NCBI RefSeq assembly: GCF_003270085.1
Contig: NZ_QFDQ01000058.1
Coordinates: 1 to 64,000 of the forward strand
Direction: 5' to 3'
Length of the DNA stretch: 64,000 bases
DNA from: Streptomyces triticisoli
GTDB taxonomy: Bacteria > Actinomycetota > Actinomycetes > Streptomycetales > Streptomycetaceae
Below, piece by piece: positions 1-64,000 of this stretch; the stretch's first letter is position 1; every line of letters begins with the position of its first letter. The position numbers and the translations under genes were made by a program. Under the pieces are notes generated by a model. The model saw only the letters and a program-made list of their open reading frames with translations, did no database searches and had not been told where the DNA came from.

Positions 1-2021
1 GGCGGGGCGGCCCCGGCGGCGGCCGTGGCACCGACGGCATCGGCGTCGACGGCGCCGACGGCCGCGGCCCCCGACGCCTCGGCGCCGGGTGTCTCCCGCA
101 CCACGATGTCGTGCGGGAGCAGCACGATGGCCGTGGTGCCGCCGTACGGCGAGGAGCGCAGCGTGACGGCGATGCCGTGCCGGGCGGCCAGCTTGCCGAT
201 CACGAACATGCCGAGCCGCAGGTCGTCCGCCAGCGCCACCACGTCGAACTTCGGGGCCACCGCCAACTGGGCGTTGAACGCGGCGTACTCCTCCTCGGAC
301 ATGCCGAGGCCGCGGTCCTCGATCTCGACGGCCAGGCCCTTGGCCACCATTGCCGCCCGCACCCCGACGGGGGCGGGCGCGGCGGAGTAGACGGCCGCGT
401 TGTCGATGAGCTCCGCCAGCAGGTGGATCACGTCGGCCACCGCGGGCGGCGCGAGGCTCACCTCCTCGTCGGTGTGCACCTCCACCCGCTGGTATTCGGC
501 GACCTCGCCGACGGCGCTGCGCAGGATGTCGATCAGCGCGACCGGTTCGGCCCAGCTGCGCCGGGGCTGCTCGCCGCTGATGATGACGAGGTTCTCCTCG
601 TAGCGGCGCAACTGACTGGCCATGGAGTCCAGTTCGTACAGACCCCGCAGGACGGTGGGGTCGGTGTGCTCGCGCTCCAGCGCGTCCAGCTTGCTCAGCT
701 GGAGGTTGACCAGGTTCTGGCTCTGCCGGGCGATGCCCAGGATGACCTTCTGGAAGCCGCGCCGGGTGTCGGCGAGTTCGACCGCGGTGTGCACGGCCGT
801 GCGCTGCGCGGTGTTGAACGCCCTGGCCACCTGGCCGAGTTCGTCGTGGCCGTAGTCCAGCGGCGGGGCCGCGAGGTCCACGTCGACCTTCTCGCCCCGG
901 TCGAGGCGGGCGACCACGTCGGGCAGCCGCTCCTGGGCCAGGTTCAGGGTGGCCATCCTCAGGCCGCGCAGCCGCAGGGACAGCGAGCGGGTGATCCGCC
1001 AGGACATGACGGCGCACAGCAGCACGGCGGCCAGGCCCGCGGCGCTCAGCGAGGCGGCCGTGATCAGCAGCGAACGCGCCTTGCCGGCGCTGCGGTCCAG
1101 CAGGGAGTCCGTCTGCTCCTTGATCATCCGCTCGTACTGGGCGGTGACACCGGCCAGTGCCGCGCTCCACTGCTGCTGCGCGTCCGGCAGCCGGACCGTC
1201 CGGGCGTCGCCCCGGCCGGTGGGCCGGGCGGCCAGGATCTGGTTTTCGACGCGTTCGAGCGTCTGCCAGTCGCCGCTCTGCAGGATCTGCTCGGTCTGTG
1301 TCTTGGCGCTGTCGCGCAGGACCGGGACGATCTGGTCCTGGACCAGCCAGCGGCGCGCGTGGACCAGCTGGGCGAACTGTGTCCAGGCCTCGTCGTCGAG
1401 GTGCCCGGCCGGCCAGGCCAGGGTGAGCCGGGCGTCCTGCTGGGAGATCAGCTCCGCCCCGTGCTCGATCGCGACGAGCGGCCCGGCCTGCGAGGTCAGG
1501 TCGCCGTCGTCGACCTCGGAGAGCTCCCGGAAGGCGTGGATCTGGTCGCCGATGATCGAGGTGTACTGGTCCAGCGCCTGCTCGGGGGTGATGTCGGTGG
1601 GGTTGTCGACCTGGCCCCGGTAGTACTCCAGGCTGCCCACCGAGGCGACGACCGAGTACATCCGGTCCCTGATGCGGGACGGCGTCTCGCGGATCGCGTC
1701 CGTCTGGCCGACCAGCTTGGCGACCGCCGTGTCCGTCTGCCTGCGGGCCGCGTCCAGTTCGGCCCGGGAGCCGTGCCCCGTGGCCAGCCAGACGGCCGAC
1801 AGCCTGCGCTCGCGCTGCAACGCCAGCGTCGCCTCGGTGCCCATGGCACCGGTGGACCTGCTCAGCTGCGTCTGCGACCGGAGGCGAAGGCCCTCGGAGA
1901 ACATCTGCGTCGTCGTCATCCCCCACATGGCGGCGAGAGTGACGCTGGGGACCAGCGCGAGCAGGATCAGGGAAAGACGTATGGAGCCGATACGGCGCCG
2001 TGCACCTGTCCGTGGAGACAT
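1..2021 (-). CDS. Nitrate/nitrite-sensing (NIT) sensor histidine kinase, C-terminus beyond the window
   Basis: Membrane sensor kinase expected to detect an extracytoplasmic ligand and phosphorylate an unseen response partner. The start is fixed because an in-frame TGA lies five codons upstream of ATG 2021, with AGGA about 7 bases before it. The visible 673 residues contain a transmembrane segment at about 13-34, a long helical extracytoplasmic NIT-type region, a second transmembrane segment at about 320-345, a HAMP region, and an ATPase domain with N-box ELIDNAA and G-box DRGLGM. The tail is Ala/Gly/Asp-rich low complexity and runs off the left edge. It lies 89 bases downstream of a sugar-type binding lipoprotein on the same strand, so the two probably form one transcription unit. 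Nitrate as the actual ligand is not shown. Confidence 0.88.
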   Translation of the reverse strand, partial: MSPRTGARRRIGSIRLSLILLALVPSVTLAAMWGMTTTQMFSEGLRLRSQTQLSRSTGAMGTEATLALQRERRLSAVWLATGHGSRAELDAARRQTDTAVAKLVGQTDAIRETPSRIRDRMYSVVASVGSLEYYRGQVDNPTDITPEQALDQYTSIIGDQIHAFRELSEVDDGDLTSQAGPLVAIEHGAELISQQDARLTLAWPAGHLDDEAWTQFAQLVHARRWLVQDQIVPVLRDSAKTQTEQILQSGDWQTLERVENQILAARPTGRGDARTVRLPDAQQQWSAALAGVTAQYERMIKEQTDSLLDRSAGKARSLLITAASLSAAGLAAVLLCAVMSWRITRSLSLRLRGLRMATLNLAQERLPDVVARLDRGEKVDVDLAAPPLDYGHDELGQVARAFNTAQRTAVHTAVELADTRRGFQKVILGIARQSQNLVNLQLSKLDALEREHTDPTVLRGLYELDSMASQLRRYEENLVIISGEQPRRSWAEPVALIDILRSAVGEVAEYQRVEVHTDEEVSLAPPAVADVIHLLAELIDNAAVYSAAPAPVGVRAAMVAKGLAVEIEDRGLGMSEEEYAAFNAQLAVAPKFDVVALADDLRLGMFVIGKLAARHGIAVTLRSSPYGGTTAIVLLPHDIVVRETPGAEASGAAAVGAVDADAVGATAAAGAAP

Positions 2022-2039
2022 CGTCGTCCTAGGCGATCA

Positions 2040-2060
2040 GCGGGAAGCGGGAAGCGGGAA
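2040..2060. repeat. Three tandem heptamers between lipoprotein and kinase genes
   Basis: GCGGGAA occurs three times in tandem, followed by a fourth degenerate copy. It lies in the 89-base gap between the binding-protein gene and the kinase gene. A role is not evident. Confidence 0.5.
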
Positions 2061-2110
2061 GCGGGGACGGGGGCGGCGAAGAAGGAGCCGGTGGACGCGC
2101 GGTGTCCGCG

Positions 2111-3121
2111 TCAACGGGTGCCGTCGGCCGCGTACTTCGCCACCGTGGCCACGTTCTTCCTGGTCACGAAGGCCGGGCCGGTGAGCACCGGGGCCACACC
2201 GCCACCGCTGACGTTGCCGTTGGTGCGGTACAGCCACAGCGCGTCCACGGCCAGGTAGCCCTGCAGATAGGGCTGTTGGTCCACGGCGAACTGGACATCC
2301 CCCTTGCGTACCGCGGCGACGAGGTCCTTGTTGAGGTCGAAGGTGGCGACATGGACCTTGCTGCGCGTCTCCTTCACCGACTTCACCGCCGCGAGCGCGT
2401 ACTGGGCGCCCAGCGTGACGACCTCGTCGATGCTCGGATCCCGGCGCAGACTCGCGGAGACGGAGGCGGTCACGGCGTTCATGTCGGTGCCGTCCGCGTA
2501 CAGCATCTGGGTCCGGCCGTCGAACGTCTTCTTCAGGCCGGCGCAGCGCGCCTCCAGGCCGACGTTGCCCCGCTCGTGGATGACGCACAGCGTGTGCTTG
2601 GCCTTGAGGCCGTTCAGTTTCTCGCCGACGGCGCGGCCGGCGAGGCTGTCGTCCTGGCCGAAGTACCCCAGGACCCCTTCCGGCTGCCAGGCGTCGATAC
2701 CGGAGTTGAGACCGACCACCGGTATGCCGGCGGCCCTGGCCTCGGCGATCGGGCCCTTCATCGCCTCCGGCTTGGCCAGCGTCACGGCGATCCCGTCGGC
2801 CTTGTCACGGATGGCGTCCCGCACCAGTGCCGCCTGCCCCGCGGGATCGGCGTCGTTCGCGTACGTCAGTTCGATGCCGTCCTTGGCCGCCGCGACCTGG
2901 GCCCCCTTCTGCACCAGGTCCCAGTAGGCGTCGCCCGGCGCCCCGTGGGTGACCAGGGCGACCTTCATGCGCGCGCCGCCCGGCCGCCCGGCCCCGTCCT
3001 TGCCCGAGCCGCCGGCCTCGCCGGAGCAGCCGGCGAGGAGCAGGCAGACGGCGGCGACGACCGCCACGGACGTGCCGCGCACGGTTCTGCGGGAGGCCTC
3101 AGGCGGGGGAGGAGTGTTCAT
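2111..3121 (-). CDS. Sugar-type (type 1 periplasmic-binding-protein fold) substrate-binding lipoprotein
   Basis: Predicted extracellular lipoprotein of 336 residues with a hydrophobic stretch ending in lipobox LAGC, then a periplasmic_binding_4/LacI-like fold (MKVALVTHGAPGDAYWDLV; later GIPVVGLNSGID and DEVVTLGAQYALAAV). Such proteins bind sugars or similar ligands. The start ATG 3121 is preferred over a GTG at 3172 because GAGGTG lies 10 bases upstream of it and the signal peptide then has normal length. No ABC permease or ATPase is adjacent. The next gene on the strand is the NIT histidine kinase, so the lipoprotein may present a ligand to the kinase instead of serving transport. That role is inference. 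Confidence 0.85.
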   Translation of the reverse strand: MNTPPPPEASRRTVRGTSVAVVAAVCLLLAGCSGEAGGSGKDGAGRPGGARMKVALVTHGAPGDAYWDLVQKGAQVAAAKDGIELTYANDADPAGQAALVRDAIRDKADGIAVTLAKPEAMKGPIAEARAAGIPVVGLNSGIDAWQPEGVLGYFGQDDSLAGRAVGEKLNGLKAKHTLCVIHERGNVGLEARCAGLKKTFDGRTQMLYADGTDMNAVTASVSASLRRDPSIDEVVTLGAQYALAAVKSVKETRSKVHVATFDLNKDLVAAVRKGDVQFAVDQQPYLQGYLAVDALWLYRTNGNVSGGGVAPVLTGPAFVTRKNVATVAKYAADGTR

Positions 3122-3180
3122 GAGGGTGGGGCACCTCGCTGCACGGCCGAGCATGGGGATCCACGAGAGCACGGGCGGAT

Positions 3181-3204
3181 CCCGGGGGACGTACGCCCCC
3201 CGGG
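3181..3204. terminator. GC-rich inverted repeat, possible terminator of the TerB-like gene
   Basis: CCCGGGGG and CCCCCGGG arms are separated by about 8 bases. The hairpin lies about 150 bases past the stop of the TerB-like gene and 60 bases upstream of the lipoprotein start. It could instead be a control site for the lipoprotein gene. Confidence 0.4.
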
Positions 3205-3353
3205 TTACTCTCGCTGAGGCGGAGCCAACCCTGTGTGACCGCAGGTAGTCAAGTGATCTGATCCTGTGGTCGGCTCTCGGTGCCGCATCGTGATCTTTCC
3301 TGCCGTCCCCGGCAGCCGCGTGGCGTTCCGCCGATTTCTCCGCCCGGGTCGGC

Positions 3354-3809
3354 TCAGAGGTCGAACTCGTGCGGCGGCAGGCCCAGAGCGAAGCAGGCCT
3401 CGCGGACCACGGCCTGCTCGGTCTTGTCGAAGTCGCCGTCCGCGCCGCCGATGACGATGCCGATCTGGATCACGGCACGGCCCTCGGCGGGCTTCTTCTT
3501 CGCCTTGGCGACCTCCTGCAACACGCTCACCTTGCCGAAGTCGAAGTCGGAGGTCAGCTTGTCGAGGTTCTCCTCGAAGCGGCGGCGCAGGTCGTCCGCC
3601 GGGAAGTTCTGCAGGACCTCGTTGGTGGCGATCAGCTGGGCGACGCGCTGCCGCTCCGAGGGGTCGACGGTGCCGTCGGCGGCGGCCACGAGCGCGCACA
3701 TCGCCATGCTCGCATCACGGAAGGCGCCGCTCTTCAGGTCGTTCTTCTTCGCCACGAGCTGGTTCTGCATCTGCGTCGCGGAGTCCTTGATGCGGTCCCA
3801 CAGGGCCAT
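3354..3809 (-). CDS. TerB family tellurite-resistance-like protein
   Basis: Cytoplasmic 151-residue protein starting MALWDRIKDSATQMQNQL and continuing into a TerB helical domain with two acidic motifs, AADGTVDPSER and GGADGDFDKTEQ, typical of metal-binding TerB/DjlA-N folds. TerB proteins accompany TerD/TerC systems in stress and metal responses, but no other ter gene is present here. ATG 3809 is the natural start, with GGAG a few bases upstream. It stands alone on its strand and is divergent from the ArsR remnant and tatA-like gene. Tellurite resistance itself is not implied by a lone TerB. Confidence 0.88.
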   Translation of the reverse strand: MALWDRIKDSATQMQNQLVAKKNDLKSGAFRDASMAMCALVAAADGTVDPSERQRVAQLIATNEVLQNFPADDLRRRFEENLDKLTSDFDFGKVSVLQEVAKAKKKPAEGRAVIQIGIVIGGADGDFDKTEQAVVREACFALGLPPHEFDL

Positions 3810-4003
3810 CTGCTCTCCAAGTGTGAGGTCGTGATGTCGGGTGCGGACACGGTCCGGATCCGGGACCGGCCCGGATCTACAGCAATGTAGAAACTAACGG
3901 AGGGCCGGATAAGTTCCGGCGGGTTCCGGCCGTGTTCGACTGCCTGAACCGGTGCGGCTCGTACGGCCGCGCGTGAAACACGTGAAACAGGAGGAACACC
4001 GCC

Positions 4004-4159
4004 GTGGCGGCAGCCGGCGGTGGCTTCGAGGAGCCGCCCGCCGAGGTGCTCACGGAGGCGGCCTCGGCCTTCGGGCCGCTCGCCTCGCCCGCCCGGCTGC
4101 ACGTCGTGTGGGCGCCGGCCCGGGGCGAGGGCGACGTCACCGGACTCGTCCGCTCCCGC
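4004..4159 (+). pseudogene. N-terminal remnant of an ArsR-type regulator
   Basis: From GTG 4004, with AGGAGG nine bases upstream, the frame reads like the beginning of an ArsR winged-helix regulator (AFGPLASPARLHVVWAPARG), including the first helix pair. Similarity stops near residue 51, before the recognition helix, and the rest is Arg/Ala/Pro-rich. The frame stays open and runs straight into the tatA-like gene at 4307. The ribosome-binding site is intact, so a short non-functional product or an extended TatA fusion is possible. Assignment to ArsR rests on this short stretch only. Confidence 0.55.
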
Positions 4160-4209
4160 ACCGCCGACACCCCGGCACGCCGTCTCCGCGGTCTCCGAGC
4201 CCGCAGCCC

Positions 4210-4236
4210 GCCTGCGGTGTTCGAGAGCCCGCAGGC
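4210..4236. terminator. Hairpin between ArsR remnant and tatA-like gene
   Basis: GCCTGCGG (4210-4217) and CCGCAGGC (4229-4236) form a perfect 8-bp stem with an 11-base loop. Its place after the ArsR remnant and about 70 bases before the tatA-like start suits an intergenic terminator, though no T-tract follows. Confidence 0.35.
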
Positions 4237-4306
4237 CGGCAGTCGTTGCCGGGCGGGCCGGCGGGGGCGTACACAGGAAGGGCCCGAGGAAAGGGAGGAC
4301 CCGGTC

Positions 4307-4588
4307 ATGTTCCGCAACGGACTGGAACCCTGGCACCTGCTGGTCGTGGCGATCGTGGTCATCGTCCTGTTCGGCTCCAGGAAGCTGCCCGACACCGCAC
4401 GGGCGCTCGGCAGGTCGATGCGCATCCTCAAGAGCGAGGCGAAGGCGATGAAGGACGAGGACGCGGCGCGGTCCACCCCGCCGGAGCCGACGCGCGTCCA
4501 CCCCGCCGCGGAGCCTGTGCCCCCCGCACCCGCACCCGCACCCGCACCCACACCGACCCGGCCCCGGCCGCCGACCACGGGACACTGA
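4307..4588 (+). CDS. tatA: TatA/TatE-family twin-arginine translocase subunit
   Basis: Small membrane protein of 93 residues for the Tat pathway, which exports folded proteins with RR signal peptides. It has a single N-terminal membrane helix (LLVVAIVVIVLFG), the conserved FGSRKLP hinge, an amphipathic helix (LGRSMRILKSEAKAMKDE), and a Pro/Ala-repeat tail (PAPAPAPAPTPT). ATG 4307 is chosen over the upstream open frame because GGGAGG lies eight bases before it and Tat homology begins exactly there. It is a stand-alone copy, so it is probably an extra paralogue beside the housekeeping tatA/tatC genes expected elsewhere in the genome. Confidence 0.87.
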   Translation: MFRNGLEPWHLLVVAIVVIVLFGSRKLPDTARALGRSMRILKSEAKAMKDEDAARSTPPEPTRVHPAAEPVPPAPAPAPAPTPTRPRPPTTGH

Positions 4589-4632
4589 GCGCGGCGGACC
4601 GGGTCCGCCCGTCCGCAGCGCCCGACCCGGGC

Positions 4633-4709
4633 GGCCCGGACCCAGGTGGCCCGGGGCAGGGTGGCCCGGGGCCGGGGTGGTCCGGAGCCGGGTGGTCCGG
4701 GGCCGGGCG
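4633..4709. repeat. Five degenerate 15-16-bp tandem repeats
   Basis: Units of the form GGYCCGGRSCNRGGT repeat five times with period 15, one unit being 16. The rest of 4589-4855 shows no gene. The array lies between the tatA-like stop and the end of the DUF6114 remnant. Confidence 0.7.
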
Positions 4710-4855
4710 GGCGTACGACGCGCGCGTGCCGTGCGCCCGCCGGTGCCGGATCGGCTCGCGTCGTGCCCCGCGGCAGGAGGCCGCCGCGCTCGACGGTCTG
4801 CAGGGCGACCGCCGAGCCGGCGGGAGAGGCGTGACGTTTCCGGCGGTCTGCCCGG

Positions 4856-5135
4856 TCAGTCGGCCGGAAGCGTGGACGTCGGCCGAGCCCGCGGCCCGGT
4901 GACCGACGAGGGCGGCGGCTCGTCGCCCGGCGCCGTGGACGCCGACCGCGCCCGCCGCCTCCCGCGGGTGCGCCGTGGTTCCTGGTCCGGGAGCCAGCCG
5001 AAGATCAGGCAGCTGCCGGTCGCTCCGAGGAGCAGGCCGAGGAAGAAGCCGCCGAGGTTGGAGGTGACCCAGGTGCCCAGGGAGAGCAGGATGCCGGTGC
5101 AGGAGTAGAAGAGGCGCTGGGCCGGGTTGAAGAGG
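4856..5135 (-). pseudogene. C-terminal half of a DUF6114 membrane protein, cut off by the TnpB element
   Basis: Reading leftward from about 5135, the frame gives LFNPAQRLFYSC, then SLGTWVTSNLGGFFLGLLLG and FGWLPDQEPRR, the second half of a DUF6114 small integral membrane protein. The last two membrane helices and the basic/Pro tail are present. The N-terminal helices lie on the far side of the element, at 6976-7151, in the same orientation. Upstream of 5135 the frame continues into element sequence without similarity. Members of this family are uncharacterised actinobacterial membrane proteins. Confidence 0.78.
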
Positions 5136-5335
5136 GGTGGGAGCTGCTGGGGCTTGGCTGAGCGGGAGTGTGTTCTGGCGTGCACGAGTGGGCACTGGCG
5201 GCCGCATCCGGAGCTGCATGCTGTCGTTGTGGCCGGGGCATGAGGGTTCCCCTGTCGCATGTGTGACCTTTGCGGTTGGTGCTCGTTGAGTGGGGTGAGC
5301 GGGTCTTCCGGGGCGGACTGATCGGGGGTGTAGGG

Positions 5336-6970
5336 GTGGGCGGACTGCTGCGGGAGCTTGCGGCGCCGTTCGTCGTTCCCGGTCCCTCCGGGGTGGCGAT
5401 CCGTACCCGACTCAAGCACCTTCCGCCCGCGGACGAGGAGGTGCTGCGGCTGGTGGGGGCGCATCTGGGCGCGCTGGCCTCCCGCGACCTCAAAGCGCGC
5501 TGCCGGGACGGCCTGGAGCACGACGCGGAGGCGTGGGCGGTGCGCAAGCGGGAGCTGACGCCGCAGTCGTCCGCCCGCTGGGCCGGGGCGATCACCAAGG
5601 CCACGCATGACCAGTGGGCGCTGGTACGACGTGGGCAGCTCGCCCACATCCAGTCCCTGGAAGCGGGGGTGCGGACCCTCCGCCACCGGCTGTCCCTGCC
5701 CGTCGGCGAGAAGGGCTCGAAGAAGGCGCCGGGCGGCTACCGCAGCAAGCGGGAGTGGCACGCCAAGACCCGTCGTCTGCACGTGCTGGAGGAGCGGCTG
5801 GAGCGGGCGCGCGCCGAGTGGCAGGCCGGGACGGTGCGCGTGGTGCGGGGTGGCAAACGCCTGGCCCGCACCCGGCACCACCTGCCCACAGCCCGGTTCA
5901 CCGAGAACCAGTGGCGCCGGCGCTGGCAGGCCGCGCGGTGGTTCCTGCAGGCCGACGGTGAGAGTGGGAAGCGGTATGGGAACGAGACCATCCGCATCAG
6001 CCCGGACGGTGAGGTGAGCCTCCGGCTGCCCACCCCGCTCAAGGATCTGGCCAACGCCCCGCACGGCCGGTACGTCCTCGCCTCCCGGGTGCGGTTCGCG
6101 CACCGCGGGCAGGACTGGGCCGACCGCGTGGAGGCCGACCGGGCGGTGGCCTACCGCATCCGCTACGACCCGGTCCGGAGCCGCTGGTACCTGACCGCCT
6201 CCTGGCAGCTGCCCGTCTCCCCGGCCATCCCGCTGGCCGCTGCCCTGGCCGACGGGGCGATCGGCGTGGACACCAACGCCGACCACCTCGCCGCCTGGCG
6301 CCTGGACATCCACGGCAACCCGATGGGGAACCCGCGCCGATTCTTCTACGACCTGTCCGGACCGGCCGACCACCGCGACGCCCAGGTCCGCCACGCCCTG
6401 ACCCGGCTGCTGCACTGGACCAAGGCCTGCGGCGTGAAGGCCATCGCCGTCGAGGACCTGGACTTCACGGCGGAGAAGACCCGCGAGAAGCACGGCAGGC
6501 GCAAACGGTTCCGGCAGCTGATTGCCGGCCTGCCCACCGGCAGGCTCCGTGCCCGCCTGACCTCGATGGCCGAGCAGACGGGTATTGCGGTCATCGCCGT
6601 CGACCCGGCCTACACCTCCACCTGGGGCGCCCAGCACTGGCGAGGGCCCCTCACCAGCAAGAAGCGCAAGACCACGCGCCACGATGCTGCCGCCGTGGCG
6701 ATCGGAAGGCGCGCCCAAGGGCATCCGGTCCGGCGTCGGACGGCACCGCCCCGTGCACACCGGAGTGATGTGCATGGGCATCGGACCGTCCAGGCCGGCC
6801 GGCATGCCCTGGGGCGTGAGGAAACCCGCCCCCGCATTCCCGGACCGCGGACACGATCCGTGCCACCGGACCGCGGAGTGAACGCGGGAGACCAGAACGC
6901 CCAACACCGTTCGGGGCGTTCGGCTGAGCACGAGTCCTGGCAACAGGACCCGCTACCGCTCAGTCTCTAG
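5336..6970 (+). CDS. tnpB: TnpB-related RNA-guided nuclease homologue, long Streptomyces type
   Basis: Protein of about 544 residues of the TnpB-related family, whose studied members are RNA-guided DNA nucleases and the ancestors of Cas12. A Lys/Arg-rich N-terminal half is followed by a split RuvC fold: GVDTNADHLA (first Asp near residue 312), IAVEDLDF (Glu near 373) and TRHDAAAVAIG (last Asp near 450), all retained. The usual CxxC zinc ribbon between motifs II and III is absent; YTSTWGAQHW stands in its place. Start choice is uncertain: the frame is open from TTG 5270, and GTG 5336 is taken because recognisable similarity begins just after it. The last 90 or so codons overlap the structured right end. 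Confidence 0.82.
   Translation: MGGLLRELAAPFVVPGPSGVAIRTRLKHLPPADEEVLRLVGAHLGALASRDLKARCRDGLEHDAEAWAVRKRELTPQSSARWAGAITKATHDQWALVRRGQLAHIQSLEAGVRTLRHRLSLPVGEKGSKKAPGGYRSKREWHAKTRRLHVLEERLERARAEWQAGTVRVVRGGKRLARTRHHLPTARFTENQWRRRWQAARWFLQADGESGKRYGNETIRISPDGEVSLRLPTPLKDLANAPHGRYVLASRVRFAHRGQDWADRVEADRAVAYRIRYDPVRSRWYLTASWQLPVSPAIPLAAALADGAIGVDTNADHLAAWRLDIHGNPMGNPRRFFYDLSGPADHRDAQVRHALTRLLHWTKACGVKAIAVEDLDFTAEKTREKHGRRKRFRQLIAGLPTGRLRARLTSMAEQTGIAVIAVDPAYTSTWGAQHWRGPLTSKKRKTTRHDAAAVAIGRRAQGHPVRRRTAPPRAHRSDVHGHRTVQAGRHALGREETRPRIPGPRTRSVPPDRGVNAGDQNAQHRSGRSAEHESWQQDPLPLSL
6895..6963 (+). ncRNA. Candidate omegaRNA (reRNA) scaffold at the right end of the TnpB element
   Basis: Two stem-loops lie just inside the right end. 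An 8-bp stem GAACGCCC (6895-6902)/GGGCGTTC (6914-6921) is followed by an outer stem CTGAGC (6924-6929)/GCTCAG (6958-6963). The outer stem encloses GTCCTG-GCAA-CAGGAC (6934-6949), a perfect 6-bp hairpin with a GNRA tetraloop. In known TnpB systems the guide RNA overlaps the 3' end of tnpB and its guide is the flank just outside the element, here starting near 6976. RNA production is not shown. Confidence 0.55.
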
Positions 6971-6975
6971 GAACG

Positions 6976-7151
6976 GTCAGCAGCCCGCACAGCACCATCA
7001 GCGCGGGCAGCAGGTAGTCGGCCAGCCCCTGCATCCCGATGTGCAGGACGACCTTCAGCGAGGCCTTCTCGGTCAGCAGGATCTCCGCCCCGCCCAGTGT
7101 GAGCAGCAACCCGTCCCAGAAAGGCCGACCGGACCGCCAAGTACGCCCCGG
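6976..7151 (-). pseudogene. N-terminal half of the split DUF6114 gene
   Basis: Leftward from about 7145 the frame reads RTWRSGRPFWDGLLLTLG, then AEILLTEKASLKVVLHIG and LLPALMVLCGLLT, and stops at the element border. This is the first half of a DUF6114 protein with its first two membrane helices. It is in the order and orientation expected if it was once joined to 4856-5135. The true start is lost: an in-frame TGA lies at 7152-7154, so the 5' end is also damaged and the gene is dead on both sides of the insertion. Confidence 0.75.
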
Positions 7152-7204
7152 TCACTGACGCCGGAGCGCCCGTCTACGTCAACTGACCCGACGTGTCACG
7201 CGGT

Positions 7205-8131
7205 TCAGCGCCGACGCAGACGCAGGACCAGAGCGGCGCCCCCGGTGAGCATCAGCACCGCGGCGGCGCCGCCCGCCAGCAGTGGCGCGGAGGGACCCGA
7301 GCCGGTGCCAGTCCCGGACGCCACGGGACCGTTGTCCGGAGCGCCGGCGCGCACCCGCGGAACAGCGGAGGCCGGCGTCCGCTGCGCGGGCTCCGTCGTC
7401 TGCCGCGTGGGTTCCGCCGACTGCCGCGCGGGCACCGTCGTCTCCTTCGCCCCCTTCGTCTCCTTCGCCGGGGCGGACTTCCCGCTCGTCGCCTTCGCGA
7501 ACATCACGTCCGAGCACGAGTAGTAGGTGTCCGGCGTGCTGCTGTTCTGCCAGATCGTGAACAGCACATGCCGGCCCGTCCGGTCGGCCGGCAGCGTCGC
7601 CCCGATGCGGTACGCCCCGCCCGTCAGCGCGGGGTCCGTCACTTCGGCGAAGGGCCGTGCCGGAATGTCCTTCCACGTCAACGGCTTCGTCGGATCGTAG
7701 CCGGGCTTGGTCAGGTAGAGCTTGAACGTGCCCCGGTGCGGAATCGTCGAGGCGTACCTCATCGTCAGCCCGGCGCCCGGCACCAGAGGGGTCGACGGCC
7801 AGTCGCCGCGGGGCAGATCGAGCCCCTTGTAGGCGGGCAGGCCCCCGCTGCACAGCTTGCCGTCGGGGATCATCCGACGGTCCCGGCCGGCCACGTTCGC
7901 CACCCGCAGGTTGTCCCACGCGGTGAAGGGCGCGCCGTTCGCGGCGACCGCCGCCCGGCAGGCGGCCGAGCCGGCCCTGCCGCCTCCGTCCGGCGAGCAG
8001 GCGAACACCCGGCCGGCCGGATCGGTCGGGGCGCCGTGCGCCCGGGCGGGCCCCGCCGTCCACAGGGTGAGCAGGGCCGACGCCGCCACAGTGGCTGCGA
8101 CACCCTTGAGCGGTGCGGTCATCCGAGTCAT
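7205..8131 (-). CDS. AA10 lytic polysaccharide monooxygenase with C-terminal membrane anchor
   Basis: Secreted copper enzyme that cleaves crystalline polysaccharide (chitin or cellulose) oxidatively. The 308-residue precursor has a signal peptide ending ARA, so that His32 becomes the mature N-terminus of the copper histidine brace (HGAPTDPAGRVFACSP). The second copper His is probably in IPHRGTFKLYLTKPGYD. The catalytic domain ends near SCSDVMFAKA. A Thr/Pro/Ala/Lys-rich stalk follows, then a hydrophobic helix (LLAGGAAAVLMLTGGAALVL) and RLRRR, giving a cell-surface tether instead of a binding module. ATG 8131 is chosen, with GAGGAG nine bases upstream. Substrate preference cannot be read from the sequence. 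Confidence 0.9.
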   Translation of the reverse strand: MTRMTAPLKGVAATVAASALLTLWTAGPARAHGAPTDPAGRVFACSPDGGGRAGSAACRAAVAANGAPFTAWDNLRVANVAGRDRRMIPDGKLCSGGLPAYKGLDLPRGDWPSTPLVPGAGLTMRYASTIPHRGTFKLYLTKPGYDPTKPLTWKDIPARPFAEVTDPALTGGAYRIGATLPADRTGRHVLFTIWQNSSTPDTYYSCSDVMFAKATSGKSAPAKETKGAKETTVPARQSAEPTRQTTEPAQRTPASAVPRVRAGAPDNGPVASGTGTGSGPSAPLLAGGAAAVLMLTGGAALVLRLRRR

Positions 8132-8305
8132 GGGGGGCGTCTCCTCGGCCGGCGCGGGAACGGTGTGCCGGAGTCCAGTACGGGTGACGGCCCCGACGCG
8201 TTCAGGGCGACTGACCGGAAGTGAGCCGACGCTGGGGCGCGAGTGATCCCCGGGGGGGGCGAACGGACGCCGCGGGGCGGTGAGTTATCGTGTACGCGAG
8301 TGAGA

Positions 8306-8327
8306 ACAAACGGCATGCCCCGTCCAT
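8306..8327 (+). promoter_or_regulatory. Candidate autoregulatory element upstream of cprB
   Basis: ACAAACGG and CCCCGTCCAT arms with an ACGG/CCGT inverted core lie 25 bases before the cprB start. The form resembles the autoregulatory elements bound by gamma-butyrolactone receptors of the ArpA/ScbR/CprB group, so self-repression is plausible. The match is by eye. Confidence 0.45.
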
Positions 8328-8351
8328 CACGGCCCCGGGAGTGTCCTGTCG

Positions 8352-8999
8352 ATGCCGAGGCAGTTACGCGCCGAGCAGACCCGCGCGACGATCATCACAG
8401 CCGCCGCCGACCTGTTCGACCAGAAGGGCTACGAGCGCACCAGCCTCAGCGACATCGTCGCACACGCGAACGTCACCAAAGGCGCCCTGTACTTCCACTT
8501 CGCGGCCAAGGAGGACCTGGCCCAGGCCATCATGGAGCTGCAGTCCCGGGCCGCCCGCCAGGTGACCAGTGACGTGGACGGGCGCGGCGGCTCCTCGCTG
8601 GAGGCCCTGATCCGCATCACGTACGCGCTCACCCGGCTCGCCGTGGAGGGCCCGGTCACCCGCGCCGGCCTGCGGCTCGCCACCGGGGGAGTCGAGGCAC
8701 GCCCACCGCTGCGGCACCCCTTCACCGAGTGGCTGGAGATCATCACCCGCAAACTCCTCGGCGCCGCCCGGGAGCGCGACATCCAGCCGGACGTCGACGT
8801 GCACGCCGTCGCGCACTCCCTGGTCTGCTTCTTCGTCGGCACCCGGGTCGCGGGCCGGCCCCTGGAACCCGTCGCGCGGCTGCCGCGCAGGACGACCGAG
8901 ATGTGGCACCTCCTGATCCGCGGCCTGGTCCCGGTGCACCGGCGCCCCCGCTATCTGAGCCTCGCCACGCGGCTGGAGCGGGAGATCGTCGCCGTATGA
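8352..8999 (+). CDS. cprB: CprB-like TetR-family gamma-butyrolactone receptor homologue
   Basis: DNA-binding repressor of 215 residues. The N-terminal TetR helix-turn-helix contains VTKGALYFHF preceded by TSLSDIVAHAN. The C-terminal ligand domain keeps the Trp that lines the ligand pocket of this group (PFTEW, Trp127). Length and sequence fit CprB of S. coelicolor, where cprB also lies two genes from geosmin synthase. Receptors of this type control antibiotic production and sporulation. No afsA-type synthase gene is adjacent, so any ligand would come from elsewhere. ATG 8352 has GGGAG ten bases upstream. Confidence 0.88.
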   Translation: MPRQLRAEQTRATIITAAADLFDQKGYERTSLSDIVAHANVTKGALYFHFAAKEDLAQAIMELQSRAARQVTSDVDGRGGSSLEALIRITYALTRLAVEGPVTRAGLRLATGGVEARPPLRHPFTEWLEIITRKLLGAARERDIQPDVDVHAVAHSLVCFFVGTRVAGRPLEPVARLPRRTTEMWHLLIRGLVPVHRRPRYLSLATRLEREIVAV

Positions 9000-9021
9000 C
9001 CCGCGCGGTACGGTGAGGCGT

Positions 9022-10212
9022 ATGCCCTCGATCCCGTCCGCCCCCGTGCTTCTGGGCAACGAACCAGGTTCCTTCCCGCACAGTGTGCTGGCCGAGCGGC
9101 ACCCGGCCATCGTCCGACAGGTGCGGGAGGCCTTCCCCTACGGCCCCGAGCAGCACCGTGCCCTCGACGCGCTGCTGGACAGCTGCACGAAGGGCGTGAT
9201 CGAGGAGCTTCCCGCCGACGCGCACGACCGGGACCGCTGGCAGGCCTGGGGGCTCGGGCGGTACGCGGGCCGGTCCTGGTTCGACGTGCCGTGGCTGTGG
9301 TCCGAGAGCTACTTCTACCGCCGGCTCCTCGAAGCCGTCGGCTACTTCGCGCCCGGCCCCTGGCAGGGCATCGACCCCTTCCGCCCGTTCAAACTCGCCG
9401 AACTCGACTCCCCGGAGACGGACGAGGAACTGGCGGCACTCGACGCGCTGGAGAGCGAGCCGCCGGAGCGGCGCGCGACCGCCCTGCTGCACGGCTCCCT
9501 CTGGGGCAACCGCGCCGATCTGGGCTTCCGGCTCTCGGCGGCGGGCGCTCAGGCGGAGCGGGCCGCCGGACCGGTCCCCGGCCTGGTCGCCGACGACAGC
9601 GAAACGCTCTGGTCGCTGCTGCCGCCCTCCCCGGCCGACGGCACGCTCTGCCTGGTCGCCGACAACGCCGGCCGCGAACTCGTCCCCGACCTCCTCCTCG
9701 TCGCCCACCTCCTCGCCCACGGCCACGTCCAGCGGGCGGTCCTGCACGTCAAGCCGTACCCGTACTACGTCTCCGACGCCACCACCGCCGACGTCGTCGA
9801 CGCCGTGCACCGGCTGACCGCCGCTCCCGGGGCGGCCGCCGGATACGGGCGCCGTCTGTGGTCGGCGATGACCGATGGCCGGCTCACGGTGCGGGCCCAC
9901 CCCTTCTCCTGCTCCCCGCTGCCGTACGCCGCGGTGTCCGGCGATCTGCGCGAGGAGTTCGCCGCGGCCACGCTGACCGTGTTCAAGGGCGACCTGAACT
10001 ACCGGCGCCTGGTCGGCGACCAACTGTGGCCGCCGACCACGCCCTTCGCGGACGTCACCGACCACTTCCCCGGCCCCGTCGCCGCCCTGCGCACCCTGAA
10101 GTCCGACGTGATCACCGGCCTGGACGCGTCGACCGAGGCCGCACTGGACGCCGCCGAGGACGGGCGCTGGCGCATCGGCGGCACGCATGCGCTGATCCAG
10201 GTCAGGATCTGA
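9022..10212 (+). CDS. DUF89 damage-control phosphatase (ARMT1-like)
   Basis: Protein of 396 residues from ATG 9022; GTG 9013 is an in-frame alternative. DUF89 enzymes are metal-dependent phosphatases thought to hydrolyse damaged or surplus phosphometabolites. Family motifs are visible: SLWGNRADLGF, a metal-site DNAGREL at about residue 211, FKGDLNYRRLVGD near 320, and TLKSD near 355. It begins 22 bases after cprB and precedes geosmin synthase, a neighbourhood also known in S. coelicolor, but no functional link to geosmin is evident. Its substrate is unknown. Confidence 0.87.
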   Translation: MPSIPSAPVLLGNEPGSFPHSVLAERHPAIVRQVREAFPYGPEQHRALDALLDSCTKGVIEELPADAHDRDRWQAWGLGRYAGRSWFDVPWLWSESYFYRRLLEAVGYFAPGPWQGIDPFRPFKLAELDSPETDEELAALDALESEPPERRATALLHGSLWGNRADLGFRLSAAGAQAERAAGPVPGLVADDSETLWSLLPPSPADGTLCLVADNAGRELVPDLLLVAHLLAHGHVQRAVLHVKPYPYYVSDATTADVVDAVHRLTAAPGAAAGYGRRLWSAMTDGRLTVRAHPFSCSPLPYAAVSGDLREEFAAATLTVFKGDLNYRRLVGDQLWPPTTPFADVTDHFPGPVAALRTLKSDVITGLDASTEAALDAAEDGRWRIGGTHALIQVRI

Positions 10213-10270
10213 GGAGACCCGAGGTGACCTGAGGTGACCTGAGGAGACTTGAGGAGACCCGAGGTGACCT
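10211..10270. repeat. Six tandem 10-bp repeats between the DUF89 gene and geosmin synthase
   Basis: Six direct decamers of the form GAGGWGACYY follow each other without gaps, beginning at the DUF89 stop codon. Ten base pairs is close to one helical turn, so the units are in phase on the DNA. They end about 95 bases before the geosmin synthase start. Confidence 0.85.
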
Positions 10271-10355
10271 GAGAACCACCCCTGTTCACCTGCCGGTTCA
10301 CGCGAAGGTGTGATCGGGTCCGGGCCCGCGGATGGTGCCGGAGTGTCGCGGGTAG

Positions 10356-12530
<2,175 letters not shown>

Positions 12531-12557
12531 TCCGGACAAGATCGCGGCAATGGCTCA

Positions 12558-12575
12558 GGGCCGCCGTCGCGGCCC
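12558..12575. terminator. Hairpin after geosmin synthase
   Basis: GGGCCGC-CGTC-GCGGCCC, a perfect 7-bp stem with a tetraloop, lies 28 bases past the geosmin synthase stop. No T-tract follows, which is common for Streptomyces terminators. Confidence 0.55.
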
Positions 12576-12660
12576 CCGACCGGTTCGCGTCGCACCGCGT
12601 GGCCGGGCAGGATGCTGTCCGTAGCCTTCACCGCCGTTCCAGCCGTACACGGAGGCCCGG

Positions 12661-13788
12661 ATGACCGGCATCGCGCCCGCACCCTTCACCGCCGACGACT
12701 ACAGGGCCCGGAGGGAGCGCGCCGCCCGGGCGGCCGGCGACGCCGGGCTGGCCGGGCTCCTGGTGGCGCCCGGCCCGGACCTGGTGTGGCTGACCGGCTA
12801 CGCGCCCACCGCCGTCACCGAACGGCTCACGCTGCTCGTACTCGCCCCCGGACGGGACCCCGTCCTCGTCGTGCCCACCCTGGAGGCCCCGGACGCCGCC
12901 AAGGCCGTCGGCGCGTCCACCCTGGCGCTGCGCGACTGGACCGACGGCACGGACCCCTACGCCGTCACGGCAGGCATGCTCGACGGCGACGGCCGGTTCG
13001 GCATCAGCGACAACACCTGGGCCATGCACCTGCTCGGCCTGCAGAAGGCACTGCCCGGCACCTCCTACGCCTCCCTCACCGAGGCCCTGCCGATGCTGCG
13101 CGCGGTGAAGGACGCGGCCGAGGTGGAGCTGCTCGCGGCGGCGGGAGCGGCCGCCGACGCCACGTTCGAGGAGATCCGGAAGGTGCCGTTCGCCGGCCGC
13201 CGCGAGTTCGAGGTCGGCGCCGACCTCGCCGACCTGCTGCGCCGCTTCGGGCACTCCCAGGTCGACTTCACCATCGTCGGCTCCGGCCCCAACGGCGCCA
13301 ACCCGCACCACGAGGTGGGCGACCGGGTCATCGAGCGCGGTGACATGGTCGTCCTCGACTTCGGCGGCCTGAAGGACGGCTACGGCTCCGACACCACCCG
13401 CACCGTGCACGTCGGCGAGCCCACCGACGAGGAGCGGCGGGTGCACGACATCGTCCGTGAGGCCCAGGAGGCCGGCTTCCGGGCGGTGCGCCCGGGCGTC
13501 GCCTGCCAGGAGGTCGACCGGGCCGCCCGCGCGGTCATCGAGGCGGCCGGGTACGGCGAGTACTTCATCCACCGCACCGGCCACGGCATCGGCGTCACCA
13601 CGCACGAGCCGCCGTACATGATCGAGGGCGAGGAACAGCCCCTCGTGCCCGGCATGTGCTTCTCCGTGGAGCCCGGCATCTACCTGCCCGGCCGCTTCGG
13701 GGTGCGCATCGAGGACATCGTCACCGTCACGGAGGACGGAGGCCGCCGCCTCAACGACACGACCCGAGAGCTGGTGACAGTGGACTGA
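12661..13788 (+). CDS. M24 family Xaa-Pro aminopeptidase
   Basis: Cytoplasmic metallopeptidase of 375 residues removing the residue before proline, probably during peptide turnover. The N-terminal creatinase-like domain (to about 125) is followed by the pita-bread catalytic domain. All five metal ligands are present: Asp in VVLDFGG and in GSDTTRT, His in RTGHGIG, Glu in SVEPGIY and Glu in RIEDIV. ATG 12661 follows GGAGG. It lies downstream of geosmin synthase on the same strand with 130 bases and a hairpin between, so it is probably transcribed separately. Confidence 0.93.
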   Translation: MTGIAPAPFTADDYRARRERAARAAGDAGLAGLLVAPGPDLVWLTGYAPTAVTERLTLLVLAPGRDPVLVVPTLEAPDAAKAVGASTLALRDWTDGTDPYAVTAGMLDGDGRFGISDNTWAMHLLGLQKALPGTSYASLTEALPMLRAVKDAAEVELLAAAGAAADATFEEIRKVPFAGRREFEVGADLADLLRRFGHSQVDFTIVGSGPNGANPHHEVGDRVIERGDMVVLDFGGLKDGYGSDTTRTVHVGEPTDEERRVHDIVREAQEAGFRAVRPGVACQEVDRAARAVIEAAGYGEYFIHRTGHGIGVTTHEPPYMIEGEEQPLVPGMCFSVEPGIYLPGRFGVRIEDIVTVTEDGGRRLNDTTRELVTVD

Positions 13789-13811
13789 CCGACCGGCAGC
13801 CCACCCCTTAT

Positions 13812-13844
13812 CGACCGGAAACCGACCGGAAACCGACCGGAACG
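13812..13844. repeat. Three tandem 11-bp repeats
   Basis: CGACCGGAAAC occurs three times in a row, the last copy altered at its end, in the short gap between the M24 peptidase and the phosphotransferase gene, ending 13 bases before the latter's start. Confidence 0.7.
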
Positions 13845-13857
13845 ACACGGCGCGACG

Positions 13858-14820
13858 ATGACCCAGGCACCGACACCCACCGCGGACACCGTCCGCCGAC
13901 TGGTCCGCACCCTGCTCAAGGACAGCCTCGAGGACAGGGCCGACAAGGCCGACATCGCCGCCGGACCCGAGGTCCGGCCCGTGGCCGAGGGCGGCGGTCA
14001 CTCCACGTGGTGGGTCGGCACCCGCCATGTGCTGCGCCTGGCCCCCGACCGCGAGGCCTCGCTGCGCCAGCGCCGCGAACTGCGCCTGCGCGACCTGATC
14101 CGCCCGCACCTGCGGGTCGCCGTCCCGGCCAGTGTCGCGCACGGCGAGTGGGCGCCGGGACTGACGTACACGCTGGACACCAGGATCACCGGCGGCACGG
14201 CCGACGCGCACGACGTGTCCGCCGTCGGCGAGGACGACCTGGCCGGACTGTTCGCGGGGCTGCGCGAGGTGCCCGTCCGGCAGGCCCAGACGCTCGGTGT
14301 GCCCCGTGCCGCGCCGCGCTCCCTGGGGGCGCTGCGCCGCATGGCCGTACGCTGCGCCGAACGCCTCGGGACCGCCGACGAGTTCGACCCCGCGCGGATG
14401 GCCCAGTTCACCGCGCCCGCCGCGGCCCAGCTCGTCGCCCAGCGCGGCACCGCCGTGCTCATCCACCACCACCTCGGCAGCGAGCACCTGGTGGTGGGCG
14501 CCGACGGCCGGGTGCGCGGCGTCCTGGACTGGACCGGCGCGGCCGTCGGCGACCCCGCCGAGGACATCGCCGGGCTCGCCGTCGCCGTCGGCTCCCCGGC
14601 CGCCGTGCGCGCCGCCACCCTGGCCGGCTACGGCGCCCGGCCCTGCCTGCGCGGCCTGTGGCTGGCCCGCTGCGACACCGTGATCCGCCTCGCCGACCGC
14701 CTCGAGGGCCGCGACGGCGACCCGCTGCCGCTCCTCAGGGCCCAGCTGCGCCGCGCCTGGGAGACGATCATGCTGGAGCGCGTCACGGAATTCCGGAACG
14801 GCACGGGCGAGGAGCCGTAG
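13858..14820 (+). CDS. Aminoglycoside-phosphotransferase-like (APH) kinase
   Basis: Protein of 320 residues with an APH/choline-kinase fold: an ATP-lobe Lys region (STWWVGTRHVLRLAPD), a catalytic loop of the HxxxxxxN kind that is degenerate here (IHHHLGSEHLVVGADG, no clear Asn), and the metal-binding segment GVLDWTGAAVGDPAEDIA. Homologues phosphorylate antibiotics or small metabolites; the substrate here cannot be read. The Asp usual in the HGD catalytic motif is replaced (HHHLGS), so activity is not certain. ATG 13858 lies 69 bases after the M24 peptidase, and the two may be cotranscribed. Confidence 0.8.
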   Translation: MTQAPTPTADTVRRLVRTLLKDSLEDRADKADIAAGPEVRPVAEGGGHSTWWVGTRHVLRLAPDREASLRQRRELRLRDLIRPHLRVAVPASVAHGEWAPGLTYTLDTRITGGTADAHDVSAVGEDDLAGLFAGLREVPVRQAQTLGVPRAAPRSLGALRRMAVRCAERLGTADEFDPARMAQFTAPAAAQLVAQRGTAVLIHHHLGSEHLVVGADGRVRGVLDWTGAAVGDPAEDIAGLAVAVGSPAAVRAATLAGYGARPCLRGLWLARCDTVIRLADRLEGRDGDPLPLLRAQLRRAWETIMLERVTEFRNGTGEEP

Positions 14821-14837
14821 CCACCGGTCCTCCGCGC

Positions 14838-16592
14838 TCAGTGCTGCACCAGCACCGCGCACGACTGCCCGGGCACGCGCAGCAGCCCGTCCGCGCCGGG
14901 CGCCGTCACCGGCTCCCAGGCGGCCAGCACCTCGGCCGGGCGGGAGCCCAGGGGGATGGCCGCCGGCTCCTTGCCGAGGTTGACCGCCACGAGCACGTCC
15001 CCGCGCCGGAAGGCGAGCCAGCGGGCGTCCTCGTCGTAGGCCACCTTGGTGTCCGCGAGGTCCGGATCGGTGAGGTCCGGCTGCTCGTGGCGCAGCGCGA
15101 TCAGCCGCCGGTACCAGGCCAGCACGCGCGCGTGCGGCTCCCGCTCCGGCTCGGACCAGTCCAGGCAGGACCGGTCCCGGGTCGCCGGATCCTGAGGATC
15201 GGGCACGTCCTCGGCCGCCCAGCCGTGCGCGGCGAACTCCCGCCGCCGGCCCTGGCGCACGGCCTCGGCGAGCTCGGGGTCGGTGTGGTCGGTGAAGAAC
15301 TGCCACGGCGTGGTGGCCGCCCACTCCTCGCCCATGAACAGCATCGGCGTGAACGGCGCGGTCAGCGTCAGCACGGCCGCGCAGGCCAGCAGCCCGGGGG
15401 AGTCCGCGAGCAGCATGGACAGACGATCGCCCCGGGCCCGGTTGCCGACCTGGTCGTGGGTCTGGCTGTAGCCGAGCAGCCGGTGCCCGGCCACCCGCGT
15501 GCGGTCCAGCGGGCGGCCGTGGTGGCGGCCGCGGAAGCCGGAGTACGTCCCGTCGTGGAAGTAGCCGCCCATGAGGGTCTTGGCGACCGCCGCGAGCGGG
15601 GCCCGCCCGAAGTCGGCGTAGTAGCCCTGGGACTCGCCGGTCAGCGCCGAGTGCAGCGCGTGGTGGAAGTCGTCGTTCCACTGGGCGTGCAGACCGAGGC
15701 CGTTCTGCGCGCGCGGGGTGACGATCCGCGGGTCGTTCAGGTCCGACTCGGCGATCAGGAACAGCGGACGGCCCAGCTCCGCCGAGAGCGCGTCCACGGC
15801 CGTGGACAGCTCCTCCAGGAAGTGGCACGCGCGCGTGTCCACCAGCGCGTGCACCGCGTCCAGGCGCAGCCCGTCGATCCGGTAGTCGCGCAGCCACGCC
15901 AGCGCGCTGCCGGTCAGGAAGGCCCGCACCTCGTCCGAGCCGGGCGCGTCCAGGTTGACGGCGGCGCCCCAGGGGGTGTGGTGCGTGTCGGTGAAGTACG
16001 GCCCGAACCGCGGCAGGTAGTTGCCCGAGGGGCCCAGGTGGTTGTGGACCACGTCCAGGACCACCCCCAGTCCCAGCCCGTGCGCCCGGTCGACGAAGCG
16101 CTTCAGCCCCTCCGGGCCGCCGTACGGCTCGTGCACCGCCCACAGAGAGACACCCTCGTACCCCCAGCCGTGCCGCCCGGGGAACGGGCACACGGGCATC
16201 AACTCCACATGGGTGACGCCCAGTTCCACCAGGTGCTCCAGCCGCTCGGCGGCCGCGTCGAAGGTGCCCTCACGCGTGTACGTGCCGACGTGCATCTCAT
16301 AGAGCACCGCCCCGGGCAGCGGACGCCCGGCCCACGCACCGGAGCGCCACGCGTACCGTCCGTGCGCGACGACGGCGCTCAGCCCGTCCGGGCCGTCCGG
16401 CTGCCGCCGCGAACGCGGATCCGGCAGCACCGGACCGCCGTCCAGCGCGAACCCGTACCGCGAGCCGTCACCCGCCTCCGCCTCACCGGTCCACCACCCC
16501 GCCCGCTCCGGATCGCGCTCCAACGCGCGCGTGGCGCCGTCGCACTGGAGCGTCACCCGGCCGGCCTGCGGTGCCCACACCTCGAACTGCAC
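14838..16592 (-). CDS. treZ: Malto-oligosyltrehalose trehalohydrolase (TreZ)
   Basis: Cytoplasmic GH13 enzyme of 584 residues that releases trehalose from maltooligosyl trehalose made by TreY. The N-terminal CBM48/E-set domain (FEVWAPQAGRVTLQCDGATR) precedes the TIM barrel. The catalytic Asp is in DGLRLDAVHAL, the Glu in FLIAESDLNDPR, and the third acid region is YSQTHDQVGNR. The family-specific DVVHNHLGPSGNYLP is present. It ends 18 bases from the convergent phosphotransferase gene and is divergent from the FHA gene. TreY and GlgX lie 2.3 kb to the right on the same strand. Confidence 0.95.
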   Translation of the reverse strand: MQFEVWAPQAGRVTLQCDGATRALERDPERAGWWTGEAEAGDGSRYGFALDGGPVLPDPRSRRQPDGPDGLSAVVAHGRYAWRSGAWAGRPLPGAVLYEMHVGTYTREGTFDAAAERLEHLVELGVTHVELMPVCPFPGRHGWGYEGVSLWAVHEPYGGPEGLKRFVDRAHGLGLGVVLDVVHNHLGPSGNYLPRFGPYFTDTHHTPWGAAVNLDAPGSDEVRAFLTGSALAWLRDYRIDGLRLDAVHALVDTRACHFLEELSTAVDALSAELGRPLFLIAESDLNDPRIVTPRAQNGLGLHAQWNDDFHHALHSALTGESQGYYADFGRAPLAAVAKTLMGGYFHDGTYSGFRGRHHGRPLDRTRVAGHRLLGYSQTHDQVGNRARGDRLSMLLADSPGLLACAAVLTLTAPFTPMLFMGEEWAATTPWQFFTDHTDPELAEAVRQGRRREFAAHGWAAEDVPDPQDPATRDRSCLDWSEPEREPHARVLAWYRRLIALRHEQPDLTDPDLADTKVAYDEDARWLAFRRGDVLVAVNLGKEPAAIPLGSRPAEVLAAWEPVTAPGADGLLRVPGQSCAVLVQH

Positions 16593-16764
16593 GGACGGTT
16601 CCCCTTCGTCTGCTCACCGTGATGATCCCGTCCATCGTCCTCCATCGGAGATCAATCCGCTTTTGAATCCTCCCTTTTGCGGCGGGTGTCGCCGGGTCCG
16701 CACCGCAGGACGCCGTTTCGGAGTCTTCTGGACACTCGCGGTCCGCTGACCGACAATCACCACC

Positions 16765-17316
16765 GTGACGTCGTCCTTCGAGTTTCATATCTCCCCCGCG
16801 CGGCTGTCCGACGCGGAGCGCGACAAGGCGCTGAAGGTGCTGCGAGACGGCGTCGCGATGGGCCGCCTGTCGCACGACACGTTCGTGCGCCGTATGGAGC
16901 TGGCCCTGACCGCCCGCAGTTCGGAGGAGCTCGCCGCGCTCACCGCCGACCTGCCCACCGAGGGCCGGATGTCCCGGCTGGTGTTCGGCACGGTCGAGGC
17001 CGTGTCCGGTTTCAGCGTACGGCTGCGCAGGGCCTGGCAGGCCGAGCGGCTGCCCAAGTTGCTCCTGCCGCACCCCGGCAGCGGCCACCCGCTGCGCATA
17101 GGGCGCGATCCCGCCAGCGGCCTGCGGCTGACCCACGAGACGGTCTCCCGGGTCCACGCCGAGCTGCGTCACCAGGGCGGCATGTGGGTGCTGCGCGACC
17201 TCGGCTCGACCAACGGCACGACCGTCAACGGCCGGCGCGTGATCGGCGCGGCCGTCGTACGCGAGGGCGACCAGGTGGCGTTCGGCCAGGTGTCGTTCCG
17301 GCTCTCGGCGCCCTGA
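16765..17316 (+). CDS. DUF1707 and FHA domain protein
   Basis: Cytoplasmic 183-residue protein from GTG 16765. The N-terminal DUF1707 (SDAERDKALKVLRDGVAMGR, ending LTADLP) is a helical module common in actinobacteria. The C-terminal forkhead-associated domain has the phosphothreonine-binding motifs IGRDP, SRVHAEL and STNGTTVNG. It is therefore a reader of Ser/Thr-kinase phosphorylation, but no kinase gene is near. It is transcribed divergently from treZ across 172 bases, which must hold both promoters; AT-rich TTTTGAATCC lies in this gap. Confidence 0.92.
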   Translation: MTSSFEFHISPARLSDAERDKALKVLRDGVAMGRLSHDTFVRRMELALTARSSEELAALTADLPTEGRMSRLVFGTVEAVSGFSVRLRRAWQAERLPKLLLPHPGSGHPLRIGRDPASGLRLTHETVSRVHAELRHQGGMWVLRDLGSTNGTTVNGRRVIGAAVVREGDQVAFGQVSFRLSAP

Positions 17317-17454
17317 GGGCCCCCGACCAAGGTCAAGGGCCCACCCAAAGCCCCCACCTCAGAGCGCGGGCCCACCCGGAGCCCCTGTCCCAGGTTGCGG
17401 GCCCACCCACCCCGACCGTCCCCACGCGCCGGCCGCGAGGGAGCCGAAGGGCGC

Positions 17455-17554
17455 GCCGGTGTCGGGGGCCCGTGGGGGTCCCCCCTGCTCTTCAAGAGCT
17501 TGGGGGAGCGCGGAGGCGCGAAGCGCTGAGCACGATCGGGCCCCCGACACCGGC
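17455..17554. repeat. Large inverted repeat with nested hairpin, 17-bp perfect arms
   Basis: In the 309-base gap between the FHA and M14 genes, GCCGGTGTCGGGGGCCC (17455-17471) is matched by its exact reverse complement at 17538-17554. Inside lies a second hairpin with CCCCC/GGGGG and GCTCTT/AAGAGC arms. It sits between convergent genes and could terminate both; it also has the look of a dispersed palindromic element. The remainder of 17317-17625 shows no coding sequence. Confidence 0.75.
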
Positions 17555-17625
17555 TTCCAGCGCCCGTAGGCGACCGAGCCATCAAACCCGTGGCCCCCCA
17601 AGAGCCCCCACGGGCGTACAAGCCA

Positions 17626-18861
17626 TCAAACCCCCCGAGCACCGAGCGCCGTCGCCACCACGGTCCGGCTCTGGTGCTCGACCTGGTGCTCCAACGGCAC
17701 CCACCGCGCCCCGAACCGCTCCGCGAACGCCTCGCTCCACACGGTCACCAGCCGTTCCAGCCCCGGTGCGGCACGGTCGTCGGCCTCGCGCAGCACCCGC
17801 AGCAGCATCGCCGCGGCCCGCAGCGGCAGGCGGCGGCCGAACGCGTCCACGCTGCCGACGTACGCCATCGTCGTGTCGGCCGGAGGGGTGTGGATCCAGT
17901 CGGCGGCCAGCCCCGGTACCAGGCCCAGCCCCCACTTCGCCGCCCGCAGCAGCGGACCGTCGGCGCCGTGCAGGCGGGGCAGGGCGTCGGCGAGGACCAG
18001 CTCCACCTCGCGGGCGTCCCGCAGCAGCCGGTGCGCGAGCCGTCGTATCGCCGCCGCCGGGGCGGGGTGCGGGGCCGGATCGTCCACCAGGTCGCTCGCC
18101 CACATCGGCACCTCCACGACCGCGGTCATGCCGCCGTAGCGGTGCGCGTGGTACCAGGTGCTGTGCCGGGCGTCGTCCGGCAGGCTCGGATACGCCGGTC
18201 CCGAGCCGGGCTCCGGCATCACCCGCACCCCGGGACCGGAGACCGGCCAGCCCGCCGCGTCCGAGGCGCCCGTCTCCACCGGGATGTGGAACTGGGCCGC
18301 CGACTTGCCGAACGGCTCCGCCAGCCCCGGCACGTCCCTGGTCAACTGCACCCAGCTGCCGCCCAGTTCGGTGCCGTGCAGCGTCACCTGGAGGTAGGGC
18401 CGCAGCGTGTCGATGACGCCGGTCAGCGCACGGGTCTCGGGCGGCAGCCGGTCGGGCGGCAGTACGGAGGGCGACCACTCCGGCTGCTCGGGTCCGGCCG
18501 GCCGGAAGAAGCCGAGGTGGTAGTCGAGCAGGCTGCGCGGGGCCGGGGTGACGTGCAGACTCGCTCCGTCCGGGTCGGCGCAGAGCAGGAAGTGCCAGGA
18601 GGTGCCCGCCCGCAACGGCGGTTCACGCAGCACGCGGTGGGCGAGGGCGAGCAGGGTGGAGCCCCCGGTGGGCTCGTTGGCGTGGGCGCCGGCGACCACC
18701 AGCACGGCACGCCGCGCGTGCCCGACGGACAGCAGGTGCAGCGGCCTGCCCGCACGCGAGAGGCCGACCTCCCTCAGGACGCACAGTCCCGGCCGGTACG
18801 CGGCCAACGCGCGTGCTGAGGCGACCAGTTCGGGAACGCTCGGGTAGCGCTGCTCCAGCAA
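17626..18861 (-). CDS. M14 family zinc carboxypeptidase
   Basis: Protein of 411 residues of the M14 carboxypeptidase fold without an obvious signal peptide. The zinc ligands appear as GAHANEPTGG (His and Glu of HxxE) and VTLHGTELGG (second His). The catalytic Glu is expected in the MTAVVEVPMWASD segment. M14 members in bacteria cleave peptides or cell-wall fragments. The apparent start is TTG 18861 with GGTGAG about nine bases upstream. It lies 67 bases after treY on the same strand, so it may be carried on the treY transcript, though no link to trehalose is evident. Confidence 0.85.
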   Translation of the reverse strand: MLEQRYPSVPELVASARALAAYRPGLCVLREVGLSRAGRPLHLLSVGHARRAVLVVAGAHANEPTGGSTLLALAHRVLREPPLRAGTSWHFLLCADPDGASLHVTPAPRSLLDYHLGFFRPAGPEQPEWSPSVLPPDRLPPETRALTGVIDTLRPYLQVTLHGTELGGSWVQLTRDVPGLAEPFGKSAAQFHIPVETGASDAAGWPVSGPGVRVMPEPGSGPAYPSLPDDARHSTWYHAHRYGGMTAVVEVPMWASDLVDDPAPHPAPAAAIRRLAHRLLRDAREVELVLADALPRLHGADGPLLRAAKWGLGLVPGLAADWIHTPPADTTMAYVGSVDAFGRRLPLRAAAMLLRVLREADDRAAPGLERLVTVWSEAFAERFGARWVPLEHQVEHQSRTVVATALGARGV

Positions 18862-18928
18862 GCAGACTCACCCCCGCCCTGTCCGCCCTGCTTGGCATTT
18901 CGCAGTACCCCACGGACTGTCCGGCCTG

Positions 18929-21337
18929 TCAAGCGATCCGCTCCAGCAGCACCACCGGAAGCCGCTGGAAGAGCTGCTCCACGCGCGCGTGCCCCTCGAA
19001 CTCCCGCCCCGGCGTCACCACATCCGCCCACCGGCCCGGCGGCAGGGGCAGCCGGGTGTCGCGCCAGCCGCCCGCCTCCGCCAGCCGCAGCGACAGCCGG
19101 GTCACGGCGGTGACCACCTCTCCGGAGCGGACGAACGCCGCACAGTGGTCCGCCGCCGGCCCCTCGGCGGGCAGCGGGGCGTACGTCGCCGTCTCCCCGA
19201 AGACCTCCGGCCGACGCGCCCGCAGCCGCAGCGCCGCCACCGTCACCGCCCCCTTCTCGCCGGGATCGGCGGGAGGGAACCGCACCGGCCGCCGGTTGTC
19301 CGGATCCACCAGCGCCCGGTACTCGCCCTCGGTGCCCTGGTAGACGTCCGGCACGCCCGGCATCGTCAGCTGCACCAGGGCCGTACCCAGGACATTCGCC
19401 CGGATGTGCGGCTCCAGCGCGCTCCGGAGGGCGGCCACCCGCTCGGCCGGCGCCCCGCACGGCCCCTCGGTGACGAAGCGCTCCACCGCCTCCTCGTAGG
19501 GCGGCTCCTGCTCCGTCCAGCTGGTGTGGAGACCCGCCTCGCGCACATGCTTCAGCAGAGCCCGCCGCACCCGCTCGCCGTACCGTTCCCGATCCTCTCC
19601 CCGCTCTCCTTCCCCATCCCGCTCGCCCTCCGCCGGACCGAGGCCGAACACCGTCTGCCAGGCCGCCCACGCCAGTTGCGCGTCCGGCGCCCCCTCCCCG
19701 CTCCCCCTGCCGGAGACCTCGGCCAGTACCTCCCCCCACCGCTCCGGGCATTCGGTCAGCACCGCCAGCGCCGCCCGCACGTCGGCGCTGCGCTTGGTGT
19801 CGTGCGTGGAGACCACCGTCCCGGTGGCCGGCCAGTCGCGCTGCACGCGCGCGCAGTACGCGTGGAAGTCCTCCGGGGACACCGCCGGGTGCCCCGGGTC
19901 GCCGCCGACCTCGTTGGCCGACAGCAGCGGCACGTACCGGTAGTACGCGGTGTCCTCCACGGACTTGGCGCGCAGCGCGGAGGCGGCCTGCGCGAACCGG
20001 GTCCGCAGCTCCACGGCGTCGGGCCCCGCACCGGCCCGCCCGGTCACCAGGTCCCGTACGACGTCGACGGCCTCGCCCTCCTCCGGCACCGTGAACGCGA
20101 GCCGGGCCTCCTCGGCGGCCTCCTCGGTGACCACCGAGGCCGCGTCCACGGAGGCGTACGGCCGGTAGACCCTCAGACGGACCAGCAGCTCCTGCAGCGC
20201 GGTGCGCAGCGCCCAGGGGGCGCGGTCGCGCAGCGCCGGGTCCGGCGAGGTGGCGCACACCCGGTTCGCCACCCGGGTCAGCCGCTCCGTCTCGGCGGCC
20301 AGCTCATGGGTGATCACCTGGTACGCCGCCCGCCGTACCGTCGCCTCCCAGTCGCCGCCGCGGTCGGTCTGCGGGGCGGCGGACCGCCGGTAATGGCCGA
20401 GCAGTCCGTCCGCCCCCACCGGGTCGGTGAACAGACCGTCGACGTGCCGCAGGGCGTCGTAGCCGGTGGTGCCGGCGACCGGCCAGGCCGCCGGAAGGTG
20501 CTCGCCGTCGGAGAGGATCTTCTCCACGACCGTCCAGCACCCGCCCGTCGCCTCGTGCAATTGTTCGAGGTAGCGGTCCGGGTCGGCGAGCCCGTCGGGG
20601 TGGTCGACGCGCAGCCCGTCGATCACGTCCTCGCGCAGCAGTTGCAGGATCTTGGCGTGGGTCGCCTCGAACACCTCCGGGTCCTCCACCCGCACCCCGA
20701 TCAGCTCGGAGATGCTGAAGAAGCGCCGGTAGTTCAGCTCCGTACGGGCCAGCCGCCACCACACCGGCCGGTACCACTGCGCGTCCAGCAGCTCCGGCAG
20801 GGGCAGCTTCCCGGTGCCCTCGCGCAGCGGGAAGGCGTGGTCGTGGTAGCGCAGGACGTCGCCGTCCGCCTTCAGCTCGCCGGTCTCCTTGCCGACCGGC
20901 CCGCCGAGCACCGGCAGCAGCACCTTGCCGCCCTGGGCCTCCCAGTCGATGTCGAACCAGCGCGCGTACGGTGACGCCGGCCCCTCCCGCAGCACCTCCC
21001 ACAGGGCGCGGTTGTGCCGCGGCGCCATGGCCATGTGGTTGGGCACGATGTCCACGACCAGGCCGAGCCCGTGCTCCCGCGCGGTGCGCGACAGCGCCCG
21101 CAGACCCTCCTCGCCGCCGAGCTCGTCACGCACGCGCGCGTGGTCCACGACGTCGTAGCCGTGCGGGGAGCCCGGCACGGACTGAAGGACGGGGGACAGG
21201 TGCAGGTGCGAGACGCCGAGCGAGGCCAGGTACGGCACGGCCCGCGCGGCGGCCGCGAACGGGAACTCGGGCTGGAGCTGGAGCCGGTAGGTGGCCGTGG
21301 GCACGGGGCGGGCGGGTGCGGAGCGCTCGGAGGTCAT
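18929..21337 (-). CDS. treY: Malto-oligosyltrehalose synthase (TreY)
   Basis: Cytoplasmic GH13 enzyme of 802 residues that turns the reducing-end glucose of maltodextrins into an alpha,alpha-1,1 linkage, the step before TreZ. The sequence starts PTATYRLQLQPEFPFAAAAR and includes region I VVDIVPNHMA, region II (nucleophile) DGLRVDHPDGLADP, the Glu in WTVVEKILSDGE, and the TGTVVSTHDTKRSADVRAAL segment near residue 520. The C-terminus ends PVVLLERIA. It follows glgX by 102 bases on the same strand. Together with GlgX and TreZ it forms the glycogen-to-trehalose route. Confidence 0.96.
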   Translation of the reverse strand: MTSERSAPARPVPTATYRLQLQPEFPFAAAARAVPYLASLGVSHLHLSPVLQSVPGSPHGYDVVDHARVRDELGGEEGLRALSRTAREHGLGLVVDIVPNHMAMAPRHNRALWEVLREGPASPYARWFDIDWEAQGGKVLLPVLGGPVGKETGELKADGDVLRYHDHAFPLREGTGKLPLPELLDAQWYRPVWWRLARTELNYRRFFSISELIGVRVEDPEVFEATHAKILQLLREDVIDGLRVDHPDGLADPDRYLEQLHEATGGCWTVVEKILSDGEHLPAAWPVAGTTGYDALRHVDGLFTDPVGADGLLGHYRRSAAPQTDRGGDWEATVRRAAYQVITHELAAETERLTRVANRVCATSPDPALRDRAPWALRTALQELLVRLRVYRPYASVDAASVVTEEAAEEARLAFTVPEEGEAVDVVRDLVTGRAGAGPDAVELRTRFAQAASALRAKSVEDTAYYRYVPLLSANEVGGDPGHPAVSPEDFHAYCARVQRDWPATGTVVSTHDTKRSADVRAALAVLTECPERWGEVLAEVSGRGSGEGAPDAQLAWAAWQTVFGLGPAEGERDGEGERGEDRERYGERVRRALLKHVREAGLHTSWTEQEPPYEEAVERFVTEGPCGAPAERVAALRSALEPHIRANVLGTALVQLTMPGVPDVYQGTEGEYRALVDPDNRRPVRFPPADPGEKGAVTVAALRLRARRPEVFGETATYAPLPAEGPAADHCAAFVRSGEVVTAVTRLSLRLAEAGGWRDTRLPLPPGRWADVVTPGREFEGHARVEQLFQRLPVVLLERIA

Positions 21338-21439
21338 GGGGAGCTACGTACCCGCCCGGCCGCCTTTCGTGCCATCCGTCCGCCCTGTGCCCGGGGCCCC
21401 ACCCGGGCGGGTGCCCCCTCCCGTCCGTCCGGGTGAGTC

Positions 21440-23563
<2,124 letters not shown>

Positions 23564-23913
23564 GGATACGACTCTTTCAGGTGTGCGGCGCCGCTGGTGC
23601 CCCCTTGGCCCCGAGTCTCCCCGAAAGTGAGACACCCACCTGTGAACCGGCTCGCTCCTGCGGGTGGGGCATTCGGGTACTCCCGTGACCCATGGGGAAA
23701 GGGGGAAGATCTACGCACAGAAGTGCGACGCCCGTCAATGCCCCGGCTATGAATCCGCTCACTCCGTCGGCTCCAGCCGGTCAGAACAGGCGCACACAGT
23801 GCGGAAGTTGGGAAAGGAGCTGTCCATCCGGCTGCACCGCGCGCCGCTCCCGGAGTACCCTTCCTTGATCGTTGGGACGGGGAGTGCCCGGGGGAGTGGA
23901 AGGCGGTGCGCGG
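23564..23913. other. Divergent promoter region between glgX and the SAV2148-type gene
   Basis: About 350 bases without a convincing gene. It must hold the promoters of glgX (leftward) and of the SAV2148-type gene (rightward). It is less GC-rich than its surroundings in places (for example around 23695-23720 and 23800-23820). No operator or hairpin stood out. Confidence 0.5.
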
Positions 23914-25152
23914 GTGGGCTCGGGAGGCCTGGAGCTGCCCCCTGGTGACGGAGGTCACGAAGGGGACTCCACAGACGTCCCGCCCGGCGCGGTGTCCCTG
24001 GCCCGGCCGATGGGCGCGGGTGCCATCGGGCCGGAGCTGGACTGGGACGCCGACGCCTGGCGCGAGGTGCGTACGCGCGCCCAGCGGGCCGGCCGGGCCT
24101 ACATATGGCTGAACCTCGTCGAGCAGCGGCTGCGCGCCGTCGTGGCCGCCGTCCTGCGGCCCGTCTACGAACCCGTCCACGGCGACGACTGGGTGGTGGC
24201 CGCGGCCGGACCGGCCGGCCAGGAGTGGGTGCAGCGGGCCGTCGCGGTCCGCGAAGTCAGCCGCCGCAAGGGCTACTTGCTCGACCCGGCCGACGACAAC
24301 GTGATCAGCTTCCTCACCCTGCCGCAGATGCGCGAGCTGATGGTGCAGCACTGGCCGTGCTTCGAGCCGTACATCGACGAGCGCAGGGACGTCGAACTCG
24401 CCCTGGACGAACTGGAGGTGACCCGCAACGTCGTCTCCCGCAACCGGGCCCTGTCCGAGGCCGTCCTGGCCCAGGCCGAGCGCGCCTCCGCACGGCTGCT
24501 GGAGATCCTCGGCACGGGCGGCGACGTGCCCTCCGCGCGGCGGCTGCCGGTGGACGCGGTGGAGGACCTGGTCGGCGACCGGTACGCGGACGTGGTCGCG
24601 GTGCATCCGGACCGGGTGCGGCTGCTGCGCCAGTTCCCGGCCGAGGACATCTTCGGCGGCGCCCGCCGCCTGGACGCCATCGGCATCGGGCTGAACCTGC
24701 TCGTGCAGAACTTCTCCGGCCGCCGCCTGGTCCGGCTCGCCGAGTCCGGCTCCCGGGTGCGGCTGCTGTTCCTCAACCCGGCCTCCAGCGCGGTGAAACG
24801 ACGCGAGCGCGAACTCGGGCTCAAACGCGGCGAGCTGAGCCGCTCGGTGGAGATGAACATCCTGCACATGCGCCGGGTGCGCTCCCGGCTGCGCGACCCG
24901 GGCGCCTTCGAGATCCAGGTCTACGACGAGACGCCCCGCGTCACCGCCTACCTGGTGGACGGCGACGGCTCCGACGGCGTCGCGGTCGTGCAGTCCTATC
25001 TGCGGCGCAGCCGGGGCATGGAGGCGCCGGTGTTCGTCCTGCGCAACGGCACCAAGGTGGTCAAGTCGGGCGAGGTCGACGAAGGCGGCCTCTTCTCCGC
25101 CTATCGCGAGGAGTTCGAGTTGATGTGGGCGGATTCGCGCCCGGTGTCCTGA
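23914..25152 (+). CDS. SAV2148 family HEPN-domain protein
   Basis: Protein of about 412 residues of a family conserved in Streptomyces and annotated as HEPN-containing. Visible segments include DWDADAWREVRTRAQRAGRA, DDWVVAAAGPAGQEWVQRAV, a helical stretch RNVVSRNRALSEAVLAQAER, and a C-terminal DUF5919-like part (RLLFLNPASSAVKRRE; FVLRNGTKVVKSGEVDEGG). HEPN domains are often RNases or nucleic-acid binders. A typical R-x4-6-H motif is not clear here, so catalysis is doubtful. GTG 23914 is chosen, with GGAAGG about ten bases upstream; the frame is open back to TTG 23872. It is transcribed divergently from glgX. Biological role unknown. Confidence 0.8.
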   Translation: MGSGGLELPPGDGGHEGDSTDVPPGAVSLARPMGAGAIGPELDWDADAWREVRTRAQRAGRAYIWLNLVEQRLRAVVAAVLRPVYEPVHGDDWVVAAAGPAGQEWVQRAVAVREVSRRKGYLLDPADDNVISFLTLPQMRELMVQHWPCFEPYIDERRDVELALDELEVTRNVVSRNRALSEAVLAQAERASARLLEILGTGGDVPSARRLPVDAVEDLVGDRYADVVAVHPDRVRLLRQFPAEDIFGGARRLDAIGIGLNLLVQNFSGRRLVRLAESGSRVRLLFLNPASSAVKRRERELGLKRGELSRSVEMNILHMRRVRSRLRDPGAFEIQVYDETPRVTAYLVDGDGSDGVAVVQSYLRRSRGMEAPVFVLRNGTKVVKSGEVDEGGLFSAYREEFELMWADSRPVS

Positions 25153-25260
25153 AACGCCCTTGACCCTCGGGCGGAAAGCGGAAGGTGCTCCTCGGATTGT
25201 CAGTGGCCCGTGCGATCGTGGAGACCACTGGGGGAAAGCACCACCGAGGAGGGGGCCACC

Positions 25261-25359
25261 ATGGACCGGCACCGGAAGCCGCCGACCGGCTTCGACCTGG
25301 AGACGACCGGAACGGATCCGCGCGAGGCGCGCATCGTCACGGGGGCCGTGAACGGATGA
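25261..25359 (+). pseudogene. Decayed first copy of a DEDDh exonuclease, 32 codons left
   Basis: ATG 25261, with GAGGAGGGGG upstream, opens a 32-codon frame that contains the Exo I motif FDLETTGTD, then DPREARIVTGAVNG and a stop. It matches the start of the following exonuclease (TAFDLETTGTD...DRIVTAAV) but lacks everything after. Its TGA overlaps the ATG of the intact gene (ATGA). The simplest reading is a tandem paralogue reduced by an internal deletion, now acting as a small upstream ORF coupled to the intact gene. Confidence 0.7.
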
Positions 25360-26069
25360 GCTGGATCAGCGGGCCGCTGACGGCCTTCGACCTGGAGACC
25401 ACCGGGACCGATGTCGAGACCGACCGGATCGTCACCGCGGCGGTGGTGACGGTTGATCCGAGCGAGCGACTTCCCGAAGTCCGTACCTGGCTGCTCGATC
25501 CAGGAGTGACCATCCCCGAGGAGGCCGCGGCGATCCACGGCATCTCCACGGAACACGCCCGCCTCCACGGGGAACCGGCCGCTTCCGCGATCGAAGAGAT
25601 CACGTCTGCGGTCGGCGAGGCGCTGGACTCGGGCACCCCGCTGGTGGTGATGAACGCGCGGTACGACCTCTCGCTGCTCGACCGCGAGTGTCGCCGGCAT
25701 GGGGTAGAACCGCTGGTCGAGCGGTTGTGCGGACGGGTGTCGCCCGTCATCGACCCCTTGGTCCTGGACAAGCATGTGGATCGCTACAGAAAGGGGAAGC
25801 GGAACCTCCGGGCGCTCTGTGAGCACTACGGCGTACAGCTCGATGACGCGCACAACGCGGTTGCGGACGCAGTGGCCGCGGCCCGGGCCGCCCGACGCAT
25901 GGGAGAGAAGCACGAGGCCATAGGGAAGCTGACGTCGAGGGACCTCCACGACCTCCAGGTTCGTGCGGCAGCCGAGCAGGCGGCATCACTGCAGAGATAC
26001 CTCCAACGCACCTCGAACCCCGAGGCGATCATCGAGTCGGCCTGGCCTGTCATTCCGTACGCCCGCTGA
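25356..26069 (+). CDS. DEDDh 3'-5' exonuclease (DnaQ-like)
   Basis: Cytoplasmic nuclease of 237 residues that removes 3' nucleotides from DNA or RNA. It has Exo I FDLETTGTD (Asp and Glu ligands near residues 11-13), Exo II VVMNARYDLSLL and Exo III DDAHNAVADA, the DEDDh catalytic set. The C-terminal helices end IIESAWPVIPYAR. No polymerase domain is present, so it is a free-standing exonuclease. ATG 25356 overlaps the stop of the upstream remnant, suggesting translational coupling. Its 3' end overlaps that of the convergent hexapeptide gene by 20 bases. Base use from about 25400 to 26900 is less GC-extreme than around it, hinting at acquired DNA. Confidence 0.9.
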   Translation: MSWISGPLTAFDLETTGTDVETDRIVTAAVVTVDPSERLPEVRTWLLDPGVTIPEEAAAIHGISTEHARLHGEPAASAIEEITSAVGEALDSGTPLVVMNARYDLSLLDRECRRHGVEPLVERLCGRVSPVIDPLVLDKHVDRYRKGKRNLRALCEHYGVQLDDAHNAVADAVAAARAARRMGEKHEAIGKLTSRDLHDLQVRAAAEQAASLQRYLQRTSNPEAIIESAWPVIPYAR

Positions 26070-26787
26070 CAGACGCATCGGTCGCCGGGTTCTTCCCGCG
26101 GCGTGCGGGTCGCTGGCGGACGTGTACGTCGGAGGTGTGTGGTGCGGTGATGGCGCTGTGATCGGGGATGGTGCGTGCGGCGAGGGTGACCCCGCTGGCG
26201 ATCCGGCAGTCGCGGCCGAGAGCGAGGCCGGGGCCGAGGCTGATGCTGTTGCCGGTCTGGACCCGGTCGCCGATCAGGGCGCCGAATCGCGGTGTGCCAC
26301 AGCGGTAGAGGCCGCCGGGTGTGCGGAGGACGATCTCCCGTTCCGGGTTGCTCATGTGGGGGCTCCACATGCTGATGGCTGCGACGGTCAGGTTGGCGGA
26401 CAGGTGTGCGTCGGCGCCGACGAGGGTGCGGTTGATCCCGATGCGGTGGCCGAGGATGGTCCGTTCACCGAGGAACGCGTGGGTGACCTCGCAGTTGAAG
26501 CCGACCGAGACGTCGGCGCACAGTACGGAGCCGGCGCGGACGGTGAAGAACTCCCACACGCGTACGCGGGGGCCGATGATCACGTCGTCGCCGATGATCG
26601 CGGTCGGGTGGATCCGCGCGGTGGGGTGGATGCGGTGCGGGAGCTGGGCCAGGGCCTGGCGGTGCCAGTCCTCCCAGAGTGTGAGGAAGTCGGCCAGCTC
26701 CGTCTTCTCCAGCTGCTCATACGGGGTGCCGACCGGCATTCCGCTGGTGGGGGCGGTGAGGTAGTCGCCGAGGCGGATGGTGGGCAT
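26050..26787 (-). CDS. Left-handed beta-helix (hexapeptide-repeat) transferase-like protein
   Basis: Protein of 245 residues with a helical N-terminus (LEKTELADFLTLWEDWHRQ) and then many hexapeptide turns such as RIHPTARIHPTAIIG, VIIGPRVRVWE, TILGHRIGINR, GALIGDRVQTGNS and CRIASGVTLAAR. Such folds form trimers and usually acetylate or otherwise modify sugars, sometimes nucleotide sugars. ATG 26787 is preferred to a GTG at 26871 because GGAAGG lies six bases before it and the first 28 residues of the longer frame are low-complexity. It is divergent from a glycosyltransferase gene 86 bases away, consistent with a shared role in a surface or secreted glycan. Confidence 0.78.
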   Translation of the reverse strand: MPTIRLGDYLTAPTSGMPVGTPYEQLEKTELADFLTLWEDWHRQALAQLPHRIHPTARIHPTAIIGDDVIIGPRVRVWEFFTVRAGSVLCADVSVGFNCEVTHAFLGERTILGHRIGINRTLVGADAHLSANLTVAAISMWSPHMSNPEREIVLRTPGGLYRCGTPRFGALIGDRVQTGNSISLGPGLALGRDCRIASGVTLAARTIPDHSAITAPHTSDVHVRQRPARRGKNPATDASVSGRTE

Positions 26788-26873
26788 GGGTGGCCTTCCG
26801 GTGTGTGGTCGGTGGTCGGCTCCGGGGCGGCTAGCATCACCGGCACCGGAGTCGAGGAACGGGGAGTTCATCC

Positions 26874-27749
26874 GTGCGTGACCCGCGCGTAGGCGTCGCC
26901 ATCTTGACCATGGGCACGCGGCCCGCCGAGCTGGCCGACCTCCTTGCGTCGGTCGCGGGGCAGGACACGCCCGCCGCGCGGGTGGTGGTCGTCGGCAACG
27001 GTGCGCCGCTGCCGCCCCTGCCCGAGGGGGTCACCGGTGTCGAACTGCCGGAGAACCGGGGGATCTCCGGCGGCCGGAACGCCGCCCTGGCCCGGCTGCG
27101 GGAGTTCGGGGACGTCGATGTGGTGGTGGACCTGGACGACGACGGCCTGCTGATCAGTTCGGACGTCTTCACCCGGCTTGCGGAGCTGTACGCGGCGGAC
27201 GAGCGGCTGGGCGTCGTCGGCTTCCGTATCGCCGACGAGCGAGGCCGCACCCAGCGCCGTCACGTCCCGCGCCTGCGCGCATCGGATCCGATGCGGGGCG
27301 GGTTGGTGACGACGTTCCTGGGCGGCGGGCACGGGCTGTCCATGCGGATGCTGGACCGGATCGGCGGCTGGCCCGAGACGTTCTTCTACGCGCACGAGGA
27401 GACCGACCTGGCCTGGCGGGCGCTGGACGCGGGCTGGAAGGTGCTCTACGAGCCGGAGCTGGTGCTCCAACATCCATGGACGTCGCCGACCCGGCACGCG
27501 GTCTTCCACCGCATGGTCGCCCGTAACCGGGTCTGGCTCGCCAAACGGCACCTTCCCGCCCTTCTCGTCCCCGTCTACCTGGGCGTCTGGACCGCGGCGA
27601 CCGTGGCCCGCACACGATCGGCGGCGGGGCTGCGGGCCTGGTTCGGCGGGTTCGCCGAGGGGCTGCGCACCTCGTGCCCACCCCGTCGGCCGATGCGGTG
27701 GTCCACGGTGTGGCGGATGACCCGACTGGGCCGGCCGCCGGTCATCTGA
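26874..27749 (+). CDS. Family 2 glycosyltransferase
   Basis: Enzyme of 291 residues transferring a sugar from a nucleotide donor to an unknown acceptor. The GT-A fold begins VGVAILTMGTRPAELADLLAS, with the acidic metal-binding motif VVDLDDDGL near residue 85 and the acceptor/catalytic region FFYAHEETDLAWRALDAGW near 165-183. No signal peptide is present. A hydrophobic stretch (PALLVPVYLGVWTAATVA) near 225-245 could associate with the membrane. GTG 26874 is the natural start. It is divergent from the hexapeptide-repeat gene, so the two may act on the same glycan. Confidence 0.87.
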   Translation: MRDPRVGVAILTMGTRPAELADLLASVAGQDTPAARVVVVGNGAPLPPLPEGVTGVELPENRGISGGRNAALARLREFGDVDVVVDLDDDGLLISSDVFTRLAELYAADERLGVVGFRIADERGRTQRRHVPRLRASDPMRGGLVTTFLGGGHGLSMRMLDRIGGWPETFFYAHEETDLAWRALDAGWKVLYEPELVLQHPWTSPTRHAVFHRMVARNRVWLAKRHLPALLVPVYLGVWTAATVARTRSAAGLRAWFGGFAEGLRTSCPPRRPMRWSTVWRMTRLGRPPVI

Positions 27750-27836
27750 TCAGGCGGCGGCTTCGGAAGCGGCCCGCAGCCACGCGGGGGATCGCCTCGG
27801 GGGCCTTTTCAGCCAGTCCGCGTAGCGGGCCGTCTC

Positions 27837-28700
27837 TCAGAAGGGATACCAGCGCACCGTCGGGTCCCCGTTCCGCAGGGACGCCACCCGGCGTTTGAAC
27901 TCGGTCAGCGCCTTGGGGTTGTCCTGGGCGTGCTGGGCGACCCAGGCGCAGCTGGCCGTCTCACGGGCGCCGCGCAGCACGGGGCAGCCCTCCCACTCCC
28001 GTACGTCCCAGCCGTAGGTCCCGGTGAAGGAGTCGTACGTCTCGGCGGGCAGGCCGTAGCGGTCCCGGGACAGGGCCATGACCACCAGGTCGTGCTCGCG
28101 CAGGTCGGTGGAGAAGGTCTCCAGGTCGACCAGGACGGGCCCGTCCGGACCGACGTGCACGTTGCGCGGCAGCGCGTCGCCGTGGATCGGGCCCGGCGGC
28201 AGATGGGGGGTGAGCGCGGCGGCGGCCGCCGCGAAGCCGTCGCGGCGCTCGCGCAGGAACGCCGCGTCGGCCGGATCGACGGCGTCCCCCGCGAGCCGCA
28301 GCCAGCGCTCGACACCGCCCAGCAGCTCGCGCGGCGGCAGCTCGAAGCCGGGGGCGGGCAGGGCGTGGACGAGCCGCAGCAGCTCGGCCAGATCCCGCGG
28401 CTCGGCGGGCCGCACCGACTCGGGCAGCCGCTGCCACACGGTCACCGGATGAGCCTCGACGAGCACCGCCTCGGCCTCGGCGGCCCGCACCGCGGGCACC
28501 CCCGCCTCGGCCAGCCACACCGCGATCCGCAACTCCCGCCGCGCCCGCTCCAGCAGCTCGGCGTCACTGCCCACCTTCACGACGAGGTCACCGGCGGCGA
28601 ACACCGCGTTCTCCCCCAGGGCGAGCAGCCGCGCGTCCCGCACCGAACCGGGCAGCACCCCCGCCGCGGCCAGTACGTCCCGCGCCCGCGCCTCGTCCAT
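27837..28700 (-). CDS. APH-family phosphotransferase
   Basis: Protein of 287 residues with an aminoglycoside-phosphotransferase fold. The ATP-lobe Lys is in GDLVVKVGSDAELLERARRE, the catalytic loop is GPIHGDALPRNVHVG (HGD...N intact), and the metal motif is VLVDLETFSTDLREHDL, with Glu after the Asp. Such kinases modify aminoglycosides, macrolides or small metabolites. The erm-type methyltransferase starts 360 bases away, divergently, which makes antibiotic modification conceivable but unproven. ATG 28700 is chosen over an upstream start at 28727 whose extra residues are Arg-rich and unconserved. Confidence 0.83.
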   Translation of the reverse strand: MDEARARDVLAAAGVLPGSVRDARLLALGENAVFAAGDLVVKVGSDAELLERARRELRIAVWLAEAGVPAVRAAEAEAVLVEAHPVTVWQRLPESVRPAEPRDLAELLRLVHALPAPGFELPPRELLGGVERWLRLAGDAVDPADAAFLRERRDGFAAAAAALTPHLPPGPIHGDALPRNVHVGPDGPVLVDLETFSTDLREHDLVVMALSRDRYGLPAETYDSFTGTYGWDVREWEGCPVLRGARETASCAWVAQHAQDNPKALTEFKRRVASLRNGDPTVRWYPF

Positions 28701-28840
28701 CGTCCGTCTCCGTATCCATATCCGCATTCGTGTTCGAAATCCCCGATTTCCGACGGACAGTCTCGCATCCGCACAGGTCGGAGCCGGTGCCGGGCTCCGG
28801 GAAATTCATTTGTCCAAGACACCGGGAGGGACATAACGTC

Positions 28841-28963
28841 GTGCTCGTGGCAGCTTTCAACGCGATCATCACCTCCGGTCTCGGCCGGGGCTGCGTGTAC
28901 TCCGTGCGGGTGCGACGTGGCCCTGGTGCCCTGACCGGCCCGGGGAACAGCCACACCCGCTGA
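28841..28963 (+). CDS. Leader peptide of the erm-type gene
   Basis: GTG 28841, with GGGAGGG ten bases upstream, opens a 40-codon ORF ending 96 bases before the methyltransferase start. Codons 19-26 read VYSVRVRR, which contains Arg-Val-Arg, the Arg/Lys-x-Arg/Lys type of motif at which macrolide-bound ribosomes are known to stall. Its place and the pairing potential around it fit an attenuation leader of the kind described for inducible erm genes. The peptide has no similarity I can place beyond this role. Confidence 0.7.
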   Translation: MLVAAFNAIITSGLGRGCVYSVRVRRGPGALTGPGNSHTR

Positions 28964-29025
28964 GCGGCGCGTCGCGCCCCCGCTCCCCTCTCTTCTGTCT
29001 TCCGGTCAGGGCCTTCGGCTGCCCT
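28928..29025 (+). promoter_or_regulatory. Candidate attenuator upstream of the erm-type gene
   Basis: GCCCTGACCGG (28928-28938, within the leader ORF) is the exact reverse complement of CCGGTCAGGGC (29002-29012), an 11-bp long-range stem. The right arm also overlaps a local hairpin AGGGC (29008-29012)/GCCCT (29021-29025), so the two cannot coexist. A ribosome stalled at leader codons 23-26 would cover or reach the left arm and free the right arm. Whether control is transcriptional or translational cannot be decided by eye. Confidence 0.55.
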
Positions 29026-29059
29026 TCTCCACTCCCACGGAAGACAAGGACCGCAGGCC

Positions 29060-29839
29060 ATGGCCCGCCCCACGCACACTTCCCGTGCGCTCTCGCAGAA
29101 CTTCCTCGCCGACCGCGCCACCGCCGAACGCCTCGCCCACCTCGCCGTCCCGAACGGACGGCACCAGCCCCTGCTGCTCGAAGTCGGCGCCGGAAAGGGC
29201 GCGTTGACCGCGACGCTCGCCCCGCGCTGCCGTGAGCTGCGCGCCTACGAGATCGATCCGCGGCTCGTGCCCGTGCTGCGTACCCGCTTCTCCGACGATC
29301 CGCACGTGCGGATCGTCGGCGGAGACTTCCTCGGCGCGCGGCCCCCTCGCACCCCGTTCTCCGTCGCCGGGAACGTGCCCTACTCCCGTACCGCGGAGAT
29401 CGTCGACTGGTGCCTGCGCGCACCCGCCCTCACCGACGCCACGCTCCTCACCCAGCTCGAGTACGCCCGCAAGCGCACCGGCGACTACGGACGGTGGACG
29501 CTGCTGACCGTACGCAGCTGGCCGCGGTTCGAGTGGCGTCTGGTGGCAAGGGTCGGCCGGACCCGGTTCCGGCCCGTGCCGCGGGTCGACGCCGGGGTGA
29601 TCCGCATCGAGCGCCGGCACACCCCGCTGCTCGCTCCGTCCCGGTACGACAGCTGGCGGCGGCTGGTCGAGCTGGGATTCACCGGAGTGGGCGGTTCGCT
29701 GCACGCCTCGCTGCGCCGGGCCCACCCGGGGCGCCGGGTGTCGGCCGCGTTCCGTGCCGCCCGGCTCGATCCCGGCGTTCTGGTGGGGGAGGTCCCGCCG
29801 GAGCGCTGGCTGGTGCTGCACGAGGTCCTGACCTCCTGA
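29060..29839 (+). CDS. Erm-type 23S rRNA (adenine-2058-N6) methyltransferase
   Basis: Enzyme of 259 residues that methylates A2058 of 23S rRNA and so protects the ribosome from macrolides, lincosamides and streptogramin B. Motifs are the N-terminal SQNFLAD, the SAM motif LLEVGAGKGALT (residues 39-50), the acidic EIDPRL, and the catalytic GNVPYSRT (near 104-111). It resembles Streptomyces lrm/ermO-type monomethylases. AAGGA nine bases before ATG 29060 is the ribosome-binding site. A leader peptide and attenuator precede it. In S. lividans the equivalent lrm gene is followed directly by mgt; here mgt lies 2.3 kb downstream behind inserted genes. Confidence 0.92.
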   Translation: MARPTHTSRALSQNFLADRATAERLAHLAVPNGRHQPLLLEVGAGKGALTATLAPRCRELRAYEIDPRLVPVLRTRFSDDPHVRIVGGDFLGARPPRTPFSVAGNVPYSRTAEIVDWCLRAPALTDATLLTQLEYARKRTGDYGRWTLLTVRSWPRFEWRLVARVGRTRFRPVPRVDAGVIRIERRHTPLLAPSRYDSWRRLVELGFTGVGGSLHASLRRAHPGRRVSAAFRAARLDPGVLVGEVPPERWLVLHEVLTS

Positions 29840-29867
29840 CGGTCCCGCAGCCGTGCCTCCCGGACGG

Positions 29868-29923
29868 CAGCAGAGGGTCCGTCCGCTCCGGGGGGGGGGG
29901 AGGAGCCGACGGACCCTCTGCTG
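29868..29923. terminator. Strong bidirectional terminator with an 11-G loop tract
   Basis: CAGCAGAGGGTCCGTC (29868-29883) and its exact reverse complement (29908-29923) form a 16-bp stem between the convergent erm-type and aldehyde dehydrogenase genes. The loop contains an uninterrupted run of 11 G (29890-29900). Confidence 0.85.
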
Positions 29924-29988
29924 GGAGTTGTCGTCGAATGTCACGCCCACATCGGTCGGGCCGGGGCCGGCCGGCGGACCTGTTCCTG

Positions 29989-31476
29989 TCAGAGCGGGTA
30001 CTGCGCGGGCTCGCCGCGGAGCGTGATCCAGCGGGTTTCGGTGAAGGCCTCGATGTTGGCCTCGGCGCCACCGTGGCGCGATCCGGTGCCCGACGCCCCG
30101 ACCCCGCCGAACGGGGCGTTCGCCTCGTCGTTCACGGTCTGGTCGTTGATGTGCACGATGCCGGTCGGGATGCGCTGTGCGAGTTCCAGCCCCGCGAGCG
30201 CGTCGGCGGTCACGATGCCGAGCGAGAGGCCGTAGCCGGTGTCGGCGGCGAGGGCGACGGCTTCGTCGTCGGTCGTGTACGGGACGACCGACACGACCGG
30301 GCCGAAGACCTCCTCGCGGTAGACCATGGCGTCCTTGGGCGGAGCGGCGACCACGGTCGGGCGGTAGAAGAGGTGGTCGTAGGTGCCGCCGGCCGCGAGG
30401 GTGGCGCCTTGCTCCACCGCTTCCCGCACCCACGCGTGGATGCGGTCGCGCTGGACCTCGTCGATCACGGGCCCCATGTGCACCTGGCCGGCCGCGGGGT
30501 TGCCGACGACCATCGACTCGGCCTTCGCGGCGAGCCTGGCGACGTAGTCGTCGTAGAGCGACTCGTGCACGATGTGGCGGCCGATCGACATGCAGATCTG
30601 GCCCTGGTTGAGGTAGTTGCCCCAGGTGGCGAGGTTGACGGCCTGGTCGACGTCGGCGTCGTGGCGCACGACGAACGCCGAGTTTCCACCCAGTTCGAGG
30701 TGCGCGCGCTTGAGGTGGCGCCCGGCCAGTTCGCCGACCGCGCGGCCCGCGCGGGTGGATCCGGTGAAGGCGACGACACGGACCCGCGGGTCCTCGACGA
30801 TCGCCGTGCCGACGTCCGCGCCGCCCGGCAGGAGTTGCAGCAGCCCCTTCGGCAGGCCCGCTTCCTCGAAGATCCGCACCATCGTGACGCCGCCCGTGAC
30901 GGTCGTGCGCGGGTCGGGCTTCAGCAGCACGGCGTTGCCGAGCGCGAGAGCGGGCGCGACGGCACGGATGCCGAGGATGAGCGGCACGTTGAACGGCGAT
31001 ATCACGCCGACGACGCCGGCGGGAACACGCTGGGCGAACGACAGGCGCGGCTCCTGACTGGACAGCATCTGCCCCAGCGGGTGCGACGGGAGGGCCGCGG
31101 CCTCGTAGCACTCCGACGCGGTCACCCGCACGGCGAAATCGGCGAACGGCGGTATCGAACCCACCTCACGCACGTTCCAGCCGACGATCTCCTCGGCGTG
31201 CTGCTCCCACAGTTGGCCGGCCCGGCGCAGCACGGCGGCGCGTTGCGGGTGAGGCAGGGCCGCCCACTCCTTCTGCGCGCGCTCGGCGCTCTGTGCGGCG
31301 CGGGCGACGTCGGAGGCGTCGGCGAGGCCGACGGTCGCGAGCACGTCTCCGGTGGCCGGTTCGATCGAGTCGGCCGTCCCGCCCGCCCCCTCGACCCACT
31401 CGCCGTCGAGGTGAATCCGACCGGCGAAAGCCGCCGGGTCGAGAAGCCGATCGGTTGTCTCCAGTACTGCGGTCAT
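29989..31476 (-). CDS. NAD(P)-dependent aldehyde dehydrogenase, aromatic-aldehyde type
   Basis: Cytoplasmic enzyme of 495 residues oxidising an aldehyde to the acid; overall type resembles benzaldehyde or vanillin dehydrogenases. The catalytic Cys295 is in NQGQICMS, the general base Glu261 in HLELGGN, the NAD-binding FTGSTRAGRAVGELAG is near 237, and EEVFGPVVSV is present. ATG 31476 is chosen: its A overlaps the TGA of the upstream oxidase remnant (TGATG), and GGGAG lies about seven bases before it. It was therefore translationally coupled to a VAO-type oxidase that would make aromatic aldehydes from phenols or benzylic alcohols. The oxidase is now only a fragment. Confidence 0.9.
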   Translation of the reverse strand: MTAVLETTDRLLDPAAFAGRIHLDGEWVEGAGGTADSIEPATGDVLATVGLADASDVARAAQSAERAQKEWAALPHPQRAAVLRRAGQLWEQHAEEIVGWNVREVGSIPPFADFAVRVTASECYEAAALPSHPLGQMLSSQEPRLSFAQRVPAGVVGVISPFNVPLILGIRAVAPALALGNAVLLKPDPRTTVTGGVTMVRIFEEAGLPKGLLQLLPGGADVGTAIVEDPRVRVVAFTGSTRAGRAVGELAGRHLKRAHLELGGNSAFVVRHDADVDQAVNLATWGNYLNQGQICMSIGRHIVHESLYDDYVARLAAKAESMVVGNPAAGQVHMGPVIDEVQRDRIHAWVREAVEQGATLAAGGTYDHLFYRPTVVAAPPKDAMVYREEVFGPVVSVVPYTTDDEAVALAADTGYGLSLGIVTADALAGLELAQRIPTGIVHINDQTVNDEANAPFGGVGASGTGSRHGGAEANIEAFTETRWITLRGEPAQYPL

Positions 31477-31745
31477 CAAAAACTCCCTGCTCTCGATGTT
31501 CGCCGGTGGTGTCGGACCCGGGCTTCGACGGCCCGGAACCCGCCGGCCGACGGCCGGATCCCCTGCTTCCCCGGCGACAGGATGCCGTGGGGGTCCAGGG
31601 CGTCCTTCAGCTTCTGGTTCAGGCGGCGCTGGGCGTGGTGGCCGAAGCCGAACTGGTCGGCGATGCGGCCCATGAACCGCAGGTGTCCGCGGTACTCACC
31701 GTAGCCCTTCTGCGCGGACTCGCCGATCATCTCGCCGGGCACCTC
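31476..31745 (-). pseudogene. C-terminal remnant of a VAO-type flavin oxidase
   Basis: Frame reading PGEMIGESAQKGYGEYRGHL, then FMGRIADQFGFGHHAQRRLN and LKDALDPHGILSPGKQGI, the C-terminus of vanillyl-alcohol-oxidase/4-cresol-dehydrogenase-type flavoproteins. The FAD-binding domain and most of the substrate cap are missing; sequence on the far side of about 31745 belongs to another remnant. Its stop overlaps the aldehyde dehydrogenase start. The intact protein would have been about 520-530 residues, of which roughly 85 remain. Confidence 0.75.
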
Positions 31746-32152
31746 GAACGTGCGTCCAGGTGGAGCAGGTCCATGCTCGGGCTGCCCGCGACCGCCCGGT
31801 CGGGCGGCAGGACGCCGCGGACGACGATCGCGGCGACGAGGATGCCGTAGGGAGCGCCCACCGACAACAGGACCGACAGGAAGGCGAGGACCGCCACGAA
31901 GGCGAGGACCGGGACGACGGAGCCGACGAGCCGGTCGTTGAAGCCGTGCGAGCCGGCGACCTGACCGGTGATCGGTGCCTGCGCCCCGTCGACCCTGCCC
32001 AGCGTGGCGGGCCGTACCTCGTCGCGCAGCTTCTGAAGGCTCTGGCCGGCCTTGTCCGAGTCGGAGCCGCCGACCGGAGGGACGGAGGCGAGGGCGACGT
32101 TCCGCGCCCCGGCGCCGTAAAGCGTTTGAACGCGACGCGCCGTCTCGTTCAT
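31746..32152 (-). pseudogene. Internally deleted remnant of an MMPL/RND-family transporter
   Basis: From ATG 32152 leftward the frame reads ARNVALASVPPVGGSDSD and RPATLGRVDGAQAPITGQVA, then a membrane stretch SVVPVLAFVAVLAFLSVLLS and a short tail RGVLPPDRAVA. The order of motifs matches the middle and the end of MMPL exporters with the intervening membrane domains deleted. It is fused near 31745 to the oxidase remnant. No complete copy is seen. Function is lost. Confidence 0.6.
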
Positions 32153-32162
32153 GGTGGGCGGC

Positions 32163-33383
32163 ATGACGACCGGTGCCCACATCGCCATGTTCTCCATCGC
32201 CGCCCACGGCCACGTGAACCCCAGCCTGGAGGTGATCCGGGAACTCGTCGCACGCGGGCACCGGGTCACGTACGCCATCCCGCCGGTGTTCGCGGACAAG
32301 GTCGCCGAGACCGGCGCCGAGGTGAAACCCTGGCGCTCCACGCTGCCCTCGCCCGACGACGACCCGTCCGCCTGGGGGACCACGCTGCTCGACAACGTCG
32401 AGCCGTTCCTGAACGACGCGATCCAGGCCCTGCCCCAGCTGATCGAGGCCTACGCGGGCGACGAGCCCGACCTGGTCCTGCACGACATCGCCTCCTACCC
32501 GGCCCGCGTCCTGGCCCACCGCTGGGGCGTGCCGGCGATCTCCCTCTCGCCGAACCTCGTCGCCTGGGAGGGCTACGAGGAGGAGGTCGCCGAACCGATG
32601 TGGGCGGAGCCCCGGCAGACCGAACGGGGCAGGGCCTACTACGCCCGCTTCGAGGCCTGGCTGAGGGAGAACGGGATCACCCAGCACCCGGACCCCTTCG
32701 CCGGCCGCCCCGCCCGCTCGCTCGTCCTGATCCCGCGGGCGCTGCAGCCGCACGCCGACCGGGTCGACGAGAAGGTCCACACCTTCGTCGGCGCCTGCCA
32801 GGGCGACCGCTCGGCCCAGGGCGACTGGCAGCGGCCCGCCGGGGCGGAGAAGGTGGTGCTCGTCTCGCTCGGATCGGCCTTCACCAAGCAGCTCGCCTTC
32901 TACCGGGAGTGCGTCCGGGCCTTCGCCGGACTGCCGGGCTGGCACCTGGTGCTCCAGGTCGGCCGGCACGTGACCCCGGCCGAACTCGGCGACGTACCCG
33001 TCAACGTCGAAGTGCGCTCCTGGGTGCCGCAGTTGGCGGTCCTTCGCAAGGCCGACCTGTTTGTCACGCACGCCGGGGCCGGCGGCAGCCAGGAGGGCCT
33101 GGCCACCGCCACGCCGATGATCGCCGTGCCGCAGGCCGTCGACCAGTTCGGCAACGCGGACATGCTCCAGGGCCTCGGCGTCGCCCGCCACCTCCCCACG
33201 GAGGAGGCGACCGCCGAGACCCTGCGCGCCGCCGCCCTCGCCCTGGTCGACGACCCCGAGGTGGCCCGGCGGCTGAAGGGGGTCCAGGCCGCGATGGCGC
33301 AGGAAGGCGGCACACGACAGGCGGCCGACCTCATCGAGGCCGAGCTGCCCACCGGACACGGCCGGAAGGGCTCGGCACCGTGA
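32163..33383 (+). CDS. mgt: Macrolide-inactivating glycosyltransferase (Mgt, OleD-like)
   Basis: GT1 (GT-B fold) enzyme of 406 residues that transfers glucose from UDP-glucose to a hydroxyl of macrolides and inactivates them. The N-terminal acceptor domain has the catalytic His region [20 protein letters not shown]. The C-terminal donor domain carries [13 protein letters not shown] and [20 protein letters not shown] then [12 protein letters not shown]. Sequence and length fit S. lividans Mgt. ATG 32163 is taken; ATG 32151 is in frame. In S. lividans mgt lies next to lrm; here the pair is separated by the oppositely oriented aldehyde dehydrogenase and two remnants, so mgt must have its own promoter, perhaps within the MMPL remnant. 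Confidence 0.92.
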
Positions 33384-33531
33384 GGGGGAAACATTGTTGA
33401 ACAAGTCACAGCCGCGTGTATGAGTTGATCCGCACGCCGCGATCCGCCATCGTTTCGAATATCTCCACCCCACAGTCGGCGGCTGTCGTGCTCACCCCCA
33501 CGGGGCACGACGGCCGCTTTATGGTGGGCGG

Positions 33532-34083
33532 ATGACGACGTATGCGGCGCTGCTGCGCGGAATCAACGTGGGCGGCGGCAAGAAGGTCCCGATGGCCGAG
33601 CTGCGCACCCTGGTGGAGGGTCTCGGTCATACCGGTGTCCGTACGTATCTGCAGAGCGGGCAGGCCGTCTTCGCCTCCGGGCGCGGCGACGAGGAGTCGC
33701 TGGCCGCCGAGCTCGCGGGCGCCGTCGGGAAGCGGTTCGGGTTCCCGGTGGACGTGATCGTGCGGGACCACGCCTATCTGCGGGCGGTCGCCGAGGCCTG
33801 CCCGTTCCCGGCCGCCGAGCTGGAGGGCAGACAGCTGCACGTCACCTACTACTCGGCCCCCGTCGACGCGGCGCGCTTCGCGGGGATCGACCGGGCCGCC
33901 CACCTGCCCGAGGAGTTCCGCCTCGGCGACCGCGCCCTTTACCTGTACGCACCGGACGGACTGGGCCGCTCCAGGCTCGCCGAGCGCCTGTCCGGGCCCC
34001 GGCTGAACAAGGACGTGATCGCGACCAGCCGGAACTGGAACACGGTGCTCAAACTCGTCGAGTTGACCGCCCAGGACGCCTGA
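33532..34083 (+). CDS. DUF1697 family protein
   Basis: Protein of 183 residues with the hallmark start TYAALLRGINVGGGKKVPMA, the TYLQSGQAVFAS segment and the C-terminal NKDVIATSRNWNTVLKLVEL. DUF1697 proteins are widespread in actinobacteria, cytoplasmic and of unknown function. The 148-base gap after mgt holds an 11-base palindrome TTGTTGAACAA (33394-33404), just past the mgt stop. It is convergent with the aldo/keto reductase gene, 15 bases apart. Confidence 0.92.
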   Translation: MTTYAALLRGINVGGGKKVPMAELRTLVEGLGHTGVRTYLQSGQAVFASGRGDEESLAAELAGAVGKRFGFPVDVIVRDHAYLRAVAEACPFPAAELEGRQLHVTYYSAPVDAARFAGIDRAAHLPEEFRLGDRALYLYAPDGLGRSRLAERLSGPRLNKDVIATSRNWNTVLKLVELTAQDA

Positions 34084-34098
34084 CCGGGGCGGGCGCGA

Positions 34099-34938
34099 TC
34101 ATCTGAGGGAGGCCAGCAGGGACAGTTCAGTGGCGGTCAGCCGTACACCGGCCGCGTCCAGGTTCTCCTCCAGGTGGACGAGCCTGCCCGTGCCCGGGGT
34201 CGGGCAGAGCACGGGGGAGCGGTGCAGCAGCCACGCCAGGGCGACCTGCCCCGGCGTGGCCCCGTGCGCGGCGGCGATCCGCGCGCACTCCGGATGTTTG
34301 GTCAACTCGCCGTTGCCCAGCGGGAACCACGGCAGGAACGCGATCCCGCGCTCCTCGCACAGATCCAGCAGCGGCTCGGACTCGCGGTCCAGGAGGTTGT
34401 AGCGGTTCTGGACGGAGACGATCTCCGTCAACTCCAGGGCGGCGGAGAGCTGTTCGGCGGACACGGTGTCCAGGCCGACGTACCGGATCTTGCCCTCCGC
34501 CCGCAACTCCTCCAGCGCGCCCAGCTGTTCGGCCATCGGAACGGCCGGATCCAGCCGGTGCAGCTGGTACAGATCGATCGTTTCCAGCCGTAGTCGGCGC
34601 AGGCTCGCCTCGCACATCTCCCGCAGGCTCTCGGGCCGCCCGTCGATGTGCCAGGCGCTGTCGCTGGTGCGGACCACCCCGCCCTTGGTGGCGATCACCA
34701 GCCCCTCGGGGTACGGGTGCAGGGCCTCGGCCACCAGTTCCTCGGCGATGGACGGGCCGTAGTTGTCCGCGGTGTCGATCAGGGTCACCCCGCGCTCGAC
34801 CGCCCGCCGCAGCACGGCCACCGCGTCCCGCACGTCACCGCGCGGACCCCAGTAGCCGGGGCCGGTGAGCTGGGCGGTGCCGTAGCCGAGGCGCCGTACG
34901 GGCAGGTCACCGCCGAGCGCGAACGTCTCTTCGATCAT
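34099..34938 (-). CDS. Aldo/keto reductase
   Basis: NADPH-dependent oxidoreductase of 279 residues with a TIM-barrel fold. Catalytic residues are seen in LIDTADNYGPS (Asp and Tyr), VIATKGG (Lys) and LYQLHRLDP (His). The cofactor end ALAWLLHRSPVLCPTPGTGR lies near the C-terminus. ATG 34938 is chosen over an upstream GTG at 35064 because similarity begins at MIEETFALGGDLPVRRLGYG; no clear ribosome-binding site precedes it. It stands alone and the substrate is unknown. Confidence 0.92.
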   Translation of the reverse strand: MIEETFALGGDLPVRRLGYGTAQLTGPGYWGPRGDVRDAVAVLRRAVERGVTLIDTADNYGPSIAEELVAEALHPYPEGLVIATKGGVVRTSDSAWHIDGRPESLREMCEASLRRLRLETIDLYQLHRLDPAVPMAEQLGALEELRAEGKIRYVGLDTVSAEQLSAALELTEIVSVQNRYNLLDRESEPLLDLCEERGIAFLPWFPLGNGELTKHPECARIAAAHGATPGQVALAWLLHRSPVLCPTPGTGRLVHLEENLDAAGVRLTATELSLLASLR

Positions 34939-35104
34939 CCGGTGGAGGGTACAGGGGGTGCGGGGGTTCCTCCCGGGCGCGGATGGCGAGATCTGATCCG
35001 TCCCGTGGTGCCGCAGTGACACTCGGGCCGTGCTCGGCGCTGTACGGAACGGCGACCATCGCACACCGGGTTTCCGGCGGGCGGTGGTCGGGTCCGTCCG
35101 CGGT

Positions 35105-35127
35105 CCGGCACCACGGGGGAGTGCCGG
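35105..35127 (-). terminator. Hairpin after the sulfur gene block
   Basis: CCGGCAC (35105-35111) and GTGCCGG (35121-35127) form a 7-bp stem with a nine-base loop, 16 bases past the stop of the chelatase gene. It is the likely end of the minus-strand sulfur transcript. Confidence 0.55.
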
Positions 35128-35142
35128 GCCGTGGGCGTGCTG

Positions 35143-35889
35143 TCAGGCGCCCAGGGCCGCCCGCAGCGGCAGCCGGGCGGCGTCGTACCGCTCCAGCAGC
35201 AGCCGCGCCACCTCCGGCGCGGGGCCGAGGACATCGGCCAGGACGTCGGCCCGTGCCTCGGCGGCGCCCCGCGCGATACGGTCCGGCAGGAACCCCGGGG
35301 CCAGGACGTACGGCGCGACCGCGACCTTCGCGCAGCCCAGCGACCGCAGTTCGCGCACCGCGTCCCCGGTGCGCGGAAGGGATGCGGAGGCGAACGCAGG
35401 CCGCACGGCGCACCAACCGGTGTGCCGCCACTCCCGCGCGATTTCTGCGATCACTGCGATCGCCTCCGGGTCGGAGGACCCCGCCGAGGCCAGTACCACC
35501 CCGGTCGAGGACTTGTCGGCGGGGGACAGCCCCGCCTCGTACAGCCGGCGCTCCAGGGTCCGCGTCAGCAGCGGCGAGGGGCCGAGGACGTCGGCCTGCC
35601 GGATCCGCAGCCGCGACGGTGCCTCACGCAGCACGGACGGGATGTCCGACTTGGCGTGGAAGGCGCGGGTCAGGAGGAGCGGCAGAGCGACCACGTTCCG
35701 CACCCCCCGGCCCGCCAGTGACTCCAGCACCCCCTGCACGGAGGGGACGTTGAAGTCCAGGAAGCCGGTCTCCACCCGCAGCCCGGGGCGCATCGCCCGG
35801 ACTCGGCGGATCAGGGCGTGCACGGTCGCGGCATGCCGCGGATCGCGGCTGCCGTGGGCGACGACGAGGAGAACGGGCTGCTGGTGCAC
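35143..35889 (-). CDS. CbiX-type sirohydrochlorin chelatase
   Basis: Enzyme of 248 residues inserting iron (or cobalt) into sirohydrochlorin. The N-terminal metal-site segment VVAHGSRDPRHAATV and the LTRAFHAKSDIP segment carry the two His expected for metal insertion, and a second CbiX-like half follows (APYVLAPGFLPDRIARGA). Sulfite reductase needs sirohaem, so its place as the last gene after ssuABC in the sulfate-assimilation block explains the context. GTG 35889 starts six bases after the ssuC stop, consistent with cotranscription. Confidence 0.9.
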   Translation of the reverse strand: MHQQPVLLVVAHGSRDPRHAATVHALIRRVRAMRPGLRVETGFLDFNVPSVQGVLESLAGRGVRNVVALPLLLTRAFHAKSDIPSVLREAPSRLRIRQADVLGPSPLLTRTLERRLYEAGLSPADKSSTGVVLASAGSSDPEAIAVIAEIAREWRHTGWCAVRPAFASASLPRTGDAVRELRSLGCAKVAVAPYVLAPGFLPDRIARGAAEARADVLADVLGPAPEVARLLLERYDAARLPLRAALGA

Positions 35890-35895
35890 GGGCGT

Positions 35896-36786
35896 TCAGC
35901 TCTTCACCAGAAGACCGCGGCTGCGCAGCACCCACCGCTCCAGCGGACTGAAGATCAGCAGGTCGATGGCGATGCCGACGAACAGGATCAGGATGATGGC
36001 CTCGAACACCATCGACATGGAGCTCGCGTTGCGGCCGTTCTCCAGCAAGGCGCCCAGCCCGATGCCCAGATCCGGCGAGGAGGCGATGATCTCCGCCGCC
36101 ATCAGCGAACGCCAGGAGAACGCCCAGCCCTGCTTCAGACCGGCCAGATAGCCCGGCAGCGCGGCCGGCAGCACGATGTGCCAGGCGCCCCGGACCCCCG
36201 TCGCGCCCATCGTGCGGCCCGCCCGCAGGAACAGCGGCGGCACCTGGTCGATGCCGGACACCAGGCCGTTGGCGATGGACGGGACCGCGCCGAGCAGGAT
36301 CACCGCGTACATCATCGAGTTGTTCAGGCCCAGCCAGATCACCGCCGGCGGTACCCACGCCACCGAGGGCAGCGACTGCAGACCGGACAGGACCGGGCCG
36401 ATGGCCGCCCGCACGAACTTCACCCGGGCCACCAGCAGCCCCAGCGGGGTGCCGATCGCCAGCGCGAACAGGAAGCCCAGCAGACCGCGCGAGACGGACG
36501 TCCAGACGAAGTCGAGCAGCGTGCCCTGCAGCCAGGCGTCCTTGAACTCGCGGCCCACGTCGGCCGGCGAGGGCAGCTTGCTCGGGTCGTCGACCACCTT
36601 GAGGGAGATCAGCGCCTGCCAGACCACCAGGACCACCGCGATCGCCACGATCGGCGGCAGGATCTTGTTGACGAAGGTCTGCCGCAAGGGCGTACGCCCG
36701 GTCTCGGTGGCCTCCAGCGCGTCGAGTCCGGCCTCCACACCGGCCAGTTCGGCGCCCTGCGCCGTCTTCGTGTCAGTGCCGGCCAT
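35896..36786 (-). CDS. ssuC: Sulfonate/nitrate/taurine-type ABC transporter permease
   Basis: Membrane permease of 296 residues. After a short cytoplasmic N-terminus it has about six membrane helices and the BPD_transp_1 EAA-loop (GATGVRGAWHIVLPAALPGY) that docks onto the ATPase. Sequence type is SsuC/TauC/NrtB; sulfonate is inferred from the cys genes around it. ATG 36786 overlaps the 3' end of the ATPase gene by 14 bases, so the genes are translationally linked. Confidence 0.9.
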   Translation of the reverse strand: MAGTDTKTAQGAELAGVEAGLDALEATETGRTPLRQTFVNKILPPIVAIAVVLVVWQALISLKVVDDPSKLPSPADVGREFKDAWLQGTLLDFVWTSVSRGLLGFLFALAIGTPLGLLVARVKFVRAAIGPVLSGLQSLPSVAWVPPAVIWLGLNNSMMYAVILLGAVPSIANGLVSGIDQVPPLFLRAGRTMGATGVRGAWHIVLPAALPGYLAGLKQGWAFSWRSLMAAEIIASSPDLGIGLGALLENGRNASSMSMVFEAIILILFVGIAIDLLIFSPLERWVLRSRGLLVKS

Positions 36787-37552
36787 GGCGGCGGATCTCC
36801 CCACGCAGTACTTCGGTGATCTCCAGGGACAGCTCCGCGACGGGCGCGTCCTCGATACGGCGCGGCTGATCGATGTCCACCGTCCACTCGCGGGCCACCC
36901 GGCCCGGTCGGGAGGACAGCAGCACCACGCGCTGGGCGAGCCGCACCGCCTCGCGCACGTTGTGCGTCACGAACAGGACCGACACGCCGGTTTCCTGCCA
37001 GATCCTGGTCAGCTCGTCGTGCAGCACGTCCCGGGTGATGGCGTCCAGGGCCGCGAACGGCTCGTCCATCAGCAGCAGGTTGCTCTCCTGGGCGAGCGCG
37101 CGGGCCATCGCCACACGCTGGCGCATACCGCCGGACAGCTCGTGCACCCGCTTGCCGTACGCGCCCTTCAGCCGGACCAGTTCGAGCAGCTCCTCGGCCC
37201 TGCCGCGCCGCTGCGGCTTCGGCATCCCCCTGAGTTTCAGGGCGAGTTCGATGTTCTTGCCCGCGGTCAGCCAGGGGAACAGGGCGTGCTCCTGGAACAT
37301 CAGGGCGGGGCGGCCGTCCGTCGTGATGGACCCGGCGGTGGGCCGGTCGAGGCCCGCCACCAGGTTCAGCAGGGTGGACTTGCCGCAGCCCGAGGCCCCC
37401 AGGAGGGTCACGAACTCGCCCGGGGCGACATCGAGGCTGATGCCGTCCAGGACGAGCTGCTGCCCGCCCGGAGCCGTGAAGGACTTCGAGACGTTCTCAA
37501 GGCGCGCCGCGTGCACTACGGACTCGGCGGCCGTGGCGAGGGTCGTGGCCAT
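36773..37552 (-). CDS. ssuB: Sulfonate-type ABC transporter ATPase
   Basis: ATP-binding subunit of 259 residues. Walker A is LLGASGCGKSTLLNLVAG, the signature is LSGGMRQRVAMARAL, and Walker B is LLLMDEPFAALD, followed by the switch His in VLFVTHNVREAV. ATG 37552 is preferred to GTG 37561 because AGGAGG lies eight bases before it. It drives import through the adjacent permease; the substrate-binding lipoprotein gene is 27 bases upstream on the same strand. Confidence 0.93.
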   Translation of the reverse strand: MATTLATAAESVVHAARLENVSKSFTAPGGQQLVLDGISLDVAPGEFVTLLGASGCGKSTLLNLVAGLDRPTAGSITTDGRPALMFQEHALFPWLTAGKNIELALKLRGMPKPQRRGRAEELLELVRLKGAYGKRVHELSGGMRQRVAMARALAQESNLLLMDEPFAALDAITRDVLHDELTRIWQETGVSVLFVTHNVREAVRLAQRVVLLSSRPGRVAREWTVDIDQPRRIEDAPVAELSLEITEVLRGEIRRHGRH

Positions 37553-37579
37553 GGTCGTCACCTCCTGGGAACTCTTCGG

Positions 37580-38701
37580 CTACGGGCTCTGCTCGACGCC
37601 GAGACCGGCGTCGCTGACGGTGGGCTCGCCCTCGGCCTGGAGGACCTTGTTCAGCAGGGTGAGGTCGTAGATGCCGGCCGGCCTCGGCGACTGCAGCAGA
37701 CCCGCCCTGACCGCGTGCCGCGCCTGGGTGGCCAAGGTGGACGCCAGCGGGTCGTCGGTGATCCGGAGGGACTTCCACGCCGGGTCCAGGACGTTCGCGG
37801 GCAGCGCCTTGCCGGAGTCGGTCCGCAGCCGCTCGTTCGCCGCGGCCTTCGCCTCGTCCGGGTGGGCGTTGATCCACTTGTTGGTCTCGACGGAGGCCCT
37901 CAGCACCGCCTCCACGGCCTTCGGGTGCTCCTTGAGGAACTTCTGCGACACGATGATGTTCGTGATCACGAACTTCTCGTCCGGCCACAGCGACGACTCG
38001 TCCAGCAGCACCTCGGCGCCCTCGGCGACCAGCTTGGACGCGGTCGGCTCCGGCACCCAGGCACCGTCGATGGAACCGGACTTGTAGGCGTCCGGGGTGA
38101 TCTTGTTGTCGGTGCGGACCACGGAGACGTCGCCCCTGCCGCTGAGCGCGTCGACCTTCCAGCCCTGCTCCGCGATCCAGTTGAGGAACGCCACGTCCTG
38201 GGTGTTGCCCAGCTGCGGGGTGGCGATCCTCTTGCCCCTGACGTCCTCGAGGGACTTGATCTTCTCCGGGTTCACCACGAGCTTGACCCCGCCGGAGACC
38301 GAACCGCCGATGATCCGCAGGCTCTTGCCGCTGGATTTGGTGTAGCCGTTGATCGCCGGGGACGGGCCGATCCAGCCGATGTCGATCGAGCCCGAGTTCA
38401 GTGCCTCGATCTCGGACGGGCCGGCGTTGAAGACCTGGTACCTGGCCCGCGTGGCGCCCAGCGCCTTCTGGAAGAAGCCCTTCTCCACGCCCACCAGCGC
38501 GGTCGCGTGCGTCAGGTTGCCGAAGTAGCCGATCCTGACGGAGTCCAGGCCGTCGACCTTCCTGGCCCCGGCGACGACCTTCTGGTGGGAGCTGTCGTCC
38601 TGGGCCTGGGAGCCGTAGCCGCAGGCGGCGAGTGTGAGCAGCGGGAGAGCAACGGCCACGGCGAGGACGCGGCGGAGCAGGGGTGGGGAGTCGGCAGGCA
38701 C
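37580..38701 (-). CDS. ssuA: Sulfonate/nitrate-type ABC transporter substrate-binding lipoprotein
   Basis: Extracellular lipoprotein of 373 residues with a signal peptide ending at lipobox LAAC, then an SsuA/NMT1-like fold (VRIGYFGNLTHATALVGVEK; SGSIDIGWIGPSPAINGYTK; GKRIATPQLGNTQDVAFLN). It delivers alkanesulfonates or related anions to the permease. GTG 38701 starts with GAGAGG about ten bases upstream. The position after cysN within a run of sulfate-assimilation genes favours a sulfur ligand over nitrate. Confidence 0.9.
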   Translation of the reverse strand: MPADSPPLLRRVLAVAVALPLLTLAACGYGSQAQDDSSHQKVVAGARKVDGLDSVRIGYFGNLTHATALVGVEKGFFQKALGATRARYQVFNAGPSEIEALNSGSIDIGWIGPSPAINGYTKSSGKSLRIIGGSVSGGVKLVVNPEKIKSLEDVRGKRIATPQLGNTQDVAFLNWIAEQGWKVDALSGRGDVSVVRTDNKITPDAYKSGSIDGAWVPEPTASKLVAEGAEVLLDESSLWPDEKFVITNIIVSQKFLKEHPKAVEAVLRASVETNKWINAHPDEAKAAANERLRTDSGKALPANVLDPAWKSLRITDDPLASTLATQARHAVRAGLLQSPRPAGIYDLTLLNKVLQAEGEPTVSDAGLGVEQSP

Positions 38702-38816
38702 GGGAGGCTTTTCCTCTCGTCGGCCCGGCGGTCACGGTCTCTCAGGTCGTGGCCGGGAGGTCGGCAGGTCTTCTACGCGGGCGGTGGGGCGAGGGCGCGC
38801 GGGCAGTGCGCGTACG

Positions 38817-38921
38817 TCACCGCGCACATCGCCCCACTCCGCCCTGCCCGCTCCCCAGGGCGCCGCTGCCGACCCGGCCGCCCTCCTTGGCGAACGTCGA
38901 GTAGAAATCGGGGGAGTTCAT
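38817..38921 (-). CDS. Small ORF directly after cysN
   Basis: ATG 38921 lies two bases after the cysN stop and opens a 34-codon frame (MNSPDFYSTFAKEGGRVGSG at its start) ending near 38817 with one Cys. The N-terminal part looks coding, while the Gly-rich rest looks less so. No similarity is recognised. It may be a real small protein of the operon, a leader for ssuA, or chance. The remaining gap to ssuA (38702-38816) shows no other feature. Confidence 0.35.
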   Translation of the reverse strand: MNSPDFYSTFAKEGGRVGSGALGSGQGGVGRCAR

Positions 38922-38923
38922 CG

Positions 38924-40255
38924 TCAGAAGTCCCAACCGTCGTCAGCCGCGTCCTTGACCGGCTCCGGCGTGGCGAACGACTCGCCGACCATGCCCGCGG
39001 TGAGCGTGGTGCCGTCGGACGGGTCGATCAGGATGAACGAACCGGTGCGCCGCGAGTCGGCGTAGGAGTCGACCGGCAGCGGCTCGGCGGTACGGAGCTT
39101 CACCCGGCCGATGTCGTTGGCGGCGAGCCGGCCCGGGTGCGGGTGCAGGGACAGGTCGTCGAGGGTGAGCCGGGACGGGATGTCCTTGACGATCGCCTTG
39201 ACCGTGCGGGTGCCGTGCTTGAGCAGCACCCGGTGGCCCACGGTCAGCGGCTGGTCGGCGACGTGGCAGACGGTCGCCTCCACGTCCTGGGTGGTGGCGG
39301 GCGCGTCCTTGCTGGGCACGATCAGGTCGCCGCGCGAGACGTCGATGTCGTCCTGGAGCAGGACGGTGACCGACTGCGTCGTCCACGCCGCGTCGACCGG
39401 CTCGCCCAGCAGGTCGATGCCGGCGATCCGGGTCGTACGGCCCGACGGCAGCACCGTGACCTCGTCGCCGACCCGGAAGGTGCCGGCGGCGATCTGGCCC
39501 GCGTAGCCGCGGTAGTCGGGGTGCTCGGCGGTCTGCGGCCGGATCACGTACTGCACGGGCAGCCGGGCGTGGCAGTGCGCCAGGTCGTGGCTGACCGGGA
39601 CCGTCTCCAGGTGCTCCAGGACGGTCGGGCCGCCGTACCAGTCCATGGTCGCGGACGGCTCGACCACGTTGTCGCCGGCGAGCGCCGAGATCGGGACGGC
39701 GGTGACCTGCGGGACGCCCAGCTCGGTCGCGTACGCCGTGAACTCCTCGGCGATCCTCGCGAACACGGACTCCTGGTAGCCGACCAGGTCCATCTTGTTC
39801 ACGGCCAGCACCACGTGCGGGACGCGGAGCAGGGCGGCGATGGCCGCGTGCCGGCGGGTCTGCTCCACCACGCCGTTGCGGGCGTCGACCAGGATCACCG
39901 TCAGCTCGGCGGTGGAGGCACCGGTGACCATGTTCCGTGTGTACTGCACATGGCCCGGTGTGTCCGCGAGGATGAACCGGCGGCGCGGGGTGGCGAAGTA
40001 GCGGTAGGCCACGTCGATGGTGATGCCCTGCTCGCGCTCGGCCCGCAGCCCGTCCGTCAGCAGTGCGAGGTCCGGGGCGTCCTGGCCGCGGCCGGCCGAG
40101 ACACGCTCGACGGCCTCCAGTTGGTCGGCCAGGACCGACTTGGAGTCGTGCAGCAGCCGGCCGACGAGGGTGGACTTGCCGTCGTCGACGGAGCCGGCGG
40201 TGGCGAACCGCAGCAGGGTGGTGGCCGAGAGCTCCTCGGTCGTGGTCGTGCTCAT
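38924..40255 (-). CDS. cysN: Sulfate adenylyltransferase subunit 1 (CysN, GTPase)
   Basis: GTPase subunit of 443 residues that drives adenylylation of sulfate by CysD. It has the EF-Tu-like fold with G1 GSVDDGKST, G3 LADTPGHVQYTRNMVTGAS, and G4 NKMDLVG, then the beta-barrel domains. ATG 40255 follows the cysD stop by two bases, so cysD and cysN are coexpressed. There is no fused APS-kinase domain; that is the separate cysC. Confidence 0.96.
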   Translation of the reverse strand: MSTTTTEELSATTLLRFATAGSVDDGKSTLVGRLLHDSKSVLADQLEAVERVSAGRGQDAPDLALLTDGLRAEREQGITIDVAYRYFATPRRRFILADTPGHVQYTRNMVTGASTAELTVILVDARNGVVEQTRRHAAIAALLRVPHVVLAVNKMDLVGYQESVFARIAEEFTAYATELGVPQVTAVPISALAGDNVVEPSATMDWYGGPTVLEHLETVPVSHDLAHCHARLPVQYVIRPQTAEHPDYRGYAGQIAAGTFRVGDEVTVLPSGRTTRIAGIDLLGEPVDAAWTTQSVTVLLQDDIDVSRGDLIVPSKDAPATTQDVEATVCHVADQPLTVGHRVLLKHGTRTVKAIVKDIPSRLTLDDLSLHPHPGRLAANDIGRVKLRTAEPLPVDSYADSRRTGSFILIDPSDGTTLTAGMVGESFATPEPVKDAADDGWDF

Positions 40256-40257
40256 GC

Positions 40258-41202
40258 TTAGAAGTACCCCTCGCGCTTGCGGTCTTCCATCGCGGCCTCG
40301 GACAGCTTGTCGTCGGCCCGGGTGGCGCCGCGCTCGGTCAGACGCGACGCGGCGATCTCGGCGATCACCTTCTCGATGGTGTCGGCGTCGGAGTCGACGG
40401 CGCCGGTGCAGGACATGTCGCCGACCGTGCGGTAGCGCACCAGCCGCTTCTCCACCCGCTCGCCGTCCTTGGGGCCGCCCCAGTCGCCGGCGGTCAGCCA
40501 CATGCCGCTCCGCGAGAAGACCTCGCGCTCGTGGGCGTAGTAGATCCCGGGCAGTTCGATGCCCTCGCGGGCGATGTACTGCCAGACGTCCAGCTCGGTC
40601 CAGTTGGACAGCGGGAACACCCGGACGTGCTCGCCGGGCGCGTGGCGGCCGTTGTAGAGGTTCCACAGCTCGGGCCGCTGGCGGCGCGGGTCCCACTGGG
40701 AGAACTCGTCGCGCAGCGAGAACACCCGCTCCTTGGCGCGCGCCTTCTCCTCGTCGCGGCGCCCGCCGCCGAAGACCGCGTCGAACCGCTCGCTCTGGAT
40801 CTTCTCGGTCAGCGGCAGGGTCTGCAGCGGGTTGCGGGTGCCGTCCGGGCGCTCCTTGAGGACACCGCGGTCGATGTAGTCCTGCACGGAGGCGACGTGC
40901 AGGCGCAGGTGGTGCCGGGCGACCGTGCGGTCCCGGTAGGCGAGGACCTCGGGGAAGTTGTGCCCGGTGTCCACGTGCAGCAGCGAGAAGGGGACGGCGG
41001 CGGGGGTGAACGCCTTCAGCGCCAGGTGCAGCATCAGGATGGAGTCCTTGCCGCCGGAGAACAGCAGCACCGGGTTCTCGAACTCGCCCGCCACCTCGCG
41101 GAAGATGTGCACCGCCTCGGACTCCAGGGCGTCCAGGTGGGAGAGGGCGTACGGGCTCTGTGTGCCCTCGTCGCCCCCCTGGACCTCGGCGACGGTCGTC
41201 AT
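40258..41202 (-). CDS. cysD: Sulfate adenylyltransferase subunit 2 (CysD)
   Basis: ATP-pyrophosphatase-type subunit of 314 residues that forms adenosine 5'-phosphosulfate (APS) from sulfate and ATP. The PP-loop SGGKDSILMLHLAL is near residue 49. Other family segments are HVDTGHNFPEV, FDAVFGGGRRDEEKARAKER, and SNWTELDVWQYI. Its ATG overlaps the cysC stop (ATGA), a sign of translational coupling. Confidence 0.96.
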   Translation of the reverse strand: MTTVAEVQGGDEGTQSPYALSHLDALESEAVHIFREVAGEFENPVLLFSGGKDSILMLHLALKAFTPAAVPFSLLHVDTGHNFPEVLAYRDRTVARHHLRLHVASVQDYIDRGVLKERPDGTRNPLQTLPLTEKIQSERFDAVFGGGRRDEEKARAKERVFSLRDEFSQWDPRRQRPELWNLYNGRHAPGEHVRVFPLSNWTELDVWQYIAREGIELPGIYYAHEREVFSRSGMWLTAGDWGGPKDGERVEKRLVRYRTVGDMSCTGAVDSDADTIEKVIAEIAASRLTERGATRADDKLSEAAMEDRKREGYF

Positions 41203-41735
41203 GCCAGTCCCCTTTCGCTGAGCAGGGCGTACACGGACGCCGCGGACTCCTGGACGGTCTGGTGCTGCGACTCGACGCGCAGGTCCGGCGAGACGGGCTC
41301 CTCGTACGGGTCGTCGACGCCGGTCAGGCCGGTCAGCTCGCCGGCGGCCTGCCGGGCGTACAGGCCCTTCACATCGCGCACCGAGCACACCTCGACCGGG
41401 GTGGCCACGTGCACCTCGACGTACGCGGTGCCGTTCTCCTGGTGCCGCTTGCGCACCGCGTCCCGGCTGTCCGCGTACGGCGCGATCACCGGCACCAGCG
41501 CCAACACGCCGTTTCGGGCGAGCAGTTCGGCGACGAAGCCGATGCGCTGCACGTTGGTGTGCCGGTCCTCGCGGCTGAAGCCGAGGCCCGCGGAGAGGAA
41601 CTCGCGGATCTCGTCGCCGTCGAGCAGCTCGACGCGGTGGCCCTCCGCGCGCAGCCGCCCGGCCAGCTCGTGCGCGATGGTGGTCTTGCCGGCGCTCGGC
41701 AGCCCTGTGAGCCAGACGGTGGCTCCGGTCGTCAC
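41199..41735 (-). CDS. cysC: Adenylylsulfate kinase (CysC)
   Basis: APS kinase of 178 residues making 3'-phospho-APS. The P-loop is LTGLPSAGKTTIAHELAGRL, followed by ELLDGDEIREFLSAGLGFS and the lid segment VKGLYARQAAGELTGLTGVD. Full family length. GTG 41735 lies 53 bases after the cysH stop. Since CysH here is of the APS-reductase type, CysC probably supplies PAPS for sulfotransferases and is not on the reductive branch. Confidence 0.95.
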   Translation of the reverse strand: MTTGATVWLTGLPSAGKTTIAHELAGRLRAEGHRVELLDGDEIREFLSAGLGFSREDRHTNVQRIGFVAELLARNGVLALVPVIAPYADSRDAVRKRHQENGTAYVEVHVATPVEVCSVRDVKGLYARQAAGELTGLTGVDDPYEEPVSPDLRVESQHQTVQESAASVYALLSERGLA

Positions 41736-41788
41736 GTGATTCTCCTGAGTCCGATGAGTCCGATGAGTTCAATGAATCCGATGGTTCG

Positions 41789-42499
41789 TCACCCGTGCAG
41801 CCCGCACTCGGTCTTGGCGCTGCCCGCCCAGCGGCCGGCGCGCGCGTCCTCGCCCTCCAGGAGGCGCCGTGTGCAGGGCGCGCAGCCGACCGAACCGTAG
41901 CCGTCCATCAGCAACGGGTTGGTGAGGACGCCGTGTTCGGCGACGTAGGCGTCCACGTCGTCCTGGGTCCAGCGGGCGATGGGGGAGACCTTGACCTTCT
42001 GCCGCCTGTCGTCCCAGCCGACCACCGGGGTGTTCGCCCGGGTCGGGGACTCGTCGCGGCGCAGTCCGGTCGCCCACGCCCGGTAGCCCTTGAGGCCCTC
42101 CTCCAGAGGCTGCACCTTGCGCAGTCCGCAGCACAGGTCGGGGTCGCGGTCGTGCAGCCTGGGGCCGTACTGGGCGTCCTGTTCGGCGACCGTCTGCCTC
42201 GGGGTGAGGGTGATGAGGTTGACGTCCATCACGGCCTCGACCGCGTCGCGGGTGCCGATGGTCTCCGGGAAGTGGTAGCCGGTGTCGAGGAACACCACGT
42301 CCACACCGGGCATCGCGCGGGAGGCGAGGTGGGCGACGACCGCGTCCTCCATGGAGGAGGTCACGCAGAACCGCCTGCCGAAGGTGCCGGCCGCCCACCG
42401 CAGGATCTCCAGCGCGGAGGCGTCCTCCAGGTCACGGCCGGCCCGCTCGGCCAGCTCCTTCGACTCGCTCGCTGTATGGGCTTCCTGAGTGTCCGTCAC
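41789..42499 (-). CDS. cysH: Assimilatory adenylylsulfate (APS) reductase
   Basis: Thioredoxin-dependent reductase of 236 residues turning APS into sulfite. It carries the four Cys that hold a 4Fe-4S cluster in APS-type enzymes (Cys123-Cys124 in DLCCGLRK, Cys206 and Cys209 in GCAPC) and the catalytic Cys232 in ECGLHG at the C-terminus. The PAPS-type enzyme lacks the cluster pairs. GTG 42499 overlaps the stop of the zinc-ribbon gene (GTGA), so the two are translationally coupled. Confidence 0.95.
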   Translation of the reverse strand: MTDTQEAHTASESKELAERAGRDLEDASALEILRWAAGTFGRRFCVTSSMEDAVVAHLASRAMPGVDVVFLDTGYHFPETIGTRDAVEAVMDVNLITLTPRQTVAEQDAQYGPRLHDRDPDLCCGLRKVQPLEEGLKGYRAWATGLRRDESPTRANTPVVGWDDRRQKVKVSPIARWTQDDVDAYVAEHGVLTNPLLMDGYGSVGCAPCTRRLLEGEDARAGRWAGSAKTECGLHG

Positions 42500-42678
42500 G
42501 TCTGTTCGTCCCCCTTGTGGTCGGCTTGCCGAATGCCCCGGGCCAGCAGCCCGAGGAACTTCAGCTGGAAGCCCCGGTTGCACGCCGCGCACTCCCAGGC
42601 CCCGTGGCCCTGCTCGCCCGGACGCAGGTCCTCCTCGCCGCAGTACGGGCAGTAGAAGGGTGCCGCCCGCCCGCTCAC
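42496..42678 (-). CDS. Small zinc-ribbon protein of the sulfite-reductase operon
   Basis: Sixty residues from GTG 42678 with two CxxC pairs (YCPYCGEEDLRPGE and ECAACNRGF), a rubredoxin-like zinc ribbon, then a basic helix. Start and stop overlap sir (GTGA) and cysH (GTGA) on either side, so it is strictly coupled to both. Comparable small CxxC proteins sit at this place in other actinobacterial sulfite-reductase operons. The function is not established; a role in cluster delivery or electron transfer to Sir or CysH is a guess. Confidence 0.8.
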   Translation of the reverse strand: MSGRAAPFYCPYCGEEDLRPGEQGHGAWECAACNRGFQLKFLGLLARGIRQADHKGDEQT

Positions 42679-44366
42679 GACAGGGCCTCCTCGGAGGCAC
42701 GGGCGGCCCAGGCGGCGAACCGCTCGCCGTCCTCGCGCTCCTCCTGGAAGCGCTTGAGGACGCGCTCGATGTAGTCGGGCAGCTCCGCGGAGGTCACCTT
42801 CAGACCGCGGACCTTGCGGCCGAAGGACGGGTCCAGGCCGAGTGCGCCGCCCAGGTGCACCTGGTAGCCGCCGACCTGGTTGCCCTCGGCGTCGCTGACC
42901 AGCTGGCCCTTGAGACCGATGTCCGCGGTCTGGATACGGGCGCAGGCGTTCGGGCAGCCGTTGATGTTGATGGTGAGCGGCTGGTCGAACTCGGGCAGCC
43001 GGCGCTCGAGTTCGTCGATGAGCTCGCTGCCGCGCTCCTTGGTCTCCACGATGGCGAGCTTGCAGAACTCGATGCCCGTGCAGGCCATCGTGCCCCGCCG
43101 GAAGGGGGAGGGAGTGACCCTGAGGTCCAGCGCCTCCAGCCCGTCGACCAGCGAGTCGACCCGGTCCTGCGGCACATCGAGAATGATCATCTTCTGCTCG
43201 ACGGTGGTGGACACCCGCCCCGAGCCGTGCGCCTCGGCCAGTTCGGCGACCTTGGTGAGCAGCGAGCCGTCCATCCGGCCCACGCGCGGGGCGAAACCGA
43301 CGTAGAAGCGGCCGTCCTTCTGGCGGTGCACGCCGATGTGGTCGCGCCACGCCTGCGCGGGCATCTCGGGCGCCGGGCCGTCGATCAGCTTGCGGCCCAG
43401 GTACTCGTCCTCCACCACCTGGCGGAACTTCTCCGCGCCCCAGTCGGCGACCAGGAACTTCAGCCGGGCCCGGTTGCGCAGCCGCCGGTAGCCGTAGTCG
43501 CGGAAGACGGAGGTGACGGCCTCCCACACGTCCGGTACGTCCGCCTCGGGCACCCAAGCACCCAGCCGCACACCGAACTTGGGGTTGGTGGACAGCCCGC
43601 CGCCGACCCACAGGTCGAAGCCGGGGCCGTGCTCGGGGTGGACGACGCCGACGAAGGAGATGTCGTTGATCTCGTGGGCGACGTCCAGCAGCGGGGAGCC
43701 GGAGACCGCCGTCTTGTACTTGCGCGGCAGGTTGGAGAAGCGCGGGTCGCCGATGGAGCGGCGGACGATCTCGTCCAGCGCGGCGGTGCCGTCGATGATC
43801 TCGTCCTCGGCGACCCCGGCGACCGGGGAGCCGAGCATGCCGCGCGGGCAGTCGCCGCACGCCTCGGTGGTGGACAGCCCGACCGCCTCCAGGCGCTCCC
43901 AGATGGCGGGCACGTCCTCGATGCGCACCCAGTGGTACTGGATGTTCTGCCGGTCGGTGATGTCCGCGGTGCCGCGGGCGTACGTCTCGGAGACCTCGCC
44001 GATCACCCGCAGCTGCTCGGTGGTGAGACGGCCGCCCGTGATGCGGACGCGCATCATGAAGTACTGGTCCTCGAGCTCCTCGGGCTCCAGCAGGCCGGTG
44101 CGGCCGCCGTCGATCCCCGGCTTGCGCTGGGTGTAGAGGCCCCACCAGCGGAAACGTCCCCGCAGATCGGTGGGGTCGATGGAGTCGAAGCCGCGCTTGG
44201 AGTAGATCGTCTCAATACGTGTCCGCACATTGAGACCGTCGTCGTCCTTCTTGAGCTGTTCGTTGCCGTTGAGCGGGGTCAGATGCCCCACGGCCCACTG
44301 CCCCTCGCCGCGGTGACGACTCACCTTGCGGCGGGGCGCGACGGATTTCTGCGAGGAGGCAGCCAT
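42675..44366 (-). CDS. sir: Ferredoxin-dependent assimilatory sulfite reductase (nitrite/sulfite reductase family)
   Basis: Sirohaem/4Fe-4S enzyme of 563 residues reducing sulfite to sulfide. Two ferredoxin-like half domains (ADITDRQNIQYHWVRIEDVP near residue 120) alternate with the haem domains. The cluster/sirohaem Cys are in TMACTGIEFCKLA and NGCPNACAR near 405-450. ATG 44366 is chosen with GAAGGACG about nine bases upstream; upstream in-frame residues are unconserved. Assignment to sulfite over nitrite rests on the cysHCDN genes behind it. A leader ORF lies 198 bases upstream. Confidence 0.93.
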   Translation of the reverse strand: MAASSQKSVAPRRKVSRHRGEGQWAVGHLTPLNGNEQLKKDDDGLNVRTRIETIYSKRGFDSIDPTDLRGRFRWWGLYTQRKPGIDGGRTGLLEPEELEDQYFMMRVRITGGRLTTEQLRVIGEVSETYARGTADITDRQNIQYHWVRIEDVPAIWERLEAVGLSTTEACGDCPRGMLGSPVAGVAEDEIIDGTAALDEIVRRSIGDPRFSNLPRKYKTAVSGSPLLDVAHEINDISFVGVVHPEHGPGFDLWVGGGLSTNPKFGVRLGAWVPEADVPDVWEAVTSVFRDYGYRRLRNRARLKFLVADWGAEKFRQVVEDEYLGRKLIDGPAPEMPAQAWRDHIGVHRQKDGRFYVGFAPRVGRMDGSLLTKVAELAEAHGSGRVSTTVEQKMIILDVPQDRVDSLVDGLEALDLRVTPSPFRRGTMACTGIEFCKLAIVETKERGSELIDELERRLPEFDQPLTININGCPNACARIQTADIGLKGQLVSDAEGNQVGGYQVHLGGALGLDPSFGRKVRGLKVTSAELPDYIERVLKRFQEEREDGERFAAWAARASEEALS

Positions 44367-44563
44367 GGTCGATACGTCCTTCGGGGCAGCGAGGAATGCG
44401 GCTCTGGCCTGCACGGGGACAGGCGCATGGGCGGGCAGGCGCACATGCGCGTCGTTGCGCAGGCAGAAAGGCAGGGAAAGCCAGGAAAGGCAGGGAAAAA
44501 CGGGGAAGAGCGAGGAAAACCGGTGGTGCTGGGGTCCGTGGCGTCAAGCCACCGCGGGGGAGG

Positions 44564-44647
44564 TCAGCAGGCCGGACAGATGGCGCTGGACGTGCGGCCG
44601 TGGTCGACGTGTCGTCGGCTCACCAAGGCGGTTCCAGTTCCAGGCAT
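44564..44647 (-). CDS. Putative leader peptide of the sulfur operon
   Basis: A 27-codon ORF from ATG 44647 whose second half reads SRRHVDHGRTSSAICPAC. It matches the short RRHVDxGRxxSAxC leader peptides seen ahead of sulfur genes in streptomycetes, with two Cys codons near the end. The position, 198 bases before sir on the same strand, fits cysteine-responsive attenuation as described for Cys-rich upstream ORFs in mycobacteria. No strong ribosome-binding site is seen, and regulation is inferred. Confidence 0.75.
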   Translation of the reverse strand: MPGTGTALVSRRHVDHGRTSSAICPAC

Positions 44648-44700
44648 GGCGGAAGCGTGGCACGACGATCTGGACACCGTCCAGCGTCGCCCGTAATGCG

Positions 44701-44735
44701 GACACCCTTGTCCCGGAATCCGAGACAAGGGTGTC
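44701..44735 (-). terminator. Terminator of the acetyltransferase gene
   Basis: GACACCCTTGTC (44701-44712) and GACAAGGGTGTC (44724-44735) form a perfect 12-bp stem with an 11-base loop, 39 bases past the GNAT stop and before the leader ORF of the sulfur operon. Confidence 0.85.
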
Positions 44736-44774
44736 GTCCGTCGCAGGGGCAGCGGGGGCCGGCGCCCGCGTGGC

Positions 44775-45347
44775 TCAGGCCGGGTACGCCCCCGGCCAGG
44801 GGCCCGGAGTCGGAACGTCCGGCTCCTCCTCGACCTTGGTGTCGAAGAGCTTGAAGCCACGGCGCCGGTAGTTGTCCATCGCGTGCTCGCCGTCCTTGCT
44901 GCACGTGTGCAGCCACACCCGCTTCGTCGGCGGCCGCCCCGGCCAGCGGTCGGCCAGGTCCCAGGCGCGGGCGGTGCCGCACGCCAGCAGGTGCCCGCCG
45001 ATGCGACGGCCGCGGAAGGCCTGGAGCAGCCCGAAGTAGACGACCTCCACGACGCCCTCGTCCTGGGCCTCCAGTTCGACGTAACCCGCCGGCGTGCCCC
45101 GTTCGTACGCCACCCACGTCTCGACACCCGGACGCTCCAGGTACTCCTGCCACTGCGCGTACGTCCAGCCCAGCCGGTCCGTCCAGCGGATGTCGGCGCC
45201 GACCGAGGCGTACAGGAACCGGCTGAACTCGGGGGAGGGCACCTCGGACCGGACGACCCGTACGTCCCCCTCGGGCGCGGAGGCCGGCAGGAGATCGTCG
45301 GGGGAGGTCTGCTCCAGGGACCAGGTGGTCACGGCGATACTCGTCAT
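44775..45347 (-). CDS. GNAT family N-acetyltransferase
   Basis: Protein of 190 residues with a GNAT fold. The acetyl-CoA site is in VYFGLLQAFRGRRIGGHLLA (R/Q-x-x-G-x-G/A type, residues about 119-138), followed by TKRVWLHTCSKDGEHAMDNY and RRRGFKLFDTK near the end. ATG 45347 is chosen because similarity starts there. The acceptor is unknown. It is upstream of the sulfur operon on the same strand but separated from it by a strong terminator. Confidence 0.88.
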   Translation of the reverse strand: MTSIAVTTWSLEQTSPDDLLPASAPEGDVRVVRSEVPSPEFSRFLYASVGADIRWTDRLGWTYAQWQEYLERPGVETWVAYERGTPAGYVELEAQDEGVVEVVYFGLLQAFRGRRIGGHLLACGTARAWDLADRWPGRPPTKRVWLHTCSKDGEHAMDNYRRRGFKLFDTKVEEEPDVPTPGPWPGAYPA

Positions 45348-45425
45348 GCCGGTCAGGGAATCATCCGCGCCGGACTGCTGTCGATCGAGGGTGTCCGGTC
45401 TCACCCGGACCCTGTTCGGGGCGCC

Positions 45426-46763
45426 CTATCGCAGCTCCCGGTCGACCGAGGACAGCGGCAGCGCGAACAGCATGCGGCCCGACAGGGACCAGACGTCGCC
45501 GGTCTCCTCCCAGTAGGACAGGGAACCGGTGCCGTCGCCCCAGCAGCGGTGGGTGCCCTCGGCGCCGCACTCGACCGCCTTCGCGCCCCGCCGGTCCTGC
45601 CGCCACAGCATGCCGTGGGTGCCCTCGCCCGCGGGGCGGCCCAGGTACCAGTCGGGGGGTCCGGACGGGTCCCTCCGGCGGGACAGCACGCCCCGGACCT
45701 CGTCCGCCTTCGACTCGTACGCCTCGTCCGCGGTCGCCGTCCCGGAGGAGTCGGTGGCCAGCAGACCGGAGCGGGCGGGGTCCCGGCTGAAGGGGTAGCG
45801 CCACAGAACCGTGCGGCCGTCGCCGTCCGCGGGCGCCGCCTGGCCCGCGACCAGGCTCTCCGGCGTGGAGCTGCGGTCCAGGGAGAGGCCGTCCGGGCAG
45901 GGCAGGCCGGAGCGGTCCGGACCGGACGCCTCGACGCAGTTGCCGTCGGCCGGGCGGTAGGAGGCGACCGCGGGCAGCACCCACTGGTAGCCGTTCGCGG
46001 ACCAGCCGCCGGGTACGCGACCGACCGCCTCGCTGCCGACCGTGGCGCGCTGGATGCGGTGCAGGTCGTAGACGTACAGCGCGTCGCGCTCGGCGCCGGA
46101 GGTGGTGACCAGCAGCTTGTCCCGGTACCAGACCATCCCCGACACCCGCGAGACCAGCCCCCGGTAGTCGCGTCCGCCGTCGACCGGGACGACGAGCAGC
46201 GCCCAGGTGTAGGTGAGGCGGTCCGGGTCGTCGGCGTTGACGAACGCCACCCGGGCCAGACCGCGGCCGGCGCCGGCGTCGTGCGACCAGCCGGACAGGA
46301 TCACCCGGTGGGCGCCCCACCGGCCGTCGCTGTCGGCGTCCCCGGAGGTGGTCACCGACTCCGGCCGCCACCGGCGGGTGGCGGCATCGGCGGTGTCCCA
46401 GCAGTACGCGCGCGTGGCCGCCGGTTCGACCGGCAGCGCCTCCTTCTCCTCGGCGCTGCACTGGTCCGCGGTGCGCAGCGTGCGGTCGGCTCCGGCCAGC
46501 ACCGTGGCGACGCCGACCGGCCGGCCCATCGACGCGGCGAGCCGGTCCAGGGACCGCTGCGGCACCGGCTGTTCGGTCAGCCGCAGCCGGCTGAGCTCGG
46601 CGGACGAGGTGAGCGGCTTCAGAGCGCCGGGGTTGTCGGCGACCGTGGCCTGCGAGGTGCTGATCAGGGTGGCCGCCGCGGTCAGGGCGAGACCGGTTCC
46701 GGCCAGGACCGCGCGCAGCGCCCTGCCCCGTCTGCGCCTGCGGTGTCTGCCGCGCTGCTTCAT
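45426..46763 (-). CDS. Secreted or membrane-anchored protein of unknown function
   Basis: Protein of 445 residues. A very basic start (RGRHRRRRRGR) precedes one hydrophobic helix (AVLAGTGLALTAAATLIS), giving a signal peptide or anchor. The long exported part contains repeated Trp/Gly-rich strands (GRWGAHRVILSGWSHDAGAG, YRGLVSRVSGMVWYRDKLLV, GMLWRQDRRGAKAVECGAEG) that suggest a beta-propeller-like fold, and several Cys able to form disulfides. ATG 46763 has AAGGGGG five bases upstream. No enzymatic motif is recognised. Confidence 0.75.
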   Translation of the reverse strand: MKQRGRHRRRRRGRALRAVLAGTGLALTAAATLISTSQATVADNPGALKPLTSSAELSRLRLTEQPVPQRSLDRLAASMGRPVGVATVLAGADRTLRTADQCSAEEKEALPVEPAATRAYCWDTADAATRRWRPESVTTSGDADSDGRWGAHRVILSGWSHDAGAGRGLARVAFVNADDPDRLTYTWALLVVPVDGGRDYRGLVSRVSGMVWYRDKLLVTTSGAERDALYVYDLHRIQRATVGSEAVGRVPGGWSANGYQWVLPAVASYRPADGNCVEASGPDRSGLPCPDGLSLDRSSTPESLVAGQAAPADGDGRTVLWRYPFSRDPARSGLLATDSSGTATADEAYESKADEVRGVLSRRRDPSGPPDWYLGRPAGEGTHGMLWRQDRRGAKAVECGAEGTHRCWGDGTGSLSYWEETGDVWSLSGRMLFALPLSSVDRELR

Positions 46764-46998
46764 GCAGCCCCCCTTTTCAGGGCTCGGTTCACCTGCGGGC
46801 GCCCCTGGGCCTCCTTGAGGCGGGCCCAACTGCTCCGGTCCGTTCGAGCGTTGACCGAGGGGCAGGCGGGGCGACCCGCAGGCGATGCTACGGCAGTCAG
46901 GGCCACGGGAGGACGAAGACCCGGCAATTGCACGGAAGATGCCACCCTGGGACCACTCCGGCCACCTCCGGGACCACTCGGGTCACCCTGGCGGGGGC

Positions 46999-47090
46999 GC
47001 TCGGGTCGGCGTGTCGGGGCGTGTCGGGTTGCCTTGGCGGGACCGCTCGGGTCGGCGTGTCGGGGCGTGTCGGGTCGCCCTCGCGGGACC
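46999..47090. repeat. Two 46-bp direct tandem repeats with partial flanking copies
   Basis: Units at 46999-47044 and 47045-47090 start GCTCGGGTCGGCGTGTCGGG and differ at only a few bases; truncated units precede and follow. They lie in the 352-base gap between the unknown secreted protein and the GAF regulator, 25 bases past the stop of the latter. The rest of 46764-47115 holds no gene I can support. Confidence 0.85.
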
Positions 47091-47115
47091 GCTCGGGCCG
47101 CCTCGCCCGTACCCC

Positions 47116-48405
47116 TCAGGGGCCGTGCGGTGACGTCAGTCCGAGCCGTACCGCCGGTGCCGTCGAGTGCGGCAGCAGGCCGGCCGGGTCGTCCGGGAGC
47201 ACCACCTCGACCTCGGTGTCCTCGCGGAAGCGGTAGGGCCGGTGTTCCAGGAGCGCGCCCAGGTACCGCCGTATCCGGGACATCTCCGCCCGGACGGTCA
47301 CGGTGCGGGCCGGGTCGCCGTAGAGGTCCCCGGCCAGTTCCGCCGCGCTGCGCCCGGCGCGGTGCCCGGCGAGCAGATAGAGCAACTCGGCGTGCCTGGG
47401 GCTCAGTTCGTGACTCCAGGAGTCCGCGCCACCGAAGACCGTCACCGACCATCGGCGCGGCCGGGCCAGGTCCAGCACGATCCGGGTGCCGTTCCGCGGG
47501 GCCGGTTCCTCACCGGCCCGTACCAACCAGCCGTCCGCCAGCGGCTCCAGGGAGCACAGGCCGATCGCCGGCAGCCACCGGCGGCCCGGCGAGAGGGTCT
47601 TGGGCAACGCGATCCGCGCGGTGTACGGCATCCGGGCCACCGCCGCCGTCCAGCCGTCCCCGTCCACCACCGCAGCCCGGCCGCCCAGCCGGGCCAGCAC
47701 CGGCGCCCCCACCGCCCGCAGCCGCTCCAGCGAGGCCTGATGCAGCTCCCGCAGCCGCGCCTCGGCCAGTTTGGCCACCGAGCCGACCCAGGCCGCCGTG
47801 GCCGGGTGCATGGTCTCCAGCGGCCCGCTGACGTCCACCACACCGAGCAGCCGGCCGTCCCGGGGGTCGGTGACGGGGGCGCCCGCACAGGTCCAGGAGG
47901 TGTGCGTACGTAAGAAGTGCTCCGAGGCGAAGACCTGTACGGGCCGGCGCAGCACCGCCGCGGTGCCCACCCCGTTGGTGCCGACGACGTCCTCCCGCCA
48001 GTCGGCGCCGGGTTCGAAACCGAGCCGGTCGGCCTTGCGCAGCACCGACGGGCTGCCCTCGCGCCACAGCACCCGGCCGTCCCCGTCGGCGACCACCATG
48101 ATGTGGCGGGCGGCGTCCGCGGCCGGCAGCAACCCCTCGCGCAGCACCGGCAGCACATGCCGCAGCGGGGACGCCTCCCGCCGCCGCGCCACCTCCTCGC
48201 GGGACAGCAGACGGGCACGGGCGTCCTGGTCGGGGTCGAGGCCGCGGCGCAGCAACCGCTCCCAGGACTGCCCGATCACCGGGCGCGGCGCCACCCGTGC
48301 GCGCTGTCCGGCGAGCGTCGCGGAGCGCGTCTCGCTCAGCACCCGCGCCGCCCGCGCCGTGTCGACGGCGGCGAGCTGTGTCACGTTCCTCGGCGCTTGC
48401 GCCAC
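47116..48405 (-). CDS. GAF-domain transcriptional regulator (AcoR-like, without ATPase domain)
   Basis: Protein of 429 residues. The N-terminal region (PVIGQSWERLLRRGLDPDQD) and a GAF sensor domain (HIMVVADGDGRVLWREGSPS; WREDVVGTNGVGTAAVLRRP; GRLLGVVDVSGP) resemble AcoR-type regulators of acetoin or alcohol metabolism. No AAA+ domain follows. The C-terminal part ends with a winged-helix-like region (LSPRHAELLYLLAGHRAGRS; RAEMSRIRRYLGALL). GTG 48405 is preferred to one at 48429 because GGGAGG lies five bases upstream. TTGCAA occurs twice (about 48500-48520) in its upstream region, possibly an operator. Target genes are unknown. Confidence 0.8.
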   Translation of the reverse strand: MAQAPRNVTQLAAVDTARAARVLSETRSATLAGQRARVAPRPVIGQSWERLLRRGLDPDQDARARLLSREEVARRREASPLRHVLPVLREGLLPAADAARHIMVVADGDGRVLWREGSPSVLRKADRLGFEPGADWREDVVGTNGVGTAAVLRRPVQVFASEHFLRTHTSWTCAGAPVTDPRDGRLLGVVDVSGPLETMHPATAAWVGSVAKLAEARLRELHQASLERLRAVGAPVLARLGGRAAVVDGDGWTAAVARMPYTARIALPKTLSPGRRWLPAIGLCSLEPLADGWLVRAGEEPAPRNGTRIVLDLARPRRWSVTVFGGADSWSHELSPRHAELLYLLAGHRAGRSAAELAGDLYGDPARTVTVRAEMSRIRRYLGALLEHRPYRFREDTEVEVVLPDDPAGLLPHSTAPAVRLGLTSPHGP

Positions 48406-48682
48406 TGGGTCCTCCCGGGAAAGGGGCACGGCACGCCTGGCTCATGGTGCCGCCAGACGAGAACGGAGGGGTGCAATCCGGTCACGGAAAACCAAAGCGT
48501 TGCAACCTCTTGCAACCCTGGTGAACAAGCGGGCGCCGACCAAAACTCGTTACACGTCGCCCCGTGCGGCGTACCCGGCCTCGCGAAGGGCCGGCACAGC
48601 GGGGGTGGTGCCGTGTCGGCGCAGCACCACCCCCGCGCCGTACCCGACACCGTCCGCGCGCCCCGCCCCTCGGCGCGCAGAA

Positions 48683-48784
48683 CGCCTCAACGCGCAGGGC
48701 GCCTCAACGCGCAGGGCGCCTCAACGCGCAGGGCGCCTCAACACACAGAACGCCTCAGCACACCGGGCGCCTCAGCACACGGGG
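48683..48784. repeat. Six tandem 17-bp repeats running into the acyl-CoA dehydrogenase stop
   Basis: The unit CGCCTCAACGCGCAGGG repeats six times; the first three copies are identical and the last three diverge. The final unit covers the stop codon and last codons of the dehydrogenase gene (stop at 48772-48774). The remainder of the 366-base gap to the GAF gene shows no coding sequence. Confidence 0.9.
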
Positions 48785-50406
48785 CGCGCCCGCTCCACCA
48801 CCGCCGCCAGGTCCAGCGTGTGCGGCAGCGTGCCGAAGGCCGCACCCCACTCGCCGCCCAGCCGCGAGGCGCAGAACGCGTCCGCGACCTCCGGCGGCGC
48901 GTACCGCACCAGCAGCGCCCCCTGGAGCACCAGCGCCAGCCGCTCGGCCAGCCGCCGGGCCCGGGCCTCCACGCCCTCCAGATCGGCCAGCTCGGTCAGC
49001 AGGCTCCTGATCGCCGCGTCCAGCCGGTGGTCGGCGCCGCGCGCCTGCCCCACCTCCCGCAGATACGCGTCGAACGCCCCCGGCTCCCGCCGCAGCGCGC
49101 GCAGCACGTCCAGCGCCTGTACGTTCCCGGCGCCCTCCCAGATGGAGTTGAGCGGCGACTCCCGCACCAGGCGGGGCATCCCGGACTCCTCCACGTACCC
49201 GTTGCCGCCCAGGCACTCGGCGGCCTCCACCGCGACCGGCGCGCACCGCTTGGTCACCCAGTACTTGGCGGCCGGCACCGCCAGACGCAGGAAGGCCCGC
49301 TCCTGCTCGCCGCCGTCGTCACAGGCGGCCGCGAGCCGCAGCCCGAGGGCCGTCGCCGCCTCCGACTCCAGCGCGAGGTCGGCCAGCACGTTGCGCATCA
49401 GCGGCTTGTCGACCAGCGGCCCGCCGAAGGCCGAACGGTGCGCGCAGTGGTGCACCGCCTGCGCCACCGCCTGCCGCATCAGCCCCGCCGAGCCGAGCAC
49501 GCAGTCCAGCCGGGTCGCCGCCACCATCTCGATGATGGTGGGCACCCCGCGCCCCTCCTCGCCGACCCGGCGCGCCCAGGTCCCGTCGAACTCCACCTCG
49601 GCGGAGGCGTTCGACCGGTTGCCCAGCTTGTCCTTCAGCCGCTGGATCAGGAACACGTTCCGCGTGCCGTCCGGCAGCACGCGCGGCACCAGGAAGCAGG
49701 TGAGCCCTCCCGGGGCCTGCGCCAGCACCAGGAACCCGTCCGACATCGGCGCCGAGCAGAACCACTTGTGCCCGGTCAGCTCGTAGGCGCCGTCCTCGGC
49801 GAGCGGCCGCGCCGCGGTGGTGCCGGCCCGTACGTCGCTGCCGCCCTGCTTCTCGGTCATGCCCATCCCGAACAGCGCCCCGGCCTTCAGGTGGGCGGGG
49901 CGCAGCTCGCGTTCGTAGATCATGGACGTCAGCCGCGGCTCCCACTCGGCCGCCAGTTCCGGGTCGGTGCGCAGCGCGGGCACTGCCGCGTGGGTCATCG
50001 ACAGCGGGCAGCCGTTGCCGGCCTCCGCCTGCGTCCACACCAGGAAGGCGGCGGCCCGCCGCACATGCCCCGCCGGACGGTTCCAGGCCGCGGTCAGCCC
50101 GGCCGAGACGCCCTTGCCGAGCAGCCGGTGCCAGGCCGGGTGGAACTCGACCTCGTCGACGCGGTGGCCGTAGCGGTCGTGCGTGTGCAGCCGCGGCGGG
50201 TTGTCGTCGGCCTGCGTCGCCCACTCCTGCACCTGGGCCGAGCCGGCGGACCGCCCGAGCGCCGACAGCTCCCCGCGCACCTCCTCGAGCAGACCGGCCT
50301 CGACGTGCCGCTCGACCGCCTCGGCCAGGGCACGGTCGGCGGCGAAGACGTCGTAGCCGACCAGTGGGGGCGCCTGGTTGGTCACGGTGTGGGTGCTGGC
50401 TGCCAT
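48772..50406 (-). CDS. AidB-like acyl-CoA dehydrogenase family protein
   Basis: Flavoprotein of 544 residues. The start TNQAPPLVGYDVFAADRALA is characteristic of the AidB/isovaleryl-CoA-dehydrogenase branch. FAD-binding motifs are GMGMTEKQGGSDVRAGTTAA and YELTGHKWFCSAPMSDGFLV. The helical C-terminal domain has CLGGNGYVEESGMPRLVRE and LNSIWEGAGNVQALDVLR, including the Glu expected at the active site. AidB proteins protect DNA from alkylation or act as ordinary acyl-CoA dehydrogenases; which applies is open. ATG 50406 is the natural start. It is divergent from the YihY gene across 145 bases. Confidence 0.9.
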   Translation of the reverse strand: MAASTHTVTNQAPPLVGYDVFAADRALAEAVERHVEAGLLEEVRGELSALGRSAGSAQVQEWATQADDNPPRLHTHDRYGHRVDEVEFHPAWHRLLGKGVSAGLTAAWNRPAGHVRRAAAFLVWTQAEAGNGCPLSMTHAAVPALRTDPELAAEWEPRLTSMIYERELRPAHLKAGALFGMGMTEKQGGSDVRAGTTAARPLAEDGAYELTGHKWFCSAPMSDGFLVLAQAPGGLTCFLVPRVLPDGTRNVFLIQRLKDKLGNRSNASAEVEFDGTWARRVGEEGRGVPTIIEMVAATRLDCVLGSAGLMRQAVAQAVHHCAHRSAFGGPLVDKPLMRNVLADLALESEAATALGLRLAAACDDGGEQERAFLRLAVPAAKYWVTKRCAPVAVEAAECLGGNGYVEESGMPRLVRESPLNSIWEGAGNVQALDVLRALRREPGAFDAYLREVGQARGADHRLDAAIRSLLTELADLEGVEARARRLAERLALVLQGALLVRYAPPEVADAFCASRLGGEWGAAFGTLPHTLDLAAVVERARPVC

Positions 50407-50551
50407 GGCACGCAACCTACCTCGCGGTACGCCGCCGGTCACCGCACGGCCGTACCGGACACGGCCGGCCGGGGCCCGGCGGCGGTGTCCTGCCTGGTGA
50501 CCGCCTCCGGCGGAGGAGTGGGACGGGCCACGGCGGAGATACCTTTGGGTC

Positions 50552-51805
50552 GTGCAGTCAGCCAGTGAATACCCCGAAGGGCCGTCCGGCCGCCTCCACC
50601 GGGCCCGGGCCATCTACCGGAACGTGTCCAAACGCAGGACCGCCTGGCTGCTGCTGAAGGACACCGTCAACTCATGCATGGAGTACCGGATCCTCGGGCT
50701 CGCCGCCGAGGCGGCGTTCTTCTCCCTGCTGTCCGTGCCGCCGCTGCTGCTCAGCCTGATCGGGCTGCTCGGCTACGTCGACGCCTGGACCGGCGCCGAC
50801 ACCATCGCCAGCGTGCAGCGCAACATCCTCGACGCCTCCCGCACGGTCCTGTCCGACCAAGGCGTGCGGGACATCGCGCAGCCGATCCTGCAGGACGTGA
50901 CCAAAGGCGGCAGACCCGACGTGATCTCCATCGGGTTCATGATCGCCGTATGGTCGGGCTCGCGCGCGGTGAACGTCTTCATCGACACCATCACCGTGAT
51001 GTACGGCCTCGACGGCGTGCGCGGCATCGTCAAGACCCGGCTGCTGGCCTTCGGGCTGTTCATCGTGGCCCTGCTGATCGGCTCGGTCGCGCTGCCGCTG
51101 ATGGTGGCCGGCCCGGACGCGGTGGTGCGGATCGTGCCGTGGTCGACGACCCTCGTCCAGGTCCTGTACTGGCCCGTCGTGATCGTGCTGTCCGTCGTCT
51201 TCCTGACCACGCTGTACCACGTGTCGGTGCCGGTGCGCTCCCCGTGGATCGAGGACGTGCCCGGCGCCCTGGTCGCCCTGGCCATGTGGGTGGTGTGCAG
51301 CTTCCTGCTGCGCATCTACCTCACCAGCACCGTGGAGGGCCCGACGATCTACGGCTCCCTGGCCGCGCCGGTCGCCGTGCTGCTGTGGATCGGTGTGTCC
51401 GCGTTCGCCGTACTCGTCGGGGCCGCGGTCAACGCCGCCATCGACCACGTCTGGCCGACCGCCGCCACGGCCGCGGCGCGCGAGGCCAACGAGCGGGTGC
51501 GCGAGGCGCAGATCGCCGAGTACGTCGCCCGCGCCGCCGCGGCCCGCGAGGGTGACCCCGACGACCCCGACGACCTCGACTACCTGGACGACCCGGACGA
51601 CCCGGACATGCCCTCGGAGTTCCCCGAGCGCTGGTCGCGCTTCCTGCCCCCGGAGGACGTGACCGCACGGCTGCGGTCCCAGACGAGGAACACCCAGCAC
51701 GCCAACGGCGCCCAGGGCTCCCCGAAGAACGCCCGGAGCTCCCCGAAGAACGCCCGGAGCTCCCCGAAGAACGGGGAGAACGGCTCCGCACCGCCCGCGA
51801 AGTAG
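50552..51805 (+). CDS. YihY/BrkB family inner-membrane protein with repeat tail
   Basis: Integral membrane protein of 417 residues with about six helices and family motifs EYRILGLAAEAAFFSLLSVP, ISIGFMIAVWSGSRAVNVFI and GSLAAPVAVLLWIGVSAFAV. BrkB-type proteins are of uncertain function (once called RNase BN). The C-terminal cytoplasmic tail is acidic (DPDDPDDLDYLDDPDDPD) and then carries a seven-residue repeat SPKNARS three times, encoded by 21-bp tandem DNA repeats. GTG 50552 is the start. Confidence 0.9.
   Translation: MQSASEYPEGPSGRLHRARAIYRNVSKRRTAWLLLKDTVNSCMEYRILGLAAEAAFFSLLSVPPLLLSLIGLLGYVDAWTGADTIASVQRNILDASRTVLSDQGVRDIAQPILQDVTKGGRPDVISIGFMIAVWSGSRAVNVFIDTITVMYGLDGVRGIVKTRLLAFGLFIVALLIGSVALPLMVAGPDAVVRIVPWSTTLVQVLYWPVVIVLSVVFLTTLYHVSVPVRSPWIEDVPGALVALAMWVVCSFLLRIYLTSTVEGPTIYGSLAAPVAVLLWIGVSAFAVLVGAAVNAAIDHVWPTAATAAAREANERVREAQIAEYVARAAAAREGDPDDPDDLDYLDDPDDPDMPSEFPERWSRFLPPEDVTARLRSQTRNTQHANGAQGSPKNARSSPKNARSSPKNGENGSAPPAK
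51717..51776 (+). repeat. 21-bp in-frame tandem repeat in the YihY tail
   Basis: GCTCCCCGAAGAACGCCCGG plus one base repeats twice in full with a third partial copy, encoding SPKNARS units at the C-terminus of the YihY-type protein. Period 21 keeps the reading frame. Confidence 0.85.
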
Positions 51806-51829
51806 CCCGCAGGGCACCACGCCACCTGG

Positions 51830-51877
51830 GCCGTACGCCACCCGGGCCGTACGCCACCCGGGCCGTACGCCACCCGG
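51830..51877. repeat. Three 16-bp tandem repeats
   Basis: GCCGTACGCCACCCGG occurs three times without gaps, with a partial unit before, between the YihY stop and the 29-bp array. Confidence 0.85.
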
Positions 51878-51879
51878 GT

Positions 51880-52082
51880 CGGCGCCTGTCGCTGTGGCGT
51901 CTGCCCACCGGCGCCTGTCGCTGTGGCGTCTGTCGGTCGGCGCCTGTCGCCGTAGCGCCCGCCCGCCGGTCCCTACCGCCGTGGTGTCTGTCGGTCGGCG
52001 TCTGTTGCCGCGGCGGCTGCCCGCCGGCGCCTGCCGCCGTAGCGCCCGCCGGCCGGTCCCTACCGCCGCGGCGTCCGCCCGC
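51880..52082. repeat. Seven tandem 29-bp repeats overlapping the LysR stop
   Basis: Seven diverged units of exactly 29 bp run without spacers from 51880 to 52082. Units 2-4 and 5-7 show a three-unit higher-order pattern (two CGGCGYCTG-type units then a CGGTCCCTACCGCC unit). The last unit contains the LysR stop codon (52060-52062) and encodes its final residues. The surrounding 51806-52059 gap has no gene. Confidence 0.88.
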
Positions 52083-53028
52083 CGGTCACCGCCCTGCGGG
52101 CCACCGTCACCAGTTCCGCCGCCGGACCCACCAGCCGTCGCCCGGTCGGCCAGACCGCACGCAGCTCGCGCGTGAGGTCGACCCCCGCGACGTCGACGGC
52201 GACCAGCCGGCCCTCGGCGATGTCCCCGCGGACGGCCAGCTCGCTCAGGACGGACGGGCCGGTGCCGGCGATCACCGCGCCGCGCACGGCGGCCGTCGAG
52301 CCCAGCTCCACCAGCGGCCGGGCACGGTCGCAGCCGGCCAGGTGCAGGGCGCGGTCCAGGGTCTGCCGGGTGCCGGAACCGCTCTCGCGCAGCACCAGCG
52401 GCGCACGGGACAGCTCCCGCGCGGACAGCGGCTCGCGCAGACGCGCCCACGGGTGACCGGGGTCGACCACCACGACGAGCCGGTCCTCGGCCACCTGCCG
52501 CGTCGACATCACGCGCGCCAGGTGCGGCCCCTCGATGAACCCGACGTCGGCCTCTCCCGACTCGACCAGCTCGGGCACCTGCTCGCTGTTGGTCACCTGC
52601 AGCCCGATGTACAGCTCGGGCCGGCGGCCCCGCAGCTCGCTGATCCAGGCCGGCAGCAGGTACTCCGCGATGGTCAGGCTCGCCGCGACGCGCAGCTCCG
52701 CCTCCCGCCGGGCGCGCAGTTTCTCGGCCCCGGCGAGCAGCTCGTCCAGCTCGTCCAGGACCCGCCGGGCGTGTCCCGCGACGACCTGCCCGGCGAGCGT
52801 GAGCCGGGAGCCGCGGCGGGTGCGGTCGACGAGCACCAGCCCCAGCCCTCGCTCCAGCGTGGACAGCCGGCGGCTGGCGGACGGCTGCGAGATCCGCAGC
52901 CGCTCGGCCGCCCGGCCCAGGCTCCCCAGATCGGCGACGAGGACCAGGAGCCGCAGCGACTCCAGGTCGGGGGTGCGGAGCGGAAGAGCGTCGGTCCGGG
53001 ACGGCACAGGCACGGGTTGTTCTGTCAC
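52060..53028 (-). CDS. LysR-family regulator of the adjacent YeiH-type transporter
   Basis: DNA-binding regulator of about 322 residues. The N-terminal helix-turn-helix is LGSLGRAAERLRISQPSASR; the effector domain follows (ELRVAASLTIAEYLLPAWIS; VLRESGSGTRQTLDRAL). It resembles CysL/CbbR-like regulators that sit beside yeiH transporters. The frame is open to ATG 53052; GTG 53028 is taken because the mirrored operator then lies wholly upstream, but this choice is uncertain and no strong ribosome-binding site supports either. The last residues come from a 29-bp tandem repeat. Confidence 0.85.
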   Translation of the reverse strand: MTEQPVPVPSRTDALPLRTPDLESLRLLVLVADLGSLGRAAERLRISQPSASRRLSTLERGLGLVLVDRTRRGSRLTLAGQVVAGHARRVLDELDELLAGAEKLRARREAELRVAASLTIAEYLLPAWISELRGRRPELYIGLQVTNSEQVPELVESGEADVGFIEGPHLARVMSTRQVAEDRLVVVVDPGHPWARLREPLSARELSRAPLVLRESGSGTRQTLDRALHLAGCDRARPLVELGSTAAVRGAVIAGTGPSVLSELAVRGDIAEGRLVAVDVAGVDLTRELRAVWPTGRRLVGPAAELVTVARRAVTGGRTPRR

Positions 53029-53042
53029 AGCCGAAGCGTATG

Positions 53043-53073
53043 AGGAGCTCATAGCTTTTTGCTATGAGCTCCT
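53043..53073. promoter_or_regulatory. Mirrored LysR operator between regulator and transporter genes
   Basis: AGGAGCTCATAGC (53043-53055) and its exact reverse complement (53061-53073) flank TTTTT. The core ATAGC-N5-GCTAT contains the T-N11-A pattern of LysR sites. ATG triplets of both divergent genes (53052 leftward, 53064 rightward) fall inside the arms, so either transcripts are leaderless or the true starts lie downstream on each side. Confidence 0.8.
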
Positions 53074-53123
53074 GCCCAAACAAGGGCTACAGCGGCCGGA
53101 CGCCGGCACCCAGAGTGGTGATC

Positions 53124-54215
53124 ATGAACGACGCACGCTCCGGTCGAGCCCGCGCGGCCGACTCCGCAGACCCCGCAGACCCCGCACGCCCCGCCGGCAC
53201 GGACCGCCTCCCCGACACGGACCGTCTCCCCGGCCTGGCCCTCGCCGTCGGCATCGCCGTCGTCGCCACCGCGCTGGGCCGGCTGGCCCCGGTGGTCGGC
53301 GGACCGGTGGCCGGAGTCGTGCTCGGGGTGCTGGTGGCGGTCGTCGTACGGCCCGGGGCGCGGCTGCGGCCGGGAATCGCCTTCGCCGGACGCGGGGTGC
53401 TCCAGGCCGCGGTGGTCGTCCTGGGCGCCCAGCTCTCCCTGGGGCAGGTGCTGCGGGTCGGCGTCGGCTCGCTGCCGGTGATGATCGTCACCCTCGCCGC
53501 CTGCCTGGCCGCCGCGTACTGGATCGGGCGCCGCCTGGGCATCGTCGGCGACCTGCGCACCCTGATCGGTGTCGGCACCGGCGTCTGCGGCGCCTCGGCG
53601 ATCGCGGCGGTCACTCCGGTCATAGGAGCGGCGGAGGCCTCGGTGGCGTACGCGGTCTCCACGATCTTCGTCTTCAACATCGCCGCGGTCCTGACCTTCC
53701 CGGCCCTCGGACACCTGCTGGACATGAGCCAGCACTCCTTCGGCCTCTTCGTGGGCACCGCCGTCAACGACATGTCGTCGGTCGTCGCCGCCGCCGGCAC
53801 GTACGGTGGCGCGGCGGTGGACCACGCGGTCGTGGTCAAGCTGGCCCGCACCCTGTTGATCATCCCCATCTGCCTGGGCCTGGCCGCCCTCGCCCGCCGC
53901 CGCGCGCAGACGGCGGCCGGCCCGGACGGCTCCCCCGACCCGATACGCGTCGGCCGGCTGATCCCCTGGTTCCTCGTCGGCTTCCTCGTCCTGGCCGCGG
54001 CCAACAGCGCAGGTCTCGTCCCGTCCGCCGCACACGCCCCGCTCAGCACGCTCGCCGCGTTCCTGATCACCGTCGCCCTGTCCGCGATCGGCCTGTCCAC
54101 CGAACCCGCCCGACTGCGCCGCACCGGCCCCGCCCCGCTGATCCTCGGCGGCTGCCTGTGGCTGGTGGTGTCCGCCACCAGCCTGGCCGCCCAGTTCCTG
54201 ACCGGCCACCTGTGA
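53124..54215 (+). CDS. YeiH-type putative sulfate exporter
   Basis: Membrane protein of about 363 residues with roughly ten helices and family segments VVLGAQLSLGQVLRVGVGSL, LIGVGTGVCGASAIAAVTPV and FGLFVGTAVNDMSSVVAAAG. The family (Cons_hypoth698/YeiH) is annotated as putative sulfate exporters, without firm biochemical proof. ATG 53124 is taken over ATG 53064, which lies inside the operator. The LysR gene divergent to it probably regulates it. It may relate to the sulfur operon 9 kb away. Confidence 0.87.
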   Translation: MNDARSGRARAADSADPADPARPAGTDRLPDTDRLPGLALAVGIAVVATALGRLAPVVGGPVAGVVLGVLVAVVVRPGARLRPGIAFAGRGVLQAAVVVLGAQLSLGQVLRVGVGSLPVMIVTLAACLAAAYWIGRRLGIVGDLRTLIGVGTGVCGASAIAAVTPVIGAAEASVAYAVSTIFVFNIAAVLTFPALGHLLDMSQHSFGLFVGTAVNDMSSVVAAAGTYGGAAVDHAVVVKLARTLLIIPICLGLAALARRRAQTAAGPDGSPDPIRVGRLIPWFLVGFLVLAAANSAGLVPSAAHAPLSTLAAFLITVALSAIGLSTEPARLRRTGPAPLILGGCLWLVVSATSLAAQFLTGHL

Positions 54216-54269
54216 CGACGGGGCCGAGGGGGCGCGGTCGCCGCTACGGCGAGGCATAGCCTTGCGTCC

Positions 54270-54995
54270 GTGGCTGTCGAGACGACCGTGCGCACGTCCG
54301 GGTACGGGGAGCGACCCTCCCGGCTGCCCGGCGCGGTGGTGTGGACGAAAGCCCCGGTTCCGGCGGGGGCCGGGGCCGTCCGGCCCGTGCTGCCCGACGG
54401 GTGCATGGACCTGCTGTGGAGCGAGGGGCGGCTGCTGGTCGCCGGGCCCGACACGCGGGCGTACGACCCCGGAGGGCCGCCCGCGCACTGGGCCGGCCTG
54501 CGGTTCTTCCCCGGCACGGCGCCCGGCTGTCTCGGCGTGCCCGCCCACGAACTGCGCGACCGCCGCGTCGAGCTGGCCGAGCTGTGGCCCGCCGCCCTGG
54601 TCCGGCGGCTGCGCGACCGGCTGGACGCGGCGCGGGACCCGGCCGCCGTGCTCGAGGAGGTGGCCCTGGAGCGGGCGGCCGTGACCGGCCCGCCCGACCC
54701 GCTGCTGCGGCACCTCGTCGCGGCCCTGGACGCGGGCCGCCCGGTGGGCGCCACCGCCGACGAACTCGGCCTCGGCGCCCGTCAGTTGCACCGCCGCTCG
54801 CTGGCCGCCTTCGGCTACGGACCCAAGACGCTGGCCCGGGTGCTGCGTCTGCAGCGGGCGCTCGCACTGGCCCGCGCGGGGGTGCCGTTCGCCGAGACCG
54901 CGGCCCGCGCGGGCTTCGCCGACCAGGCCCACCTGGCCCGTGACGTAAGGGAGTTGGCCGGGATGCCGCTGAGCGGCCTACTCGCCCTCGGGTAG
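54270..54995 (+). CDS. AraC-family transcriptional regulator
   Basis: Protein of 241 residues from GTG 54270. An N-terminal DUF6597-like sensor ([40 protein letters not shown]) is followed by a C-terminal AraC DNA-binding domain ([40 protein letters not shown]). Its stop overlaps that of the convergent VOC gene by 18 bases. AraC/VOC pairs of this kind are common in actinobacteria, so the VOC protein may be its partner. Confidence 0.9.
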
Positions 54996-55379
54996 CGGCG
55001 CGAACAGGTCGACGCCGTTGCCGTCCGGGTCGTGCACGACGGCGTACCGCTGGCCCCAGAAGGCGTCCCACGGCTTGAGCTCCCCGTGGTACCCGGCGCC
55101 GACCAGGTCCTCGTACACGGCGTCCACGTCGGCGGGTGCCCCGCAGCGGAAGGCGAGCGAGACCCGGCCGCCCCCGGCCGGTGGCCGCCACCCGGGGTGG
55201 AAGGAGCGGATGGTCTCCTCGGTGTCCAGGGCGAGCGTCAGCCCGCCGGGCAGTTCGGCCTCGACGTGCGGCTGCCGCTCGGCCCCCTCGGGGAAGACGA
55301 GCCCGAGCCGGCGGTAGAAGGAAAGCGATGCGGTCAGGTCGGAGACGACCAGCCCGATCACGGCGAATCGTGGAGTCAT
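54978..55379 (-). CDS. VOC superfamily (glyoxalase-like) protein
   Basis: Protein of 133 residues with two beta-alpha-beta-beta-beta modules: [20 protein letters not shown] at the N-terminus and [20 protein letters not shown] at the C-terminus. VOC proteins are metal-dependent dioxygenases, isomerases, lyases or antibiotic-binding proteins; catalytic metal residues cannot be assigned here. ATG 55379 is the start where similarity begins. Convergent with the AraC gene and divergent from the ThuA gene. Confidence 0.9.
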
Positions 55380-55478
55380 GCGGCCACGGTATGCGCGGCT
55401 CCGACAGCCGGTCTTGAAGGAATCGGACACGAACCCGAGGGGTCCCGCGCGGGTCCGGCACGCGTAGGGTCGTTCGGC

Positions 55479-56132
55479 ATGGCCCGCCGACTCCTCGTCC
55501 ACACCCGCACCACCGCCTACCGCCACGACTCCATCCCGGACGCCGTCGCCGCCCTGCGCACCCTGGACGGGTTCGGGATCGAGCACACCGAGGACCCCGC
55601 AGCCCTCGAACGGCTTTTGGAGCCGTACGCCGCCGTCGTCTTCCTCTCCACCAGCGGCGAGGTGCTCACCCCGGCCGGGAGGGTGCGGCTCGCGGCGTAC
55701 GTCGAGCGGGGCGGCGGGTTCGTCGGTGTGCACGCGGCGGCCTGCACCGAGTACGACTGGCCGTACTACGGCGAACTGCTCGGCGCCCGTTTCGCCCGGC
55801 ACCCCGAGTACCAGCCCGGCCGGGTCCTGGTCGAGGACCACGACCATCCGGCCACCCGGCACCTGCCCGCGGTATGGCCCTTCACCGACGAGTGGTACGA
55901 CTTCCGGACCAACCCGCGGGGCGCGGTACGGGTGCTCGCCCGCGCCGACGAGTCGTCGTACCGCGGCGGCGGCATGGGCGCCGACCACCCCCTGGTGTGG
56001 TGCCGCGAACAGGGCCTCGGCCGTGTGTTCTACACGGCCCTCGGTCACGCCTCCGAGGCGTACGCGGACCCGGACTTCCTCGCCCATCTGCGCGGCGGGA
56101 TCGACTGGGCGGCGGGGCCCGCCGGGCGGTAG
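55479..56132 (+). CDS. ThuA domain protein
   Basis: Cytoplasmic protein of 217 residues with a glutamine-amidotransferase-like ThuA fold: LVHTRTTAYRHDSIPDAVAA, VVFLSTSGEVLTPAGRVRLA, GGFVGVHAAACTEYDWPYYG and GRVFYTALGHASEAYADPDF. ThuA proteins take part in trehalose or other sugar catabolism; the exact reaction is unclear. ATG 55479 is chosen because similarity begins at MARRLLVHTRTT. Confidence 0.92.
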   Translation: MARRLLVHTRTTAYRHDSIPDAVAALRTLDGFGIEHTEDPAALERLLEPYAAVVFLSTSGEVLTPAGRVRLAAYVERGGGFVGVHAAACTEYDWPYYGELLGARFARHPEYQPGRVLVEDHDHPATRHLPAVWPFTDEWYDFRTNPRGAVRVLARADESSYRGGGMGADHPLVWCREQGLGRVFYTALGHASEAYADPDFLAHLRGGIDWAAGPAGR

Positions 56133-56232
56133 CCGCCCGGCCTGCCGCCCCCCGCCCCCGCGTCCGAACAGCGGTATCCGCGGGCCGTGCGCCGGAATAC
56201 CGGGAGACGATGAGGTGCTTCGGTATTTACGG

Positions 56233-56280
56233 GATGACGAATAACCGGATGACCGAATAACCGGATGACCGGATGACCGG
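56233..56280. repeat. Short tandem repeats upstream of the carboxylesterase gene
   Basis: Alternating GATGACCG and AATAACCG units of 8 bp repeat about six times just before the esterase start. The tract is relatively AT-rich for this genome. Confidence 0.7.
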
Positions 56281-56311
56281 GTGGCGAGCGCGGCGAAGGG
56301 CTGGTGGGCGT

Positions 56312-57886
56312 ATGACGGCAGACCAGACGGACCCCGTGGTCACGACCCCCTACGGGGCGGTACGCGGCAGACACGAGCACGGGGTGGCCGTGTTCCGCGG
56401 CATCCCGTACGCCGCACCCCCCTTCGGCCCCCGGCGGTTCCTGCCCCCGGTCCCACCCGAGCCCTGGGACGGCGTGCGCGACGCGGGCTCCTTCGGCCCC
56501 ACCGCGCCGAAACCGCCGTACTCGGAGGCCTTCGCGCAGTACCTGTCCGACCCGGTCGTCCCCGGCGACGGCTGCCTCAACCTCAACGTGTGGACGCCCG
56601 ACCCCGACCCGGACGCCCGGCTCCCCGTCATGGTGTGGCTGCACGGCGGCGCGCTGACCCGGGGCTCCTCGGCCGTCCCGGTGTACGACGGGCACACCTT
56701 CGCCCGCGACGGAGTCGTCCTCGTCTCCGTCAACTACCGACTGGGCGTGGAGGGCTACGGACTGTTCCCGGACGCCCCCGCCAACCCCGGCCTGCGCGAC
56801 CAGCTCGCCGCCCTGCGCTGGGTCCACGAGTCGATCGGAGCCTTCGGCGGCGACCCCGGCCGGATCACCCTGGCCGGCCAGTCGGCCGGGGCCATCAGCG
56901 TCGGCGCCCTGATCGCCGCCCCGCAGGCCCAGGGCCTGTTCCGGCGGGCCGTCCTGCAGAGCGGGCCGCCGGAGGCCTCCGACCGCGACAAGGTACGGCG
57001 GATGGTGCGGCGCATGGCGACCCGGCTGAAGGTGCCCGCCACCGCCGAGGCGTTCGCCGCCGTCGACCGGGACCTGCTGCTGCGCACCCAGGCCGAGGTC
57101 GGCCGGCTCAGCAGCCCGGTCCTCGGCGGCCCCGCCTTCGGCATCGTCGTCGACGGCGACCTCGTGCCGCGCGACCCGCTCCAGGCCCTGGTGGAGGGGG
57201 ACGCGGCGCGCGGCGCCGACCTCCTCATGGGCTGGACCCGCGACGAGTACCGGCTGTGGCTGGTCCCCGGCGGCCTGCTGGAGCGCGTCGACCGGCTCGG
57301 CCCGGTCGCGCTGGCCGGCGCCATGGCCCGCTGCCACTGCGGGCACGAGGTGGTCCGCGGCTACCGCGCCCTGCTCCCCGAGGCCGGCCCCGCCGAGATC
57401 GTCGGCCAGCTGGTCACCGACCACCTGCTGCGCGGCCCGCTGCACCGTCTGGCCGGCGCCCGCCCGGGCTCCTCGTACGTCTACGAGTTCGCCTGGCCCT
57501 CGCAGCTGCCCGACCTCGGCGCCTGCCACGCCCTGGAGCTGGGTTTCGTCTTCGACTCCGGCGATCTCCCGGACTCCCGCAAGCTCGCCGGCGAGGGCGC
57601 CCCGCAGGAACTCGCCGACGCCATGCACACCGCCTGGGTCCGCTTCGCCACCGACGGCGACCCCGGCTGGCAGCCCTGGGACGCCACCCACCCCGTACGC
57701 GTCTTCGGCGACGGCTCCCCACACACCGCCCACGGCCCGCGCGACGCCGAACTCGCCCTGTGGACGGCCGCCACCGTCCCCGTCCCGGAGCCGTCGCCCC
57801 CACCCGAGGGCACCCGCGCCCGCACGGCGGAACTCCGCGCGGTGGCACGGCGACTGCGCCGTGCGGGCGGAGTGAGCGGCCGCTGA
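56312..57886 (+). CDS. Type B carboxylesterase/lipase
   Basis: Alpha/beta-hydrolase of 524 residues hydrolysing carboxylic esters. No signal peptide is seen, so it is probably cytoplasmic. Catalytic triad: Ser in [11 protein letters not shown] (near residue 193), Glu expected near [12 protein letters not shown], and His in [13 protein letters not shown]. The oxyanion segment is [14 protein letters not shown], and the N-terminal signature is [20 protein letters not shown] 56312 is chosen over 56273 because similarity begins there. Short tandem repeats precede it. Confidence 0.93.
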
Positions 57887-57909
57887 CGCACAAGGGCGCC
57901 GCAGGGCGG

Positions 57910-58836
57910 CTACCGGGCCGACAGGACCCGGGCGACCTGCGCGATCGCCTCCGGCCCCACCCGGCAACAACCGCCGATCAACCGGGCGCCGGCGGCACGC
58001 CACGCCCGGACCTGCTCGGGACCGAAGGTGGAGCGGCCCGCCCACCTCCGGTTCCCGGCGTCCCAGGACTCACCGCTGTTGGGATAGACCACGACCGGCT
58101 TGCCCGTGACGCGGGCGGCCGTCCGCACCGCGGCGGCCGCGTCGCCGGGCGCGCAGCAGTTCACACCGACCGCGATCACCTCGTCCGCGCCGGCGGCCGG
58201 GGCGAACGCCTCCTCCAGCGGCTGCCCCGCGCGGGTGCGGCCCCCGGCGACGGTGTACGACAGCCAGGCCGGCACCCCCAGCCCACGCACCGCCCGCAGC
58301 AGCGCCCGCGCCTCGTCCGTGTCGGGCACCGTCTCCAACGCCAGCACGTCGGGCCGGGCAGCGGCCAGCACCTCCAGCCGGGGCCGGTGGAACCGCTCCA
58401 GCTCCTCGACGCCGAGCCCGTAGCGCCCCCGGTACTCGGAGCCGTCCGCGAGCATCGCCCCGTACGGCCCCGCCGACGCGGCCACCCACAGCGGCCGTGA
58501 GACACCCCCGGTGTGCGCCCGCCGAGCCGCCTCACGCGCCAACTCGACACTCAGCGAGATGAGTTCAGCCGCACGCTCCCGTCCGATCCCGCGCCTCGCG
58601 AACCCCTCGAACGTGGCCTGATAACTCGCGGTGATCGCCACGCTCGCCCCCGCCTCGAAGTACGCCAGGTGCGCCTGGACGATCGCCTCGGGCCGCTCGC
58701 CCAGCAGCCGCGCCGACCACAGCTCGTCACCCAGGCCGTACCCGGCCGACTCCAACTGGTTGGACAGGCCGCCGTCGAGCACGACGGTCCCTGCGGCGAG
58801 GGCTTCGGCGAGGGTGGGGGAGGTGGCTCCGCTCAT
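57910..58836 (-). CDS. mmuM: Homocysteine S-methyltransferase
   Basis: Zinc enzyme of 308 residues making methionine from homocysteine with S-methylmethionine (or S-adenosylmethionine) as methyl donor. Zinc ligands are the Cys in AVGVNCCAPGD and the pair in LIGGCCRVGPEAI. The N-terminus VVLDGGLSNQLESAG and FEAGASVAITASYQATFEGF are typical. It is convergent with the esterase gene, 23 bases apart. It links to the sulfur amino acid theme only loosely. Confidence 0.93.
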   Translation of the reverse strand: MSGATSPTLAEALAAGTVVLDGGLSNQLESAGYGLGDELWSARLLGERPEAIVQAHLAYFEAGASVAITASYQATFEGFARRGIGRERAAELISLSVELAREAARRAHTGGVSRPLWVAASAGPYGAMLADGSEYRGRYGLGVEELERFHRPRLEVLAAARPDVLALETVPDTDEARALLRAVRGLGVPAWLSYTVAGGRTRAGQPLEEAFAPAAGADEVIAVGVNCCAPGDAAAAVRTAARVTGKPVVVYPNSGESWDAGNRRWAGRSTFGPEQVRAWRAAGARLIGGCCRVGPEAIAQVARVLSAR

Positions 58837-58894
58837 GGGTGCTGCCGCCCTTTATTCGGTATGCCGCTTCGAACGGTCCTGACAGAATCCTCCC

Positions 58895-59263
58895 ATGACC
58901 TCCGCCATCCGCCATGTGACGATCGACTGCGCCGACGCCTACGCCCTGGGCGCCTTCTGGTCCCAGGTCCTGGACCTTCCCCTGCACGAGGACGACAAGC
59001 CGGGGGACGAGGAGGTGCTCATCGAGGGCGCCGGCCTGCTCTTCATCACCGTGCCCGAGACCAAGACCGTCAAGAACCGCGTGCACCTCGACCTCCAGCC
59101 GCAGGACCGCACCCGTGACGAGGAGGTCGAGCGGCTGCTCGCCCTCGGTGCCACGCTGGTCGCCGACCACCGCAACCCGGACGGCACGGGCTGGGCGGTG
59201 CTCGCAGACCCGGAGGGCAACGAGTTCTGCGTGGAGCGCAGTGCGGGGGAGCGGGCGGGCTGA
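58895..59263 (+). CDS. VOC-family glyoxalase-like protein
   Basis: Single-domain VOC protein of 122 residues beginning SAIRHVTIDCADAYALGAFW, with VHLDLQPQDRTRDEEVERLL and GWAVLADPEGNEFCVERS. It fits the Glyoxalase_6/bleomycin-resistance-like group; the function is not known. Divergent from the homocysteine methyltransferase gene across 58 bases. Confidence 0.9.
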   Translation: MTSAIRHVTIDCADAYALGAFWSQVLDLPLHEDDKPGDEEVLIEGAGLLFITVPETKTVKNRVHLDLQPQDRTRDEEVERLLALGATLVADHRNPDGTGWAVLADPEGNEFCVERSAGERAG

Positions 59264-59313
59264 GCAGGACAGTTCGGCCGGCGCCGAAGCAACTCGCCCC
59301 TAGCGTGGGCCGT

Positions 59314-60105
59314 ATGAGTGAGACCGCCTTCGCCGACCTCCACCACGCCGGCGCGCCCCTGCTGCTGCCGAACGCCTGGGACCACGCCTCCGCCCTGGCC
59401 CTCGCCGCCCTCGGCTTCCCGGCCGTCGGCACCACCAGCCTCGGCGTCGCCGCCTCCGCCGGACTGCCCGACGGCGCCGCCGCGACCCGGGACGACACTC
59501 TCCGGCTCGCACTCGCCCTGGGCTCGCGGCCCTTCCTGCTCTCCGTCGACGCGGAGGGCGGGTTCAGCGAGGACCCGGAGGAAGTGGCCGAGTTCGCCCG
59601 GCAGTTGTGGGTAGCGGGGGCGGTCGGCATCAATCTGGAGGACGCACTCGGGCCGGCCGACCGGCACGCCGCGAAGATCACCGCCGTCAAGTCCGCCGCA
59701 CCCGGACTGTTCGTCAACGCGCGCACGGACACGTACTGGCTGAGCGACGGCGAAGACGGCGAGACGGAGACGCTGCGCCGTCTCGACCTCTACCAACAGG
59801 CGGGAGCCGACGGTGTGTTCGTCCCCGGCCTGACCGACCCCGGGGCGATCGCCGCCCTCGTGAAGCACCTCACCACCCCCCTCAACATCCTCTACTCCCC
59901 GGCCGGCCCCACCGTCCCCCACCTCACCGACCTCGGCGTGCACCGGATCAGCCTCGGCTCACTGCTGTACCGGCGTGCGCTGGGCGCGGCCGTGGAGACG
60001 ATGACCGCCGTCGCGGCCGGGCGCACGCCGCAGGGTGCGGTTCCCTCGTACGAGGAGGTGCAGGCACTCGGGCAGTCTGCCCTTCCACGCCGAGCACACC
60101 GATGA
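59314..60105 (+). CDS. Isocitrate lyase/PEP mutase family protein
   Basis: Enzyme of 263 residues with the ICL/PEPM TIM-barrel: PLLLPNAWDHASALALAALG at the start, the metal-site LLSVDAEGGFSEDPEEVAEF, GAVGINLEDALGP, and FVNARTDTYWL. Members cleave or rearrange C-C or C-P bonds of small 2-hydroxy or 2-oxo acids; the Cys of true isocitrate lyase (KKCGH) is absent, so it is a carboxyphosphonoenolpyruvate-mutase-like or other lyase. ATG 59314 is taken over GTG 59305. Confidence 0.9.
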   Translation: MSETAFADLHHAGAPLLLPNAWDHASALALAALGFPAVGTTSLGVAASAGLPDGAAATRDDTLRLALALGSRPFLLSVDAEGGFSEDPEEVAEFARQLWVAGAVGINLEDALGPADRHAAKITAVKSAAPGLFVNARTDTYWLSDGEDGETETLRRLDLYQQAGADGVFVPGLTDPGAIAALVKHLTTPLNILYSPAGPTVPHLTDLGVHRISLGSLLYRRALGAAVETMTAVAAGRTPQGAVPSYEEVQALGQSALPRRAHR

Positions 60106-60139
60106 CCGGGCGCGCCGGCAGGGTGCCGGCGCGCCCGGT
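60105..60139. terminator. Bidirectional terminator between the ICL/PEPM and LPMO genes
   Basis: ACCGGGCGCGCCGGCA (60105-60120) and its exact reverse complement (60124-60139) form a 16-bp stem with a GGG loop, starting at the last base of the ICL/PEPM stop codon and ending 22 bases from the LPMO stop. Confidence 0.9.
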
Positions 60140-60160
60140 GGGTGACGGACGCCGTGGGTG

Positions 60161-61252
60161 TCAGGTGGCGTCGCAGGTGATCGAACCGACGGGATAGTCG
60201 TTGCCCGTGGAAGTGGCGGTGAATCCGAAGGTGACACTGCCGTCGGCTGGGACAGTCCGGTTGTAGTCGACGTTCCTGACCGTGACCGTGCCGTCGGTGC
60301 CCGTGGTCAGGGAGCCGTTCCAGGCGTTGTTGATCTTGGTCCCGGCGCCGGGCTTCCACGTCACCGTCCAGCCGTTCAGCGCTGCCGTGCCGTGGTTCAT
60401 CACTTCCACCGAAGCCTGGAACCCGCCGCCCCATGCGCTCTGCACGGTGTACATGGCCATGCAGGAGCCGGTGTGCGGATCCGTCGGAGTCGGAGTCGGC
60501 GTGGGGGTCGGCGTGGGCGTCGGGGTCGGCGAGCCGGGGTTCCGGATGCCGGTCACCTCGCCGTTGCCGCCGTCGAAGACGATGTCCGAGCAGGAGAAGA
60601 AGTTCTCCTGGCTGTCGGACCGGACCCACTGGATGAAGATCAGCGCGTCACCCGAGCGGCCCGAGGGCAGCTTCAGGTCCCAGTAGTAGTGGCCGCCGTC
60701 GGTGCCCGGTGAGCCCTTCTGGGGCGGGTTGGTGACCGTCTGGATCAGGTCCAGGTCGGCCCAGCGCAGCTGGGACGCGGACGACCAGCCGGGCTTGGTC
60801 AGGTAGACGCGGAAGTCGCCCGGGTGCGCTGCCCAGTTGCTGTACTGGACCTGCATCGTGGCCCCTGAGGTCAGATGAGTCCGGGGCCAGTCGCTGCGGG
60901 CGGCGTTGTAGGCGGCGAAGTCGTACGGCGAGCGGTTGCCCGCGCTGCACAGGGTGCCGTCCGGCACGTAACCCGACCCCCGGCCGCCGGCGTTGGAGTC
61001 GAGCACGGCGAACCAGTTGTACAGGGCCGTGGCGCCGCTCTTGGACAGGGCGTCCCGGCAGGCGGGGTTCGTCGGGTCGAGGCTGCCGGTGGCGGTGCGG
61101 GCGTCCAGGTAGCACAGGTAGGTGCGCGAGCCGGGCATCATCGCCACGCCGTGCGCCTCGGCGCGGCCCTGACCGAGGAGGGTCAGGCCCAGTGCCGCGA
61201 GGAGGGTGGCGAAGGCCGCCGCCACCGAAAGGAGTCTGCTGCGTCGAGCCAC
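60161..61252 (-). CDS. AA10 LPMO with C-terminal CBM2, cellulose-active type
   Basis: Secreted copper monooxygenase of 363 residues cleaving cellulose chains oxidatively. The signal peptide ends EA, making His34 (HGVAMMPGSRTYLC) the mature N-terminus. The second copper His is in WAAHPGDFRVYLTKPGW. The catalytic part ends FFSCSDIVFDGG, followed by a Pro-Thr linker of about eight PT repeats and a CBM2 (MAMYTVQSAWGGGFQASVEV; FGFTATSTGNDYPVGSITC). It closely matches the S. coelicolor CelS2/ScLPMO10C type, which also lies next to a GH12 gene. GTG 61252 has GGAAGGA upstream. It is probably cotranscribed with the GH12 gene 116 bases upstream. Confidence 0.95.
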   Translation of the reverse strand: MARRSRLLSVAAAFATLLAALGLTLLGQGRAEAHGVAMMPGSRTYLCYLDARTATGSLDPTNPACRDALSKSGATALYNWFAVLDSNAGGRGSGYVPDGTLCSAGNRSPYDFAAYNAARSDWPRTHLTSGATMQVQYSNWAAHPGDFRVYLTKPGWSSASQLRWADLDLIQTVTNPPQKGSPGTDGGHYYWDLKLPSGRSGDALIFIQWVRSDSQENFFSCSDIVFDGGNGEVTGIRNPGSPTPTPTPTPTPTPTPTDPHTGSCMAMYTVQSAWGGGFQASVEVMNHGTAALNGWTVTWKPGAGTKINNAWNGSLTTGTDGTVTVRNVDYNRTVPADGSVTFGFTATSTGNDYPVGSITCDAT

Positions 61253-61311
61253 GTTCGGTCCTTCCTTCCTGCTGTGGGGGGAGTGCTTCCGTTTCCTCTC
61301 GTGCCTGCCGC

Positions 61312-61351
61312 CCGGTGACGCGCCGCCAGGTCGCGGACGGTGCGTCACCGG
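61312..61351 (-). promoter_or_regulatory. Hairpin between GH12 and LPMO genes
   Basis: CCGGTGACGC (61312-61321) and GCGTCACCGG (61342-61351) form a perfect 10-bp stem with a 20-base loop in the 116-base gap. It could attenuate transcription into the LPMO gene or protect the GH12 message end. Confidence 0.55.
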
Positions 61352-61368
61352 TGCGGTGCGGGTGCGTC

Positions 61369-62514
61369 TCAGGCGGTGGTGCAGGCGGTGCCGTTGAGGG
61401 TGAAGGCGCTCGGTGCGGCGAACGTGCCGCCGTGGCTGCCCTGGAAGCCGAACGTCTGACTGCCGCCCGGCGCTATCCGCGCGTTGTGCGTCAGCGCGCT
61501 CGCGGTGACGGCGCCCGAGGACGGGGACACCGTGGCGTTCCACGCGTTGGCGACGCGCTGCCCGGAGGGCAGGGTGAAGGCGAGCTTCCAGCCGTCCACC
61601 GGTGCCGAACCGGTGTTGCGGATGGTGACGTCGGCGGTGAATCCGTCCGACCAGACGTTCGTGGCGTACGCCACCGCGCAGGTGGTCCGGCCACCGGGGG
61701 TGCCGTCCCCGCCGCCGTTGTCACCACCGCTGCCGCCCGTGCGGATCTCCGAGGAGAACGACGTCACGGCGAGTCCCGTACCTCCCTGCCAGGGCTCGAA
61801 TCCCGCCTGGATGCTGGTCAGGTACCAGTTGTTCGCGGCCAGTTGGCGGGAGACCGCCTGCTTGACGAAGTCCATCACGTCGAAGCTCCAGCTGCTGATC
61901 GCCGACGGGGCGACGAAGGACAGCACGTCGTTGCCGCCGTTGTTGCCGGTCCACACCTGCCAGGTGCGGCCGGCGACCGTGGCCGTGCCGGTCTGCGAGC
62001 CCACCGGCTGGACCGGCCCGACCTTGTTGAACCAGATCATGATCTCGGTCCGGTTCACGCCGTCGGTGCGGGGCGTCGGGTCCAGCCAGATGTCGTAGGC
62101 GGCGTTGTAGACCGCGTCGCTGACATAGCTGTACGAGATGCTGGTCGGGGCGCTGGAGATGGTGTCGAGCCGGGCCGGAAGCGCCGTACCCGGCGAGCAG
62201 TTGGTGTAGTGGCAGCCGTTGTAGACGGACGGGTACGACTTCGGGGCGCCGTTGGTGGGCACCGAGCCGTCGGCCCGGCTGATCCGGAAGCCGGAGTCCG
62301 TGACGGTGATGCACTGGGCGGCACTGGTGCCCCAGCGGTTGTTCTGGACGACGTAGCGGCCCTGGACCGTGGTCGTTCCGAAGGTTTCGCAGATCTGCGT
62401 GTCGGCCCGGGCCGCCGGTGCGGACGCCAGGGCGGCGGCGATCAGGGCAAGGGTCGCGAGCAGCGCGCTCAGCAAGCCGCGCGTGGTGTTGATCCGGTGT
62501 GGCAACGGTCGCAT
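61369..62514 (-). CDS. celB: GH12 endo-beta-1,4-glucanase with C-terminal CBM2
   Basis: Secreted endoglucanase of 381 residues. The signal peptide ends ARA before DTQICETFGTTTVQGRYVVQ. The GH12 beta-jelly-roll holds the nucleophile Glu in VNRTEIMIWFN and the acid/base Glu in IQAGFEPWQGGTG. A Gly-rich linker (GGSGGDNGGGDGTPGG) leads to a CBM2 (CAVAYATNVWSDGFTADVTI; FTLNGTACTTA) for binding to cellulose. ATG 62514 is chosen because it gives a normal signal peptide. A perfect CebR box lies 60 bases upstream. Similar to S. lividans CelB. Confidence 0.95.
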   Translation of the reverse strand: MRPLPHRINTTRGLLSALLATLALIAAALASAPAARADTQICETFGTTTVQGRYVVQNNRWGTSAAQCITVTDSGFRISRADGSVPTNGAPKSYPSVYNGCHYTNCSPGTALPARLDTISSAPTSISYSYVSDAVYNAAYDIWLDPTPRTDGVNRTEIMIWFNKVGPVQPVGSQTGTATVAGRTWQVWTGNNGGNDVLSFVAPSAISSWSFDVMDFVKQAVSRQLAANNWYLTSIQAGFEPWQGGTGLAVTSFSSEIRTGGSGGDNGGGDGTPGGRTTCAVAYATNVWSDGFTADVTIRNTGSAPVDGWKLAFTLPSGQRVANAWNATVSPSSGAVTASALTHNARIAPGGSQTFGFQGSHGGTFAAPSAFTLNGTACTTA

Positions 62515-62574
62515 GGGGGCCTCTTCGGGGGGCGACGTCGGAGGGGAGAGAGGAGCGGCCTGCCCACATATTCG

Positions 62575-62588
62575 TGGGAGCGCTCCCA
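62575..62588 (-). promoter_or_regulatory. CebR operator (perfect TGGGAGCGCTCCCA)
   Basis: The 14-bp palindrome matches the known consensus of CebR, the LacI-family repressor of cellulose and cello-oligosaccharide genes, released by cellobiose or cellotriose. It lies 60 bases before the GH12 start and so probably controls GH12 and the LPMO behind it. The cebR gene is not in the window. Confidence 0.95.
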
Positions 62589-62692
62589 CCGATTGAGGCG
62601 GACTATAGGAAATAACGCATGTTCCTGACAAGACTGTGGACGGGATCCGTGACAGAGGAACACGGAGGGCCAGGTCAACGGGCCTGCTGCCG

Positions 62693-64000
<1,308 letters not shown>

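Follow-up and report, generated by a model that had tools for sequence, protein, structure and literature searches.

The DNA analysed here, a 64,000-nucleotide stretch of contig NZ_QFDQ01000058.1 of Streptomyces triticisoli (the window), contains a gene for a DUF6114 membrane protein that is divided by a segment with tnpB as its only gene. This locus raised the question of what kind of element the segment is, how a copy without a transposase gene could have moved there, and which of its parts are still kept. Our reading, to which we assign a probability of about 85%, is that a non-autonomous element of the IS607 type has inserted here, that it has kept a TnpB and a 3' guide-RNA scaffold that would use the GGT of its right junction, and that a module replacing tnpA may drive tnpB.

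The interrupted DUF6114 gene and its empty site

The analysis confirmed that a single DUF6114 gene on the minus strand is split by a 1,838-bp tnpB-only element. The parts of the locus were as follows.

4856–5136, minus strand: C-terminal DUF6114 part (Pfam PF19609, E 1e-12, profile positions 59–105 of 106); frame continuous after joining, uninterrupted in relatives
5135–5136, no strand: GG exchange dinucleotide at the left junction, which could be shifted within the G-run 5134–5137
5137–6974, plus strand: the complete element (1,838 bp), non-autonomous, of IS607 type and with tnpB only, delimited by the left-end profile, the right-end motif and empty sites
6975–6976, no strand: GG exchange dinucleotide at the right junction, placed by empty sites and the right-end motif
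6977 to about 7139, minus strand: N-terminal DUF6114 part, without start codon
7133–7139, no strand: junction of a separate deletion of about 2 kb, with a stretch of 5 to 8 bp (usually 7) common to the two sides
7133–7186, plus strand: what is left of an adjacent gene, from its C-terminal end (...AKYAPVTDAGAPVYVN stop)

Joining 5136 to 6977 (GAAGAGGG/TCAGCAG) gave a single open frame, the join being ambiguous over two G's. The joined sequence was searched in 61 genomes, alignable loci were found, and the loci of 19 relatives were fetched. Over the 48 alignment columns around the junction, 16 of the 19 empty sites were ungapped and three had balanced 3-base gaps; six of the 19 read GAAGAGGATCAG, and the remaining loci were variants. 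Judged from these sequences, the ancestral site in the window lineage must have had the form GAAGAGGGTCAG. The left junction carries GGGG, the right junction GG and the rebuilt empty site GGG, and the exchange is therefore placed within a GG, for which exchange at GG and at GT are indistinguishable from sequence. The uninterrupted DUF6114 in the relatives' aligned loci ruled out two separate DUF6114 genes. The initial annotation had placed the two parts at 4856–5135 and 6976–7151, had held that joining them restores the reading, and had proposed an alignment with related Streptomyces loci. Both parts are present, with those coordinates at most one base off, the joined frame is open, and the element boundaries (left end at 5137, right end at 6974/6975) coincide with the junction.

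It had also pointed out that the N-terminal half lacks a start and had taken this as continued decay. The start is indeed missing, because of a deletion of about 1.9–2.1 kb relative to six relatives, an event separate from the insertion: positions 7133–7188 matched DNA that lies about 1.9–2.1 kb from DUF6114 in these six relatives. The deletion took the DUF6114 start, the gene before DUF6114, which we take to be that of a DUF6230-like protein, and most of another gene. Continued decay thus describes the host gene; applied to the element it is misleading, since the TnpB triad, the guide-RNA hairpin and the ends are intact, and solo copies of the window family are still mobile, as the pair L181/L191 described below indicates.

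Element ends, target sites and the transposase

5137–5160, plus strand: left end GTGGGAGCTGCTGG..., with the motif found in tnpA-bearing copies (L068: GGGGTTGAGAACTGCTGG)

A profile made from the left ends of related copies put the left end of the window element at 5137; in the 32 copies placed by this profile, the three positions preceding the conserved T were G in 32, 31 and 32 copies. The left end follows a G-run, the right end is AGGAAC/GGT at 6974/6975, and the ends of the window element read GGGGT...AACTGCTG / AGGAACGGT, with no terminal inverted repeat visible by eye. The right-end motif AGG[A/G]AC-GG, in which GG was required by the search, occurred in 111 of 139 rows of the comparison, namely the window copy and 110 others. 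A T, which the search did not require, followed in all 111, and the next bases were mixed. Rows L174, L186, L201 and L193 (the same places as other rows) and L013 (contig end) had been dropped before counting, and eight rows without the start of tnpB were left unclassed; none of the classed rows coincides with another in flank and interior alike. The same kind of TnpB was present in 34 of 121 Streptomyces genomes, often in multiple copies, and among the best 80 of 160 loci also in Nocardiopsis, Actinomadura, Micromonospora and Nonomuraea. The window genome contained many broken or partial copies of the element family, and among 21 genomes searched the left region recurred only there.

Empty sites were rebuilt for ten other copies and then located in relatives (37 comparisons). 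At nine of the ten sites the stretch between the flanks was equal in length in empty and filled loci, the tenth (L076) being ambiguous; this stretch was a G-run of 3–5 in the filled copy, occasionally with one other base in a relative, and therefore only G's were lost or gained. Each of the ten sites had at least one relative with T after the stretch, but for the L045 site this was just one relative among 15. Base-by-base comparisons of empty and filled sites are thus now given for transposase-less IS607-type elements in Streptomyces.

In L068 and L069, a serine-recombinase tnpA (Pfam Resolvase, E 1.7e-19 and 1.2e-19) lay directly upstream of the same TnpB family and between the same ends. Compared with the tnpA of L068, identity was 83–88% in 25 of the 27 tnpA-bearing rows and 40% in L093; the left-end motif was found in 17 and the right end in 23 of the 27. 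The proposal of IS607-type GG targeting in the initial annotation was supported by the nine length-conserving G-run sites and by these same-ended relatives, and the search it had called for, for tnpA elements with matching ends, recovered the serine-recombinase tnpA of L068, L069 and others. Its statement that tnpA is absent holds for the window copy, the row of which (L070) had no tnpA match.

An L068-type tnpA was likewise not found in the draft genome of the window (6.84 Mb, 297 contigs), and a second search of this genome, with a tnpA about 52% identical to the L068 type, came back empty, which by itself shows nothing. Among the 121 genomes, 15 held the L068-type tnpA, 12 of them belonging to the 34 TnpB genomes, so that 22 of the 34 show no such tnpA. 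Genome G024, without such a tnpA, held eight end-to-end solo copies 82–92% identical to each other. In Streptomyces sp. Ag109_O5-1, two solo copies (L181 and L191) occupied different places with different flanks and matched each other at 99.9% identity across 1,828 bp, and the genome also contains the tnpA-bearing copy L153; together these fit movement in trans without proving it. The window element shares its ends with a tnpA-bearing element and shows GG exchange without target duplication, and it has no serine-recombinase tnpA within it. With no tnpA in the copy or the genome, it was therefore filed as a non-autonomous derivative and not as a full IS607. The shared ends and the empty sites suggest that a serine transposase encoded elsewhere would move the element in trans, with exchange probably taking place at a GG in a G-run that is followed by T.

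A promoter-like module in the place of tnpA

5238–5291, plus strand: promoter-like module (profile match E 2.5e-11, the window copy being among the 26 profile-building rows)
5238–5249, plus strand: module palindrome, a degenerate GAAC-N4-GTTC, GCATGAGGGTTC (two of eight arm letters differ)
5255–5268, plus strand: module block TCGCATGTGTGACC
up to 5291, plus strand: module end TCGTTGAGT

The module profile was built from 26 solo rows. In solo copies the module begins about 108–145 bp before the first conserved tnpB codon and consists of GAAC-N4-GTTC, then TCGAATGNGTGACCTT and TCGTTG. At E < 1e-4 it was found in 76 of 103 tnpA-less rows versus none of the 27 tnpA-bearing rows. Among the 27 tnpA-less rows without it, five (L046, L145, L172, L177 and L219) have fewer than 75 bases upstream and were unable to show a module, and eight belong to a distant clade (L061–L063 and L088–L092). 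After omission of five of the 76 that had no anchor TGACC, 71 copies were aligned; the palindrome stood at one fixed place, with its arms exact in 40 copies and with one mismatch in 18. Within the window GAAC-N4-GTTC was not in excess (15 sites with at most one mismatch, against 15.8 expected), and therefore the palindrome alone is weak evidence; the argument lies in its constant position within the module. A promoter may be formed by GTGACC and the TTGGGT-like hexamer that follows it after 17 bases, and the conserved module, which occupies the place of tnpA in most tnpA-less relatives, may drive tnpB.

The module-core pattern was present in 26 of 150 genomes (backward control, 0 of 150), and 24 of 30 fetched module-core places had a window-type TnpB behind the module. 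Two places, L269 and L274, had other TnpBs, one canonical with zinc-finger cysteines and one of a third kind; each of these TnpBs was used as a search query, and the upstream DNA was scored for the module. For the L269 family we examined 18 close matches with identities of at least 61%, two of which were fragments. The module was found in two of the seven tnpA-less copies with a readable start (L289, E 2.8e-12; L298, E 3.5e-11), was absent in the other five (L292, L296, L346, L347 and L349) and in all nine tnpA-bearing copies, and gave only a weak match in one fragment (E 0.047). In the L274 family, where L331 mirrors L320 and L333 and L337 are one broken gene, it was found in 12 of 25 rows with E values between 1.5e-6 and 9e-3, less strict than for the window family, and was absent in the three tnpA-bearing rows and in ten others. 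Nineteen distant TnpBs (L300–L318) had no module upstream. Module and tnpA never occurred together in the three TnpB families examined.

The chances are close to even that the module is an ordinary promoter that came from a few solo ancestors or by recombination between elements and brings no special regulation. All module copies can be aligned, five of the seven tnpA-less copies in the L269 family are without it, and in the TnpB tree of 101 rows the module/tnpA states need seven changes with only three of them (at least three, as a lower bound) forced by strongly supported branches, all of which favours such an origin; in a 52-row tree, tnpA alone needed eight changes, at least six of them forced. 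Against it stand the equal placement of the module before two other TnpB families, whose tnpA-bearing members lack it, and palindrome arms far more conserved than the spacer.

The module also resembles tandem LexA boxes, and SOS control is put forward as a hypothesis. With a matrix built from 17 published SOS boxes of S. venezuelae, the 76 modules had a median best-site score of 10.0, a value reached by 2.8e-4 of window positions, whereas equal stretches of tnpB gave 2.6; the validated lexA-1 box, which is among the boxes in the matrix, scored 10.4. Both boxes of the window copy are degenerate, and TCGCATGTGTGACC scored 5.4. We consider doubtful the broader scheme in which IS607-type elements of at least three actinomycete TnpB families would have replaced tnpA, either in parallel or through exchange, with a common promoter cassette under SOS control, giving a nuclease induced by DNA damage and elements that spread on borrowed serine transposases. 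A search by title and abstract, with subscription literature mostly outside its reach and hence without any claim of absence from print, returned no paper that links such a module or LexA with IS607 or tnpB-only elements. The shared module in place of tnpA would be the part surprising to a specialist, and its presence in three TnpB families makes the survival and control of the nuclease after separation from its transposase testable.

The putative TnpB nuclease and its predicted guide RNA

5336–6970, plus strand: tnpB, 544 aa, with a probable GTG start assigned by comparison with L068
6895–6921, plus strand: conserved hairpin, presumed guide-RNA scaffold, arms 6895–6902 and 6914–6921, overlapping the end of tnpB
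6906–6912, plus strand: loop ACCGTTC, predicted one side of a pseudoknot
6971–6977, plus strand: GAACGGT, predicted other side, its last three bases GGT being core and target
6978–6997, plus strand: predicted 20-nt guide (host DUF6114 sequence), placed by the presumed scaffold boundary

The RuvC triad was conserved at D312 and E373 in 34 of 34 rows and at D450 in 32 of 34, and is intact in the window TnpB. The zinc-finger cysteines of the target-nucleic-acid-binding domain were not found, with only C56 and C365 common to at least half of the 34 rows. The AlphaFold model had a pLDDT of 70.9 and a pTM of 0.56, with residues 466–544 under 50. The best PDB match by Foldseek was AsCas12f1 (7wju_A, E 3.8e-9, TM-score by query 0.38), and ISFba1 TnpB (8iaz_A, E 2.4e-4) and Fanzor2 (E 6.5e-4) were also matched, giving the predicted model a TnpB/Cas12f-like fold. 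From sequence and model, the window TnpB is likely an RNA-guided DNA-cutting enzyme. TldRs are nuclease-dead TnpB-like regulators that have lost their catalytic residues, and the intact triad ruled out a protein of this kind. By analogy with known TnpBs, the enzyme would cut the DUF6114 allele that has no insertion, which would favour retention of the element.

Two-sided changes that keep pairing were found at six of the ten predicted pairs of the hairpin, the highest count being 25 of 59 sequences. The right junction GAACGGT and the hairpin loop ACCGTTC are reverse complements of each other, which predicts a 7-bp pseudoknot. All seven pairs, with G-U counted, were present in 93 of 111 copies versus 0 of 111 at twelve slid positions; of the exceptions, 15 copies had a C-A mismatch and three more were without one pair, and the recently moved L181 and L191 had six of the seven. 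As loops and right ends were picked by motifs favouring the expected letters, and a two-sided change occurred in one copy only (L184), support comes mainly from complementarity at the right place and from precedent. A second hairpin visible in the sequence, GTCCTG/CAGGAC inside CTGAGC/GCTCAG, was not returned by RNAalifold. No Rfam family was matched at E up to 1 in 4900–7200, and a RAGATH-18 RNA was ruled out by the lack of an Rfam match beside tnpB.

These features suggest that the 3' guide-RNA scaffold would overlap the end of tnpB, the product of which is divergent but has its catalytic triad intact. By analogy with ISXfa1 (PMC10711439), the GGT of the right junction would serve in the guide RNA by pairing with ACCGTTC, and the bases after it would form the guide, which would thus start at 6978. 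The T at the right junction may be invariant because the RNA needs it, since GGT completes the predicted pseudoknot; this pseudoknot would be a structural reason why elements are found only where GGT follows the junction.

That the insert is a dead relic, with the 5' module and the RNA as leftovers and tnpB drifting, appears unlikely. It would fit the many broken or partial copies in the window genome, the degenerate box letters of the module in this copy and the failure to find tnpA in the draft genome; the open frame of 544 aa with its triad and the intact letters of hairpin and pseudoknot argue against it. So does selection on the protein. We computed dN/dS for 14 pairs, 12 solo-solo and two including tnpA-bearing copies; nine of the 12 solo-solo pairs gave 0.14–0.34, and the three at 0.56–0.66 involved broken-frame copies (L100, L010, L103 and L106). 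For the window TnpB the ratio to two relatives was 0.27–0.28.

Purifying selection on solo TnpBs would also suit domestication by the host, in which tnpB serves the cell, for example in defence, and no longer moves, but exact ends, sites that differ between genomes and the near-identical L181 and L191 at two sites of one genome leave this very improbable. The usual database label would make the insert an IS605/IS1341-type derivative moved by a tyrosine (Y1) transposase, in line with the best NCBIfam names (guided_TnpB and IS200/IS605 accessory protein, with curated models below cut-off: NF040570 48.8/100 bits, TIGR01766 30.4/32, PF07282 20.7/26.3) and four Y1_Tnp matches in the window genome; this origin, which we give hardly any weight, was rejected on the serine recombinase of same-ended relatives and on the G-run targets. 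The insertion is an ordinary but well-resolved transposase-less IS607-type element.

Comparison with known systems

According to PMC6188088, IS607-family elements (IS607, IS1535 and ISC1926) exchange at GG, prefer (G)GG as target and have neither terminal inverted repeats nor target duplication, and for IS607 no further target preference was seen. The window element agrees in GG exchange, in a (G)GG target, in the lack of target duplication and in having same-ended relatives with a serine recombinase (N-terminal HTH by inspection), and differs in that this copy is without tnpA and in that T after GG was invariant in the rows compared here. In tnpB alone between left and right ends it is like the IS1341 group (PMC9956272), whereas its ends are those of serine-recombinase elements and it has the shared 5' module.

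For ISXfa1, PMC10711439 describes a fixed right-flanking base within the RNA scaffold and a required pseudoknot with a stem-loop. A flanking base within the scaffold and a pseudoknot are likewise predicted for the window element, but here three bases, GGT, would enter the pseudoknot, the TnpB is divergent and without zinc-finger cysteines, and the RNA would overlap the coding region. ISFba1 and other RAGATH-18 IS607 TnpBs recognize G-rich motifs (AGGAG, GAGGG) beside the target, according to PMC11061315, and the window element likewise has a G-rich motif adjoining its target; it differs in giving no Rfam match, and in those systems the RNA is independent of the coding sequence. Compared with Streptomyces SOS boxes as given in PMC9380542, the module has TCGAATGNGTGACC, which resembles tCGAAC-N4-GNNCGa, and an upstream GAAC-N4-GTTC; it differs in scoring like a weak box and in the mismatched outer bases of the upstream box.

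Right ends of the element and adjoining sequence

The near-identical solo copies L181 and L191, which lack tnpA, have moved recently and lie in two places of one genome with different flanks, terminate on the right in AGAGACGGT in place of AGGAACGGT, so that six of the seven base pairs of the predicted pseudoknot between the guide-RNA scaffold loop and the right junction remain. In another genome (G024, contig C78), the right end of the solo element L079 was directly followed by a tandem repeat of about 130 bp, the unit of which opens with AGGAAC, the hexamer that closes the element, together with the start of the target gene. In the window, a deletion junction was located about 156 bp from the right end of the element:

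7133–7139, junction of an approximately 2-kb deletion, with microhomology of 5–8 bp

Element copies and tyrosine transposases in the genome holding the window

Copies or pieces of the element were present on contigs C92, C237, C242, C272, and C275 of this draft genome, at or near contig ends, and the copy number is therefore uncertain. There were four matches to Y1-type (tyrosine) transposases, on C295, C204, C288, and C249; those on C295 and C288 were adjoined by TnpB-like matches.

Distribution of the promoter-like module

The remnants L263 (G033) and L288 (G121) retained the putative promoter module but had no tnpB, and L263 also kept part of the RNA hairpin. In one genome, G153, the module-core pattern had 14 exact matches, several of them mirrored in distance from the chromosome ends. 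The same promoter-like module also preceded two further TnpB families, represented by L269 and L274.
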